Shown here one piece after another: positions 1-64,000 of a stretch of DNA of 64,000 nt. A program made the position numbers and the translations under genes. How positions within the stretch are numbered: the stretch's first letter is position 1; the number at the start of each line of letters is the position of its first letter. Origin of the DNA: Pelagophyceae sp. CCMP2097 (Eukaryota > Sar > Pelagophyceae); contig MU657165.1 of the NCBI GenBank assembly GCA_026770575.1, forward strand, positions 938,482-1,002,481. Reading direction: 5' to 3'. The notes beneath the pieces were generated by a model. It searched no databases. It worked only from the letters and a program-made list of their open reading frames with translations, and was not told the origin of the DNA.

Positions 1-645
1 GGACCCGCAAGAAGAAAGGAGAGAGAGAAGGGGAGAGTAAAAACGTAAACACATACCACATTTTGTCCGTTCAACGGATCGGTTGTGGCAGCCTACTAGT
101 AGTCAAGGAACGCTACAATGTCATGTAGGATTCCTACTAGGGACATGCCTGTGAAGTGACCTTTACAAGTACGGACCCACTCGAGTGACTACACTCAATG
201 AGTGGGGAAGCCAACGACAGGTCGGCGTACGCCACTCGTGGCGTCCGTCCGCCCTCTCCTCTGGGCCCACTCGACCTTTATTGCCATCACCTCTCCAGTT
301 CTCTCTTGGGATATAAATAAAACACCTCATCCTCATGCATGCCTCACTAGGGATTCCCACGAGAGAGAGAAGACCAAAGAAGTCTTAAACAAATCTACCT
401 TAGTCCTAATGGCCCCACAAATCAAGCAAATCGAGCAAATCACGCAAACCATGCATGGCGGGCGTCGTTGCCGTGCTCACGGGGTGGGGCTGCAGCGGCC
501 AGAATGTTCTGGAAAGGGCCGCATGCGCAAAAAAAATCAAAGATGTATCGCTAAAAAACTCGCAACGGCTGAAGGGTGGGGCCCAAAGCGCGCGCCCCGA
601 CGCTCGCCCGCCTTCCTTGAATCGGCTGGCCTCCGTCGGGCCGGC
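1..645. other. 5' flank and intergenic sequence
   Basis: No gene is supported here. The first 60 bases are purine-rich. Lower-GC sequence with short inverted motifs (CTACTAG, AGGATTCCT) follows. An open frame runs into CFAP70 from upstream, but its composition and lack of conserved residues suggest 5' untranslated or promoter sequence before the ATG at 646. Confidence 0.4.
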
Positions 646-3600
646 ATGGCGGAGGAGGTGGGCGAGGCCGAAGCTGCGCCGACGCGCGCGACGATGGCGC
701 CGACGGAGGCGCCGGGCGAGATGGTGCTGCGCCTGCGGCGCGTTTCGGCGCGTTTCGGGACGTACGACGACGCCCGCGCGGTGTCCATGCGCGTGAAGCT
801 GCGCTGCGAGCTCGACGGCGCCGCGCGTGACGACGTCTTTGCGCCGACGACGTCTACGTTTGCCGTCGCCGAGGTCGGCGGCGCTTCAATGGTTTGCGCG
901 GGCGCAGAGGCCTGGGTGTTCTCGAGCCGCGCGCTGCGCCTCGACGAGGAAACGCTAGAGGCGATCGTGCGGTGCGTCGTCGTCGTCGACGTCGAGCTAA
1001 GGTACGGCGACGACGCCGAGGCGCCGTTCGCGGCCCTCGGCTCCGCGGCGCTGCCGCTCAGCGGCGTCGTCGGCGCCGCGACGGGTAAAGCGACGCTCGA
1101 GGCACGCGTTTCCGCCGCCGCGGGCATCGTCGAGGCGCACGCGTCGCTCGACGCGTCGATGGCGTTCGAGACGTCGATCGACGAGGACACGGCCGACTTT
1201 TTCGCCGGGTCGCGCGTCCTCTTCGTCGACTCGGCGGCGATGCGCCACCTGCCGCAAAACTGGGCGCCCGCCGCCGACGCCGCCGCCGACGCGCCGCGCC
1301 CGGCGTTCCAGCTGCGCCTCGACAATTCGAAAACCGCGTCTCCGCTCGTCTACGGCTTCGACCTCGGCGAGGCCCACGCCGTCGCCGTCGAGCGCGCGCC
1401 CGCGGCCGACGGCGAGGACGTGCCGCCGACGGCGTACGACGTCCGGTGGGCGGCGACGGTGGCCGTGTTGCTCCCAAAGGCGACGTGCGACGCTCTCATG
1501 GCCTCCAAGAGCCCCGTGCTCCGCCTCGCGCTCGGCGGCGCCGCGGCGGACTGCCTCGTTTTGCTGGACGCGGCGCCGCTCTACGCGGCGGAGACGGCGG
1601 GCGCCGTCGAGCTCGAGGCTTTGGTGTCGGCGCCTTTTGAAGCCGCGCCGGCGCCGGCGGCCGACGCCGGCGCCGACGCGGCGCCGGAGGAGGGCGAGCG
1701 GCCGCCGACGCTGGCGGCGCGCCTCGCCAAGTGCGGGACGGCGGTGTCGCTGACTTGCCGCCTCTCGGCGCCGTTCGACCGGCGGCCGGCTCGGAAACTG
1801 CCCTTGTACGGCGACGTGGTCAAGGTGCGGTCGGCGCGTGCGGTGGCGCTGGACGCGCTGCACGCGCAGGGCCGGGACCTGCAGGCGGAGCTGCGGCGCG
1901 AACTCGATGATATGGTCACGGCGCTGGCCACGGAGATGGCCAAAGTCGTCGACAAATCCTCAACAGGCACCGTCGCCGTGACCGCAGAAAACGAGGCCCA
2001 ATGGCTCTTCAAGCTCAACGCCGGCGGCGTCTACCACCAGTTCAAGGAGCGGCTCAAGTCTTGTGTGCAGCGCCTCGTCCGGGCCAAGTACGGCACCGAC
2101 GCCGCCGCCGCCGACGGCGCGGCGGCGGCCGCCGGCGCATTGGCGGGCGCGCCGCGGCAGCCCGCGGCCGCGACGCGGGGCATTGAGTATTCGCCGCACG
2201 ACCGGTTCGTGAACGAGATGTACGTCGAGCTGATGAGGCAGGCCAACGCGGTGTTGAACCTGCGCTTCCGCGACGCCGAGTCGCACGCGGAGCCGCCGGC
2301 GCACCCGGGCCCGTTCCACGTCGAGCACCCTCGTGGTTCGGAGCCGAAAGCCGTGGCCGCCATGCGCGAGTGCGCCGCGGGCTTTGCATTCCTATGCGCC
2401 GACGACGAGGCGAATTCTTCCTGGGACCGCGTCGAGCTTCGCCACGAGGAGTGCTTATCCGCGCTGCAGGAAAACGTCCAAAATGCGCCTCTCCAAGACG
2501 TTGACGTCTGCGGGGCGAGCATGGCTAAAGCATGGCGCGAGTACGGTTTTGCGGCGCTGCGGTGTGCGGCGCGGCGCATGTGCCTCCCGTCGCTTGCAGA
2601 GGCGCCTCTGCGCAACGCGCTGGTTTTGGAGCCGCGCCACGAAACGGCCATGGTTTCCTACGCGGCGCTGTTAATCGAGCGCGGCGATTTTGCGGCGGCG
2701 CTGGCCGTCCTCGCGGCGGACCACGGCGACGTCTACGCGATACTTTTAGCGGGCCTGACGCACCACCTCGAGGGCGACGCGGCAAAAGCGCGCGCCGAAA
2801 TCGAGCGCGCGGCGAGGCTCGACGCGCCAGACTGCGGCCTGCGCGCGCGCGTCTGCGTGCTGCTCGACCTCGCAGAGTGGCTGGTGCTCCGGGGCCTGCA
2901 GCGCGGCGCGAAAGCGGCGCTACAGATGGCGCGCGCGGCGGAAGCGCGCGCGCAGCGGCACGCGCGGCTCCTCGGCCAGGCTGCCGCAATCGCGGCGCCG
3001 GCGCGGTTCCGCGAGCAGTCGCTCCGAATCGAGGCGCGGCTCCTCTTCGTCGCCGGCGAGGTGGCTTTGGCCGAGGTGGCGGCGAAGCGGTCGTGCGCTG
3101 CGGCGCCGCGGCACCCGGACGCGTGGACGGCGCTCGGCGACGTGCTGGCGGCTTCCGGCGACGTCAAGCAAGCCACGGCCGCGTACGCGCGCGCTCTGGC
3201 GCTCTTCGGCGCCGACGTGGCGATGCCGTCTGCGCCGTTGTGGCTGAGCGTGGCCGTCGGCGACGCGTCGCTCGCCCTCGGCGACGCCGACCTCGCCGCG
3301 CAAGTCTACCTCGGCGCCTGCCGCGCGCACGCGAGCGCCGCCGCCTGGCGCGGCGCCGGCCGCGCTCTACTCGCGCGCGGCGATTACGCAGACGCCGAGC
3401 GCGCGCTGGGCGAGGCGAACGTGCGAGACAAGCGAGACGCCGCCACGTGGGCCTACCTCGCCCTCGCCAACCTCGGCCAGTACACCCTCGGTGATTCCGC
3501 GCGCATCGACGAGGCCGCCGCCGCTGTCGCCGTCGCCGAGCGCTTGGACTTGGTGGACGCGCAGCTCCTTTGTGAAGTGGCCCTCGAGTTCACGAAAGTC

Positions 3601-3849
3601 GACCGCGACGCCGTTTCCGCGCGGCTCCTCCGCCGCGCCGTGGCCGCGGCGCCGACGCACAAAGCGGCGCGGCAACCGCGGCGCCTCCTCGCGCGCGCGC
3701 TCGCCAAGCAGTGCGCGCTCGTCGACGCCGCGGCCGAGTACGCCGCGCTCCTCGAGGACGCCGCCGACGCCGCCGACGCCGAATCGCTCCGCATCGAACT
3801 CGCGCCCATCCTCGCAAAGCTCGGCAAGTCGCTCTCCCAGGAGCTCTGA
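646..3849 (+). CDS. CFAP70: CFAP70-like flagellar TPR protein
   Basis: A single exon encodes about 1067 residues. In other eukaryotes CFAP70 (TTC18) is an axonemal protein involved in ciliary motility. The N-terminal part (about residues 20-150) is beta-rich and fits the C2-like region of the family. A conserved helical block near residue 466 (FKERLKSCVQRLV, then a basic run) followed by an NEMYVELMRQ-type segment matches the middle of CFAP70. From about residue 630 to the end there are Ala/Leu-rich helical pairs typical of TPR repeats. The frame stays open upstream to 202, but the ATG at 646 starts the conserved acidic N-terminus, so I chose it. Alanine-rich linkers are common in this GC-rich genome. 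The identity rests on domain order and remembered family features; another TPR ciliary protein is possible. Confidence 0.7.
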   Translation: MAEEVGEAEAAPTRATMAPTEAPGEMVLRLRRVSARFGTYDDARAVSMRVKLRCELDGAARDDVFAPTTSTFAVAEVGGASMVCAGAEAWVFSSRALRLDEETLEAIVRCVVVVDVELRYGDDAEAPFAALGSAALPLSGVVGAATGKATLEARVSAAAGIVEAHASLDASMAFETSIDEDTADFFAGSRVLFVDSAAMRHLPQNWAPAADAAADAPRPAFQLRLDNSKTASPLVYGFDLGEAHAVAVERAPAADGEDVPPTAYDVRWAATVAVLLPKATCDALMASKSPVLRLALGGAAADCLVLLDAAPLYAAETAGAVELEALVSAPFEAAPAPAADAGADAAPEEGERPPTLAARLAKCGTAVSLTCRLSAPFDRRPARKLPLYGDVVKVRSARAVALDALHAQGRDLQAELRRELDDMVTALATEMAKVVDKSSTGTVAVTAENEAQWLFKLNAGGVYHQFKERLKSCVQRLVRAKYGTDAAAADGAAAAAGALAGAPRQPAAATRGIEYSPHDRFVNEMYVELMRQANAVLNLRFRDAESHAEPPAHPGPFHVEHPRGSEPKAVAAMRECAAGFAFLCADDEANSSWDRVELRHEECLSALQENVQNAPLQDVDVCGASMAKAWREYGFAALRCAARRMCLPSLAEAPLRNALVLEPRHETAMVSYAALLIERGDFAAALAVLAADHGDVYAILLAGLTHHLEGDAAKARAEIERAARLDAPDCGLRARVCVLLDLAEWLVLRGLQRGAKAALQMARAAEARAQRHARLLGQAAAIAAPARFREQSLRIEARLLFVAGEVALAEVAAKRSCAAAPRHPDAWTALGDVLAASGDVKQATAAYARALALFGADVAMPSAPLWLSVAVGDASLALGDADLAAQVYLGACRAHASAAAWRGAGRALLARGDYADAERALGEANVRDKRDAATWAYLALANLGQYTLGDSARIDEAAAAVAVAERLDLVDAQLLCEVALEFTKVDRDAVSARLLRRAVAAAPTHKAARQPRRLLARALAKQCALVDAAAEYAALLEDAADAADAESLRIELAPILAKLGKSLSQEL

Positions 3850-4135
3850 CGAGGCGGCCGCCGTGCGCCGACATTAAGGAAGCCTGTCCGCGAAGCGTCG
3901 TGCTCGGGTTTTGTCCCAAGCAAGGCGCTCTCCCGAGTCCCGGGAAGAGGAGGATGCAGAGAACGAGCATTGCAGATTCGAGCTCCCAGGACGCCGAGGT
4001 GGCCCCTGCGCACAACCCCCCACGTGTCACTCGCTGCGGCTCTTTTGTTTTAAAAAAAGGAGCCGGCCGACTACTAGGAGCTCGGCCGACTGCCGCGCCG
4101 CGCGTGCAGTGTTGCGTGGCGCGGTAGGAGGCACG

Positions 4136-5375
4136 ATGGACGACGACGACGGGGAGCTCCAGGCCGCTATCGCAGCCAGCACGACACTTACTGCGTCTTT
4201 TGAGGCGGCGGCGCCCAAGGGGCCCCCGGCGAGCCGATGGCCACGTAGGCCTCGAGGACTCGAACAAGGCGCGGCAGGTCGAAGAGGCGCCCTCGGTGCG
4301 ATTAGACGGCTCGAGGGCGTCGCGGAAATTGGGCGCGGTTGGAAATTTCCGCGCCGATGGCCTTTGACGTGCGCATTAGCTGACGAGGCGGCCATTAGGC
4401 GACGACTCTCGCTACGATGACGGCGCAGGAGCAGGACCGGCTGACGGTGGAGCAGATGAACGAAATCGTCGCGGGCATCGCGTCGTCGCAGCCCATGGTC
4501 GGCGACCGGCTCAAGCTGGGCGAGGCTCTGCTGCCAGAGTACGCTGACAACCCTTCAAAGGGCTTTGCGCGCGGCATCGGCGTCCTCGAGGGCAAGTATT
4601 CCGCGATGCGGCGAGTGCGCAAGGACGGCAACTGCTTCTACCGCGCGGTAAGCACTTCCCCCGGCAGTCGATACCCCAAAGGCAATCGGCCGAATCCCTT
4701 TGAGCATTCGGCCCTTCCTTTGAGCAACTCGCACCGCCTCTAGTTTCTCTACCGCTACGTGGAGCAGCTCTGCGTCGACCACGCGGCGGGGCCGGGGTCG
4801 AAGGTGTTGGAGGCGCCCGAGGGCTCGGAACTGGAGCGCGTTCAAAAGGTAATAAAGTCCTCCAAGGAGAAGCTCCTCAGCGTGGGCTACGAGGACTCTG
4901 CCATCGACATGTTCTGGGACATGCTCGTGGAGGTTTTGGACGAGGTGCCCAAGACGACGGCCGATTCTTGGCATTCTAAGATGAACGACGAACATGGCGT
5001 TTCGATGCACATCGTCTGGTTCTGCCGCGCGCTCTCTGCGACGCAGATCAAGCTGCAGCCGGAGCGCTTCGAGCCTTTTATCATGGACGACACCGGCGTG
5101 GCCGACGTCCACGCGTTCTGCCGGACCGAGGTGGAGCCGGTCAACATGGAGTGCGAGCAGGTCCAGATCATCGCCCTCACGGAGATGCTCGGCGTGCCCG
5201 TCTGCATCGAGTACCTCGACGGCTCCGGCGCCCCGACGTGCATCGTGCGTTTTCCTGCCCCTCCGGAAAGGACGACGGGCCCCCCACGCGAAAAACTCAG
5301 GTTTTCCCAGAGGGCTCCAAGCCCTGCGTCACGCTGCTCTACCGACCGGGCCACTACGACATCCTCTACGAGTAG
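4136..5375 (+). CDS. OTUB1: Otubain-type ubiquitin thioesterase
   Basis: A cysteine protease of the OTU family that removes ubiquitin from conjugates. Secure exons are 4417-4647, 4744-5244 and 5301-5375 (introns of 96 and 56 bp, both GT-AG), giving 268 residues from the ATG at 4417. The catalytic motif KDGNCFYRA has its Cys at residue 73. The C-terminus VTLLYRPGHYDILYE carries the catalytic His at 262, almost identical to animal OTUB1. The EVEPVNMECEQVQIIAL segment is also characteristic. An alternative first exon begins at the ATG at 4136, whose product starts with an acidic DGELQAAIAAS stretch resembling a ubiquitin-interacting motif; its junction to 4417 is not resolved. The catalytic residues look complete. 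Confidence 0.9.
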
Positions 5376-5631
5376 CCGCGCCGAGCGCCCGCCATTCACG
5401 TGGGCCGTCGCTGCGCCGTCGATAGTTACATCGCAAGTCTTGAGGCGCGCCCCTCGGTTGAGTCGCGCCCATATCGAATACAGCGGGCTCGGTGAGGCTC
5501 CAAACGGCGCGGGTTGCGTCATGCGCCGCCCCACGACGGCGCAGGAAGGCGGTTTTGTCACAATGTGGACGGTCCAATACTCGCCGAACGAGGGTGTCGC
5601 CGAAGTTCTCGCCTCGACCGCCGGTAGTAGC

Positions 5632-6419
5632 ATGGCGTCGGCGGCGGCGGACGTCGAGGTTCGGCGCGCGGACCAGGCGCTGATCAACGAGTTCGGGCGG
5701 CTCAACGCTAAGCTGCACGAGCGCCGCGGGGATGTGGACGCGGTGAAGAAGACGATGGAGGAGCTCGATGACGCCGCTACTGAGCTCGCCATGGGCGTGC
5801 GCCGCCGCGTCGACCGGAGCCCCGCAAACCGTATACCGCCCGGGCCACACGCCCCCCGAGACGAGGAGAATGTTTTCGTCGTGAATCGCCCTGGCTCCCT
5901 CGCGTCGAGAGCGAGAGCGGCGTCTACCGGCAACACCGACGCGCGACGACGCGCGACCTTCGCAGGACGGCGGCGGCGTTAAGTGCGTCGCGGCGGCGCC
6001 GGGCGGCGACGCTTTACGCACTTTTGCCTCGTGCGAGCGTCCGTTTAGATTGCGACCCCCACAGGCTCATGCTCGGCGGCGAGTCGTTCGTCGACGTCGA
6101 GGAGGACGCGGCGACGGAGTACTGCGAGCAGGAGCAGGCGAAGCTCCAGGTGCGACGCGGCGCCCTTTCCTGGCGCCTTATAGCCGACGCCCCGGCCTCG
6201 CGCTTCGGCCTCGGGCGTCGACCGCCTCTCGCGATAGGCCGAGCTCGACGAGCACGACGGCGTCATCTCGAAGATCCAGGCGAGGCAAAAGGTGCGCGCC
6301 CCGGCCGTCTGCTACCACGGGGCTCGAGAGATGCCAGAGTTTGAAAAAGGGCCCTGTAGGAGCTCAAGACCATCCTCTACGGCCGCTTCGGGTCGAACAT
6401 CAACCTCGAGGAGCGTTGA
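5632..6419 (+). CDS. PFDN4: Prefoldin subunit 4
   Basis: A beta-type subunit of the hexameric prefoldin chaperone, which hands nascent actin and tubulin to the CCT chaperonin. Four exons (5632-5794, 6049-6149, 6238-6291, 6360-6419) join in frame to 125 residues, close to the usual 130. The N-terminal helix INEFGRLNAKLHE, the central loop leading to GGESFVDV and the C-terminal signature YGRFGSNINLEE are diagnostic. The first intron must use a GC donor (ATGG then GCGTGC) to restore the frame and the family's loop length; the other two are GT-AG. It is 256 bp downstream of the otubain gene on the same strand. Confidence 0.9.
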
Positions 6420-6568
6420 TGCGCCCCGTCGAAGCCGAGGCGGCGCCGGCCGCCGACTCTAGCGTAATCGACAAAATCGTGCTTTCCAAAAAACGTCTCC
6501 AGGTCCCACTCGAGTCGCGCCGTTGCGCGTCCGTAGATGATGTGTCTTAAAGTATGAAGAGCCGCCGC

Positions 6569-7162
6569 TCACCGCTTGGTCCAGGCGGCGCCCGCGGCGA
6601 CGGCTGCGGCGATGGCGAGATTGTCGTATGCACCGCCGACGGCCTCTGCCGCTGCCGCCGCGGCCGCGATGACGAGGCGCTCGGCGTTGCTGCAGGGGAA
6701 CGATATGCTGAGCGCCGTGACTGCAAAGACGGCGGCAGACCCGCAGACAGTCTTTTCGTTGTACCAGCGTAGGTTGCGCCCGGGAAACGTGCGCGAGGCC
6801 CACTTGCCGATTACGGCGCCCGCCGGGTCCGCGAAGAACAACGGCGCGAGCAGAAGCGGCGGTTGCTGGATCGCGAACCACGCGGATACGAGTAAAAGAT
6901 ACACGGTCACGCCGACGTCGCCCATTTGCGCGAAGCGGAAGGGCGGCAGCGGCGTGACGCCCCAGACCATCGCGATAGACGACGCGGCGAGGATGGCGAC
7001 GAAGATGCGCGCCTCGATCGTTTCTGAGTCGAGGAGGAGCATGCCAAGGCCGCAGCCGGCGTGGCAGAGCTTGCGCGCCGCAAAGTTGGAAAGCGGAAGC
7101 ACCTTCTCCAGCAAGACGATCCACACCAAGATGCACACCATCACCAAATGCTGCGCCTCCAT
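6569..7162 (-). CDS. Phytol/farnesol kinase-like membrane protein
   Basis: A single-exon, 197-residue, strongly hydrophobic protein with about six membrane segments. It resembles the VTE5/FOLK/SEC59 family of CTP-dependent polyprenol kinases. Supporting motifs are the early ARKLCHAGCG (family RK-x-x-H), the FADPAGAVIGKW block near residues 108-120 followed by NEKTVCGSAAVF (the DPxAxxxG and KTxxGS cytidylyltransferase-like signature), and a C-terminal E...YDN. Phytol kinase recycles chlorophyll-derived phytol into tocopherol synthesis in plastids. A clear plastid presequence is not visible, so substrate and compartment are open; dolichol kinase is less likely given the short length. Confidence 0.72.
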   Translation of the reverse strand: MEAQHLVMVCILVWIVLLEKVLPLSNFAARKLCHAGCGLGMLLLDSETIEARIFVAILAASSIAMVWGVTPLPPFRFAQMGDVGVTVYLLLVSAWFAIQQPPLLLAPLFFADPAGAVIGKWASRTFPGRNLRWYNEKTVCGSAAVFAVTALSISFPCSNAERLVIAAAAAAAEAVGGAYDNLAIAAAVAAGAAWTKR

Positions 7163-7391
7163 GGCGCTCTCTCGCGGGGGCTCGCGTCGGTCTCGATGGC
7201 ACGGGTGGGGTCGCTGAAATGTTGTGGATGTCCGATCAAATCCTTGACCCTGAAGATTTGTTCCAGGCCCTGGTGGAGGCTGTCCGGACGAAGCGGCGGC
7301 GTATTCCGCACCTCCACGTTTCCGGTGAGGATTAGAGGAGGTCGGGGCAGCTAGCTCCGGCGCCCGCCTCGGCGGGTGGTGTACGGATTTG

Positions 7392-9550
7392 CTATGCCGA
7401 GTCGTACTCCAGGTATCGGATTCGGTCCTTGGACGTCGGGTGCTGCGCGGCGTACAAGTCCATGTACTTGCGCACGTCCGCGAGGACGGCCTCGTTGCCC
7501 GCCGGCGGGTGGTGCTCCAGCTCCACCGCGAGCTTGTGGTTGCCGCCCTTGATGAGCACGACGCCGTGCACTCGCTTGATGCGCTGCGGCAGAAGCGCCC
7601 CGGCGCCGTTGTTCGACGCCGGCAGGCCCGGCACGAAGATATCCCACCGGTCGCCGTCCGCGCCTACGGCTCTGCTCCGAAGACGACGATGGCGCCTCTC
7701 GCGTGACTTTGCATCCAAAAGCGGTTTGCCGGATGGGCGCGGCCCTCCACGGTTGCGGAAGCCGACGACTTCGCCGTAGGGGAGCCCGCCGAGGCGCAGC
7801 GTTCTCGCTCTTTCCAGCACGCATTTGCACTCTCCCGACCCGGCGATGGCCAGCATGGCCTCGAGGCTGCGGAACGGCTCCGCGGACTCGACGTCGTCCG
7901 GCCCAAAGCGGCCCATGGGCGCCTTGCCGGGCGGTTTCGGCGGTGCCCGCGGCGCGCCCGTCGCGTTGCCCCGGGGGGGCGCGGGCGCGCGTGGTCGGCT
8001 TTCGGGCGGCGCGTCCGCCGTGGCGTTGTCCGCCGCGGCCGCGATGTCCTTGGCGGCGACCGGCGGCGCCTCCCAAGTGGTGTTTGTGCCTCCTCGACTG
8101 ACCGGGAGCCGCGGCGCGTACGTGATCTGCGTACCCATGGCGGCGGCGCCGGGAGCCGCGGGCGAGAAGCGCTGCGCCACAAAGTCGGAAGCGGCGCGTA
8201 CACTCATTCGCCGATTCGGGTCTCTCGTGAGGAGGCCCAAAAGGAGCCTGGCGATCCAGCCGCGGTCGAAGAGGAGGTTTTGCGACTTTGCGTCGGCGTC
8301 GGATAACCAAAACGCAAAGTCGGAGAAGGCAGTTTTTGTCCGCTCGGAAACGGCCTGCCTGCTGCTCAGCACACCTCTTCGCCAGTCCGCCTCGGCCTCA
8401 AAGGGCGACTGCGGGTCGCGCGTCACGATCATGGCCACGAGCACGCCCACGCTCCACGCGTCCTACAAATCGCTGAAACTCTGGACGCCGCGGCCTCGGG
8501 CCGCAAGCACGCACCATGAGGAGCAGGGCGCGGAGGTTGGACTCGATGAGGGCGCCGCCCATGGTCTCCGGGGCGTTGAAGGACCACAGCTCGGGGATGG
8601 AGAAGGGGCGCCGCGTCGCCACGAGCTTTGGGCCCTATGATACGACCGGTGCCATCGGCAGTCCGCGGTGGCTCCCCCCGCTTTCCCCGTCACAACAAGA
8701 GCCACCACGGCGACGGACGCCGCGCGTCACGGCGCCGACGCCGATGAGCTTGAGGCGGGCTCGGCCCGTGGCGTCGCGGCCTGCGCCGGAAGAGAGTGCC
8801 GCGACTCGACCAGGGCATCGTCATCGGAGCCCGCCCGCCGGACTCCTCGAGGACGATCCGGGTTTCCGTCGCGGACGGCGCATCGCACCGACGCGCACAA
8901 AGTCGGCGTTGAGCGAGAGGTGCGGCAGGCCGCGGAGGTGGAGGTAGCGCACGGCTTCCAGGAGCTCGGTGACAAGACGCGGCCGGGCTTCACTATCGTC
9001 GTCAAACGTCGACCAGTCGACGCGCGACAGCGCCGCGTAGCCCGACGCGTCGAACGCGTGCAGGTAACGCACGGCCGTCTCCGACACCTGGCGCCGCATA
9101 CGCCAAAGCGCGAGACAGCTGAACGACGCCCGGGACGCACCTGCGGCGCGCGACTTGCCTGCGGGTTACCGACGGCGAGCGAGCCCTTGTAGACCCCGCG
9201 CAGCGCCGACGGCACCGAGTCCGACTGCTCCAGCGCCGCGTACTCGCCTGCGCCTCTGGCGTCGTGTATGCGGGGCGCGTCGGTTCCCCGGAAAAGCGGG
9301 CTCATTGGGGCCACGCACGCCTTTCCTCGACCCATGCGTAGACGTCGTCTGCCTCGAGGATGAGGTCGGACTCTTGCATGTCGCCAGCCTCGAGCCACTT
9401 TACGTCCTCGACGGCGACGGGCCTTGACAGGACCCCCAAAGCGCATTCTCGTCTTCGTTGCCGCGGCGCTGCGCGGTTTCGCGGCGCGGCGGGCCGCAGC
9501 GCGGTGAGCGGCGCCAGCAGCAAAAACGTGGCCAGCCGCGGCGGCCGCAT
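7392..9550 (-). CDS. Presequence-bearing protein kinase-like protein, probable pseudokinase
   Basis: Six exons (9319-9550, 9159-9247, 8889-9087, 8731-8780, 8515-8634, 7392-8462) join to 586 residues. The N-terminus has a hydrophobic signal followed by TALRPAAP, which fits a heterokont plastid bipartite presequence. The kinase-like fold shows in ALRGVYKGSLAV, the YLHLRG helix before the catalytic loop, SFNAPE (APE motif), DAWSVGVLVAMIV (subdomain IX) and RDPNRRMSV (subdomain XI). The catalytic loop reads LPHLSLNADFV instead of HRDxKxxN, and LIGVGA stands where DFG is expected, so it is probably inactive. A Pro/Ala-rich linker leads to an unrecognised C-terminal region. The second intron has a perfect-consensus GC donor (CAG then GCAAGT). 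Confidence 0.65.
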
Positions 9551-9710
9551 GCCGCCGCGTACGCGCGCGCGTCGGGTCCGTTCACGAGTCGAACTCTGTT
9601 TAGTTTAGCGAGCGCAGGAAATTCCTGAAGTTCGATTCGCGATCTTCGGGCCCAAGGCGCGGCCGCGCCGCAGTCTCAGGACCTCTAGGGCGCTCTCGAG
9701 CCTTTGTGCG

Positions 9711-11464
9711 ATGCCGCTGCCGAGTTCGCGCCTGCCCGGCTTTTTCAAGCTCTCTGTTGCGGAGCGCCGCGCGAAGATTGCCGAGTTGGCGGGGCTTGAC
9801 GCCGCAGATGTCACGGCCCTCGCGGCCTGCGGCGAACTCTCAGAGGAGGCGCGTCACCCCGCGGGGATACCGACGAATGCGCATCGCCGCGCGTGGCGTC
9901 GAGGCGTCGCTCGTGGCGTCGAGGCGTCACCGAGCGGCGGCCTAAGAAACGCGCGCAGGTGGCCGACTCCATGATCGAAAACGTCATCGGGACGTACTCG
10001 CTGCCCGTCGGCATCGCGACGAACTTCATCGTGGACGGCGAGCACTACGTCATCCCCATGGTCCTCGAAGAGGCGTACGCCGCCGCACCCGCGATCAAAT
10101 TCGGAAACCGGCGACAACGGAGTGACCCCAGAGTCGTGAGAGGCTCTACACACGCCAGGGAAGGCAGCTCTACACACGCCAAGGAAGACAGCAGAGGCTC
10201 TACACACGCCAGGGAAGACTCATCGTGGCCGGTAAGACCGGGCTTGCGGAGTTTCGGCCGTCATTGCCGCGTCAGGTCCGTCGTCGCAGCGGCGTCGAAC
10301 ATGGCGAAGCGCTGTCACCGCGGCGGCGGCATGGTCTCGGAGATAGACGATCCCGTGATGATCGGCCAGGTGGAGATCCGCAACGTTTCTAACCCGCGCG
10401 AGGCCGCGCGCGACGTCGTCGCAAACGAGCGCGCCATCGTCGACTTGTGCGACGCAGTCGTGCCGTCCATGGTCCGGCGCGGCGGCGGCTGCCGCGGCGT
10501 CGAGGCGCGCGTCCTGGAGACGCCGACGTCGAGCCGCGTCGTGCGTTTCGCCGCTTCGAGGAGCGCTTCCGACGGCGCTTCCTAGGTAGTGCACTTGCTC
10601 GTCGACGTGCGCGACGCCATGGGCGCCAACGTCGTCAACACCATCGCCGAGGCCGTCTCATCGTTCATCCTAGACGTATGTGGGCCTGGCGCCGAGATGG
10701 GGCTCCGCATTCTCTCAAACCTCGCCACGAGGTCTGTCGCAACGATCTTCGTGGGACTCCTCGCTTGACGCGTCTCGCAGGCGCCTGGCCCGCGTTTCCG
10801 CGACGTTTACGGCCGAGGAGCTCGAGGACGCGGGCGGCGCGCCGGGCGCCGTCGTCGTCGACGCCATACTCCAGGCGTTCGACTTTGCTCTGGCGGACCC
10901 GTACCGCGCGTGCACGAACAACAAGGGCATCATGAACGCCATCTCCGCAGTCGCCGTCGCCTGCGGTGAGGACCCGCGCCGACGGCGGAAGACGTTCGCC
11001 GACGGCGGAAGAGAACGCAATCGCAAGTGACCTTCGACGGCCGCACCGCCGCACCTCGCTAGGCCAGGACTGGCGCGCCGTCGAGGCGGGCGCGCACGCG
11101 TACGCGGCGTGCCAGCCTGGCGGCGGCGAGTACGCGCCGCTCTGCCGCTGGGCCAAGACAGAAGGCGGGGCTTTGGTCGGCACCATATCGCTGCCGCTGG
11201 CCGTGGGCCTCGTCGGCGGCGCCGTGGCGCAGCACCCGGCGGCGCGCGCCAACGTGAAGATCCTCGGCGTGGCGTCGGCGGCCGGCCTCGCTAAGGTGAT
11301 GGCCGCGGCCGGCCTCGCGCAGAACCTCGCCGCCCTCCGCGCTCTCGCCACCGACGGTGCGCTTTCATTCCCATACACTCCGAGGGCGGGAGACGACGAG
11401 TTGCGATTCAGGCATCCAAAAGGGACACATGCGCCTCCACGCCCGGTCGAGGGACGCGGCCTGA
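9711..11464 (+). CDS. Class II (bacterial-type) HMG-CoA reductase
   Basis: Interconverts HMG-CoA and mevalonate. Seven exons (9711-9848, 9959-10074, 10276-10540, 10586-10731, 10781-10965, 11063-11356, 11412-11464) close in frame to 398 residues. It follows the Pseudomonas mevalonii class II enzyme from end to end: [10 protein letters not shown] at the start, [75 protein letters not shown] and GHMRLHAR. The four catalytic residues are present: Glu in LEEAS, Lys in NKGIM, Asp in QDWRA and His in GHM. There is no membrane domain, unlike the class I enzyme usual in eukaryotes. The product stops about eight residues after the catalytic-His segment, so the last helix of the bacterial flap is missing or lies in an exon I did not find. 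Intron 1 is GC-AG; intron 2 holds a minisatellite. The cofactor (NADH or NADPH) is not decided here. Confidence 0.88.
10141..10220 (+). repeat. Three-copy minisatellite in an HMGR intron
   Basis: Three imperfect copies of a 21-base core (GCTCTACACACGCCAGGGAA with one variant base), spaced 24 and 29 bases apart, lie within the second intron of the HMG-CoA reductase gene. Confidence 0.85.
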
Positions 11465-11578
11465 GGCCCCTACTTTGTACTATTCAATCTCTTCTCTTGC
11501 CATCGAACCGGCGGCCCTCGTTTGACGCGAGTGGGGCGCTTGACATGCAATGGGGGGTGCCTCGCGGCGGCGTTGCCG

Positions 11579-12611
11579 TCAGTCAGTCCAGCGGTCCTCG
11601 TAGGGTTCGTCGATGTAACCCGATTGCTCGTACGGCTGGCCCGCGAGGAAGCAGGAGATCATCTCGATTTGGGGCGCGAAGACGCCGTGCCGGAGACCTA
11701 AACGATCCGTTTGGGCCGCGAGGGCGGTTGGGCCGCGGGCGAGGGCGCACCTCCGTAGCACTGAAAATCGGAGTCGAGGCCGAGTTCCACGAGCCTCTCG
11801 TGCGAGGAGCGGCCGAGGACCGTTCTGACGTTCGTGTCGTCGGATCCGTGCGACAAGAGGAACTTGCGGCCGGCGATGCAGCTCGAGAGCTTGGTCGGGT
11901 AGTCCTCGGCGCGGAGCATGTACGTCGAGAGGCCAATCACGCCGGCCAGGTTCCTACTGCACGCGTCAGGCCTCTTCCAAAGGGCCCCCCGCGGCGCCGT
12001 TCGACGCACGGGAGCTCGGACCGGAGGCCGACATCAAGCGCGACGACGCCGCCTTGCGCGAAGCCTCCAACAAAGAGCTTGGTTGCTGGGTCCTCTGCGG
12101 CGAGCACTTCGTGGATGCGTTTCGCCGAGTGCTTCAGGCCGGCGTCGTCTCGCGGGCCGCTGAGGTCCAAGTCCTGGACGTCGAACCACGCCCTCGTAGG
12201 TTGTTTGTAGTTGTAGGCGACTGGAATCTCAAAAGCCGTCGGCAGAATCACCTTGGACTGCGTGGGCAGTCGAACGCTCAAGCCGACGTCCTTTGCCCCT
12301 CGGAAGACGGGCTCCCAGCCCGCGCACGTGTCGCCCATGCCGTGCAGGAATACCACCGTCACCGCCGGCGTCTCCGAACCGCGCCGGATCGTGCACCCAG
12401 AACTGCCGCGGCCGTCGTCCAAAGTCACGACTGGCGGGTTGGGCTCGGCCGCGCGCGGCTCCTCGACGTCGTCGGGCGGGCCCCAAAACGGTTTGAAGAC
12501 GCGATTCGCGTAGTAGCCGAAGAACGGCCGCACAGACGAAATGGACGGCCGCGCGGCCCGGGCCGCGGCGCCCGCGGTGCGTCCGACCAACACATGTTGC
12601 GCGCGCCGCAT
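11579..12611 (-). CDS. Acyl-protein thioesterase/lysophospholipase-like protein lacking the serine nucleophile
   Basis: Three exons (12010-12611, 11751-11953, 11579-11697), all GT-AG, give 307 residues with the alpha/beta-hydrolase order of the APT1/lysophospholipase family: VVFLHGMGDTCAGW (oxyanion loop), KLFVGGFAQGG (nucleophile elbow), LLSHGSDDTNV (acid residue) and RHGVFAPQIEMI (catalytic His). The elbow should read GFSQGG. Here the nucleophile position, residue 185, is Ala (codon GCG at 12057-12059), one base from TCG Ser. The protein is therefore either inactive or non-catalytic unless this is a sequencing error. An N-terminal extension of about 75 residues with Arg/Ala-rich sequence could target an organelle. 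It ends the cluster of three minus-strand genes and starts only 18 bp beyond the stop of the next one. Confidence 0.78.
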
Positions 12612-12629
12612 CGCTCGAGAGCCTTGGTC

Positions 12630-13354
12630 CTAGGGCGGGCCGAGGAGGATTGCGACGGCGGCGTCGACGTGCCGGTCTTCTATCCCCGTCTTGGAGTCGA
12701 CGAGCACGGCGCGCTTCTCAAAGTGTTGTCGGAGGCGCGCGTTTTCGGCGCCTTCCACGAGGAGCTCGTCGTCGAGCGCGGCCCAGGCTTCAAGTTCCGG
12801 GTAACCGCGCTGCCGCTTCTCGCAGCGCTCGACAAAGTCGAAGATCTCCCACTGCCGGACCGTGTGCCGAACGACGTCGGTCGTGTACGCAAACTTAGTG
12901 ATCGCGTCGAGCGGCGGCCCAGACTCGCGGAAGCGGGCAAGGATGGCGTCGACGGCCGCCTCGGAAGCGCGCCTGCCCCGCGGTGAAGCGGCGCAGCATC
13001 CACCGGCGGCTCTCGACCAGCGGGGCGTATACCATCTCCACGCGCGGGGCCGCACCACGACTCTCGAAAAGTGGGGGGCCTCACTCACCACGACGACGAG
13101 AGCACGATGGTACACTGCGTGCGCTCGACGATGCGGCCGAGGCGCTGGAGCGCTTGCGCGTCGAAGTGCGCGAAGGCGTCCGAGGCGGCGGGCGTGCGCG
13201 TCGGGTCCGGCTCGCCGCCAAAGGGCGCGAGGACGCCGTCAATATCGAGGAAGAGCACCCGGATGCCGGGGCCGCCGGTCGCTGGCGCCGCGTGCTTGCT
13301 CTTCGCCGTCGAGCCTTTCCGCCCCGTTCCACGCCGAGGCTGGGAAGGATCCAT
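12630..13354 (-). CDS. HAD-like phosphatase domain protein (Swiss-army-knife RNA-repair type)
   Basis: Two exons (13089-13354 and 12630-12972) join to 202 residues. The protein carries a compact HAD-like domain: RVLFLDIDGVLAPFG with the DxDG nucleophile motif I, TQCTIVLSSSWR as motif II, a middle RQWEIFDFV segment, EAWAALDDELL and AVLVDSKTGIEDRHVDAAVAIL near the end. This SSSWR...LDD...D-x-x-x-G layout is that of HAD domains linked to Swiss Army Knife RNA-repair proteins. Substrate is unknown. An N-terminal basic linker of about 30 residues precedes the domain. It is 18 bp from the thioesterase-like gene downstream and 163 bp from the nuclease gene upstream, all on the minus strand, but the separate starts argue against one transcript. 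Confidence 0.7.
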
Positions 13355-13517
13355 ACCGCGCGAATTCCGCGCGTCGCCAAACTGAGTTTGGCGACCCCGG
13401 ACCCATTCGGCCGCGACGGGCCCCCTCCAGCACCATTTGAAGGACGTTGTCCAGGCCCAACGAGCAGTTTAGTCTCTTCCACGGTGCCGCTGGCCACGTC
13501 GGCCTTTGCGGCACATT

Positions 13518-15133
13518 CTAAGTGTTGCGGTCCCTGCGGTCCATGAGGATGTTGTTGCCCCTCGGCAGGAGCTTTGGGTGGAAACTGCGGCAGCGGCCTA
13601 TCGCAGCGGCGTCGAACGGTGCGACCACGGAGCGGCGTGGCGCACCGCGCAGGTGGTAGAGGCACTGGTCGCCGAACTTGCAGACCGGCGGGGCCCAGCC
13701 CGGCGCGAACTCAAAGGTCGCTTCTAGACGCAGGTGGTCCGAGGGCCAGCAGGGGCCGTCTCGGCGCGGCGCGGACGCGACGACGTCGAGGACCGCGACT
13801 GGCCGCAGCGCTTTTGTGTAAAATATGTAGTCGATGGTGTGCCTGCGCACGCCTTCTCGCCGCGGCCGCGCCGGAGAAGGGACTCACATGAACTTTGGGT
13901 CGACGGACGTGAAGCACGGCTCGTTTCCGAGGACGTCGCGGTACGCGCTCGCAAACTCGAGGCGCGTCTGCGCGTCGCGCCTGCGGAGCATCTCGTTGTA
14001 AGCGTCGGCGCGCGCGATGACCGGGTCGTAGTGGTCGTAGGGCAGCGAGTTCAAGTCCGTGCCGATGATGACCGGCGTCGAAAGGTCCGTCCCGAATTCG
14101 CTCATGTTCCGCGGATGCAGCAGCAGGTCCTCAATCTTCCGGCGCATCTGCTTGATGCCCAGCAGCTGCTGCACCGTCGTGCACGCGCCGCCCGGGCCTT
14201 TGGGTACCTTAAGGCCGCCGCGTCGAGCGGGCGCCTTTGCGCGCACGGCGGAATGCGCACGTCGAGGTGGACGGAGCAGATGAGGACGGGGGCGCGCGTC
14301 TCGCGGTGCTGGACGAGGGCCATGACGGCGCCCTTTTGGCTCGACCCTTCGGCCTCGCCGTGGCTCCAGGCGTGCCAGTCGCCTGGCGCGACGAACTGCG
14401 GTTTGTCGAACGTGACAAAGCCGACGTGGATGCGCGTAAACGTCGACTTTTTGAAGTAGACGCCGACGGTGAGCGGCTTGCCGTCGCGCTTGTACTCGCC
14501 CGAGTAGCCCGTCGCGGCGAGCTTGCGGTGCAGCCTCCCGGCGTGGTCCCGGCGGCACGTGCCCTTGGTGCAGAACTCGCACCGGCCCGCGTCCCCGAAG
14601 GGGCACCGCTGCAGCTCTTGGAAGCAGCAAATGTCCGGCCGAGTCTTGAGCATCTCGTCGACGCACTCCGCGACCCTGTCATCGCACCTCGACGAGGGCC
14701 CAACGGAGGGATCAAGAAAGAGTCGAGGCGAGAGACGCCGGATGGAGGTGCGGACCCAGAAAAGTCCGTGCCTAAGCGGTGGAGCAGTGAGGGCCCGGTG
14801 GCATCCTTGCATCACGCTCCAAAGAAGGCACGGACCGGGCTTGAGGTGCGCCTTTCGGAGCCCGGCCCGCTCGAGCGCGCACGCGTCCTTCACAGTGTCC
14901 GCCTCGACGTTGTAACTCGCGACGGTGAATGTGCTACGAGGCGCGCTCGCGACGGTGAACTTGCTCCGAGGCGTGCCGTCGTGCCGCTTCGAGACGACCC
15001 AGCTCCGGGACCCGCCCTCGGGATCGACCGCCGCAGGAGCGGCGCGCGACTTGCACTCGTCGATCTCGACGGACAATTGCGCCATCCGCTCGAAGAGCGC
15101 CGCCCTCTCCTGATTGACGGCGACGGAGGGCAT
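13518..15133 (-). CDS. EEP-family (CCR4/PDE12-like) nuclease with CCCH-type zinc motifs
   Basis: Four exons (14883-15133, 14261-14675, 13888-14207, 13518-13842) give 436 residues. It has the endonuclease/exonuclease/phosphatase catalytic set: TVASYNVEAD, ICCFQELQ (metal-binding Glu), ICSVHLD, VIIGTDLNSLPYD, HTIDYIFYT and WPSDHLRLEA. Immediately after the FQE motif there is a Cys-rich insert, CPFGDAGRCEFCTKGTCRRDH, and near the C-terminus CKFGDQCLYH; both look like CCCH zinc fingers. Relatives are mRNA deadenylases (CCR4, nocturnin) and 2'-phosphodiesterases, so an RNA substrate is likely. The N-terminal helix QERAALFERMAQL may be a coiled coil. The ATG at 15133 is the first good start. Confidence 0.75.
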
Positions 15134-15887
15134 CCTGCTCCTGCTTCGCGCCCCGGCGCGGGCCGAGGAAATCTCCGTCGAAAAGCACAACAATGCGATT
15201 GCAACGGGGCTCGAAGTTTCGGCCTTTTTTGCGACTCAAATTTTTCGAGGGGCACGCGAAGGACGACACAGCGCTGGCGACGGGGGTGTGCGAGGCGATA
15301 GAGGCGCCCGGGAGGCGGCGGGCATGGTGACAAACTCAAGCCAAAATCAAGATTTCATCAAGTCCGAAAGATTTGGGGGAGTTCATGAATTCGCCGCCCA
15401 TGGCAGGGAGGCCCTTTGTCGGCCTCGAGCACGACTTTGTGCCACTTGAGGACAACTTGATGCGGCCGGTGCGTCAACTCAAACCCAAAGCGAACAAACT
15501 GACGCAAGCATGAGACCCGGACCTTTTGGCCCGGGAGCCTGACTTTGGCACCGATTGCTTGCTTAAGATCCACCCTGGGTGGGGATTCGTTGGGGAACCC
15601 TTTTGGGCCACCCCGATGCGCCGTCCCAAAATTTCCACAACAATCTCTCGCGTTTCCCAAGATCGGCGAAAATATTCACTCGAATCAGACAGGTCCTGCA
15701 GGTTAGCAAGGACCAAGGTCGCTCGACGGCAACGCGTGTTCCTTCGACGGGCGCCGGGCGGTTGGAGCTCCGGGACCCCGAGCGCGTCGGCGCGGACTTG
15801 GCCGGGGAGCCGCCCGTTCGCCCTCTGGCGGCACGAGTCGCGCCTCGGCCCGCGCGTCGCGCTCGCTTCTCGCCTTTGCGGGCTCCG
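15134..15887. other. Divergent intergenic region
   Basis: Separates the minus-strand nuclease gene from the plus-strand glycosyltransferase gene and should hold both promoters. The only distinctive item is the dispersed element at 15555-15584. No conserved coding sequence is seen. Confidence 0.4.
15555..15584 (+). repeat. Copy 1 of a dispersed short element
   Basis: The stretch TTGCTTGCTTAAGATC followed by the near-palindrome CACCCTGGGTG recurs at 25631, 46911 (inverted) and, truncated, at 45671. It sits in non-coding sequence each time. Confidence 0.75.
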
Positions 15888-17383
15888 ATGCTCTGGCGGT
15901 GCGCTCTGGCGCTGTCGTTTCTGTCGGCGCGCGCGATGCTCATCGAAAACGGCGAGTCGCCGTGCTCTGCGGCGAAAAGGCTCATCTTCGACGGGCCCTT
16001 GACGCTCAAGTGGCGGCCCGCCTTCAAAGAGTCGACCACGTGCAAGGCCGAGTCCTGCTTCATGGAGGCCGCGGTCCCGCCGCAGTGCGCCGACGTCATT
16101 CACAGGAGGTTCATGGACACGCACTTGTGCTTTGACAAACGGGGGTGGTACTCCTTCTCCTCGAGGAGAAGGCCAGCCTCGTTGGCCAACAACGAGGCCG
16201 CCGTGCGCATCGTCTACGGCGACACGGGCTGGACGCACCCGCTCCACGCCCTCTCCGCCGCGACGCATCTAGCGACCGACGTATTGAAGCGCAACAGCAC
16301 GAGGCGCGCGCCCGCGCCGGAAACGCGCCAGCTGGCAAACCCGTCGACGGTGCCTCGATGCGGCTCGCCGGGAGGGACCGCGCGCGGCGTCCGCACATTT
16401 TTGCGTTAGGCGGATGCCGACGCTGCTTTTCGACCGCAAGGGCCCCATCGCGGGCCCGGGGGCCGGCCGCGTGTCGGCGTGGACGCTGCAGCTCCTCGAG
16501 GCGCTCCTCGGCGAGCCCTATGCGCCGCCGTCGCTGCCGTGGTGCGGCCGCGCCGTGGTCATCCGCGGCGACTCGCACTTGGACACGGCGGCGTTCGTCG
16601 AGAGCAAGAATCGCGCAAAGGCCCTGGGCCACATTCGCCGGCGCGTCTTGGAGCGCTGCGGCATCCTCTCGCCGCACGCGCAGCCGCCGCGGCCCGAGCG
16701 CGTGATCAGCTTTTGGTCTCGGCGGAGCGACGCCAAGTGGCGCGTGCTCTCCAACGACGCCGAGCTGGCCGCGGGCATCGCGAGCGAGGTATCCAAGCAC
16801 AACGAGGGCTGGCGCTTTGAGCACGTCCACTTCGAGGACCACAACAACAGCATGTGTGCCCAAGCCAAAATTGCCTTTGGCGCCGCCATCATCGCAAAGC
16901 GACCCGCGTCCAAACGAACGGACGACGCGCGGCGAAAGAAATGCCAGCCGCGGCCGCAGTGCGAACACGGTGGCCGAGCGCACCGCCGCGGGCTTACGAA
17001 TCCAAGGAGAGGGTCCCTGTACGGTCCTCCTCGGGTAGGTGCTTGTGCACGGCGGTTCCGTGTCGAACCTCCTCTTCGCGCGTTCGCCGGCGGCCATCTT
17101 GGAGCTCTTTCCGCCGGGCCATGGGCACTCCATCGGCGGCGACTTGTCTTGGACGCGAAAGTTGGAGTACTCGCGCCTCGGCGCGCCCGCGGACCCGAAG
17201 CGCGCCTGCGTGCCGCCCGCGGGCCAGAAAAAGTGGAAGCAGCACCAGTTCTGCAAGGATTTCCGGTCGCACGTCCCCGCCTTTGAAGCCGACGTGCCCG
17301 TCGCCGTGGGCTGGCTCCGCAAGCACGTCGACGCCTTCGATATACGGTCTCGCGCTGGAGTTCCCCCTCGTGACAAACCTTGA
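15888..17383 (+). CDS. Secretory-pathway glycosyltransferase, GT61-like
   Basis: An N-terminal hydrophobic segment (MLWRCALALSFLSARA) looks like a signal peptide or signal anchor. The middle part has RVISFWSRRSDAKWRVLSND and FEHVHFEDHNNSMCAQAKIAFGA. The last exon has LVHGGSVSNLLFARSPAAILELFPPG, which matches the GT61/DUF563 pattern (an 'invitation to Golgi' loop, then an HGA-x-x-TN-like motif and an E-x-FP segment). GT61 enzymes transfer xylose, arabinose or GlcNAc in the Golgi. At least three exons are needed: the first ends near 16298, the second runs from about 16409 to 16900, and the third starts at about 17039. The two internal junctions and the last residues are not resolved, so the listed span is approximate. 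Rich in Cys in the lumenal part. Confidence 0.55.
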
Positions 17384-17474
17384 TGACCAACCTTAATTAC
17401 GAAGCCTTGATTACCAAGCCCGCAGTCGTTGAATCCTCGGCCGGCGGAGGCCTCTTTCTTTGGATTGAGGGACG

Positions 17475-18201
17475 TCATGCGACGGCTGCGGCGGGCGCCG
17501 AGTCGGGCGTCGCGGGCACGGGGTACGGGGCCGCCGTCCCGCCGGTCGTGACGACGGTTGGCCTGCGCGGCGCGGTGGTGGGTGCTTTGAAGAGGCGCGG
17601 GTGTGATCGGACGCCGGCGGCGACTTTCCAAAGTCCGGCGGGCTTGTTCGCACGGGCCCGACTGCTTTCCGGTTCACCTAGAGTCCTCTCCGGCGCCGCG
17701 GGGCGGGAGGCGGGACGCACGCCGAGCTTCTCCCAGAAGCACTTTTCGTAGACCTTTTGGAGGATGACGAGGACGTGGTCCTTTTTGACGCGGACTTTAC
17801 ATTCGCTCGGCTCGATATGCTCGCTCAGGATCGACTCGTGGAGGCGGTAGACGACACCGGGCGACGCTTGAGCGACGACTTCCAGAGCTTGCTTGCGGAA
17901 CGTCACCACGACCTAGGGACCTTTCGTCAACGCTTCAAGGCGAGAGAGGCAATCGCACGCTCTTCGGCGCTAGAAGCTTCTTGGCGCCCGGGAGGCCAAA
18001 GTACAGCTTCACGACCTCTTGTTCGTCGGAGAGCGCAAACGACTCGAACGGCAGGATCTGCACAAAGGGCTGGCCCGGCTTGGCCGCCGAGAGCAGCGTC
18101 GGCGGCGCGGCCTCGACGCGCGGTGCGGCGGTCTCCGGGGACCCGCCCTTGGGGTGCCACCACCCTTCCGGCTTGATGGCCTCCTCAGCCAACGACGCCA
18201 T
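17475..18201 (-). CDS. CacyBP/SIP-like CS-domain protein
   Basis: The first exon (17959-18201, from an ATG in MASLAEEAIKPEGWW) carries PFVQILPFESFALSDEQ and VVKLYFGLPGAKKLLAP. After a 46-bp GT-AG intron (17913-17958) the second exon continues with VVVTFRKQALEVVAQ, VVYRLHESILSEHIEP and CKVRVKKDHVLVILQKV, then WEKL. This is the CS (p23-like) domain of calcyclin-binding protein/Siah-interacting protein, an adaptor in ubiquitin-ligase complexes. The usual N-terminal helical hairpin is not evident. The C-terminus after WEKL is uncertain: the frame stays open to 17475, but a further intron is likely near 17660-17710. The gene is divergent from the acidic-protein gene starting at 18425. Confidence 0.6.
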
Positions 18202-18424
18202 TTCTTCGCGCCGCCGCCGGCCTGAAAAGACTCGCCGAAGACGCGGCCAAATTGATTGGCCGGCGTCAAAAATTCGTCAAACGGCCCGAGGTTCGCAACG
18301 GCGACTTTGCGAAACTGGGGCTTGCTCAGGCTGCAGGCGCCGCGTTTGCCCTCGTCGAGGGCCGCCGAGACGACGGACCGCTGCGGTGGCTCTTTGATCT
18401 CGAGGGCGTTGGACGCTGCAGCGG

Positions 18425-20099
18425 ATGGAGTCAATTACAGTCTTTAGCGGCGTGCCAGTGGTACCCCAACGCCCTTCCAAGCACTCGTCCAAGGCGCGGC
18501 CGCCGCTGCTGACGCACGCGTGGCGGTTCCTGACACCCAAGGAGCAGGCGGAGCCGGTGCCGAATCGGCGCGCCACACACGCAGAGGTCTCCAACGCGCA
18601 GCTCGAGGCGGTGGTGCAGGCCCGGCTTCTACTCCGCTTAGAGGCGGGCCTCTCCGCCCTGCCCGGCGCGCTCGAGGCGTCGAGCGGTTCCGCGTCGGCG
18701 TCGCAGTCGCGCAAGGCGCCAAAGGCGCCCGGCGCGCGGCAGACGTTTGGCGCCGTGTCGCACCGCGGCGCCGACTCTCCCGGCGACAGCGACGACGACG
18801 ACGCCGACGACGAGACGTCGCTGGACGACGACGACGACGACAGCGACGACGTGCCTCGGTTCCACGACTCGACGCCGCACCGCAAGTCGACTGGCCAGGA
18901 GCACCGCGCTATGGGCGGCTTTAGAAGATTCGGCGACGACGACGGCCTCCAGTGCGTGGCCGCTCGACGCGCCCTGGGAAGGTGCTGGGTAGGATGCGCC
19001 CCGGGAACTTTCTGCGTAGGTCGCCGAAGCTGGAGCGCACGGGCCCGCCGCCGCCGATTGTGATCTGGCGTCCGCCGGAGACGGTCCGCATCGCCAAAGA
19101 CGTGCCCGTCGAGCTCACGCGCGTGGAGAACCGCCTCGCCTCCATCGCGAAGATGCAAGTCTCGCAACTGAAGAAGGGCGCCGGCGCCGCGACGCCCGCC
19201 GGCGGCCGGCGCGGCCACGTCGCGCCGCAGACGCCGACGGTGGCCGCGTCGCCGCGCGGCGTCGCGCCGCTGAAAATGCCGACGCCGCCGGGCTCGCCGT
19301 GAGTCTCCATTTGGGGTATTTTGAGGGTGCATGATCGCGTGTTTTCAGGTCGCGGCTGGCGCAGGAGGCGAGGCGGTCGCGGGCGGCTTTGGAGTACATG
19401 CGCTCGCAGCGTGCGCGTGCGCTGCAGAAGACCACTGTCTGCGTCGAGAAGCGCACGGCGCCCTACGGCGCGTGGTACATCGCGCCCGAAAAGTGGGACG
19501 CCTGCGGCCGGCCCCGCGAGGACGCGGCCGCGGGGTCGCGCGGCGGCTCGGCGAGCGCGCCAGAGGGCGTCTGGGGCGCCGAGGCGCTGGAGCTGAAGCA
19601 GCGCGAGCAGAGTCTGCAGCAGGAGATCTTGACGGCGTACATTTCCAAGGAGTTCAAGGCGTACGTGGACGAAAGAGGCCTGCGCGTGCCCGTGGCTTTG
19701 AAGAGCCTCCACGTCGACTCTGCTCGGCGACCGGGCTACGACACGGCCACGCTGCGCCTCATGCTCCCCGCCCTCGAGCCCCTGCTCAAGCAGGCGACCG
19801 CGCGCGCGCTCAGGCGAGAGTTCCAGGCCGCGTGCGTGCCAAAGGCCTCGACGCGCTGCCCTCTACTCGCCTTTCGCGAGATTCTGGCGCGACACGGCTT
19901 CCGCTTCCAAGAGGCCGAGTTCGACGAGCTCGTCCACATTGCGCTGATGGGCGACGAGCACGGCGCGTCGAGGCATGCCTGCATCGACTACAACCTCTTC
20001 CTCCACCGATGCGCCGACGCCCTCGGAAAGCTGCGCAACAAGCAACCCCGCGCGCCCGCCCCGTCGTCGCCCGCCCTCCCGGACAGCGACGACAGATGA
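18425..20099 (+). CDS. Unrecognised acidic protein with coiled-coil and EF-hand-like end
   Basis: Three exons (18425-18951, 19020-19298, 19349-20099), all GT-AG, give 518 residues. I do not recognise a family. The N-terminal third has an acidic run (about residues 120-140, mostly Asp). The middle has Pro-rich IVIWRPPETV, and RVENRLASIAKMQVSQLKKG as a likely helix. The third exon opens with a basic coiled coil (LAQEARRSRAALEYMRSQRA), followed by the unusual APYGAWYIAPEKW motif and another helix (ALELKQREQSLQQEI). The C-terminal 70 residues alternate helices with a D-E-H-G and D-Y-N-L-F-L segment that could be a degenerate EF-hand pair. PYGAWY motifs occur in some ciliary/FAM47-like proteins, which is only a hint. 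Confidence 0.6.
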
Positions 20100-21036
20100 C
20101 GTGCGGCACCGCATAACGACGCCGTCAGATGCCGACTGTCCCTGCGACCTTGCCTGCCGACTCGACCGACGAGGCCACTCGCAGCAAAAGGCTCGGGGGG
20201 GGGCGGCGTGCGATGCGCGCGACGACCGCCCTCGTCGGGCGGCTCTCTCCGTTCGAACTCCGTGCAACTGTATTTGCACCCGATCGCGACGACCACGGCG
20301 TCGCAGTCGGTGAAGGAGTAGGACTGAATTTCGACTAGTTCGCGACCGACCGCGGACCGCTTCCAAAACCTTGAGCCAAAGTCCACGTCGGGGCCCTTGT
20401 GAACACCACTAAGGCGTCGTCCGAGCGGCTCGGCGTCGACGGCCAAAGGGCTCGGCGGCTCGTCGTCTTCATCGTCGTCGGATGGCCCGCCGAGCCCTTC
20501 GTGTCGCCAAAATCCCACAAAGCCTTCCGTATGGGGCACCGTGTAGGGTCCAGCCTACCCTACGTAAGGTCGTAGGGCCCTATATAGGGCCCTACGCGGC
20601 AACTCAAGCAGCTGAAAGCACAGCGGAGATCGGCGATCCGACTGTCGCCGAACCCGGGCACTGTTTATATATGAAGCGACACACGCGACCGCTACGTATT
20701 ATCTATGGAAAGGGCCTGCTGCTGCTCGTCCCTCTCGGCATGGTCCTGCGTCGCGGTCATGGGCGCCACTCAGGGGGTGTCGACAGAAAGCAAGCAGGTT
20801 CGTCGGCACTAGTACTCCTGGTCGGAGGCTCCCCCGCCCTTGAAAACGATTCGATCTCTGCGGCTCCTTGTCTGTCTCTGCTCGTCCACGCCCTGCTCCC
20901 ACACATTTTTCCCCCTTAAAAGCTTGCAGTAGCGGAATTCAAGTCCTGGAGCTTGAAAACTCTCTCTCTCTCCCCAACCCGTTGAACGGACCTTCTTGTT
21001 GACCAACTCTGTTGAAGTCTAGATCCACTCCACACA
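20100..21036. other. Intergenic region with palindromes
   Basis: About 940 bp lie between the acidic-protein gene and Psb31. A long open frame lies on the minus strand (20539 to 19988) but has no ATG and overlaps the upstream gene, so I do not call it. Two adjacent inverted repeats lie at 20552-20596. A CT-rich stretch at 20955-20980 and AT-richer sequence precede the Psb31 start. Confidence 0.4.
20571..20596. repeat. 26-bp perfect palindrome centred on TATATA
   Basis: CGTAGGGCCCTA followed by TA and its mirror image forms a perfect 26-base palindrome. A smaller inverted repeat (GTAGGGT / ACCCTAC) abuts it on the left. It lies about 440 bp upstream of the Psb31 start. Confidence 0.85.
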
Positions 21037-21987
21037 ATGAAGGCCGTCATCCTCGCCCTCTGCGCCTCGGCCGGCTTCGCGCTGGCCCCGCAGGCCAGCA
21101 AGACGACGCGGTGCGCGCCCGCGATGCTGCCCTATGCCAGAGGCGAAGCGGCTCGGGAGGTTGCATGGTTGGATTTTCTGCTCGCTAGGTCTGTCGCCTC
21201 CGTCGAGGAGGGCCGCCGCGCCTTCGTCACGCAGGTCGCCGGCGCCATGGTGCGTCTCGAACCGCGCCGAGACGGCCACGGGGCGCAAACGCCGCCGGCC
21301 GCGGGGGCGTATGCGACGCGGGCGTCACGCGGCCACTATTTAGGCCGCGGGCATCCTCGCGCCGGGCGTTGCCCACGCCGACGGCACGCGCCGGCGTCTT
21401 TCTTGCGGTTGGCGATGCGGCTCTAATTTCCGAGAAGGCGTTTCTGCCTAGCCAGGCGCCCTTTGGACGCGTCTTGATTCTCTCCTATTAGGCGCCGTCT
21501 CCAAGGCGACGGTCGCGCGGTCGCGCGGCATCTACGGCGGCCGCGTGCTGGACCTCGACGAGGCGGTGAAGAAGGGCGACTTCGCCGCGGTTCTTGACGA
21601 GAAGAACGCTTTCGAGCTGTTCAACTCTGGTGCTTACATGACCAAGGGTGAGGCCAACAAGGAGGGCAAGGCCGCCGCCATCGCCGAGTACAAGAACATC
21701 ATGACCGCCGTCGCCGCCAAGGACAAGGAGGGCCTCCAGAAGTCGTACGCCGCGCGAGCAGCTGCGCCCGCAGAAACGCGGGATACGGGGACTGCGCTGA
21801 GTCGCGAGGGGCGCTGGCCGTCGCCGCCGCGTGGACGACGCCCGGAGGAATATCGCCTCTTCCTAGGTACGTCAAGAACGCCAACATCGTGTCCCAGTTC
21901 CCGAGCGACCTCATGTCCGGCCAGGGCTACTCCACCGAGTACGACTGGAAGAAGGGCACCAAGAAGGGCACCATCTACCAGCGCTAG
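21037..21987 (+). CDS. psb31: Psb31-like photosystem II extrinsic protein
   Basis: A lumenal subunit of the oxygen-evolving side of photosystem II, known from diatoms and other red-lineage algae. Five exons (21037-21110, 21189-21249, 21344-21383, 21492-21753, 21867-21987) close to 185 residues. The presequence is tripartite: a signal peptide ending in GFALAP (ASAFAP-type motif), a transit region, then a twin-arginine thylakoid signal (RR at 34-35) ending AHA before residue 58. The mature part has IYGGRVLDLDEAV, FAAVLDEKNAFELFNSGAY, SYAAYVKNANI and GYSTEYDWKK, as in Psb31. The last two introns need GC donors (GCACGC and GCGAGC). The first intron is frame-neutral and could be retained. The mature protein of about 128 residues fits the family. 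Confidence 0.85.
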
Positions 21988-22117
21988 GACCCCACAGCTC
22001 GACTGTACTGTAACAGCGTTGCCGATGCCTGGTCTCGCGGGGCTCTTCCTGGTAGGATTTCCCATGAAGAGACGGTAGGGTGAGGATATGATTTAAGAGA
22101 TGCACTTATGGCTGCGT

Positions 22118-24266
22118 TTAAGATCTCGGGGAGGGCGCGGGGTCGAAGACGAGGACGCGGTGGCGCGGTAGCGCCTGCTCCGATGGTCCCGTCTTCGTTT
22201 CCGGGTCGAGGTAGTGGCGGACGATGTACGAGTAAGCAGAGTCGTTTGCCAACGCCGTCGAGTTGAGCTCGTAGCAAAAGGCCCCTTTGGCCAACCCCGG
22301 CGCGGAAATGCAGCTGCGGCCCCACTGCGCTACAAATAAGTGGTCCACCTCTGCGGCGGCGCCGGGAGCGACCCAGGGCCGCGCGGAGCCGTTGAGGTCT
22401 TCCTCGTCAAAGTGGAGCTGCCCGTCCGGGTCGTTGTACGTCCCCGGCAACGGCACGTACACGTCGTGGAACGTCGACTCGCCGATCGAGTTGGACATCA
22501 CGCCGACGGCGACGGCGATACCGCCGCCGCGCAGGTACGCGGAAGCCCACGCCGCCGGGCTCGGCACCGTGCTCGCCTCAAAGGCGCACTCGCCCGCCGG
22601 CGCCGTCGTCGGAGCCGACGCGCACTGCGCGTCCGCGTAGCTCTGCCGCACGGCGTCACCGTCGACGCAGGCGTAGCGAAAGTGCTCCGTGCCGTTGGCC
22701 GTGCACGTTTGCGGGAAGCGCTTCGGGTCGGCATCGTCGGACCCCTTGCAGATGCCGCACGTGGGCTCGGGGCAGGGCGAGGCCTGCCGAAGCGTGCCGT
22801 TGAGGCAGGTGAGTTGAAAAAACGAGTCGATCAAAGGCGGCTCGCCGCACGCGTCCAGCGAGACGTTGCGCGGCGTGCCCATAGACGTCGGCCCGAAGCC
22901 GGCGCCGGCGTTTTCGTAGAGGCAGTCGCTCGTCGAGTAGTGCACGTGAGACCCGTCCGGCGAGGGGAAGACGAGGCAGCATTCGTCGACGTCCGACGGG
23001 CCGTCGGGGAAGTTTTGCTCGTAGCCAAACCGCATCGTCGTGATCATGTCGCCGTAGTACGTCATGTGGAAACCCTGTTTTTCTGCGGCGGAGACGACGC
23101 CGGCGACGACGGAATCGAGGACGGGATCGTAAGTCTTCTTCAGCGATGCATCCGTGAATCGCCGCTTGCGCCACGGCGGCGCATGAAGAGCGTCTTCCTT
23201 TGAGGCATTGCCTTTGCCGCGCACGAGGAGGACGCGGTGCACTCCGAGCTGCGACTCAGTGATGAAATCCTCAACGGCCTTTGAATCTTTCGGGGCGTTG
23301 ATCCGCGCAATCATCTGCAGCGCGTCCGGCAGGTCCTCGCGCCAGTCGCCGCCGGACCAGAGCTTAACGCTCGGCGACGCCAGCGCGTCGACGTTGACCG
23401 CATCCTCGGGCACGCCCGCGCGCGTCAAAGCTTTTTGAACAGAGGCCAGCGTCGACTTGGACGCCGTCGAGACGACGACAAAGGCCGATTCGAACGAATC
23501 GCCGGCGGACCGGCGGTGCGTCGTGTTGAGGACGAGATGGTTCATCGAGTCGTAGGGAGCCGCCTGCGGGTAGAACAAGCCCGTGTCGCCGCTCGATGTA
23601 GTGGCCCACCGCGAGAGCACGTTCGTCTGGAGGCCAAAGTAGCCCGATTTCGGCGGCGAGCAGGAGATGAACACGATTGCGTCGTCCTCCTTGAGCACGT
23701 ACCTGCAAACGCGCGCGTCTGTCGCCTCCCCAAAAGGCGCCCCCTCACTCACGAGTTGCGGCTGGCGCTCTCGCGGCCGTTGGAGGTGAAGATGGCCTTT
23801 TCGAGGAGCGCGCACTGCGGGGCGACGCCGACATCGTTGCCGAGGCACTTTGCAAAGTCGCCATCCACGCCGGGGAAAGCCGCGTCGCCGAGGTCGAGCA
23901 CGCCGCCGTACGTCCCAGCCTGAGTTGGAAAGGTGAGTCGGCGGCAGACGCCGCCTCTACAGGGTCGGCGACGCTCGCTCCGGCGTGCGTCGCTGCACGC
24001 CGGCCGAAACGGGCGTCGCGCCCCTGCCGGGTCCGTGTGCGCGGAACTGGGGCGGTTTGTCGAATATGGACGCGGCCCCGCGCCGGGTCGGAGATGGTCC
24101 CGATCGGGGCGTACTTTAACGAAGCGGCGGTGACGTCGTAGCCCTGCGATTCCAATGAAGCGTGCGTCTCAAAAGCCCAACGCAGGCGCTCCGCGAGGCC
24201 CACGTCGCAGCCGCCGCCCGCCGCAGAGGCCAGCACCAGCGACGCGCCCAGGCGCAGCAGCATCAT
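22118..24266 (-). CDS. Large secreted protein of unknown function
   Basis: Exon 3 (22118-23702) and exon 2 (23753-23919) are clear. The first exon starts at the ATG at 24266 with signal peptide MMLLRLGASLVLASAAGG, and its 3' end lies near 24090. The product is about 640 residues. The lumenal part is rich in Cys and N-glycosylation sequons (for example NTT, NVS, NGT, NST). Recognisable blocks are GTYGGVLDLGDAAFPG, FISCSPPKSGYFGLQTN, YGDMITTMRFGYEQNFPDG and FHDVYVPLPGTYNDPDG. I cannot assign a family. The N-terminal FISCSPP...YFG region looks conserved enough to be a domain. The protein is probably extracellular or vacuolar. It converges on Psb31 with 130 bp between the two stops. Confidence 0.7.
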
Positions 24267-24722
24267 CGTCGCCCGCTTGCCGCTGCCTTCCCTTACTTCT
24301 TTGAAGGTGGAACACGCCTTCACCGGCGCGGCCTGCAAATCGAGCTTGTAAAGACTAAATATTGAATGCAAATACCAAAATTTTAAGCAAATACAAGGTT
24401 CAAAAAGCGGAACTTACGTAACTTACGTATACCTCCCTCATTTAGTGCACGCGCCGGCGCCTATGCCTCCCGGGGACCGGCGTGCGCGCTGAAGTGGAGT
24501 GCGGATCGACGGTCACAGCCCGCGCCCCAAGAACGCTGCATCTTTCGCTTCAGCAGTTGGACAACAACTGCCGGAGCGGTCGTCGGTGCTAATTTGAATC
24601 GGAAGGGTGTGCCAAGCTGCCCCCGGGACTGTTGAACTGCTGAAGCCAGAGGTGGGCCCCGGTTCCAAGACCCTATATATAGGTCCCGTGTGAATACCGC
24701 GCGCGTTTAAGCGCTGGAGCCG
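24267..24722. other. Divergent intergenic region with promoter
   Basis: Separates the secreted-protein gene (minus) from a small plus-strand frame. AT-rich around 24350-24420, with a repeated ACTTACGTA motif at 24412-24428. A strong TATA-like box lies at 24671. Confidence 0.4.
24671..24683 (+). promoter_or_regulatory. TATA-like box
   Basis: CCCTATATATAGG lies 40-52 bases before the ATG at 24723, in an otherwise GC-rich context. Similar CTATATAG motifs occur at 20579, 31834 and 48941, near other gene starts. Confidence 0.45.
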
Positions 24723-25211
24723 ATGGAGGATCCGTCGACGGTCCCTCGACGGCGCGCCGAACCACCGAGAGACAGGTACGGGCAAGACCGTCAGCTTCGA
24801 GACTACGCGTACGAGGCCGTGGCCGACGTGCTCGAGTCGGTCGACACCGATGAATTCGAAGGAAACATCGTTTATTGGGGCGACGGTCGCCTCAAGTTCG
24901 TGGTCGAGCGCTTGATTTCCGACGACGACGCGAATGCGCGGCGGTTCGTCAACGAAGCTAGCATGGTGATGTTCAACGACATGGTGAACTGCGCGATTTC
25001 GTCGCGATTCTCGCTCATGATGAAATGTGCTGGCACCGTCTCCTACAATCCCTCTTCTGGTGGTAGAGCGCGCGCCTGGTGCTTTAACTCGCATCGCGCC
25101 AACGCCGAGGCCGAGGCCGCCGTGCCGGCGCGACGGTTGGGGTCGGCGCGACGACGCCCGGTGGTTTCCTGCCGCTGCGGCGCTTCTCACCGACGCGAAT
25201 GCGTCCACTGA
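24723..25211 (+). CDS. Hypothetical protein
   Basis: A 162-residue frame begins at an ATG 40 bp after a TATA-like box. I do not recognise it. The first 100 residues look protein-like (QLRDYAYEAVADVLESVD, NIVYWGDGRLKFVVERLIS, MVMFNDMVNCAISSRF). The last 50 are Arg/Ala-rich and may be read-through into an intron. A further open segment at 25299-25625 could be a later exon, but no convincing splice pair links them. Confidence 0.35.
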   Translation: MEDPSTVPRRRAEPPRDRYGQDRQLRDYAYEAVADVLESVDTDEFEGNIVYWGDGRLKFVVERLISDDDANARRFVNEASMVMFNDMVNCAISSRFSLMMKCAGTVSYNPSSGGRARAWCFNSHRANAEAEAAVPARRLGSARRRPVVSCRCGASHRRECVH

Positions 25212-26028
25212 ACGCGGCCGGATGCTCCGTCTTGCACGCAAATTGCGGGCGAGCTCGGCGAGGGTTACGCTTTACGGGCGGCGCCTGCGACGCCACCCGT
25301 GGCGGCCGGGAAGCGCATCCAAAGCGAGATGAACGAGGGCGTCCCAGACGCTTATCGCGACACACCTTTCGAAAAGCGCCATGACGTCTGGCCAGAGCAA
25401 TGCCCCGCCGCAAAGACGGAGCGGCGCTGGCAGCTGCGCGGCATGTCGTCGTCGAGGCACCTCAACACCCTGCGCGACGTCAAGGGCGCTGACCGATCCC
25501 CCCAGGTCACTGGGCCCATTTCTTTCTTCGGTACGTTCTCCTTGTGGGTCCAAGACTTCGACGCCGTTTACCGCACCAAACAAAAAGCCGACTTGATGAT
25601 GTCTGCTCTCTTATTGCGAGTGTAATGGCATTGCTTGCTTATAATCCACCCTGGGTGGGGCTGCCCCAAAAGGTTGTTTTCCTGTAAAGCCAGAGACGCG
25701 CCCAGACGGTCGCACGTGGGCAGTGAGGACCACAGAGAATGTCCGAAGCATATATCGAGATAATTTAAACTTTGAGAAGGCTCGTTTGGTGAAAATAGAT
25801 CACGTCAAATTTTAAATGTCAGAGCAACTTTTGTATAAAATTTAAGAGCCACCCATTCTCTCGACCAATCCAAACACAGGAGCTTACAGGCCGCGACGGT
25901 GCTGGCCCTTGCCTTTTCCAGAAATTAACGAACTTTTGCCGTTGGTTCGACGTTGGCTTCTTTTGAATATATCGACTTGCGAACAAAGTCTTAGGATCGG
26001 GCGCTCCCACGGCTGGACGTGCGCCGTG
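25212..26028. other. Intergenic region, AT-rich at 25640-25990
   Basis: Contains copy 2 of the dispersed element (25631) and a low-GC stretch unlike the surrounding genes. An open frame at 25299-25625 has no ATG. No other gene is supported; the 3' end of the WNK transcript should lie here. Confidence 0.35.
25631..25660 (+). repeat. Copy 2 of the dispersed short element
   Basis: TTGCTTGCTTATAATCC followed by ACCCTGGGTGGGG, differing from the 15555 copy at a few positions. Confidence 0.75.
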
Positions 26029-29000
26029 TCATGTGTCGACGAGGGCGGCGTGCTGCCGCAGCTCTGGGAGCACCTTTTGCTTCTGCTGGCCCGTGCGCCG
26101 GCGCTGCCTGCGGAACTGCTCCTCCTGCTTGGAGTACTGGAGCTCGAACTCGAGGAGGCGTCTGTCGTGGTTCTCCAGCTCGATACGCGCCTTGCGCTCA
26201 AAGTCGACCATGTCCTTTTCGAACTTCTTCTGCAAACGGTCCTGGTCCAGTTCCGCGGCCTGGCGGTCGCGCGCCAGCGCCCGCGCGCGGCCGTCGAGGT
26301 CGGCGAGCTCCTGCTCGAACTCGGCGCAGGCCTGCTCGTGCGCCGAATGACAGTCCTCGAGCGAGTGCTTCAGCTTGCCTGTGCGGTCCTCGTGGATGCG
26401 CCGCGCGCGGTCGCGCATCTTGGCGTAGTCGCGCTCGGCCAGCTCGCGCCAGAGGCGGCGCTCGTCGTCGTCGCCACCGCCGTCGTCGGCCTCGTCGGAC
26501 TCGTAGCCGTCGCCGTCGTTTGCGCCCGTGAGGTCCGTCACGCCGAGGACGAGCGCGCCCAGAGTGTCGTCCTTGCCGTCGTCCGAGACGCCCGACCCAG
26601 AGGCGAGCGAGTCCAGCGAGGGGTGGTGCGACCGGCCCGCGAGCGCGAGGCTGCCGCTGGGCCGCCCGGTTTCGCCAGGCTCGGCGTCGCCAAAGTCGTG
26701 GCGGACGCGGTCCAGGAACTCGACCAAAGCGCCCATCTCTGCCGGCGGGTAGTCGCACTCTTCCGCAAACTCGCCCGCGACGGCGGCGGGGTGCTCGCCG
26801 AGGTGGTAGTCAAAGTTGACCGAGTGCGCCACGCCGTCGAAGACGTAGGGGAACGTCACGTTGACCACGCCGGGTGCCACGCACGCCGCGTCGCACGCGT
26901 CCGGATGCATCTCAAAGCGCCGCCGCGGTGCATCGCCGGGCAGCTCGAGCGCGGCGGCCCCGGCCGGCAGCAGCGGCGGCGTCGCCGCGCGCGGCGGCGC
27001 GTCGGCCGGCGGAAGAGCGCCCGGCGACGCCGACCGCAGCAGCTGCGCCGCGTGCTGCAGCGACGCCAGCGTCAGCGGCGACGCCGCCACGGGCGGCGCC
27101 GCGCGGCCGTCGCGCGCCGGCGAGCTGCCTCGAGACTGCGCCGGCGACCCGCCGCGCGACGGGCCGCGCGCCGCCGCGCGCCCGCGGCCGTCGTCGGCCG
27201 CCGCCGCCCGCGGTGTTGTCGGCGACGTATTCGGCGCCGCGCCCGCCGCGCCGCGCTTATCGGGCGTCGCGCCGTTCGCCGGGGGCTTGCCCTTCGCTGC
27301 GGCAGGCGGCGCGGCGACGGGGGGCGGCGCGTCGATGCCGCGCGGCGACGCCGGTTTCCGAGGCGCGGCGGCGGCGACGGCCGCGGGGGTGGCGGGCGGC
27401 CGAAGCGTGGCGACGGCCGGGGGGGCAGACCCGGTGCGCTCGAGGCTTGGGCGCCGCGACACGGGCGCGGACACCGTGCCCGAGCCGCCGCGCGACACGG
27501 GCGCTGACGCCGCGCCCGAGCCGCCGCGCGGCGCTGGCTGCGGCGACGTGGCGGCGGCGGCGTCGCCGCCGGCGAGTCCGGTGCGCACCGCTTCGAAAGT
27601 CGCGGCGCCGCTCTCGCGGAGCGTGGCGTCGTCGGCCGGCGGCTCGTCGGAGAGGCGACGCACGCGGCCCTCGCGCACACGCACCTTGTGCTCGCGCATG
27701 GAGATTTCGCTCTGCTGCATGTCGGCGAGGTACGCCTCATCGCCGTCGGCGTCCGCCGAGACGTCGTCGTACGACGATTCGTCGCGCGGCGCCGCGTCGT
27801 CGCCGCGCGCGCCGGCCTGCGGCGGCGACGGCGGGCGCGCGCCACCGCGCGGCAGCTGCGGCGAGCCCTGCCGCGAGGCCGGCGGCGGCGGCGGCGCGTG
27901 CGCCGAGTCGTCGTTGCGGGCGGCGGCTGCGGCGTCGGCGGCAAAGTACGATGTCGCGCTCCGCGTCGAGCCACCGTCGGAGGCTTGGTGGGCGGGCGCG
28001 GCGGTGGTGACGTTGTCCTCGCTTTTCATGCGCGTCAGCTCGCCGCGCGGCTCGTGCGCGGCCGCGGCCGCGCCGCGCTCGGCCGTGGACCCGGCCTGCC
28101 GCTGACCGGCGTCGGGCGGCAGGCTGGCGTCGGAGCGGCCGGCGCCCTCAGTGATCTTGGGCAGCTGACCGACCTCTTTGAGGCGGATGACCATCTCGTC
28201 GAAGACCGCGTCCGGGTGGAGAAATGCGTGCTTCAGCAGCGACTCGGCGCTGGGCCGCTTGTTCGGGTCGGTGTCGAGGCAGCACTCGACAAACTCGCGC
28301 GCCGTGGGTTCGGGGATCAGCTCCAAGGCGTCAGGGTGCACGTTGGCCGTGACTTTTCGATAAATCTGCGTCGCATTCAAGCACTCGGCATAGGGCAGCT
28401 GCTTGGTGATCATCTCCAGGGCGCACATGCCAAAGGCGTAGATATCGACCTTTTCGTCGTAGTTTTCGTCGTAGAGCTCGGGCGCCATGAACTCTGGCGT
28501 GCCCAGCACGCTCTGGCCCTTGCCCTCGCGGTCCATCTTGGCAGTGGAGAGGCCCAAGTCGCCGATGCGCAAGTCGCCAGAGGCGCCGTTGATGAAGATG
28601 TTGTCGCACTTGATGTCGCGGTGGATGATGATGGGCTCTTGGGCGTGGAGGTACGCCAGCGCGCGCAGAATCTGCTTGCACCACCGCTTCACAATCTTCC
28701 ACCGCACGACCTTGATCTTGTTGATAAACTTCTTCAGCGACCCGCTGGAGAGGATTTCCGTCACAAAGACGACTTCGCCGCGCTCGCGGTTCACCCACGA
28801 CCCGTGGAAGTCGATGATATTCTCGTGCTCCAGCTCGTCCAGCAGCTTCACCTCGTTGATCACGCGCGCCTAGCCGGCTGGAATCGCCAAACGCGAAAGC
28901 CGGAGCGGCAGAGGGGACTCTAAAACGCTTTTGAATCCCACATGCCGGTAGAAGCGACCCCGCGCCGCCTCCGTCTGGGCCGCTGCCCGCATCGGCCCGT

Positions 29001-29647
29001 GGGACGCTCGGCAACGGCGGACCCCGGCCGTCGGCGGCGGCGCCCGACGGCTGTCCACGGCACTTTCTGGCCAGGAATCCGCCGACGACGGTTGTCTCTG
29101 TGCCGTCAACCTCGCAACGTCTTCCTCCGAGAGAAACGCCGCGGCCTTGCACGAGAGGAAGCCCCGGCCTTTCGTCTCCGGCGGGCCGGCGCCTCGCTCG
29201 CAAGGACGGCGCACGACTTTCAAAAATCCTCTTTGGCTGGTCCGCCGCCCGGCTCGGCACCTCTCGACCAAAGTTTCGCCACGAGTCGGCGGCGGCGGAG
29301 CGCTCCCGACCCCGCGGATCGAGCCCGCACATCGCCGGCGGCTCGGAGCCGCCTCTCGACGCCGCCGTGTCCCTCGACGACGCGGCTTGGGCCGTCCGCG
29401 CGGGGTCCGAAATATCGCCAGCGACCACTCGTGCCGGGTTTCGCACCTTTTCGGCCTGCGGCATGTTCTTGAGGTTGACGACGTTCCACGCGACCTCGAT
29501 GCCTTCGATGGTGTCGTAGGAACGCCAGACTTCTTTGTACGCGCCCTTGCCCAGTACGTCGTTGAACCGCAGGTAGCGGCCGCGCGGCGACGTCTCCACC
29601 ACCTCCTCCTCCGGCATCGGAGCCCCGCCCACGCCCTCGGCGGACAT
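26029..29647 (-). CDS. WNK-family protein kinase
   Basis: Two exons (29447-29647 and 26029-28869, separated by a 577-bp GT-AG intron) give about 1013 residues. The kinase domain (about 25-300) has the WNK hallmark: the catalytic lysine sits in the glycine loop (GKGAYKEVW, Lys38), while the beta-3 position reads VAWNVV with no lysine. Other motifs are IIHRDIKCDNIFINGASG (Asp152), IGDLGLS (DLG instead of DFG, as in WNKs), GTPEFMAPELY and YAFGMCALEM. WNKs sense chloride and osmotic state and signal to ion transport. A long Ala/Pro/Ser-rich linker follows. Near residue 700 a FPYVFDGVAHSVNF...EFAEECDYPP region resembles the OSR1_C/PF2-like domain of WNKs. The C-terminus is a coiled coil with Glu/Arg/Gln-rich heptads. 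The 160-bp gap to the next gene on the plus strand may be a shared promoter. Confidence 0.88.
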
Positions 29648-29807
29648 CCCGCCGAACGCGCTTCGGGGCCGTCGCTCAGGGTGGGTCGGGCGAAAAAGAA
29701 ATCAAATGATAGCTAGCTTTTGAAAGTTCACCTTTCCCCCCTCTCTCTTAAAGGTCCGTTCGCCGTCTTCGCGGATCCGCGTTAGCCGCGGCGCCCGAAG
29801 CGGCGGC

Positions 29808-31047
29808 ATGAGCCACGCTTCGAGGCTGCAGGAGTCGCAGCAAACGTTCGGCACGGACGACGGCCACCTGGCCTACTCTAGCTTCTCGCACATTGGTGAA
29901 GTGCAAAACCTCTCCTTTGCCGTCGGCCTCCGCGCGCCGCGGCGTCCCATCGTCCTCGCGACGGACTTGGAGCAAAACACGAGTGTCGTCCGACGGCGCT
30001 TTTAGGCGAGGACGACGAGACGGCGGCGCTGTATGTGCAGCGCATTCTGCCAATGTGCAAAATCGTGCCCGGCAAGCCCCTGGAGCGCCGCCGCAATTCC
30101 ATCCCCGCCGAAGCCACGCCCGCCGTCGAGCTCATCGAGGCGCGTCGCCACTCTTTCTTAGCGCCATTCGACGGACACCCGCAGGTCCCCGAGATCGTCG
30201 AGATGCGCGCCCGGCTCCGCGAGCTCCACCGGTCCAACGACAAGATGGAAGTGCGCTTCGATTGAGACGTTTGCGGTGCGCGCCGCCGCCCGACGCACGG
30301 ATCGTAGTCGGAGTGCGACGCCGTCGACCAGCAGTACAAGGACGTCTCTGACAAACTCGAGTCGGTGGAGAAGCGGAGTCGGCAAATCGACGAACAACTG
30401 GACCAACTCAACGACCAGCTCGCAGAGGAGCGGAACCGGTAGCGCGCCGCGTCCGTGAAAAAACCGGACCCTCGTGACGGTGCAAGCGAAGCCGTGAGCG
30501 GCATCAGAGGCGAGCGGGCGCCAGACGGTGGCCCTCGTGTGCTGCCGGTGCGACCATCCTTTCGCTAGGTCGCGCATGGCCGGGCTCGACTCGGAGCAGG
30601 TCAAGCAGGCGCACGGCGACCTTCGCGAGCAGGTGGCCAACTCGGAGGTGGTCATTTCGAAGTTGGAGGCCGAGCTCTTGGAGAAGCGAAGGCAGCTGGC
30701 GCAACTCGAATCGTGCTCTGACCTGGAGATGGTGCGTCGCGCCGGGCCGGGCGCGGCCGCGGACCGGCCCCTAGGTCTTTGGCCTGCGGAAGCACGAACC
30801 CAACAAGCAAGACCTCGTCGACGCGGTAGCGGTGGCGTCGCTCGACGCAGACTTGCACAAAAACACGGCGCTCCGGGTGCGCATCCCGTTGTTTGTGCAC
30901 CAGGCTGAGAGTCGACCCGCGGATCGAGGGCGGGCCCTCAATTCGCCTCTGCAGGTTCGCACCGGGGCGCAGGAGGACTACAAACGACGAATGGAGACTT
31001 ACAAGAAGACGATCCACCGCGCCAAGCCCGGCCCCAAGATGCGATGA
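29808..31047 (+). CDS. Coiled-coil protein of unknown function
   Basis: Six exons (29808-29895, 30006-30250, 30308-30438, 30569-30731, 30775-30876, 30955-31047), all GT-AG with introns of 43-130 bp, close in frame to 273 residues. The N-terminal third is compact with ALYVQRILPMCKIVPGKPLERR. From about residue 90 it is mostly helical: VPEIVEMRARLRELHRSND, YKDVSDKLESVEKRSRQID and VVISKLEAELLEKRRQLAQL form a long heptad-repeat coiled coil. The basic C-terminus (YKRRMETYKKTIHRAKPG) ends the protein. I cannot name the family; a cytoskeletal, centrosomal or kinetochore role would fit but is a guess. Confidence 0.65.
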
Positions 31048-31206
31048 AACGCGACGCCGCTCTCCTTGTGCTCCCGCCTCGAGGGGCTCCCTCTGTGACT
31101 TTCATCGTTTTGTTTCCACCATTCTGCGACCGCGAATCCGTGACTTTAATCGTTTTGTTCCACGATTCTGCGGCCGCAAATCCGTTCGATCCTACATTAT
31201 TATTGT

Positions 31207-31699
31207 TGAGGACCCGAAGGGTCCTTGCCGTTTATTCAACGTCAGTTTACGGTAAGGGCCCTTCGGGTCCTTTGATTGAAGGATTACCAGGGGCAATTAT
31301 GTCTGTCTGTCCGTCTGTCTGTCTGTCTGTCCGTCCGTCGACGGGTCCATCCGCGAGGTTCCACCTTTGGGAAGAAAAAAAACAGCAACTCGGCCGATTT
31401 AGCGATTGGTGGTTGATGCGATTGCTAAAATTGGGAGTTGAGGTCGAGNNNNNNNNNNAGGAGCCTCATTGGAATCATCATAGAAGAAGTTTTTGGTCAC
31501 AGGTTCGAATCTGGTCGGCCGCAAAAAAAAGAAAAAATAAATAGCTCAATAAGAAATAAAATAATAAAAATAAAGACAAGGAGGATTTGATAGTTCAGCG
31601 ATTAGTTAAATAATTTCAATTATTTACGTGGGCATTGCAATGGGATTTGGCTGTATCCTTCGGGTCCTCCGTGTGCCTCCGGCGCGCTCTTGTAATATA
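31207..31699 (+). repeat. Interspersed tRNA-like (SINE-like) repeat, copy A
   Basis: Begins with the GGACCCGAAGG...CCTTCGGGTCC hairpin, continues through a (GTCT)n run, then a segment with AGCGATTGGTGG (A-box-like) and GGTTCGAATC (a good pol III B box) within TCGGCCG arms, then A-rich sequence, and ends GGCGCGCTCTTGTAATA. The same order is found at 56517-57008 and 57009-57418. A 10-base gap of N lies inside (31450-31459). Confidence 0.75.
31450..31459. other. Assembly gap
   Basis: Ten N bases inside repeat copy A. Confidence 0.99.
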
Positions 31700-32018
31700 C
31701 AATTGTATTATACACTTCTCCCCGGGATTAAATCAAACCCTCACGTCTCCACCACGAGGAGTCGCGCGCAAAGGCGCACCTTCGCACGGTGCCATCGCTG
31801 GTATTCGCAGTCTTCGTGGGGGTGTATTGGCCTATATAGGGATCGAACGCGCTCCGGAGTGACGAGTCCCGGTCGCGCGCGGCGGAGCTCCATCCGAGTC
31901 GTCGCCGAAGGTTTTAGGCGACGCCGGTGGAGAACTCGGAGAGTCGGAGGTCTGCGACCCCAGGTGCACGGTCCTCGAAGTCCCCTCACGTTGGTCTTCT
32001 CGCCCAGCCTCATCTCCA

Positions 32019-32957
32019 ATGTCGCTGCGCTTCGCCGCGGTCGCTCTGTTGTTGGCGCGCGCCGCCGAGGCGCTCTCCGCCGGGCCGCTTCCCGCGGGCA
32101 CCGCGCCCCTATCCGCCGTTGCGCCGCGTTCTATGTCGGCGGTCGTCGACGAGGCTTTGGAGGCGGTGCGCGGCACGGACCGCGGCGTGCTCGTCGACGA
32201 CTCGAAGCGCGGCCGCATCGACGCGCTGATCCGCGAGCTCGAGGCGTCGTACGACGGTTGCGATGCTTTAATCGACGCCCGCCTCTTCCGCGAGTGCGAA
32301 GTCGTCTACGTCGGCCAGGGCACGTCGAAGACCGCCAACGCGGCGGGCGGCCGCTTCCGCGGCCGCGTCGGACGCGCGCTTTTCCGGACGCGCGCTTTGT
32401 ACCAGCACGTGCTTCGCGAAGGGGGCGAGGACGTCGCGGTCAACCTCGTCGCATTCCGCCTCTTCGGCGTTCTGCCCGGCGTCGCCGTGCTCCGCGGTTC
32501 CGTGAGAACCGAAGACGACCGCGAGGCGCTGAGTTTGAAGTACTCGAGAGCGCTCGGCCCGAACACGATCCGCGCCGACTTTGAGGCGCCGCGCGTTTCG
32601 CTCGGGCCGCGAAGCTGGCGGCTCCTGAATCTGCGCGTCGGGCCCGTGTCGACGGTGCGCTTGGACACGACGTACCTCGACGACCGCGTCCGAATCTCGC
32701 GCGGCGGGTCTTCCGGCACGCCCTTTATATTCACCGCGAGCGGCCGCACGGCAGACGCGGACGAATGGCGCGCCGTTTACAAATCAAAGCCCGCGACGGC
32801 AAAGGGCCTCGCCAAGGGCGGCTTTGCCGCGGCGGTCCTCGCCGCCGTCGTCCGGCGCCCGTCGGTCTCCGCCGTCCTCGCCGTCGTCAGCCTCGGCCTC
32901 TATACGTCGACGGGCGGCATCGTCGAAAACGACGGCACCCAGCCCATGGCATCATAA
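32019..32957 (+). CDS. PAP/fibrillin plastid lipid-associated protein
   Basis: A single exon of 312 residues. The start MSLRFAAVALLLARAAEALSAG is a signal peptide, and the following Ser/Pro/Ala stretch fits a plastid presequence. The domain begins at DDSKRGRIDALIRELEA and ends with RLLNLRVGPVSTVRLDTTYLDD and RVRISRGGSSGTPFIF, the classic fibrillin C-terminal pattern. Fibrillins bind lipids or quinones in thylakoids and plastoglobules. The C-terminal VVRRPSVSAVLAVVSLGLY segment may be a membrane anchor, uncommon in the family. A TATA-like GCCTATATAGGG lies about 180 bp upstream. Confidence 0.82.
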   Translation: MSLRFAAVALLLARAAEALSAGPLPAGTAPLSAVAPRSMSAVVDEALEAVRGTDRGVLVDDSKRGRIDALIRELEASYDGCDALIDARLFRECEVVYVGQGTSKTANAAGGRFRGRVGRALFRTRALYQHVLREGGEDVAVNLVAFRLFGVLPGVAVLRGSVRTEDDREALSLKYSRALGPNTIRADFEAPRVSLGPRSWRLLNLRVGPVSTVRLDTTYLDDRVRISRGGSSGTPFIFTASGRTADADEWRAVYKSKPATAKGLAKGGFAAAVLAAVVRRPSVSAVLAVVSLGLYTSTGGIVENDGTQPMAS

Positions 32958-33014
32958 ACGACACACGATACTTTATAGAGCCGCGGACGGTGCCTCTGCC
33001 GCCCTGGCCGCGCC

Positions 33015-33363
33015 TCAGGCGCGCTTCGCCCGCGGCGGCGCGCCGGCGTCGTTCGGTCTCGCGTGCGCCGGCTGCTTCGAGACGTTGTCCAGGAAGCGCT
33101 TGTAGCTGCGGAGGGTCAGGGTTTATCGACGGCGGCCGCGGAGGCGCCGCAGAGGGTTGGAGCATCGACGCTCGACAGCGGCATCGGCCCGCAGAGAGGC
33201 GTGCCGCCGGGGCTCCGCGCGTGGGGGCGCACACTGCGTCTCTTGTGGCTCTGAGGAGCTCGGGCACAGCCGGGTCGGTGCAGAGCGAGTATGCGAAGGA
33301 GAGGATGACTGGGGAGAGGAGGCAGAGGAAAATGTACTTGACGAGGCGCATATACGTTACCAT
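33015..33363 (-). CDS. Small single-span membrane protein
   Basis: Two exons (33233-33363 and 33015-33105, GT-AG) give 73 residues. One membrane helix (YIFLCLLSPVILSFAYSL) follows a short basic N-terminus (MVTYMRLVK). The C-terminus is basic and polar (YKRFLDNVSKQPAHARP...AKRA). Protein-like sequence also extends upstream of the ATG to an AG at about 33430 (KSRYNAESKLVRFRM), so an earlier start exon is possible. I cannot assign a family. It converges on the fibrillin gene, 57 bp apart. Confidence 0.45.
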
Positions 33364-33886
33364 TCGGAACCGGACCAGCTTTGACTCGGCGTTGTACCGG
33401 CTCTTGCGCCGCCGCGGCGCGCCGCCGGGCTAAAGGGGTCCGTCAAACGTCGCCGCACGGTCGCAAGGACGCACGGGCCGCTCCTTTTGGCCCTGGACCT
33501 CGAGCACCGCTAAGCTCAGGACCTATGCACGCATATGACTGCAGCGTTACAGGACGGATGCGACGCACCAGCAGCACGCGCAGGCACGCCGCCTTGGCGC
33601 CCGGGCCGCGCCTCGCAAGGAGAGGCATTCCACCGGACGAAAGCTTCGGTCCGTGCGACTTTTCGGCGACACGTTTGAGTGATAAAGTTTCGACCTCGGA
33701 ATTGTGCTTCGCGTGAAATCTCGGCCGGACGCGTGGACGCGCGCGGGTTTCGACCGCGGCGCCCGCTCGTAAAAGGCGCCGCGGCCCCGCCGCCGGAATC
33801 TCGGCGCCCGAGTCGGTGCGAGGCTCAAAGGGGGGTAGTCGCCTCGAACAGTCGCTTTTGCCCGGCGCCGTCGGCGTCCGCGCAGG
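33364..33886. other. Intergenic region
   Basis: Holds the possible first exon of the small membrane protein (near 33365-33430) and the promoter of the J-domain gene. Nothing else is supported. Confidence 0.3.
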
Positions 33887-36269
33887 ATGGACGCCGCGTG
33901 GAACGATTCGGGCGCGTCGCCGTACGACGTGCTCGGCGTCGACGACGATGCCTCGGACGCTGCGGTGAAGACGGCGTACCGCGAGCTTGCTCGCCTTTTC
34001 CATCCGGACCGCAACCACGCCGCCGCCGACGCGGAACTGCGCACGGCGCACTTCGTCAAGGTCAAAAAGGCGTACGAGACGCTCTCCGACTCTGCGGCGC
34101 GCAAGTTGTACGACTCTTGCCTGCTGAACCGGGAAAAGCTCGTGCGAAAGAACCAATTCAAGTACGCAGTCGCGCACGCCCCAGAGTTCAGAGACGTCGT
34201 CGACGAGCAGTTCAAGGACGCCGTCCTCGACCCGGACTCGGAGATCGCCGGTGAGCATGCGACGTTTGCGCTCAAACGACCGGACCCACCTTTGCGTAGG
34301 GGACGCAATCGTACTGTGCTGCGAGAGCTGCGGCGCGCCTTCATCCTTCCGATGCTCGATCTGTGACATGCTCGTCTGTCGCTTTTGCTCTTTGAAGCAG
34401 CACGCAAAAGACAACATCCCCCCGCACTATCCCGCAAAGTACTCGCCCAGATTCCGCCGAGAGCTCGAGTGCTTGAGCAGCGTCTTTCGACGCGTCTGCC
34501 TTCGAGGCGCCTCCGTCGTCGAACCGCGCCCGCAGGTCCGAGGGCCGGAAGCAGCGCCTGCTTCGGCACCAGGCCGACGACGCGCGGCCCTGGGCCAGAG
34601 GCGGCGCCTTCCGCGCGGCGGAGCGGCGGCTCTTCAAGCGCGTAAGCCGCCGCGCGGCCGACGGCGCGCAGGCCGGCGACACCGCGAAGCTCGCGAGGTG
34701 CTACGGCTGGTGCCAGACGGCGGGTGCTGTCTACGTCGCCGTCTGGGTGCCCGAGGACGACTTTTCCGACGTCAGTATCGACCTCCACCACGCCGGCCGG
34801 CGGCCGAGCCTCTGCGTCTCGCCGCGCGCCGAGGCGGGCGCCGCCGTCCTGGACCGCGAGTTGGCTTACGACGTCGACTTGGCGCACGACCTCGAGTGCG
34901 TCAGCTTCGCCGCGACCAACGTAGTCGCCATCAAGGCGGTCAAATCAAACTACGGCGAGGCGTGGGCCTCTTTATTCGCCGGCGACTCGGTCCGCGCGCG
35001 CGACGCGGGCGACCACGACGCCCACGACTGGAAATGGGACGAGGCCTACGCGTGGGACGACCTCGACGCCGGCGTTATAATCGACGTCCACGTCCCGCGC
35101 GGCTGCACGAAACGGCATTTGAATGTCATCGTCACCGCGCGCAAAGTCCAAGTACTAGTACTCGACCAACCGCGCGCTGACGATTCGACCGACGACACGT
35201 GCGACGACGACGCGGGCGTCTGCTGGTTCCGGCACTTCGTCTACGACTGCCGCGCCGCCGAATCATCATGGTGCCTCGAGGACGTCGACGGCCGGCGCGT
35301 CGTGCGTCTGTCGCTGTCGTTCGCCAACCTGCCTCGGAAGACGGCGGACCAGAAATGCGGCTCCGTCGTCGTTATAGACAAGGCGTCCGTGGTGAGTTTG
35401 TTCCACGAAGACGCAGACGAGCTCTTCACGCTCGCGACGGCGCAGCTGGTCGCGTTTCTGGACCACGGGCCGCGATTTGTCGCCGAGGCCGACCTGCGCT
35501 GCGACGCGGCCGCGCTCTTGCGCGCACTCCGACGCGACCGGCCGCGGCAGCGCCGGAGCGAGCCGCTGCTGCCCAAGTTTTCAGACGCGGAGAGCCGCGC
35601 CGAGGACCGCCATGCGCAGCGCATCGGCGCCGAATTCGTCCCGGGCGAGCCCGTGCGGCAGTGGTACGCCCGCGCCGCCATCACTCGCGACGACGACTGG
35701 GCGGCCAGCCAGGGCCCCGCCGACGACGCGCACGCTTCGAGGCCTATAGAGGTGGACGGCCCGCCTCCACCGGCCGACGGCGAGACGAGAGGCCTCGCGG
35801 CAGCCGACGCCCCAGCATCAGAGGCGCCCCGGGACGGCCCCGTGGCGATCACGACGTTCGCGTGGGACGGCAACCGCCCGCGTCGGCGGAAACGGTCGCG
35901 AACAAACGGGCATCTGTGGCGAACGGACGCGCGATTTTGGCGCCGTCACCGCCGCGTCTAGGCGGCGGCTTGGCGGACGACGTGGTGCGCCTCTACCTGT
36001 CGCTCGGCGACGCCGTGCCGGAGCTGGCGCCGGACATGGTCTCGGTGCGCTTCGAGTCGCGGGCGGTGCGCGTCACCGTAAACGCGCCGGGCGGGGCACT
36101 GTTTTTCGAGACGCACCTCTTCGCCGCCGTCGTCCCGAAAAAGTCCACGCTCACCTTCAAGCTGGCCAAGCGCGTCGTCGTCATAAGCCTCCGCAAGAAG
36201 CGCGCCGGCGCCTGGGCAACCCTCGCGCGCGACGTCAACGCTATAGAGACGACGGCGGCCAAGAGCTGA
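33887..36269 (+). CDS. J-domain / Cys-rich zinc / multi-CS-domain fusion protein
   Basis: Exons 33887-34250, 34300-34468 and 34536-about 35900, plus a last exon from about 35950 to 36269. The J domain (residues 12-75) has SPYDVLGVDDDAS and the HPD tripeptide (39-41), so it should stimulate Hsp70. Next comes a zinc-finger-like Cys/His cluster, CCESCGAPSSFRCSICDMLVCRFC ending KQHAK, of B-box-like spacing (the quoted cluster continues past 20 residues only as alternate Cys pairs at about residues 128-152). Three beta-rich CS/p23-like segments follow: CYGWCQTAGAVYVAVWVP, YAWDDLDAGVIIDVHVP and VVRLYLSLGDAVPEL...VRVTVNAP. CS domains bind Hsp90/Hsp70 machinery, so a co-chaperone role is likely. The junction to the last exon is not resolved; a frame change near 35900-35950 requires an intron. 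Confidence 0.7.
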
Positions 36270-36467
36270 CGCGGTTGCGCGCCTCTGCACCGCCTTGTAA
36301 TTTATATCGAGTGCCACCCCAAGTCCGCACACGTCGTGCGCGCGCCTCCGACTGGGTGCGTGCTGCGGCATGAACTCATCGTGCGCTGCGGCGCTACGAA
36401 TACCAGAAAGTGTTCTTGGGCGCTAATCGCTCCGGGTTTTCTTCAGGACGCAAGGTCCGCTGAAGGC

Positions 36468-36593
36468 ATGCGGCGGCCCTCGCTCGCGGCGGCGCTGCTG
36501 CTTTTGGCCGGCCTGGCCGGCGCGGAGGCGATGCGGCGGCCCTCGCTGGCGGCGGCGCTGCTCTTGGTGGCCCGTCTGGCCGGCGCGGAGGAG
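36468..36593 (+). repeat. Tandem duplication of a 63-bp signal-peptide unit
   Basis: Two head-to-tail 63-bp copies, each starting ATGCGGCGGCCCTCGCT and each coding for a complete 21-residue signal peptide, with about six base differences. Confidence 0.9.
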
Positions 36594-37337
36594 GCCGACA
36601 CGGTCTGCCGCAGCGAATGCGCCCAGGCTCGGCGGCGCCTCGACCCGGTGCGCCCATGACCGCACCCGCCTTCGAGGGCGCTGTGAATGCCTTCCGACGA
36701 CGCTGTCGCCCCAGCTTCGAGCGTGCCGCCGGTCCTTGCGCGAAGCCGCCGCGCGCGGCTCGCCGTCGTGCGTCTCCGCGCGCTTCGCAGCGAGCCGTCG
36801 AGAGTCTCCTCGTCTCAAAGAGCCGCCTCGCGCGCGTCTTCGAGGGCGTTGCCTAGGAACGCGGCGGGCAACGCGTGCCTGACTTCGTTCCACCGCGCCT
36901 TTGCGGACGAGTGCCATTCGGCGTGCAAGCACCGCGATGACGTCGCATTTACTTCGCGCCTCGCCGACGCGCACAGCTCGCACGCCGGCTGCGGCGGCGC
37001 CGACGACGAGCGCGCCTGCGCCGCGGGCTACGCCGCGGGCGCGGCGCAGACGCGCGCCTTCTTCTTTTCGCCGCCGCCCCCTCCGCCGCCGCCCACGGCC
37101 GCCGAGGCCGCGGCGCCCGTGCCGGAAGAAATCATCGAGGTGGCGTACCCCGGCGCGGGCACGGCCGTGCTGGAGCGCTACGCCGGCCAGACGCTGCGCG
37201 ACGCCGCCGAGGCGTGGTGCGCGGCAAATGACTTTGAGCTCACCGCGTGCGTCCGAATCTGCCTCTTAAAGGCGCAGGCGTCCCGCGCCGGCCTCGCGCC
37301 GGGCCAAGAGGGCAAAGGCATCCACCGCCTGCGATGA
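36468..37337 (+). CDS. Small secreted Cys-rich protein with duplicated signal peptide
   Basis: The first exon (36468 to about 36640) encodes MRRPSLAAALLLLAGLAG, then immediately a second near-identical copy starting with its own Met at 36531, then TVCRSECAQARR. The second exon starts at about 36857 with NACLTSFHRAFADECHSACKHRDD, a Pro run, and IIEVAYPGAGTAVLERYAG to the stop. Paired Cys spaced C-x3-C recur (CRSEC, CHSAC, CVRIC), hinting at disulphide-linked helical hairpins. The junction between the exons requires a GC donor or one I did not identify. No family is recognised. Either Met can start a functional signal peptide. Confidence 0.5.
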
Positions 37338-37563
37338 AGTCTGTAATCAATGTGCTGTGCTGTGCTCCGAGCGGCGGACGACGGAGGACACCGCAATCTG
37401 AGTGATCCCCACGTGTTCGGACGGGGACTCCGACGTGATGCACCGGGGGCGTCGACTGCACACTGAGATAGTAGCGAAAATGGTGGCACTACGTATCGGC
37501 GGTCGGTCCCGCGGCGGGGCAGCGGTCCACACTGAAAAAACGGGCTGGGAAAACTCGGGGCGG

Positions 37564-40208
37564 TCAGCTTTCTCGACTGCTGGCCGAGTCGCGAACGTCG
37601 GACTTGTTGGAGCAGGCCGACTCGAGCGTGGCGTTCAAGTCTGCGCTGGCGCCGAGGTTGGACGACGCGTGGGACTCGTAGCTCTTCAAGAGCGACGCGT
37701 GGCACCGCGGCGAGACTTTTGAAGACGGCGCGGCGGCGTCGCGCGGCCGCCGCGGCGGCGCGGCCGCCGGCATGCGCAGCGCGCCGTCGAGGTGCGCGCG
37801 CTGGAGCTTGCCCATGGTCGCCCCCAAGGCGTCGACCTTGTCGGCGTCATCGCCGCCGTGGCGGGCGCTGGGCTTCTTCGCTCGGCGCGCGGCGGCGGCG
37901 GCGGCGCGGACGTCGGCGTAGACGCGGTGCATGTCCTCGAGCTCGACGCCGAGCTGTGCGGCGACCTTTGAGAGGAGCTGCGGCGAGAGCGATTCGCCGA
38001 CGACGTTCTCGCGGCCGCGCAGCAGGCCGGCGTCGCGCGCTTCTTCAAGCGCTGAGAGCATGGCAGGGAGGCCGCGGTCTAACTGCTGCGGCAGCGCGCG
38101 CTGCACGATTGGCCCGAGCGCGGCTCGGCGGCCGCCGCGGACGAACGCGCACTGGAGCAGATCCGCCGCCCCCGGCCGCTCCGCGGGGTCCTTGCGGAGG
38201 CAGCGGTAGATAAAGTGCTGGAAGTCGGCGGAGAACTTGTCCGCGTCCAGCTTGGGCGCCGGTGAAGACTGAACGGCGTGCAAAATGTCAAAATAACCCG
38301 ACTTTGCGTTGCCGGCAAACGGGTTCTCGCCGAGCGCCGTCGAAAGGAGCGAGAGGCCGAGGGACCAGACGTCGCTGGCGTACGAGTAGCTGCCGCCGCC
38401 GGCGACGCGCTCGGGGGCCATATAGGCCAGCGTCCCGACGAAGGACGACGCCAGAGACGTGTCGTCGTCCAGCGCGCGGTGGCACCCATAGTCGGAAACC
38501 TTGCACTCGCCGCGCAGGTTCAGCAGGATGTTCGACGGCTTGATGTCGCGGTGCAGCTCTCGGCGGCCGTGGATGAAGGCCAGGGCGGAGAGGACGCAAA
38601 AGGCCACGCGTGCGAGGAGGCGCTCGTCGACGCACGCGCCCGTCCTCTTCGTGGCGCGCTTGACGTTTTCGAGCGAGCCGCCGTTCATGAGCTCGAGGAC
38701 GAGGCAGAGCGAGTTGGAGGCTGGGTCGACGAAGGTATCAAGGAAGTCAATGACGAACCTGCACCCCGTGCCCGTGGCGGCGTTCGGCCGCGGCGGCGCG
38801 CCGGGCCCGGCGGGCACGGTTTGGAAGAGGCCGTGCTGGATTCGGGCCGCGAGGGCGGTGGGGCCCTTGAGGCCGTGGAGGGCTCGGAGCTCGAGGACCA
38901 TTTGCCTTCGGCGTCCATCGTCGTCGATACACATTCGTTTAACCGCAACCACAATCCCCGAAGGCGCGTGCAAAGCGCGCTGCACGCAGCCGCCGGCGCC
39001 GCGGCCCAGCTCGTCGAGGGCCACAAGCTCGCACCGCAACGACGGCGAGTCGAATTGCTTGGCGCCCTCTGGCCCAATCTCAAACTCGCCCAGCTTGAGC
39101 ACCCCAGCCTCGCTCAGCTCGTACTCAGTCTCCTGCGACGCCGCGCGAGACCGCGTCGACGCCGAAGACTCGGGCGGCAGCTCCGTGCGCAGGACGATGC
39201 CCGACACCGCCGGGCCGCGCCGCCGCTGCTGCTGGTGCGACACGCTCCTGCGCAGCGCGAGCGGCGAGTCCGGCGCCGCGGCGAGGCCCAGCGGCGCCGA
39301 CTCGGGCCGCGGCCAGCGTTCCGCGGCGCGCGGCGCGTCGGCGGCGTCGTCGACGCCCGTCGACGCCCGGCGCCGCCGCTGCCAGATCAACTCGTGCACA
39401 CGGAGGTGCCGCCGGCCGCGCTGCGTCACGCCGCGCGGTGAAGAGGCCTCGGCATTCGGCGACAGAGCCCGCTGCGGCACCACGCGGCCCACGTGCCTAC
39501 GGCGCCGCGGCGTCGCGAAGCACGCGGCCGACCAAGGATGCGCCGCGGGACGCACACGTTGCCGTTCGCGCGCCAGCGCGCGGCGGCGACAGGGCTCTTC
39601 TTGCTCTCCGGCGACGACCGCAGCTCCTCCGGCGGCTCCTCTTCGACGGCGTACGCCAGCGGCGAGACGACGTGCCTAGCCCGGCGGCGGGCTCGATGCG
39701 CGGGCGGCGGGCACGGGCGGGCTCCGCACTGTCGCGGTGTGGCGCGCTCGCCGCGCCATCGATCCTCGACGGCGCGCTGCGCGAGGCCGACGGTGTCCTC
39801 GATCGACGAGTCTGATTCGTCGCGCCTACGCGGCCTCGGTCGAAGAGGTCCGTCCGGGACCGTATGCACGCACTCGGACTCGTCGGACTCGTCGACTTCG
39901 GCGTCGGGCTCGCGGGCGCGCGAGGTCGGCGCCGCGGCTCCCCGCGAGTTTGCGAGGTGCGCGAGGAGCCTGCGCGCGTGTCCCTTTTCGAAGAAGCGCA
40001 CGTTCTCCTCGCGCAAGTCGTCGCGGAGGGAGTTTATGTCGTCGAAACCGTCTGCGACGAGCTGCTTCGCGTATGTCTCGGCGACGGCGCGTTCGATGCG
40101 CACGCGGTCCACCAGGAACGCCGCCAGGTCCGCGCGGCGGCCCATGCGCGACGCCCAAGACCGGAAAAGCTGAGCGAAACGCCGACGGGTATCGCCGAAT
40201 TGAAACAT
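37564..40208 (-). CDS. SAM-domain protein kinase (STE/MAP2K-like)
   Basis: Two exons (39556-40208 and 37564-39496, joined by a 59-bp GT-AG intron) give 861 residues. An N-terminal SAM-like helical domain (about 20-80; RIERAVAETYAKQLVADGFDD continuing INSLRDDL) precedes an Asp/Glu- and Arg-rich linker. The kinase domain (about 375-680) has DELGRGAGGCVQ, VVAVKRM (Lys404), LHRDIKPSNILLN, VSDYGCHRAL (DYG in place of DFG), GTLAYMAPERV and SDVWSLGLSLLS. Catalytic Lys and both Asp are present, so activity is expected. Overall it is nearest the MAP2K/STE group. The C-terminal 200 residues are low-complexity with Ser/Ala/Arg. Regulation through SAM-mediated oligomerisation is an inference. Confidence 0.8.
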
Positions 40209-40366
40209 TCGCGCTCAAAAGATTCGAATTCTTACTGGGCAAGTGCGCACACAGGCCCGGCCGGCCCACAGGGACATGCAGGCGCACACCTCCCCGGCCC
40301 CAAAACGCCGGCCCCGCGGGCGTGCCCCCAGTTGCAACGCCGTTCCTGTGACAAAGTCCGTCGAGC

Positions 40367-42139
40367 TTACAGGGAGGCGGTCGCCGCCTCATTCCGACTT
40401 GCTTGCGGCTCTTCCCCGCCGGCGAGCGCGGGCAGGAGGCGGAGCAAGCAGGCGGCGTCGAGTGCGGCGTAGCGCAGCTGGTTTTGCGACAGCGGCCTTT
40501 GCGCCCAGTCGGACCGCTGCAAAGCCTTGTCGAGGCTCTGGTGGCAGACGGCGGCGAAGACCGTCGCCAGCGACGGCGCGGACCTGCAGTCGCCGACGCC
40601 GCGCCGGAGCGCGAGGACCTGGACGTCGACGACGCGCCGCGACTCGACTTGCGCGCCGGCGAGTTTGCGGAGCACTTTGACGTCCTCACGCACGGCAAAG
40701 CCGACGAGGCGCAAATCGCCGCGCGAGAAGAGGTCGCGCACGGCGTCGCGCACGCCGTCCGCGATGCGCGGCTCGCGCGCGTCGAGGACCCACGCCGCGT
40801 CAGCGCGCATGGCGAGCTGGATGGTGCACGCGCCCGCGTCGTCAAACTCCACATCGAACGCGACGGTCTTCGCCGCCGCCAGTGCCAAGCGCATTTGTTG
40901 GAGCGCCTCGGGCGAGTCGACGAATGCCGCCGAAGCCGCCGCCGCGGCTGGCAGAGCCGCGCCGCGCGCCGGCGCCGCGGGCCACAGCGGCCGCGGAACC
41001 AGGTACGCCGCGGGCGGCCGCGGCGGCGCCGTCTGCAACGGCGGCTCGTCGGCGATGCCCAGCGCGCGGCGGAGGAGCCGCGCGAGCAGCTTGTTCGCGC
41101 GGCGCTCTTGCCGGTCCGCGTCCGAGTCGCGCAGCGCCGCGTCGTCGAGGCGGGCGAGCGCTTGCGCGAGCGCGGAATCGCAGCCGAGGCCGCGGAGCTG
41201 GTCCGCGGCGCCGGGGAGCCACTCGAACTCGGCGCCCGCGTGCGCCTCTACAAAGCGCGCCAGCGCGCCGTCGGCGTCGTCTTGGACCAGGCCCAGCGCC
41301 GCCTCGGCCGCGGCGCGCTGGCGCTCCGGCAAGGCGCCCAACGCCTTCTTCACGGTCCGCTTGCGCGACACCTGTGGCGCCGCCGGCGCCTTGGTCGGGC
41401 CGAGGGCGCGGCCGTTGCGCCGCTCAAAGGCGCCGCGGCGGCTCTGCGCCGTCGTCGGTTCGAGGCAGACGTCCGTTTCGCATCCGGCGAGGTCTGCCTC
41501 TTCCATGAAGCGCGCGTCGAGGTCGCCGTAGAGCAGGCCGTCGGAGTGCGTCTTTCGGAAGTTTATCCAGTTGCGCGCCTCTGCGTCCTCGCGCGAGATG
41601 AGGCGCTGCAGCGTTTCCGCTTGAAGATGCGACGCAGCTAACGATCTAGGGCTCTGGCCCTTGTTGTTGACGATCCTGGTGTTGGCGCCCCTTTCCAGCA
41701 GGAGGTCGACGACGTCGTCTCGGCAGCGCGTCACGGCGAAGAAGAGGGGCGTCTTGCCAAAAGAGAAAAGCCCAGTCGCGGAAGCGTCAATGTCGCAGCC
41801 CAAGGCGAGGAGCGCCTCGACGTTCTCCGCGGCGCCGCGCCACGCCGCAAAGTGCAGCGGGTTCTTCCCGGACGCGTCGCGGCACGCGTCGAGCGCATCG
41901 CCGCGCCAAGCTTCGATCGCCAGCGCTGCGATCAGCGCCGCGGAGTCGGCGCCGCCCGCCAGGCGCCGCAGCTGCGCCGGCGTCGCGGCCGGCTCCGCGC
42001 ACGCCCCAGAGTCCATGCACGCTCCGGAGGGCGCGGCGCGCGGCCGCCCGAGTGCGAGTGGCGAAGAGGGGCGCGGCGGGGCGCGGCGACTCGAGCGGCC
42101 GCCGGCGGACAGCGCGCCTTGCCCGCCGGCGAGGAGCAT
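40367..42139 (-). CDS. Ankyrin-repeat / DEDDy 3'-5' exonuclease fusion
   Basis: A single exon of 590 residues from the ATG at 42139 (a later ATG at 42016 is also possible). Residues about 75-180 form three ankyrin repeats (GKNPLHFAAWRGAAENVEAL, GKTPLFFAVTRCRDDVVDLL, NKGQSPRSLAAS). A linker contains an Ala-rich helical region. From about residue 415 there is an RNase D/WRN-type exonuclease: TVAFDVEFDDAGACTIQLAM (ExoI, Asp and Glu), LVGFAVREDVKVL (ExoII Asp) and YAALDAACLL (ExoIII Tyr and Asp), so the DEDDy set is complete. Relatives are EXD-type and Mut-7-like exonucleases acting on RNA or DNA ends. Ankyrin repeats are not standard in this family. Confidence 0.8.
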   Translation of the reverse strand: MLLAGGQGALSAGGRSSRRAPPRPSSPLALGRPRAAPSGACMDSGACAEPAATPAQLRRLAGGADSAALIAALAIEAWRGDALDACRDASGKNPLHFAAWRGAAENVEALLALGCDIDASATGLFSFGKTPLFFAVTRCRDDVVDLLLERGANTRIVNNKGQSPRSLAASHLQAETLQRLISREDAEARNWINFRKTHSDGLLYGDLDARFMEEADLAGCETDVCLEPTTAQSRRGAFERRNGRALGPTKAPAAPQVSRKRTVKKALGALPERQRAAAEAALGLVQDDADGALARFVEAHAGAEFEWLPGAADQLRGLGCDSALAQALARLDDAALRDSDADRQERRANKLLARLLRRALGIADEPPLQTAPPRPPAAYLVPRPLWPAAPARGAALPAAAAASAAFVDSPEALQQMRLALAAAKTVAFDVEFDDAGACTIQLAMRADAAWVLDAREPRIADGVRDAVRDLFSRGDLRLVGFAVREDVKVLRKLAGAQVESRRVVDVQVLALRRGVGDCRSAPSLATVFAAVCHQSLDKALQRSDWAQRPLSQNQLRYAALDAACLLRLLPALAGGEEPQASRNEAATASL

Positions 42140-42627
42140 CAGACGCACCACGCGGAGGAGCGCCAGCGCAGAGCGGCGCGGGCGGTCGCCAAAAGACGGT
42201 TATGGGGCTCCATTATGACTTTAAAAGTTTTGAAGTTTTCATTGAAGTTGCTGCGGAGGTCCGGCGTTAAATTTTGAGTTTTCATTGAAGTTGCTGCGGA
42301 GGTCCGACGTTAAATTTTAAGATTTTCATTGAAGTTGCTGCGGAGGTCCGGCGTTAGGGGTTAGGGTCACACGCTCCGCGCAGTACCCCCCTCGTCCTTC
42401 GAGCCCGCCCGCCGTCGACACCGCGGCCGTATATCCCGCCGTGAATCCATCGCCAATATTGATATCCGGTCGACTGCAGCTGGCTTGCGGCGGGGAAAGA
42501 TCTGGTTCGAAGTAGGGAAGACCGGGGATCGGGCCGGTTTAAGTGAAACGCCCCTTAAGCTTGTGAGGCTCCCAGGGGGAGCCGCCGCTCTCCGCCTTGC
42601 CGGGGCGCGGCTGCGTTTCGTCGCGCC
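42140..42627. other. Divergent intergenic region
   Basis: Lies between the exonuclease gene (minus) and the AGC kinase gene (plus). It contains a three-copy tandem repeat at 42235-42356, and a GGGGTTAGGGT stretch right after it. Both promoters should be here. Confidence 0.4.
42235..42356. repeat. Three-copy 43-44-bp tandem repeat
   Basis: TTTTCATTGAAGTTGCTGCG followed by GAGGTCCGGCGTTAAA repeats three times with period 43-44 (cores at 42241, 42284 and 42328). It is AT-richer than its surroundings. Confidence 0.9.
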
Positions 42628-45056
42628 ATGGGCGTCGAGGGGCGGGGGCGGGGGCGGGACTCGCCGGCGATGCGTGCTGCGCGAGAGGTGGCCGCCGAAC
42701 CTCGTGGGGCGCCGCGGCAGCACGGCCTCCGTCCCAGCAAGGCCTCCGTCCGCGGCGTCGCCACAGAGGTGACGCTGCGCGACTTCGTCCTCCTCTCCAA
42801 GCTCGGCGAGGGTGGCTTCGGCAAAGTCCTGTGAGGAATACCGCCACGGGGGGCGCCCGGCCCCGCCCACCCATCGAGAGCGGCCCTGGCGCTTTGCAGC
42901 GGCGAGTGCGTCTGCTATTAGCTTGGCGCGGAAGAAGGCGGGCGGCACGATGCACGCGATCAAGGTGCTGGACAAGGCGGCGTTGCTAAAGAAGGGCGAC
43001 TCGACCGTTCGGCACGTCCTCGAGGAGAACGCCATCTTAAAGACGCTGCACCACCCGTTCGTGCTGCAGCTGCACTACGCGTTCCACGACGAGTACCGAC
43101 TCTACCTCGTCACGCAGTGGGTCGGGGGCGGCGATTTGTTCGAGCACCTGGAGCACCAGGGCCACTTTCCGGAGAAGTGGGTCGCGTTTTATACGGCCCA
43201 AATCGTCTGCGGCGCCCCGCGCCCGAATAAGGAAGACGCGGCGCGACGCATTGGGCATGCGGGGGTGGCGGCCGCCCCGGATCGCGTCTGTAGGCGCCCT
43301 GGCGTACGTGCACCTGCACGGCATCGTGTATCGCGACCTCAAACCCGAGAACGTGCTCCTCGGCCTCGACGGCTACTGCGTCCTGGCCGACTTCGGCCTC
43401 GCGAAGAAGATCCTCAGAGACGCGGAGCTGCCCCAAAAGCGGCGAGACGGAGAGACGGAGCTCAAACTGCTGCTGCAGCCGGACGGCGGCGACGAGGTGG
43501 TTTGCGGCGACGAGGTCGTGGGCCCGCTCTTGGACGCCGAGGCGGACGCGGTCATCGCTTCAAGCGCTCGATCGATGCTCGGCCGGGATTTGAGCGCGAC
43601 GCGCGGGCAGCGGCCTTCGATGGACCGGTGCAACACGTTCTGCGGCACGGCGCTGTATTTAGCACCAGAGGTCATCTCGAAGATGCCCTACGGCCCGAGC
43701 GTCGACTTGTGGACGCTGGGCTGCCTCCTCGTCGAGATGCTGACGGGGACGCCGCCCTTCGTCGCCACGGACGTACAATCTTTGATGAAACAAATTACTT
43801 CCGCTGAGCCCGTACTGGACTCTGGCGTAGACGTCTCCCCAGAGGCGCGCGCGCTCATCTTTCGCTTGCTGGACCGCGACCCGAAAAGACGCATCGGCTG
43901 CTCGCCGACGGCCATGAGCGACGACGTGGCCGTCAAGGGCCACGCCTTCTTTTCGGGCGTCGACTTTGAGGCCCTCGTGCAGAAGAAGATTGACGCGCCG
44001 TACCTCCCGACGACCGAGGCCCTCCTCGGCCCGACGCGGTCGGGGCCCTTGCAGTCGGGTTTGCCCTCTCCCTTGGACGCGTTTGAAGATTTTGTGGCTC
44101 AGGATGAGGCAGACCGAATCAACGCCTCCGAGGCCGCCGAGCTCGGCGACCGCCAGCGCCGACGCCCCGACGCGCCGAGACGACGGGGCGCCACCGCAGA
44201 GAGCGCCACCGCTGAGAGGCGCGGCCTTTCGGCGGCACGGTGCGCCTCGCGACGCCCTCTGGTCCTAGGCGACTACGCGCGGCTGGGCCGCCTCGACTCG
44301 CTGCTGCGCGCGCTGGACGACGGCGCGGACGTGAACATGGCTCTGCCGGACGACCGCACTCTCCTGCAGATAGCCGCGGCCGAGGGCCACACGGCGTGCG
44401 TGCGTCTGCTCATCGACCGGGGAGCGTCCGTGGAGCACACGGACCGCTTCGGTTTGAGCGCGTTGGAAGACGCGGACCGCGAGGGCCACGAGGCGGTGGC
44501 GCTGCTCCTGGTCGAGGCCGGAAGCAAGCTGCCCGCGACGGTGGCCTCGCAGCAGCTCCTCGACGCCGCCCTGCGAAACGACGTCGCCCAGGTCGCCCAA
44601 GTCCTCGGCCAGGGCGCAGACGTCAACACGTCCATGGCCCACGACCAGCGCACCGCCCTCCACGTGGCCGCCATGGAGGGCCACGTCTCGACGGCGCCAA
44701 AGCGGCGCCGCAGAGGGGCCCGGGCGAGAGGCGCCCTCGCGCATTTTCAAAAACGGCCCGCGCAGGTGGCGCTGCTGCTGGAGAAGGGCGCCGACGTGAA
44801 CGCGCGGGACCGCTGGGGCCGCACGCCTCTGCAGGACGCCACGTTCGAGCGCCACGGAGCCGTCGAGCGCGTCCTCCGCAGCCACGGCGGGAAGTCCGGA
44901 CCCAGCCCGAGCCACTCGCTCCGCGCCGGACAGCCGAGCTTCAAGGCCTTCTCCAACCTCATACCGAGCAGCCCGTCGTTCAAGCCCAGAGGCCTGTCCA
45001 CCTCCGGAGAAGGCTCAGGCGACTCCGTCCAGTCCGGCGCGTGCGCCGTCTCGTGA
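42628..45056 (+). CDS. AGC-family protein kinase with C-terminal ankyrin repeats
   Basis: Exons 42628-42830, 42922-43208 and 43294 onward to 45056, with one further likely intron near 44682-44765. The kinase has [18 protein letters not shown], the AGC-type [12 protein letters not shown] catalytic loop, [20 protein letters not shown] and [15 protein letters not shown]. Between DFG and the CGT/APE segment there is an insert of about 60 residues, acidic and Ser-rich, unusual in the activation loop. A C-terminal lobe ([18 protein letters not shown]) is typical of AGC kinases. Ankyrin repeats follow ([48 protein letters not shown]). The second intron must use a GC donor (TCT then GCGGCG). The hydrophobic-motif phosphosite is not obvious. 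Confidence 0.85.
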
Positions 45057-45134
45057 GACGAGGCGCGCGAGGTTCTTGCGTAAACATTGTACATTGTAAG
45101 GATCGCGCGCGCGTCGGCGTGGCGAGGCGCAGTC

Positions 45135-45205
45135 GTTGAGAGTCGGGGCGTGGTCGCGGGCGAGGGGTTATGGTTGGTCCCCTTCGTCCGGTCATGTCGC
45201 TCAAC
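45135..45205 (-). promoter_or_regulatory. Candidate SECIS element in the 3' UTR
   Basis: Read on the minus strand about 75 bp after the stop of the selenoprotein gene: helix I GTTGAG (45200-45205) pairs with CTCAAC (45135-45140). Inside lie the ATGA of the non-Watson-Crick quartet (45192-45195) and its partner GA (45154-45155). Helix II (CGGACGAAGGG against CCCTCGCCCG) has 9 of 11 Watson-Crick pairs, and the apical loop (ACCAACCATAA) contains unpaired AA. This is the SECIS architecture, although the AA lies about 15 rather than 11-12 bases from the quartet. A folding check would decide. Confidence 0.5.
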
Positions 45206-45277
45206 TCGCTTTCCAACGATGCGCCTCGGCGGCGGTGCGCGGGCCCTCGGCTAGGTGCCGGAGGCCTTCAGCTAGTG

Positions 45278-46739
45278 TCAGGTGCCGCGGGCCGCCGGAG
45301 CGCTGGCGTCGAGCTTGCCGACGTAGAGCCCGTCGAACGCGTCGGCGTGGCGCTCCACGGCGCGCGCGAAGCGGCGGACGTCGCGCAGCGCCGGCGCCGC
45401 CGAGGGCGCCGCGGCGAGGATGCCGTCCGCCATCGAGACGATGCGGGCCTGGCGCCAGGGACGCTCGGGCGCCGCGCTCGCGAAAAGAAAGCGATGCACG
45501 AAGATGCACAACGATGCACGAGGAAAGGCCGCGCGGAGGGGGCTTCCTCTCAAAGAAGTACGGCGGGGACTCTCTCGCGGCGCGGCGCGTTTTCTCCGGC
45601 CTCGGACGCCGGCGCGCGCGTGGTCGGCCGCGTGGGACGCGAGCGCCGAGTACGGCCCACCGTCACCTAGGTTTGCTCGCTTCAGATCCACCCTGGCAAT
45701 GTGTGTGAGTGTATGACCCGGCGCCCCCGCGCCTCTGGAGGCGACTCCTTCGAGGCCATCATGCTGCCCGGGCTTTCCGACGGGCACCCCCGGCGCAGTG
45801 TGGTGCCGCCGAAGCCGGCGGCGCGCATGACGTCCTCCTCGTGCGCCGCGTGTTCCTTAAATGCGTCTCGCGCCGACGCGAGCGCTGCGGCGCTCGGCGA
45901 CGCCATGAGCGACCGCAGGCCGTCCGACAGCGCCTAGGGCCACGTTGTAAATCGTCGCACGCGCGCGGCGGCGGACCCGGGTTGCCGACGCGGGGAAGCG
46001 CCGCGTGCTCTGCGTCCATTTCCGCGTGGCCCACGGCGGCGAGCGGCTTCGGTTCGTAGGCGTCGTCGTCGTCCGGCTGCGCGGCGTCGCCGGTCTCCTC
46101 GAAGCCGTCGGCGGTGCTTAGGTTGTCGGGCTTGATTGCGAGGGCAGTGCCGTCATCGAGCGTAACACCAACGCGGCCTTGTGCGTCCACCCCTCTGGCG
46201 ACGGCGCCGCGCTGGCCGTTGCGCTCGGCGGCGGCGACGAGGCCTTTGAGTTCGACGCGCGCGCCGACGGCGAAGCGCAGCTGGGGCTCCAGGATGTTTT
46301 CCAGGGCGCGGAAGGCGCGGTCGCCCCGGTCGTTAAACGACATTGTCTTCGTCGTCACAAACTTCCCCGCGCCGTCGATGACGACGAAGCCGCCGCAGCC
46401 GAGCTGCGCCGGGAAGCGCGGCATGTCGCCGGGCGCGACAAGGCAGTTGGCGCAGGTCTGGAGCATTCGCCGCGAAAAGTCCCGCGCGACCGCCGCCGAC
46501 TCGACGCAGACGCAGAGGAAGAGCACCCGCCCGCCGTACGCGCGCTGCCAGACCTCCATCTGACGCGCGCACGGCGGGCACCCGCCTCAGCCGCCGTTGT
46601 AGAGGTGCAGCACCGCCGGGCGGCCCTGGCCGACGAGGGCGGAGAGGGGCGTCTTGTGCGGCGCTACCGAGCCCGAAGAGACCATCGTCACGTCGAACGA
46701 CGGCACCCCGCGGCCCGCCCACGAGTCGTACGACGCCAT
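45278..46739 (-). CDS. Selenoprotein: thioredoxin-like domain plus hemerythrin-like domain
   Basis: Four exons (45990-46739, 45807-45933, 45620-45666, 45278-45448) close in frame to 364 residues if the in-frame TGA at 46587-46589 is read as selenocysteine (residue 51). The context is LHLYNGG-U-GGCPPCARQ, giving a U-x-x-C pair directly followed by a CPPC thioredoxin-type active site. The fold continues with MPRFPAQLGCGGFVVID (cis-Pro region). A small beta domain (LKGLVAAAERNGQRGAV...DDGTALAIKPDNL) and an acidic linker follow. The C-terminal half has paired His (EHAAHEEDVM, SHAADHARIV, ERHADAFDGLY) like a hemerythrin four-helix bundle. No intron can remove the TGA without deleting CPPC. Role: probably a redox/oxygen-responsive protein. 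Introns 2 and 3 appear to use GC donors. Confidence 0.75.
45671..45697 (+). repeat. Truncated copy of the dispersed short element
   Basis: GTTTGCTCGCTTCAGATCC followed by ACCCTGG, inside intron 2 of the selenoprotein gene; the right half of the near-palindrome is missing. Confidence 0.55.
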
Positions 46740-47281
46740 CGTGCGCGCCGAGCCGCTTAAAGTCGCGGTCTTCCGACTCGACGGACCGTGACAAAATGAA
46801 CCAAGGAGTCGCTAAAAAGTGCGGTCTACTTTGTCAACTGGGGGCTTTTCAAAAATTTAATGGGGCCACTTTTGAAATCAACAACAAGTTCTTGAAGCAA
46901 TTTGGGCCAGCCCCACCCAGGGTGGATCTTAAGCAAGCAAGCAAGGGGTGAGGCATGAGGCATGAGGGTGTTAATTTATAGACCGGAAAGCGGGGTGAGA
47001 TAAGTATCTAACCACTTGATGCGCTTGATCCAAGAGGCAGCCGAGACTGCAATCAAGGAGCGGCTGTTGAAGGGGGTGTTCTTCTTATTCGCTCGGCGAG
47101 CCTTCGAGAGGCTTGGTGATGTTGGCAAGGATGGTTTCGATCGTCAGGGGCGCGGTCCGATGTCGAAGCGCGAAGACGATCCTAGTTGTATACTATAAAC
47201 TGAAACCCTCGTGCCTTCGGCACGCCATGGGCGAGGTGCCCTATGCCACGCACTTGCTCCACGAGTCTGCGAGGGGCCGTT
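46740..47281. other. Intergenic region
   Basis: Between the start of the selenoprotein gene and the end of snurportin (both minus). It holds copy 3 of the dispersed element in inverted orientation. A 60-codon open frame at 47016 (plus) has low GC and no recognisable similarity, so I do not call it. Confidence 0.4.
46911..46942 (-). repeat. Copy 3 of the dispersed short element (inverted)
   Basis: On the minus strand it reads GCTTGCTTAAGATCCACCC then TGGGTGGGG, the same core as at 15555. Confidence 0.75.
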
Positions 47282-48856
47282 TCAGCCTACAAGAAGTCGC
47301 CGCGGTGCGGGCATGAGCCGCCGACCCGGTATCGCGGCGGGCACGCACGAGCACGCCTTGTCGAAGCGCGCGGCGACGCCGCGTACAGGCGGCGCGTCGT
47401 CGGCGTCTTCCTCGTCGCATGGCGGGCGCGGGCTGCCGCCGCCGCAGAGGACGATTTCGTAGCGCGCGAGGTCGCCCGCGCGCGGCGCTTGCCGCGCGCC
47501 GCCGTCGACCGCGGCCACGGCGACGGAATCGCAGGTGCGCCGCGCGCCGCGCGCGTCCGTCTGCAGGACGGCGAAGACGTGGTCGTCGGCCGGGGAGAAG
47601 TAGCGCGTCGTGGCCGCGTCTTTCCACAACAGCACGAGCGGCGTGAGGCCCGGGTCGTAGTGGCCACGCTTGGCGAAAAAGAGGAGGCCGTCCTTGAGGT
47701 AGGGCACCGGCGCAGAGTACGCCGCCGCCAGGCCCGCCGCGTCGCACTCGTAGTACCTACGCCCGCCCGCGCTGCGGCCGAGGCACGGGCCCAGCGAGCA
47801 CCCGCGCTCGCCGACTGTCCTCGTTTGCCGACGGTCCTGGCGCCGGCGCGGCACGGCACGTTTGCAAACGCAAATGCGCCGCCGCCGCGGTCCGCGGGCG
47901 CGCCGACGTCTGCGAGCTGCGAGTGGAGCCAGAAGAAGCGGAATTCGGCAGTGCAGTCGTACATGTTCTGCCGGCCCCAGCATAAAACGTCCACGGCGTA
48001 GTACGTCGCCGTCCGCGCCACGAAGACGCACTCCAAGATCGTGCCCGCCGGCAGCGCAGACTCAAAGTGGCGGTGCCTGGACCCGGCGAATCGAGCGCGC
48101 CGCGTACGAGGTCCCCCGGACAAACCACCGACGGACCACCCACCGCCCACCCACGACGCACACGTATTCGCCGTGCAGCGCGCGCGACGTCGTCCGGTGC
48201 TTGGAGGCGATGACGAGGCAGCGCCGGCCCTCTGGCCGCGCGAGGACGTACCAGCCGTCGCCCAGGGCCGAGCCCCGGCCGTCGAGGCCCTGCGGGATGT
48301 CGACCTAGAGCCCGCGTCGGGGCGGGACCCTCGGCCGCGAGGCCACGCGCCATCCATTCTGGAATACAAAACTCGTTACACCACCTAGGCGACGCGTCAC
48401 GGTCGCCGCCGCGTTCGCAGAGGGCGCGGCCGCCTCCCGTGGAGCCCCCGCGGGCGCGTACGTCTCTGCACGCTTCTTCGTCGCTGCGTCGGCCTTTTGG
48501 CGGCGCGTCGCGCCCGCGTCGGCGGCCGCGCCGGCGGCCGCGCCGTCGTCCATGGCCGCGCCGTCGCGATGCGCGTCGTCGTTTTCGGCGGTTTCGGCGG
48601 CGGCGGCGGCGTCGCGGTCGTCTGCACGGTCGTCGGCCCGCGCCGCGAGCGCGCGCGCGCGCGCGGTGACGTCGCGCCGCGCGTCGCGCGCCGCGTCTCG
48701 CGCCGCGTCGCGCCGCGCGTCGCGCGCCGCGTCTCGCGCCGCGTCGCGCCGCGCGTCGCGCTGGCGCCGCAACGCCGCATCGCGCCGGCGCTCCTGGAAA
48801 CGATCCGCGCGCTCCGCCCAATCACGGGTCGGCGCCACGCGCCGCGGCGCCGACAT
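47282..48856 (-). CDS. SNUPN: Snurportin-1 (m3G-cap binding import adaptor)
   Basis: Binds the trimethylguanosine cap of spliceosomal snRNPs and links them to importin-beta. Five exons (48462-48856, 48351-48384, 48162-48304, 47855-48076, 47282-47756) give 422 residues. The conserved cap-binding core is clear: FCIPEWMVDIPQGLD, WYVLARPEGRRCLVIASK, TILECVF, TYYAVDVLCWGRQNMYDC, FRFFWLHSQL, DGLLFFAKRGHYDPGLTPLV. The N-terminus is Arg-rich and helical (RADRFQERRRDAALRRQRD), fitting an importin-beta-binding domain. It is extended by a repeat-coded RDAARDAARDARR run. The 46-bp second intron (48305-48350) requires a GC donor (ATG then GCGCGT). The C-terminal 70 residues after the core are not conserved. 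Confidence 0.88.
48671..48766 (-). repeat. Minisatellite within snurportin exon 1
   Basis: A GCGTCGCGCCGCG-based unit repeats over about 95 bp and codes for a periodic Arg-Asp-Ala-Ala/Arg-Arg array in the importin-binding N-terminus. Confidence 0.8.
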
Positions 48857-49066
48857 CGCGCGCGGAGGCGCCGACCACGCGCACGGCCGCCCGTCCGGGG
48901 ACTCGGTACCGCGGTATTAGATATCGGTAGTACCGCTAGGCCCTATATATATATAAGAAAAAGTACGGCGATCGATCTCCGCGCGGCCGCGCCGCTAGCC
49001 CAAGGCCCGCCCCCCCCCCCGGTCTGGACTTTTGCGAGTCGTGTCACGGTATGACTCTTCGCCGTT

Positions 49067-52000
49067 TTAGCGCGCTTGGTCGGCGTCTCGGAGGGCCTGC
49101 TGGAAGGCGGGGAGGTTACCGCCCGCGTCGCACATTTGGTAAAAGTGGGACTGCGGGTCGGCGAGGAGTTTCGCCGGCGAGTCGTCCTCGGCGAGGCCGC
49201 CCTGCGCGAGTACGAGGACGCGGTCGCAGTGGACGATGGTGCCGAGGCGGTGCGCGATGGTGATGCGTGTGGCCGTGCTGAGCGGCCCGCAGCGGAGGAG
49301 GTCTTGGATGCGCGCGTCCGTCGTTTGGTCGACGTTTGCCGTCGCCTCGTCCATGAGCACGAGGCGCGACTTGCGCGCGATGGCCCGCGCCAGGCACAAA
49401 AGCTGCCGCTCGCCGAGCGAGAGGTTGCCGCCGAATTCGGAGCACACGAAGTCCAAAGCGAGCTCGGCGACGGCCTCGTTCGCGGCGCCGTTTGCGTCTG
49501 CGTTGGTGGCGCCGCCGCGCGATTGCTCCAAAGCGAAGACGAGGTCGGCGTCGGACCGCTCGTCGAACATGTCGAGGTTGTAGCGCACGGTGCCGGCGAA
49601 GATGGTCGGGTCCTGCGGCACGATTGCGATCTTGCCGCGGAGCGCGCGCAGGCCGACTGTCGCAATGTCGATGCCATCGATGAGGACGCGGCCGGCCTCG
49701 ATGGGGTAGAGGCGCAGCAGGCACTGCAGCAGCGTCGACTTACCCGCGCCCGTGCGGCCGCAAATGCCGAAGGACTTGCCCGCGTCGAACGTCACCGACA
49801 GACTTTTCAGCGCCGGAGAGGCTTGAGTCGAGTAGCGCATGGTGACGTTTTCGAACCTGACCTCGCCGGGCGTGGTGACGAGCCATTTGGCGTCGTCGGT
49901 TTGGAGGTCTAGCGGCGGTTCCGACGGATTCTCGAGATACTCCAAGATCCTTTCAACCGCGTTGAGCGCCAGCTCCAGATCCGTGTACGTCCGCAAGAGC
50001 ATGATCATGGCGCCGGTGAAACCGACTGCGTACGTGAGGACGAGGCCTGCTTGGGGTGGAGAAAGCGCGGCAGACGAGTACAAAACGACCGTCGTCAAGC
50101 CCTGCACGACGGCGCCCAGCGCATTCAAACGAATCGAGAGCCAAAAGTTGACGGCGTTGAGGTGCAGCTCGGCCGAGTTGGTGCGGTCGACCAACATTGA
50201 AAACTTTGCGGAGAAGCACGTCACCGCGCCGTCGAAGGCGCGGAGCGTGGCCAAGCCGTTGAGGCTCTCGTTGAAGCAGGAAAACACCTAGGGACAGGGC
50301 CATTCTATGGACGGCGACGGCAAATCAGATACTGACCGGCGACTTGGTCGTCGAGTCGATTCGCTTGAGGTCGCGCGCCACTCGGAGGTACGCGATGCAG
50401 ACTTTGTACGAGATATACAGCACGGGGAAGAAGCACGGCAGCAGCAGCGGCACGTGCGCGCCAATCGCAAAGAGCGAAACCAGAGGCTGGACGGCGCCTC
50501 TGATGACAAAGGTGACCGAGTTGCCGACTTGGCGGTCCACGGCCTGGATGTCGGTCGAGAAGCGGTTCTGGATTCGTCCGACGGGCGACCGGTCGTACCA
50601 GCTCGTCTTGCTGCGCAGCACGGCCCAGCTCAGGCGCTCGTGCAGCGCCTTGCTCGCCTTGATGACGCCCCAGTTTGAGGCGACCATGGCGAGGAAGAGG
50701 TCCAGGACGAAAAAGGCCGTCCAGGCGACGTAGACGAACATGGCGCGGCCAACGGGGGCCTCGCCTTTCTCCATACCCGCGATCCAGTCCGTCAACGCGT
50801 TGGACTGGAGGTACTTGAACGGCGGCGCAACGACGAAGAGCAGGCAGCCCAGGCCGAACCAGAATCCCGCCGAGCCGAGGTAGAGACCGAAAACCTTGAT
50901 CGCCGGTGCGCCCGCCTTGCGCTCCTCGGCGCCGACGAGGCGCCCGGCCGCGAGGCGCGACGACTCGTCCTTGTGCTTCGGCGCCTCGGCCTGCTTCTTC
51001 GCCACCGCGACGACTTGGCCGCCCGCGGCGGCCGCCGCCTTGTCCTCGAGCTCTGCGAAGAGCGCTTTCCCGCGCTGCGTCGTGCGCAGGGCGGCGGGCT
51101 CGCCCTGGGCGGCGATGGTACCGTCTGCCGCGACGACGACGACGAGGTCCGCGGCGGAGAGGCCGAGCGAGACCTGGTGCGTGGCGAGAACGACCGTCTT
51201 GCCCTTGCGCACGAGGCGCTCGAGGATGACCCTGGTGTAGAGGTGTTCGCCGACGTGGACGTCGACGGCGGAGAGCGGGTCGTCGAGGACGTATACGTCT
51301 GCGTCTTGATACAAAGCCCGCGCCAGCTGGATGCGTTGCTGCTGGCCGCCGCTGAGCGAGATGCCGCGCTCGCCGACCTCAGTCAAGTCGCCGGCGGGGA
51401 ACTGCGCTAAATCGTCGGTTAGAGCGCACGCCTCGACGACGTCGAGGTACTTCTTTTCCTCGTACGCCCTGCCGAAGGTGATATTGTGGCGCAGCGTCGC
51501 GTTTTGGCACCACGACTGCTGCGCGCAGTAGGCGAGGCTCCCGCGCACTTTAGCGGACCCGCGGACCTGCACAATCTCGCCGAGGATGGCCGCCAGGAGC
51601 GAAGACTTGCCGCCGCCCGTGATCCCCACCACGACGCACAACTGGCCCGGCGCCACGTGCAGATCGATGCCGCGGAGCGTCAGCAGCTTTCGGCCCTCGC
51701 CCGACTTTTCCTCGTCGTCGCCGAGGAGCGGCGACTCTACGGCGCCGTCGTCACTTTTGGTCTTGAGGCCTCCCCAGATAAAGTCCGATTTGGTGATTGC
51801 GATTGCGCCCTTTTGCAGCCCGTCATCGTCGTCCTTTTTCAGCGCTCGAGCGTCCACCTCGGGCGCGTCGAGGAAGGCCTCGATTCGTTGGAGTGAGAAG
51901 TACCCTGTTGCGATATTGTTGACGTTGGACGGCACCTGCGCCAGCACGACTCGCAGGTTGTCCAGCAGCGTCAACACGGTGAACCCCGTCGCGGCATCAA

Positions 52001-53825
52001 AGGGTTTGCCCAGCGCGGCGGCGAGGACCAGGAACGTGGCCATGCCCATTAAAGGCGGCGTGGCGTTGATGACAGTGAAGATGCCCGTAAAACACTTCAA
52101 AAGCCTCCTCAAAATGGCAAGATCGACGGCTCGTCTTTTCGCGATCGAGGCGGCGATGCCCTTTTCAAAGGCGAGCATCTTGATGATCCGGGACCCCTGC
52201 AGAGCCTCTGTGATGAGCTCCATTCGAGACGACCGAGCTTTGAGAAAGGCCTTAGTGTGTTTGGCCATTTCCTTGAAAATGCGGCCGTTCAGAGTGCCCA
52301 ACACAAACATGACGCCCAAAGCGCCGACGGCGGCGATGCCGACGAGGTAGAACAGACCCGCGAGCGTCACCGCGAGCTGGAGCAGCGGCCCCCACGTCCA
52401 GTGGAAGTTGGCTACCGCAGTGAGGACGTTTTGAATGTCGGCCGACATCAACGCGACGACCTCTCCGACGCGCCCGACGCCGTCGGCCGACATGTCCAGC
52501 CGCGAGCCCTTTGTGTAGAGCAGCATCATCAGAGCGCCGCGGCACCGCGTCGCCACGCGCCGCTGCAAATAGTTTTGCCTAAATGAAGGCGCGTCAAAGG
52601 GCGGCGATTCAAAGGGCAATCCAGAGCGCCAAAGAGAGGCCGTCAAAGGGCGCTTCAGACAAAGGGAGGCGCCGCGCGGGACTCACGCCGTGTCGAGGCA
52701 GGCCTGCGCCACGGGCCCGAAGAAGAGCGCCCCGCAGGCCGCCCAGCCAATCGCGTCCTGTGTGCCAAACTTCCGCAAGATGGCGTAGAGGCCCAAAGGC
52801 TGCGCGTAGGCCGACGCGACGTAAAAGAGGCGGCAGACGCCAGACCCGATAAAGTGCGCGGGCGCGAGCCAGGCCAAGTGGCAAAAGAGGGCCACCGTGC
52901 GCGCGCGGTCCGACGTCGCCGCCCGCGCCCGCGTGGGCGCGCCCGTTTCCGAGTACGCCTCTCGACCGTACGTCGACGCCGCCGACTTGAAGACGGCCTC
53001 CTCCAGCGCGGGCCACGAATGTTCGACGCGGTCGCCGCGCATCAACGGCGGCAGGTCCTTCTCGCCGAGCTTGTCGCCCGAGCCGTGCGCGCGCTTGCGC
53101 ACGAAGAGGTCGTTTAGCCAATTGAAACTGACCACTTCGTAAAGGCCGCACGACAACTCTTCCGGCGAAGGCGATTCGTTGGCCGCGACCATCAGATGCT
53201 TACGCGCGGCGGCGCAGCTCAACAGCAGCGGCGCGTGCGCCAAGAGGGCCCAGAACGACGCGCGGCCGGCGAGTCTTTCCAAGTCGCCGGCGATAATCAG
53301 CGCCCAGGGCACGTCGCGCAGCGCCGCCGCCGCCGCTCCGCAGACGAAGACGAAGATGAGGGGCGAGTGTCTCCGCCGCTGCAGCGCCTTGTACTCTGCG
53401 CCGTCGGCCGTGGCCGCGATTGCCCACGCGCAACACCGCAGCAACTGCGATGCGGCGACGAGCGCCGCTTTCGCCACGGTTTCGTTTGCGTCGTCGGCGT
53501 GCTGGCCGCAGCGCACGGCTGCGACAACTGCGCCCATGAGATAGTACATCGCCGCGACGTAGAAGAAAAGTTGGCGGAGGTACAAACCTGCGCGCGACTT
53601 GACCCAGCCCTCGCCGCATTCATCCCGCTCCACGTCGGGCACGAGGTTCTCTTCTGCGCCGTCGAATTCGACACGCGAATAAGCGGGCCGCTTGCGCTGC
53701 AAAAGGCGCCGCGCCGACGCGTGGGCGTAGGCCAGCCAGCCTCCGGCGAAGAAAACGAGCGCCGCGCCGATGAGGCACGACGCAGCCTCGCCGGAACGCG
53801 TCAGCGTCTGCGCCAGAGGCATCAT
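49067..53825 (-). CDS. ABCC/MRP-type full ABC transporter
   Basis: Three exons (52687-53825, 50337-52578, 49067-50287), GT-AG, give about 1533 residues. The order is an N-terminal hydrophobic region, TMD1, NBD1, TMD2, NBD2, as in MRPs that export organic anions and glutathione conjugates. The ABCC linker motif VVSFNWLNDLFVRKR precedes TMD1. NBD1 has Walker A GITGGGKSS, signature LSGGQQQR and Walker B VYVLDDP (Asp for Glu, normal in ABCC NBD1). NBD2 has GRTGAGKST, signature LSLGERQ and LVLMDEATANVD. ESLNGLATLRAF lies at the TMD2 end. The frame extends upstream of the ATG at 53825 without another ATG. The 370-bp gap to the next plus-strand gene probably holds both promoters. Confidence 0.92.
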
Positions 53826-54198
53826 CTGTCTCGCGAGCGGAGACCACAGACCACGAGAGGGCGGCGGCCTCGACGGGCGCGCCCGCGGGGTGGTCGACGA
53901 CAATAGAACTTGCCCCTTGCACGCGCCTTCGTTCGAACTTCGGCTCGGTTCACAATCAGGTCCTGGGAAATTTCGTCACGAAAACAATTAGACGAAAAAC
54001 CGACGAAAAAAACGTTGAGCCGGGCTTCAGCGAGCGTCGGGACACCCCGGGCCGACTCGGAGCGTGCCGGACCCGGGCGAGGGCGGGTTTAGGCTGGATT
54101 CCGCGTAGAGCGCCGGAGCCGGCCGCGGGGTTGCCGGCCGCGCATCGAGTCGCCGTCGCGGCTCGCGTGCGGCGCCTATTGCTCCCGGCGGTGCCGCC

Positions 54199-55305
54199 AT
54201 GGCCGAGGCGCGATCGCGCTGCGACTTTTTCAGCTGCCACACGTCCGCCGACGGCCTGCTCTGGCTCGGGAGCCGCGCGGGGTCCGTCTGCGCCTACGAT
54301 GCGCGGCTCCACGCCGTGCGAGCGCTGTGGCTTTCACTGGACACGGTCCTCGCGCTCCGCGCCCACGCGTCGCACTCCGCCGTCGCCATCGAGGCGCACA
54401 AGGGCGTGCTCCACATCGTCAGGCGAGTGCCCGCCGCAGGCACGCGGGGAGCGGCAACGCCAGAGTTGCCTTTGATAGCTACTCGATTGCAGACACGGGC
54501 CACGCCCTTAAAGCGTCGACGCCCATCTTCGTCGACGCGGCCCGGTCCGCCGTCGATTGCGCCGAGGTGTGCGTCTGCGAGCGCTCGCCCCACGTCCTCG
54601 TCGCGTGCGGTTTTGAACTCTCCATGTGGTCCGTAACCCGCGGCGCGGCGCCGCAGCTGCTGGCGCGCCTCGCCGCCCCGCCGGAATCGCTCGGCCCCAT
54701 GGCGCTCGACCGCGGCGTCGCCGCCGTCGCCGGCGGCGGCAATTGCAGGATGCTCCGCTTCCCCGAGGCGGCGGCCGAAACGGCAGACTTGGCCGTCGCG
54801 GCGCCGCATGCCGCGCTCGCCGCGACGGCCGACTTCGCCGTCGGCGCCGCAGATTTCCTCTGCTTTATCCGCGACGACGATGCCAGGCCGAACCGACTCG
54901 CCGTGATGCATCGCGATACCGTCCGCGTCTACGACCTCGGCGCGGCGCCGACGATTCAATGCTCCTGGAAGCTGCGCGGCGACGTCACCTGTACGCTCCC
55001 GGCGCGCGCCGGACGCGTGCACGCGCTCACGACGGCGGGCATCGAGGTGCGCTCTCGAAACGCCATGCGTCGCGGCCCCGCACCTTTGAGCGCAGGTCTG
55101 GGCCTGCGCCCCCGAGCCGCGGCTGCTGTACCTGCAGCAGTTCAAGAGTTCGTGCTTTTCCGCGAAGCTGGCCCGGCAGCGCGTGCCGATCCACGGCGGC
55201 GACGGCGTCGCCGGCTGCTTCAAGCTCTTGCAGCGCTGCGCAAGAGACCTCGACCCCGAACCGCACGGCGACGTCACAACCGCCGTGCCCGCCGCAGGGT
55301 CGTAG
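54199..55305 (+). CDS. Beta-propeller-like protein of unknown function
   Basis: Three exons (54199-54422, 54464-55046, 55096-55305) give 338 residues. Repeated short beta blocks suggest WD40-like blades: GLLWLGSRAGSVCAYDARL, HVLVACGFELSMWSVTRG, CRMLRFPE, RLAVMHRDTVRVYDLG and HALTTAGIEVWACAPEP. The C-terminus (LLYLQQFKSSCFSAKLARQR...GCFKLLQRC) is helical. Such a short propeller with a helical tail could be part of a vesicle-tethering or lysosome-related complex, but I cannot assign it. The first intron (54423-54463) is only 41 bp and has a consensus GC donor (CAG then GCGAGT). Confidence 0.62.
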
Positions 55306-55413
55306 GCGACGTATGAGACGGCATCAACTTTAACGGCATACCGACTGACGCAGGGTTCCGAGGTCTCGAGAGTCCCCACTCGCTTCGGCGGCGAGAAAAG
55401 CGCTTCATCGGCG

Positions 55414-56419
55414 TTAGTCCTTTTTTGGTCGCTCTTCGCCGCCGATGATCTCGAGGACGGCGTCGGCGGTGGCGTACTGCGCCTTGTGCCGGTCGAAGAG
55501 CAAAACGAGGCGGCCGCAGAACTCAGCGTGGACCTACCCCCGCGCCGTGCGCAGACGACCCACCGGGGCTCTTCGCAAGAGCGTTTCCCGCATCTCCGGG
55601 GAGACGTGTCCAGGGGAAACTCACCTTGTCGACGGTGGCGTCGAAGTTTGCGTCGTCGCGCGCGACCTTGGGCACGGCCATGGGTTCGCCGATTACGGCG
55701 ACGAGCGAGACCTTGCGCGGCAGCAGCGGCGCGAGCCAGCTCCGGCCGAAGACGAGCGGCACCGCGACGTGCGCCTTGTCGCAGAGCCAGAGGCGCTGCT
55801 TGAGCAGGAAACCGCTCGGCAGGTACATGTCGTTCTCCCCAAAGGAATACGCGGGGATGAGCGGCAGGCCGAACTCGACTGCTAACTTGACAAAGCCCTT
55901 GCGCGTCTTCCAGAAGGCGACGTGCCTGCCCGGCGCGGCGCGCATCTGCTCTGCCTCGCCGCCGGGGTAGACGAACAACGACCTCCCAGAGTTGAGCACT
56001 TTGCGGGCCACGGCCGCAGAGGCGTCGACGTTGCCCGTCCACATCAGGAGCTCGCGGTAGCCTGGGACCTTGAAGACGACGGACGCGGCCAGGTCCCGTC
56101 GGTCCACGGGCCAGACTTTGTCGGAGAACCAGCCTGCTACATCAGTCATAAAAATGGCGTGGTTAAACGAGACGACGCCGTGCGGCGCCGCCGCGAGGAT
56201 GCCCTGCTTGCACGCTCGCAGCTTTTCCGGCTCCTCGACGACGACTTTGCAGTCGTTGAAGAGCCACCTCGCCAGCGTCTTCCAAAACCAGTGCTTCTGG
56301 AATTCCACCCAGATTCCACCCGCCGCCGTCCGCTCCAGGCCGCTCAGGTAACACCGCGGCAGGTAGACGCCGATGCAGCCGATGCAGACTCCCAGCGCGT
56401 GGATCCAAATGTTTGCCAT
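55414..56419 (-). CDS. DGAT2-family acyltransferase
   Basis: Catalyses acyl-CoA-dependent acylation of a glycerolipid or alcohol in the ER. Two exons (55625-56419 and 55414-55533, GT-AG) give 304 residues. An N-terminal membrane hairpin (HALGVCIGCIGVYL) precedes APHGVVSFNHAIF (residues 78-90). FVYPGGEAEQM (Tyr151 on) is the YPGGxxE motif; FGLPLIPAYSFGENDMY is the conserved FGEN block. The last exon (LVLLFDRHKAQYATADAVLEI) is the usual C-terminus. The family HPHG motif reads APHG here, so the first His is missing; the second His and the rest are kept. The substrate (DAG, MAG or wax alcohol) cannot be told from the sequence. It converges on the propeller gene 108 bp away. Confidence 0.88.
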
Positions 56420-56516
56420 GGCGCGCGCGCGCGAGGACCCGCCGCCGCCGGAATCGCCCGGTCCGATTTCTCAAACGTGCCAGTGCGACTTGAACATCTC
56501 TGAACTTCCAATTTTT

Positions 56517-56650
56517 GAGGACCCGAAGGGCCCTTGCCGTAAACTGACGTTGATTTTTCAGGACCCGAAGGGTCCTTGCCGTTTATTCAACGTCAGTTTA
56601 CGGCAAGGGCCCTTCGGGTCCTTTGATTGAAGGATTACCAGGGGCAATTA

Positions 56651-56682
<32 letters not shown>

Positions 56683-57008
56683 CGTTTGTCTGTCCGTCGC
56701 CGGGTCCATCCGTGAGGTTCCACCTTTGGGAAGAAAAAAAACAGCAACTCGGNNNNNNNNNNNNNNNNNNNNNNNNNNNNNNNNNNNNNNNNNNNNNNNN
56801 NNNNNNNNNNNNNNNNNNNNNNNNNNNNNNNNNNNNNNNNNNNNNNNNNNNNNNNNNNNNNNNNNNNNNNNNNNNNNNNNNNNNNNNTAAGGAGGATTTG
56901 AAAGTTCAGCGATTAGTTAAATAATTTCAATTATTTACGTGGGCATTGCAATGGGATTTGGCTGTATCCTTCGGGTCCTCCGTGTGCCTCCGGCGCGCTC
57001 TTGTAATA
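56517..57008 (+). repeat. Interspersed tRNA-like repeat, copy B (with gap)
   Basis: Same 5' hairpin and (GTCT)n start as copy A and the same 3' end (CTCTTGTAATA). The head contains an extra inverted copy: 35 bases from 56518 are the reverse complement of the 35 bases ending at 56623. The middle, including the B-box region, is lost in a run of N. Confidence 0.75.
56753..56887. other. Assembly gap
   Basis: About 135 N bases inside repeat copy B. Confidence 0.98.
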
Positions 57009-57418
57009 CGGCAAGGGCAATTTTGTCTGTCCGTCCCGGCCGTCCTTCTGTCTGTCCACGGGTAAATCCGTGAGGTTCCGCCTTTGGGAAGAAAAGGTCA
57101 GCAACTCGGCCGATTCAGCGATTGGTGGTTGATGCGATTGCTAAAATTGGGAGTGGAGGTCGAGCAGGGGCCTCATTGGAATCATCATAGAAGAAGTTTT
57201 TGGTCACAGGTTCGAATCTGGTCGGCCGCAAAAAAAACAAAAAAGAAATAGCTCAATAAGAAATTAAAAAATAAAAAATAAAGATAAGGAGGATTAGAAG
57301 GTTCAGCGATTAGATAAATATTTTTAATTATTTAGGAATCCTCTACGTGGGCATTGCAATGGGATTTGTCTGTATCCGAAGTCGGGTCCTCCGTGTGCCT
57401 CCGGCGCGCTCTTGTAAT
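57009..57418 (+). repeat. Interspersed tRNA-like repeat, copy C
   Basis: Directly follows copy B. It retains GGCAAGGGCAATTTTGTCTG, the A-box-like AGCGATTGGTGG, the B box GGTTCGAATC (57209-57218), the A-rich tail and the CTCTTGTAATA end. It lacks most of the 5' hairpin. Confidence 0.78.
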
Positions 57419-57426
57419 AAACATCA

Positions 57427-57468
57427 CTAGGAATTCCTAGGAATTCCTAGGAATTCCTAGGAATTCCT
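57427..57468. repeat. Four-copy CTAGGAATTC tandem repeat
   Basis: A 10-bp unit that is itself part of the palindrome AGGAATTCCT, repeated four times right after repeat copy C. A single GTAGGAATTCCTAC occurs at about 57528. Confidence 0.9.
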
Positions 57469-57618
57469 TGTAGATCTAAAAATAGTCCACTTGAACGGAA
57501 CTCTAGTCTTGGAGACACGTGAGTCGTGTAGGAATTCCTACAATTGTAGCTAGTCGACTAGTCGCGACTGTCTCTTGAGGCGCGCGCTGAGCGGCGGCGC
57601 GGGGGTCCTTCAAGGTTT

Positions 57619-58971
57619 TTAGTTCGGCTGGAGTTTGAGCCACTTTTCCGCGGGGACGATGTCGGCGCACTCGCGCTGCAGCCGGAGGCGGAGGTCCGGG
57701 TCGACGTCCTCAATCTTTTTCAGGAGCGCCGCGCAGAAGGCCTCGAATAGCTTCGGAGCGTCGACGCGCTGCGCCGTCAGCGCGAGCGCGGTGCGCGCCA
57801 ACGAGTTGGCGCCGAGCCTGTTCAGACCCACCTTGGCATTTTTTTGCTTTACGGGCGTGGTCTCGAGCTGATGCAGCAGCGCGGCCGCGGCGGCTGCGCA
57901 GAACTCGGCATCGGCGGCGCCGCCGGCGTCAAAGGCCCAGAGCACGTTGGCGATCTCCTGCGTGTCGTACAGCCGGAGGCTCCGCCGCGCGCGCTGCGCG
58001 GCGCCGGCGAAGAGTTTTTGGCGCGCGGGCGTCTTGGCCGCGCCGCCAAACAGCGCGTAGGCCAGCAGGATCCTGGAAAAGTCGCGCGGGCCCAGGTGCT
58101 CGATTCGCGCTAAAGCCTCGGCGGCGCAGTCCTCGAAGAGCTGCGGCGCCTCTTGGCGCGCCTCGGAGTAGGCTCGTACGACGTCCGCAAAGTCCTTGTG
58201 CGCTAGCCTCGCAAGCTTCGGCTGCGTAAGCTCGTCGGCAATGGCCGCCAGCAGCGCCGGACCGTTCACCGCCAAAACCTCGAGCTGCACGTACCGACGC
58301 GCCACCGCCGCCAGCACCTCGGGCCTCCAGCGCCCGCCCGCGCAGCTCTCGGCCGAATGCTCGAGGAAGAGGTCGAGGCGCCGGCGATCGTCGAGCGCCT
58401 TGAGGTCGAAGGTGCCGAGCTTCGCGATGGCGCGGATCTTCGACAGCTGCTGGAAGGCGGCGGCTATCGTGTCGATATCAAAGTCTTGGCGCCGGTCCTC
58501 GAAGAGCTCGAGCACGCCTCCTCCCGTATGCTGGCCCCGCACCAACAACGCGAGCGCCTGCTTCGCGGCGGTTTTGGCGTCGGGCGGCCCCACGATGGAG
58601 ACGATCATCGGGATGCCGTAGCCGCCGAGGCACGTGCCGTGCATCGCCGCTCGAACCTTTTCGTAGTCGCCGCCCGCGGCGAGCGTCACGTGCGCCACGC
58701 CCTTGTTCAGGCCAGTGTCCGCGTCCAGCTCCAGAGACACCGACGCGACGGCGGACTGCAGGCCGAACCTACGCGGCGCGGTGCCGCGCCGGGCCGCGGA
58801 GGACCCGGTCTCGATTGTTACTTACGCAGTCTCGATCGTCTTCGCGATGATCTCGACGGGGATGCCGCGGACGCGGAGAACTGTCGTCGTCCTCACCGTC
58901 GAAAGTCGATCCGTCGAAGCGCCGGGCACCCTGCGCAGCGCCGACCGCGCCGCGCGCGCCAAGAGGGCCAT
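57619..58971 (-). CDS. RRM plus FASTK/OPR-like helical-repeat protein
   Basis: Two exons (58826-58971 and 57619-58768) with a GC-GTAAGT donor give 431 residues. The N-terminus MALLARAARSALRRVPG looks like a mitochondrial (or plastid) transit peptide. Residues about 22-95 fold as an RRM: TTVLRVRGIP (RNP2-like), VEIIAKTIETA, GLNKGVAHVTL (RNP1-like) and GGYGIPMIVSIVG. From about 130 on there are paired helices with motifs such as LARLAHKDFADVVRAYSE, LGPRDFSRILLAYALFG and YDTQEIANVLWAFD, like the FASTK/RAP or OPR/HPR repeats of organelle RNA-binding proteins. No C-terminal RAP domain is seen. It probably acts on organellar transcripts. Confidence 0.68.
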
Positions 58972-59228
58972 GAGCCCCTCGCGATCGCTGTAATTTGGCG
59001 AAGGTGTCTGTGGGGGGTTCTCCAATGTTCTCCAGCTGGATCCAGACCGAGCGCGCCCGCGACGGGCCGCGCCCCGCCAGCGTCGCCCACGGAACCTCTG
59101 AGGCACCTCGGCAAGACTGCTCTTGTCTCGACGACACTGCTTCGTCCCAACGACACCCACCAACACCGGGCGGCCGCGGCGCGGACTAGGTATGTCTTCT
59201 TTATTGACGAAGGCGCAGCCGCGGCGCC

Positions 59229-61024
59229 TCAGTCGAGTTCGACCTCCTCGCCCGCCTCGAGCTCTTCTACCTTTGGCTTCTTGGCCGGGGGCTTGTCGTC
59301 GCGCTCCGCCTTGACGGGCCGCTTCTCCTCCTTGACCGGCCTCTTCTCCTCCTTGACCTGCCGTTTTTCCTCCTTGACGGGCCGCGCCTCGCTTGCGCGC
59401 CGCGCCTCGTCCGCCTTGAGCCGCTCCTCGTCCTTCTCTCGACGTCGTTCGTCCTTGGCCATCTGCGCCTCCGCGGCCATCTCGTCGGCAAACTTGTCAA
59501 ACTCGTATCGTCGATCCTCCGACGAGAGTGCTTTGAAGCGCTTGTCCGAGAGCGGCCGCAGCTAGCGTTTTCAGCGCGTTTGGCGAGGCGCGGCGTGCGG
59601 TGGTGCAACGAGGGAGGCGCACCACTTTGTCTTCGACCTTGGAGTAGCGCACCTTGCCCCACTTCTTGGCGGCGTCGGCGTCGTCGTCGAGGCCCGAAGC
59701 CTTGAAGAACTTGGCCGGCTCGATTTCGCCTGGCGGCGCGGTTTGAAATCGGGGCCTCTGCGGCGAGGGACACCGCGGCCCACCGAGGAGGTCGCGGAAG
59801 GCCGCGCGCTTCTTGCGCTGCTTGGCTTTCTTCTCGTCGGCCTCCGTCTTCTCCAACAGCTCGGCAAAATCGCGAAAGTACTCGCACCGCTCATTCTCAT
59901 CAATGTCGAGGTAGCGCGGGTCCTAGCGCGCTCGTCGACATGCGTAGAAACGGAGCCGCTGTCAGAGGCGACAGGGCCGCACCTGCTTGGGCTGGAGGAT
60001 CCTGCTCGCCGCAGGCCAGCTCGTCTTTGCGGTGATGGCCTCCGTCTCGGCGACGAGTGAGATAAAAGCTTGTTGCTGCTTCCGCTTCTTCTTCAGCCCC
60101 ACCTGCCGCTCCGCCTCCTTGTCGCCCTTGACGCGCCTAGGTGGCCGCGTTTCGCAGACGCCGCGCACAGAGGGCCTTTGGCGACGCACTCCCCGAGGTA
60201 CTCTGCGAACGCCTGCCTCCGGTCGCCCATCTTCGCCTCCTTCCAGCCCTCGAGCTCGCAGCAGTGGTCCTTGACGTAGTCAAAGGCGTGCCACGCTTCG
60301 ATGTCCTCCGTCCGCAGCATGTCCTTGAAGGCGGATTTTGCCACGTCCGCGTCGTACTGCCGGTTCAGCTCGGCGATGGCCCCGTCCGTCGCGTCCTCCA
60401 ACGCCGTCTTCAAAGCGTCGTAGGCCTCGTTGGCCAGCATGAACCGCCGCGCCGCCTCGGTCTCGTCGCCCTTGTTGCGGTCAGGGTGGTGCCGCAAACT
60501 CTCCTTGCGGTACGCCTTCTTGATCATGTCCCAGTCGCGGCACGAGCCCTCGAGGCCCAGCCTGCCGGCATCGTCCGCGGAAAAGGTCCAAGAAGGTGGG
60601 GCGGGGCGGCGGCGGCTCGTCGACGCCGCGATCAAAGAAAACGTCGGGCGGGGACGCGGGCGGCGCACCGCTCGGCCGCCGGGTTGAGCTTGATCGTCGG
60701 CTTGTGCGCCCGCTTCTCCGCTTTGGCCTACGGCGCGGGCCTTTGTCGGCCGCGGCGCGGCGCGGTCGTTTGTCTGCTGCCGCGTTGGCGCGGCGGGCGC
60801 GGGCTGACCTTGGCCTTGTCGTCTGCTTCCTTCCAGCGTTGCAGGATGGGTTCGATCTTGTCTCGGATGTCGGTCATCTCGCGGCGGTGCACCGGTCCGA
60901 CGTCGCCGAGCTTCAGGCCCTGCTTGGCAAGGGCGAGCGCGGCCTCGTAGAGGCCAGAGTCCAGCAGCTCGTGCATCTGCGCGATCATGTCCTTGGCCTT
61001 GGAGCGCCGCGCAATCTCCTCCAT
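59229..61024 (-). CDS. J-domain plus FF-domain protein
   Basis: Seven exons (60809-61024, 60669-60727, 60190-60561, 59983-60136, 59784-59922, 59623-59729, 59229-59561), all GT-AG, close to 459 residues. A TPR-like helical N-terminus (YEAALALAKQGLKLGDVG) precedes a J domain (about 85-160; YRKESLRHHPDRNKGDE, HPD at 117-119), so it is an Hsp70 partner. Two FF-type segments follow: FISLVAETEAITAKTSWPAA, DPRYLDIDENERCEYFRDF and KKRAAFRDLL; then KKWGKVRYSKVEDKVL, RFKALSSEDRRYEFDKF. The C-terminus repeats VKEEKR several times (Lys/Glu-rich). FF domains occur in splicing/transcription factors (PRP40, TCERG1), so a nuclear RNA-processing role is inferred. Confidence 0.78.
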
Positions 61025-61353
61025 GGCGCCAAAGTCCCAAAGGGGTCCGACGAGGCACCCGGCGTAAAGAGGGGGGGCCCGCGCGCCAACTGCGTCGACT
61101 CTCGCTTCGCCGAATCGAGATTTTTTGGCGAACGTCGAAAAGAGAGTCGTGCGGCACACTCCTGCCAACCCCCGACTTGCAGCACACACCCGCCGTCGGT
61201 CGTGGAGTCGGGAAAGTTTGTGAAACCTTTTAGCGATCGTTATATATTTTGTTGCTCGCGACGTTGGGGTGCGACTTTCGGACGACGGCGACGGCAGACG
61301 AGCCGTGCGGAAGCCGCGTGGACGGGGCGCACGAGTGCGCGTAGCTCGTCTCG
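61025..61353. other. Divergent intergenic region
   Basis: Between the J/FF gene (minus) and a small plus-strand gene. A TATATATTTTG stretch at about 61242 lies about 110 bp before the ATG at 61354. Nothing else is seen. Confidence 0.35.
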
Positions 61354-61737
61354 ATGCACGTGCCCGGCGACGACGAGGAGACCAAGTACGCGCCCGAGGC
61401 GCCGAAGCTCCCGAGCTACGGCTCCACGGACCATCAGCCGGCGGCGCTCGAGTCGGGCGGCGGGTCCGTATTGAAGCCGGCGGCCCCGAAGCCCGTGGCG
61501 GCGCCGTCGTGCTGCTCGCGCCTGAATCCGTTCACCTGGTTTTGCAATCCCGCCGGCCAAGGCGAATCCTCGCCGGTCCTGCAAGTCCAGCCCGGCGCCG
61601 CAATGACCGACATCCACCTGGCGGCAAAGGTGCTTATCGACACGTCGCTCGACGCGGTTCCTCCATCAGGTGAAGACGATCCGCCTCTCTTTGCGGACTC
61701 TGGCGACTCAGACACAGACGAGGCCAAAATCTGCTGA
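61354..61737 (+). CDS. Small hypothetical protein
   Basis: A single-exon 127-residue frame from an ATG. It is Pro/Ala/Ser-rich with a central Cys/aromatic patch (CCSRLNPFTWFCNPAG) and an acidic end (DSGDSDTDEAKIC). No family is recognised. The C-terminal Cys and the CC pair could be lipidated or bind metal, which is speculative. It could equally be one exon of a longer gene. Confidence 0.4.
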   Translation: MHVPGDDEETKYAPEAPKLPSYGSTDHQPAALESGGGSVLKPAAPKPVAAPSCCSRLNPFTWFCNPAGQGESSPVLQVQPGAAMTDIHLAAKVLIDTSLDAVPPSGEDDPPLFADSGDSDTDEAKIC

Positions 61738-62048
61738 GCTCTGGCTGGCGGCCAGGCCGACGAAGCTGCGCTCCTCCCCGATGCCGCGGCCCGACGGAAC
61801 CGTACCAACCCGCTCTGCACCGGTCCAAGACGGTGTCGACAGAAGGAGCAGAAATCTTCGAACTGACCCCTGCCACCCATGACGCCGCGCCGATGGCACG
61901 CCTCCCGCGGCACCCCTCGTAAAGATGACCGCCGTTTGATTCTCCGACGATCGCCGACGTTGGCCCGGCTGCGAAATCAAAAAGAAGAACCCTGTTGCGC
62001 GGCGCGGCGCGGCGCGAATTGGCGCGGGTTCGCCGCCTTTGAGCTTCC
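61738..62048. other. Intergenic region
   Basis: Promoter and 5' region of the TBC1D31 gene and 3' region of the small orphan. No motif stands out. Confidence 0.3.
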
Positions 62049-64000
62049 ATGAGTCGCTTGGCGCTCGGCGCGGCGGCGCGGGGCCGCGTCTTCGGGTCTG
62101 GCCCCGCGGGCGCCAACGCCAAGGGGGCCAACGAGGAAGGTGTCGTTCTCATGGTGACGAACCGCAAGCTGCGGCCGTCGAGCACGCTGCGTATGCGCTT
62201 CACGCTCGTCGGGTTCGGCTCGGACTGGACAGAGATCGCCGCGGTGGACGAGCGAGGTGCGCCTCGAGGCGTCGTGACTGCTTACCCATGGTATACGCTC
62301 GGGCCCCGACGAGCGTGAAGGGAGCGCGCCGCGTAACTGCTTGCCCATGGTATACGCTCGGCTTAGGGACGCTGTGGGCGTTCGACCTGCGGCGCGGGCG
62401 CGACGAGTACCGCGAGGTGGCCAGGCTGGGCCGCGCGACGGCGCTGTGCCTGGTGACGACGCGGGGCCGCACCGCCGTCGTCGTAGCCCTGTGCACGCCA
62501 AGAGCGCCAGCCGTCCACGTCTACGACTTTGCCACGGGTAAGCTGGAGTGCGTCGTCAAGGAGACGCACCGCGAGCTAATTTCGTCGATGGACGCGCACA
62601 AGACGGCGCCGCTGTTGGTTACCTGTACGCCGAGCCTCGTCCAACTTTGGGACCTCGCGCGAAACTGGACAAAGGTACGCAGATTCCTGCCGCTGCCGCA
62701 CCCCGGCGGCCGCGGACCGCCTTTCTAGCTCCAGACGGCGTCTTCCAAAGCGGCCGACATCGTCGCCGCCAAGTTCTCCGAGGACGTGAGTCGCCACTCG
62801 CGCGCGGCTGCGGCGTAATCGCGCGCGACAGCCGGCGGCGGGCGACGTCCTTGCCGTGCTCTACCGCGACGGCACGATCCGGACCTTGGACGCGCGGACG
62901 ATGGAGCCCACGGCGCGCTTCTCCTGCGCCAGCGCGCGCCCGCTCCGCTGCCTCGCAGTCTGCGGCGAAGACGTCGCCGGCGGCGGCCGCGGCCTCTACG
63001 AGTGGTCAGTCGGACTCGCCTGTATCGGCCCGGCAAGCGTGCTTGAGGACTCTCACCAGGCGCGTCGGCGAGGCCGGCTCTGAGTGCGCGCGGGTCTCCG
63101 AGCTGCCGCCGGGATGCGACGCCGCCGTGGACTTGTGCTACTCGCCCAAGACAGCGGAACTCCTCGCTCTCCTCGACGACGGCCGAGTCGTCGCCCTGCA
63201 GGACGACGGCCGCGGCTGCCTGGCGAGTCTCCTGCCAGCCACGCGTCGGAGACGCCCCGACACACTTTGCGTCTAGGCGGTCCAGTACGACGTCAAGCCG
63301 CGCGGCGCGTCGGCGGCGGTGGCGTTTGCCTTGGACGGTTCCGGCGAGACGCTCGTAATCGCGACGTCCGACGGCGGCCTCGTCGTCGTCGACACGCGCG
63401 TCGCGCGCAGCCGCGCCGCACGGGCCAAGATCCCGGGTGAGCGCCGCGCCACCCGCGGGGTCCGTCGAAGACGCGTTTTAGGCAGAGAGAACTTGCTGCT
63501 CGCCCAGAGGGTGCAGGCCGCCGCGAAGCCGGCGCCGCTCGCCTCCACGGACGCCGCGCGGGCTTCCCCGCAGGAAGAGGCGCCGAAGAAGAGCAAGCCG
63601 AAGAGGGCCGAGGCGCAGTGGCGGGCGCCGCTGCACCGCGCGCCGCAATTCGGCGGCGCGGCGCCAGACGACTCGCGTTTGCAACTCGACGAGCGTCGCG
63701 TGCGGTCCCTCCTCGCGCACAACGGCGAGTACCCCGCGAAGCACAGGACGGTGATATGGCGGTCGCTCCTCAGGCTGCCGGAGAACGACGCCGCGTTTTC
63801 TGAGCTGGCGTTTCACCTCGAATCGCAACCCAACGAGGACGACTGGGCGCCAGACGGCGACTCCCACTCGGACCCGGGCGCTTCTGCCGTTTCGGCCGCG
63901 CGCGACCGGCTCCAAGGCCTTTCGTGCGACAAGGTGCGCCATGGGCTGCTGCGCGTCGTCGGCGCGGCGGCGAGGTGGTGCCCCGCCGTCGGCGCCGCGA
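62049..64000 (+). CDS. TBC1D31: TBC1D31 (WDR67)-like protein, truncated by window end
   Basis: Seven exons are visible (62049-62256, 62367-62674, 62729-62785, 62832-63004, 63060-63222, 63277-63436, 63482 to the window edge), all closing in frame, with about 530 residues before the cut. The first half is a WD40 propeller (SDWTEIAAVDERGTLWAFDL, LLVTCTPSLVQLWDL, LAVLYRDGTIRTLDARTM, ETLVIATSDGGLVVVDTR). After a Lys/Ala-rich linker comes RRVRSLLAHNGEYPAKHRTV followed by IWRSLLRLPEN, the diagnostic start of the TBC domain of TBC1D31. That protein is a centriolar-satellite scaffold in animals. The fifth intron has a consensus GC donor (CTG then GCGAGT). Confidence 0.85.
62274..62361 (+). repeat. Direct repeat inside TBC1D31 intron 1
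   Basis: Two copies of a 29-base unit (GTGACTGCTTACCCATGGTA continuing TACGCTCGG, second copy with two changes) 59 bp apart. The second copy ends just before the 3' splice site. Confidence 0.85.

Follow-up and report, generated by a model that had tools for sequence, protein, structure and literature searches.

The gene described here, from Pelagophyceae sp. CCMP2097, in all likelihood encodes a 360-residue selenoprotein, in which a presumably SECIS-directed selenocysteine (Sec) at position 51 would serve as the attacking residue of a thioredoxin-like domain, with a small β-barrel and a hemerythrin-like domain behind it. The gene lies on the minus strand of the analyzed stretch of 64,000 nucleotides (hereafter the window), and its mid-gene stop codon, which the original prediction had read as selenocysteine, very likely does encode this residue. 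A frame break at the same place in relatives, the alignment to thioredoxins, a SECIS-like hairpin behind the gene, and a SepSecS gene together with ten further genes with in-frame TGA codons in the same genome all support this reading. The frame break, the fold assignments, the ligand pattern of the hemerythrin part and the hairpin were computed; the insertion of selenocysteine itself, the redox reaction and its coupling to the iron are inferred. The deposited annotation, which starts behind the UGA, omits the active site of the protein, and the database entries of ten relatives are cut at the same place. The analysis yields a full-length gene model and a candidate SECIS, and it proposes a link of selenium to non-heme iron that can be tested in a group of algae with large selenoproteomes.

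Gene structure and deposited annotation

Reading the minus strand from the ATG at 46739, we found 50 open codons followed by the TGA and then by GGCPPCARQMEVWQ, which confirms the predicted placement of the TGA in frame between 50 open codons and GGCPPCARQ. Splicing of four exons (Table 1) gives a product of 360 residues plus stop, and not the 364 residues proposed earlier. Residues 61–360 are identical to the deposited protein M885DRAFT_504795 of Pelagophyceae sp. CCMP2097 (P0002, 300 aa; source tags ncbi, jgi, nr and mmetsp), and the CCMP2097 annotation is limited to these 300 residues, behind the TGA. A search of the genome (66.2 Mb in 638 contigs) gave no second copy of this gene stretch.

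In the gene model matching the deposited protein, all three introns (45449–46001) begin with GC instead of GT. A 24-nt motif, CCAGGGTGGATCTKAAGCRAGCAA, has copies at 45673–45696 (−), 46917–46940 (+) and 15555–15578 (−) and occurs 266 times in the genome, compared to 0 control matches; the first of these copies closes intron 2 at its 3′ end, a place that would suit an introner or the end of a transposon. The convergent neighbour (43041–45056, +) is a long frame that by eye appears kinase-like, followed by ankyrin-type repeats; about 220 nt separate its end from the stop codon of the gene described here.

Table 1. Features of the candidate selenoprotein gene, in positions of the window
Feature	Position	Strand	Basis
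Codons 1–50 upstream of the TGA (MASYDSWAG...HLYNGG)	46590..46739	−	Open frame; residues 23–50 match the end of P0009
In-frame TGA, read as putative selenocysteine 51	46587..46589	−	Aligns with the first Cys of WCGPC; relatives broken there
Predicted active-site stretch U51-G-G-C54-P-P-C57	46569..46589	−	Alignment to thioredoxins
Thioredoxin-like domain, residues about 14–154	46278..46700	−	
Small β-barrel (Tudor/KOW/SH3-like), residues about 155–212	46104..46277	−	
Hemerythrin-like four-helix bundle, residues 235–347, exon 1 end to exon 4	45278..46037	−	
Exon 1, coding part	46002..46739	−	Model giving P0002 exactly
Intron 1, GC-AG, 68 nt	45934..46001	−	Model giving P0002 exactly
Exon 2	45807..45933	−	Model giving P0002 exactly
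Intron 2, GC-AG, 140 nt; copy of the repeated genome-wide motif at its 3′ end	45667..45806	−	
Exon 3	45620..45666	−	Model giving P0002 exactly
Intron 3, GC-AG, 171 nt	45449..45619	−	Model giving P0002 exactly
Exon 4 with terminating TGA (stop codon 45278–45280)	45278..45448	−	Model giving P0002 exactly
SECIS-like 3′UTR element (ATGA 45192–45195)	45126..45225	−	Fold and own-genome loop comparison

A thioredoxin-like domain around the TGA codon

The thioredoxin-like domain put forward in the original prediction is supported by the fold and by weak PDB matches, 10 of 12 rows of which are thioredoxins. Fold matches were obtained to thioredoxins and to hemerythrins, none of them at E ≤ 0.001 in Foldseek, and no thioredoxin-type model of Pfam or NCBIfam scored above cut-off (AhpC-TSA with E 0.091 and thylak_slr1796 with E 0.089 were both below). 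Taken from a low-confidence model and weak PDB matches, the thioredoxin assignment is thus meant at fold level. In the three alignments shown, the thioredoxins align without a gap across the TGA, with U51 on the first cysteine of WCGPC and U51-G-G-C54 on C-G-P-C. This suggests that Sec replaces the attacking cysteine and that C57 is an extra residue. UGGC had earlier been described as a pair next to a CPPC site of thioredoxin type; this need not be so, since the alignment puts U51-G-G-C54 itself on C-G-P-C.

It could also be that the protein is a selenoprotein whose thioredoxin pair is CPPC (C54/C57), with Sec51 as an extra residue in the preceding loop. CPPC is the motif of tryparedoxins and nucleoredoxins, and the helix in the low-confidence AlphaFold model begins at residue 55, which leaves room for CPPC. 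However, pLDDT is below 50 at residues 48–54, and U51 falls on the first cysteine in the thioredoxin alignment, which runs without a gap through the site and both flanking strands, so that we consider a CPPC pair rather unlikely and prefer Sec51 as the attacking residue.

The reading frame is interrupted at the same place in relatives

Protein searches, two of which scored only the approximately 8000 candidates with the most shared words, led to 12 proteins (P0002–P0013), namely P0002 itself, ten relatives and P0009. All ten relatives (E-values 9.3e-136 to 2.1e-30, identity about 32–49%) start just past the TGA position, nine at a methionine aligned with Met61 and one (P0012) two residues before the Met61-aligned position. 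P0009 is a 217-residue open reading frame ending in ...PHKTPTSALIAGRPTVIHLYNGG / APHKTPTSALIAGRPTVIHLYNGG, the last residue of which aligns with Gly50, directly before the TGA. Its tail shares 20/28 identical positions with residues 23–50 (E 9e-12 in the single comparison, a weak 0.72 in the database search); its first 190 residues are without match to this protein, and a contig edge could explain its end. Judged by their sequences, P0009 on the one hand and the ten relatives on the other resemble the two parts of a single frame that is interrupted in other species. With ten relatives beginning directly behind the TGA and P0009 ending at it, the break goes beyond chance.

The original prediction had suggested looking for Cys or Sec at position 51 in homologs. 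Neither cysteine nor any other residue could be placed there, as 0/12 proteins (P0002–P0013) read through this position, which makes the usual Sec/Cys comparison impossible; what the homologs do show is the recurrence of the break. No relatives were found in viral contigs or in prokaryotic genomes, which left the window as the one nucleotide sequence in which the codon itself is read; the relatives show the frame break there.

Four of the proteins (P0002, P0006, P0008 and P0011) are tagged mmetsp, indicating that ORFs called from transcripts begin at the same place, and three of these (P0006, P0008 and P0011) have MMETSP transcript names marked “type:complete”, which argues against an intron as the cause of the break. 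An intron over the TGA would be of the GC-AG type, ending in ...CTGAG before GCGG, and would leave a mature protein with CPPC but without Sec. We considered 47 in-frame GT/GC...AG deletions of at least 40 nt that remove the TGA, with the donor at most 120 nt before and the acceptor at most 150 nt after it. Contrary to the initial statement that no possible intron keeps CPPC, 2/47 do so (45 nt and 87 nt), both with a GC donor, and they matter because all three introns of the gene are GC-AG. Both are nevertheless unlikely, because they remove the strand GRPAVLHLYNGG, which is conserved in P0009 up to its end and fits a strand of the thioredoxin fold. Moreover, such splicing should give a longer frame, whereas P0002 with its MMETSP source starts at Met61. 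Taken together, we regard an intron over the TGA as very improbable.

Hardly more credible is a protein that truly begins at Met61, as in the deposited 300-aa model, with the upstream 50 codons and CPPC not co-translated. The relatives do start there or two residues earlier, but such a product would lack the first strands and the active site of the thioredoxin fold, P0009 conserves the upstream peptide, and the thioredoxin alignment covers both sides of the TGA. A pseudogene or a sequencing error at the TGA, for which the single nucleotide sequence seen and the lack of a second genome copy could be cited, is the most improbable explanation, as the break is found again in relatives with about 32–49% identity and the remaining frame is intact and conserved. 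The GC-AG intron, the Met61 start and the pseudogene or error were each rejected on the evidence counted against them.

Small barrel and hemerythrin-like bundle

The small beta domain and hemerythrin-like bundle that had been predicted in the product are supported. The hemerythrin family PF01814 scored 36.6 bits (curated cut-off 25.3) and matched 8/8 alignment rows at E ≤ 0.1, two of the rows being the same protein. In the alignment of the protein with its relatives, H245, H274, E278, H300, H304, H338 and D343 are invariant; these seven positions (five His, Glu and Asp) fit the DcrH-Hr pattern, and we take them to be the iron ligands. As far as the alignment tells, the hemerythrin iron-ligand pattern is intact, with all seven presumed ligands kept. 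Among the Foldseek and VIA matches listed, there was no thioredoxin/hemerythrin fusion of solved structure, which is uninformative on the absence of such a fusion.

Elsewhere in the genome, a frame at C23:313508–313687 (L003) is related to the small barrel, with 42% identity over residues 157–221; it has hydrophobic stretches, and a thioredoxin site was not seen by eye.

A SECIS-like element in the 3′UTR

About 80 nt past the true stop, in a 3′UTR reaching from 45277 to about 45060, we found a SECIS-like hairpin composed of helix I, the core ACATGAC / CGACCA, a helix II of 10 pairs and the apical loop ACCAACCATAA. The stretch 45225–45120 folds with −42.3 kcal/mol compared to a shuffle mean of −29.2 (z −4.0), and 0/200 shuffles were as stable. 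Its core is nearly that of the SelT-like gene L004 (ACATGAC/CGACC). The apical AA lies 16 nt from the ATGA, the usual distance being 11–13 nt, and a scan requiring AA 7–14 nt from the ATGA missed the element. The Rfam SECIS search returned none in the gene region, nor in five other selenoprotein loci.

By eye, the 3′ ends of the GPX, SelT-like and SelM/Sep15-like genes of this genome share the plan ATGAC-helix-(C/T)GA. A structural SECIS filter, written after sight of the target and of seven own sites chosen by eye as ATGAC hairpins, passes 6/7 of these sites, or 5/6 if the identical 3′UTR site of the GPX genes L009 and L010 is counted once. On both strands of the window, it passes 11/206 ATGA sites including the target, which is the only one of the 11 with loops of the type ..ATGAC / (C/T)GA; the nearest other site is at 25329 (+), with AGATGAA / CGACACA. 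Across the fetched loci, 25/373 ATGA sites pass, overlapping copies included. Outside the filter design, a site of the SelU-like gene L017 with AAAATGAC/CGACCC passes, and L016 passes only with ATGAT, target-type loops being absent. The MsrA locus (L020) showed no pass within 1.5 kb downstream, and the GPX locus L007 has an ATGAC hairpin that fails the filter. At L033, the chosen site folds less well than two ATGAT hairpins; L009 also has an ATGAT site whose AA is standard, noted before the chosen ATGAC site. In a MAFFT alignment of the own sites, the 3′ halves were not brought into register.

The GPX gene L008 (C13:630467–630796) has a long unbroken helix II without an apical AA, its loop lying within GACCTCTTT, so that the strict AA rule may not hold in this genome. 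Counting the target, a bare ATGA-hairpin-GA (−12 kcal/mol or better) is found at 24/206 ATGA sites in the window; it also occurs in 72/2000 shuffled 3′UTRs, 34 of them with ATGAC. Since the bare hairpin is this common, it is the core loops, the pair of helices and the location downstream of the stop that carry the weight. The mRNA may thus use a lineage-type SECIS (ATGAC...CGAC), with the apical AA shifted or missing.

Selenocysteine machinery and other selenoprotein genes

The genome encodes SepSecS (C174, E 7e-45). A tRNA-Sec was found neither by Rfam nor by pattern, in a tRNA search that scored 53 of 5768 candidates, and SelD was not found, with no candidate at first look. In translation, ten other genes have an in-frame TGA at the expected place: four GPX, one SelT-like, one MsrA, two SelM/Sep15-like and two SelU-like. 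Two MsrA matches (L029, L031), whose in-frame TGA or TAG lies outside the active site, were excluded from this count, and the SelT-like gene L004 has a second in-frame TGA within its match. L017 (C23) and L016 (C74), both SelU/AhpC-TSA_2-like, carry in-frame TGA codons unflagged by the domain search, flanked by HYG and VFC in the former and by RRPG and RAC in the latter; downstream of L017 lies a SECIS-like hairpin.

Proposed mechanism

Directed by the SECIS hairpin, the ribosome would read UGA 51 as Sec, which would replace the attacking cysteine of the thioredoxin fold (U-G-G-C); C54 would be the resolving residue, and C57 would add a third thiol. By analogy to thioredoxin and TlpA, the selenenyl intermediate formed when Sec51 attacks a peroxide or disulfide would be resolved by C54 (or C57). 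The hemerythrin bundle may bind O2, NO or peroxide, and O2, peroxide or NO at the iron could be coupled to selenol-disulfide exchange; it is the fusion of the two domains and its conservation that point to such crosstalk.

We see it as quite possible, if somewhat short of probable, that the protein acts as a TlpA/AhpC-type thiol/selenol reductase, for which the state of the attached di-iron centre is substrate or switch. More speculative, and in our view doubtful, is a single-chain selenium-iron module in which a Sec-x-x-Cys-x-x-Cys thioredoxin reads or resets a di-iron hemerythrin as an O2/peroxide sensor in several marine microalgal lineages. If true, this sensor module would be wired through selenocysteine and is seen only with a frame break at its active site.

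Comparison with known systems

In algae, 42 selenoprotein families are described for 137 species, and the pelagophyte Aureococcus has 82 selenoprotein genes, in agreement with the large selenoproteomes that the original prediction had attributed to pelagophytes; CCMP2097 is unnamed in the main text of this source (PMC7539508). The combination of domains was one that the original prediction did not recognise. According to the same source, however, the algal selenoprotein TlpA has a hemerythrin domain, and 80% of the members of its family contain Sec (Jiang et al. 2020, PMC7539508); we therefore take the gene as a mis-annotated member of a thioredoxin-hemerythrin selenoprotein family that is probably already known, not as a new kind. 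Within the literature searched, PMC7539508 was the one paper found to join selenoprotein, TlpA and hemerythrin and, judged by titles, the only one among those on selenoproteins and hemerythrin to deal with algal selenoproteins; the word TlpA also occurs in PMC2397514 and PMC13188914. PMC5917014 lists thioredoxin-domain selenoproteins of Aureococcus, and the word hemerythrin does not occur in it.

Compared by description only, the algal TlpA family shares with this protein Sec, a thioredoxin-like domain and a hemerythrin metal-binding domain (PMC7539508). Here, too, a thioredoxin-like fold, weakly matched, is joined to a hemerythrin domain, and the in-frame TGA at the active site of the thioredoxin-like part presumably encodes Sec; the small β-barrel has no mention in the family description given in PMC7539508. 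The algal AhpC_b selenoproteins share UxxC in a fold of the thioredoxin-like superfamily, whereas hemerythrin is not part of their description in that source (PMC7539508), and AhpC-TSA stayed below cut-off here. With thioredoxin and the TlpA-DsbE oxidoreductases, the protein has the fold and the position of the redox pair in common, but it differs from them in the putative Sec in place of the first cysteine, the lack of a tryptophan before it, a third thiol at +6, the C-terminal barrel and hemerythrin domain, and the lack of a family model above cut-off. Finally, the four-helix bundle and the seven ligand positions are shared with hemerythrin, myohemerythrin and DcrH-Hr, whereas the bundle described here is fused behind what appears to be a selenium-type thioredoxin domain.
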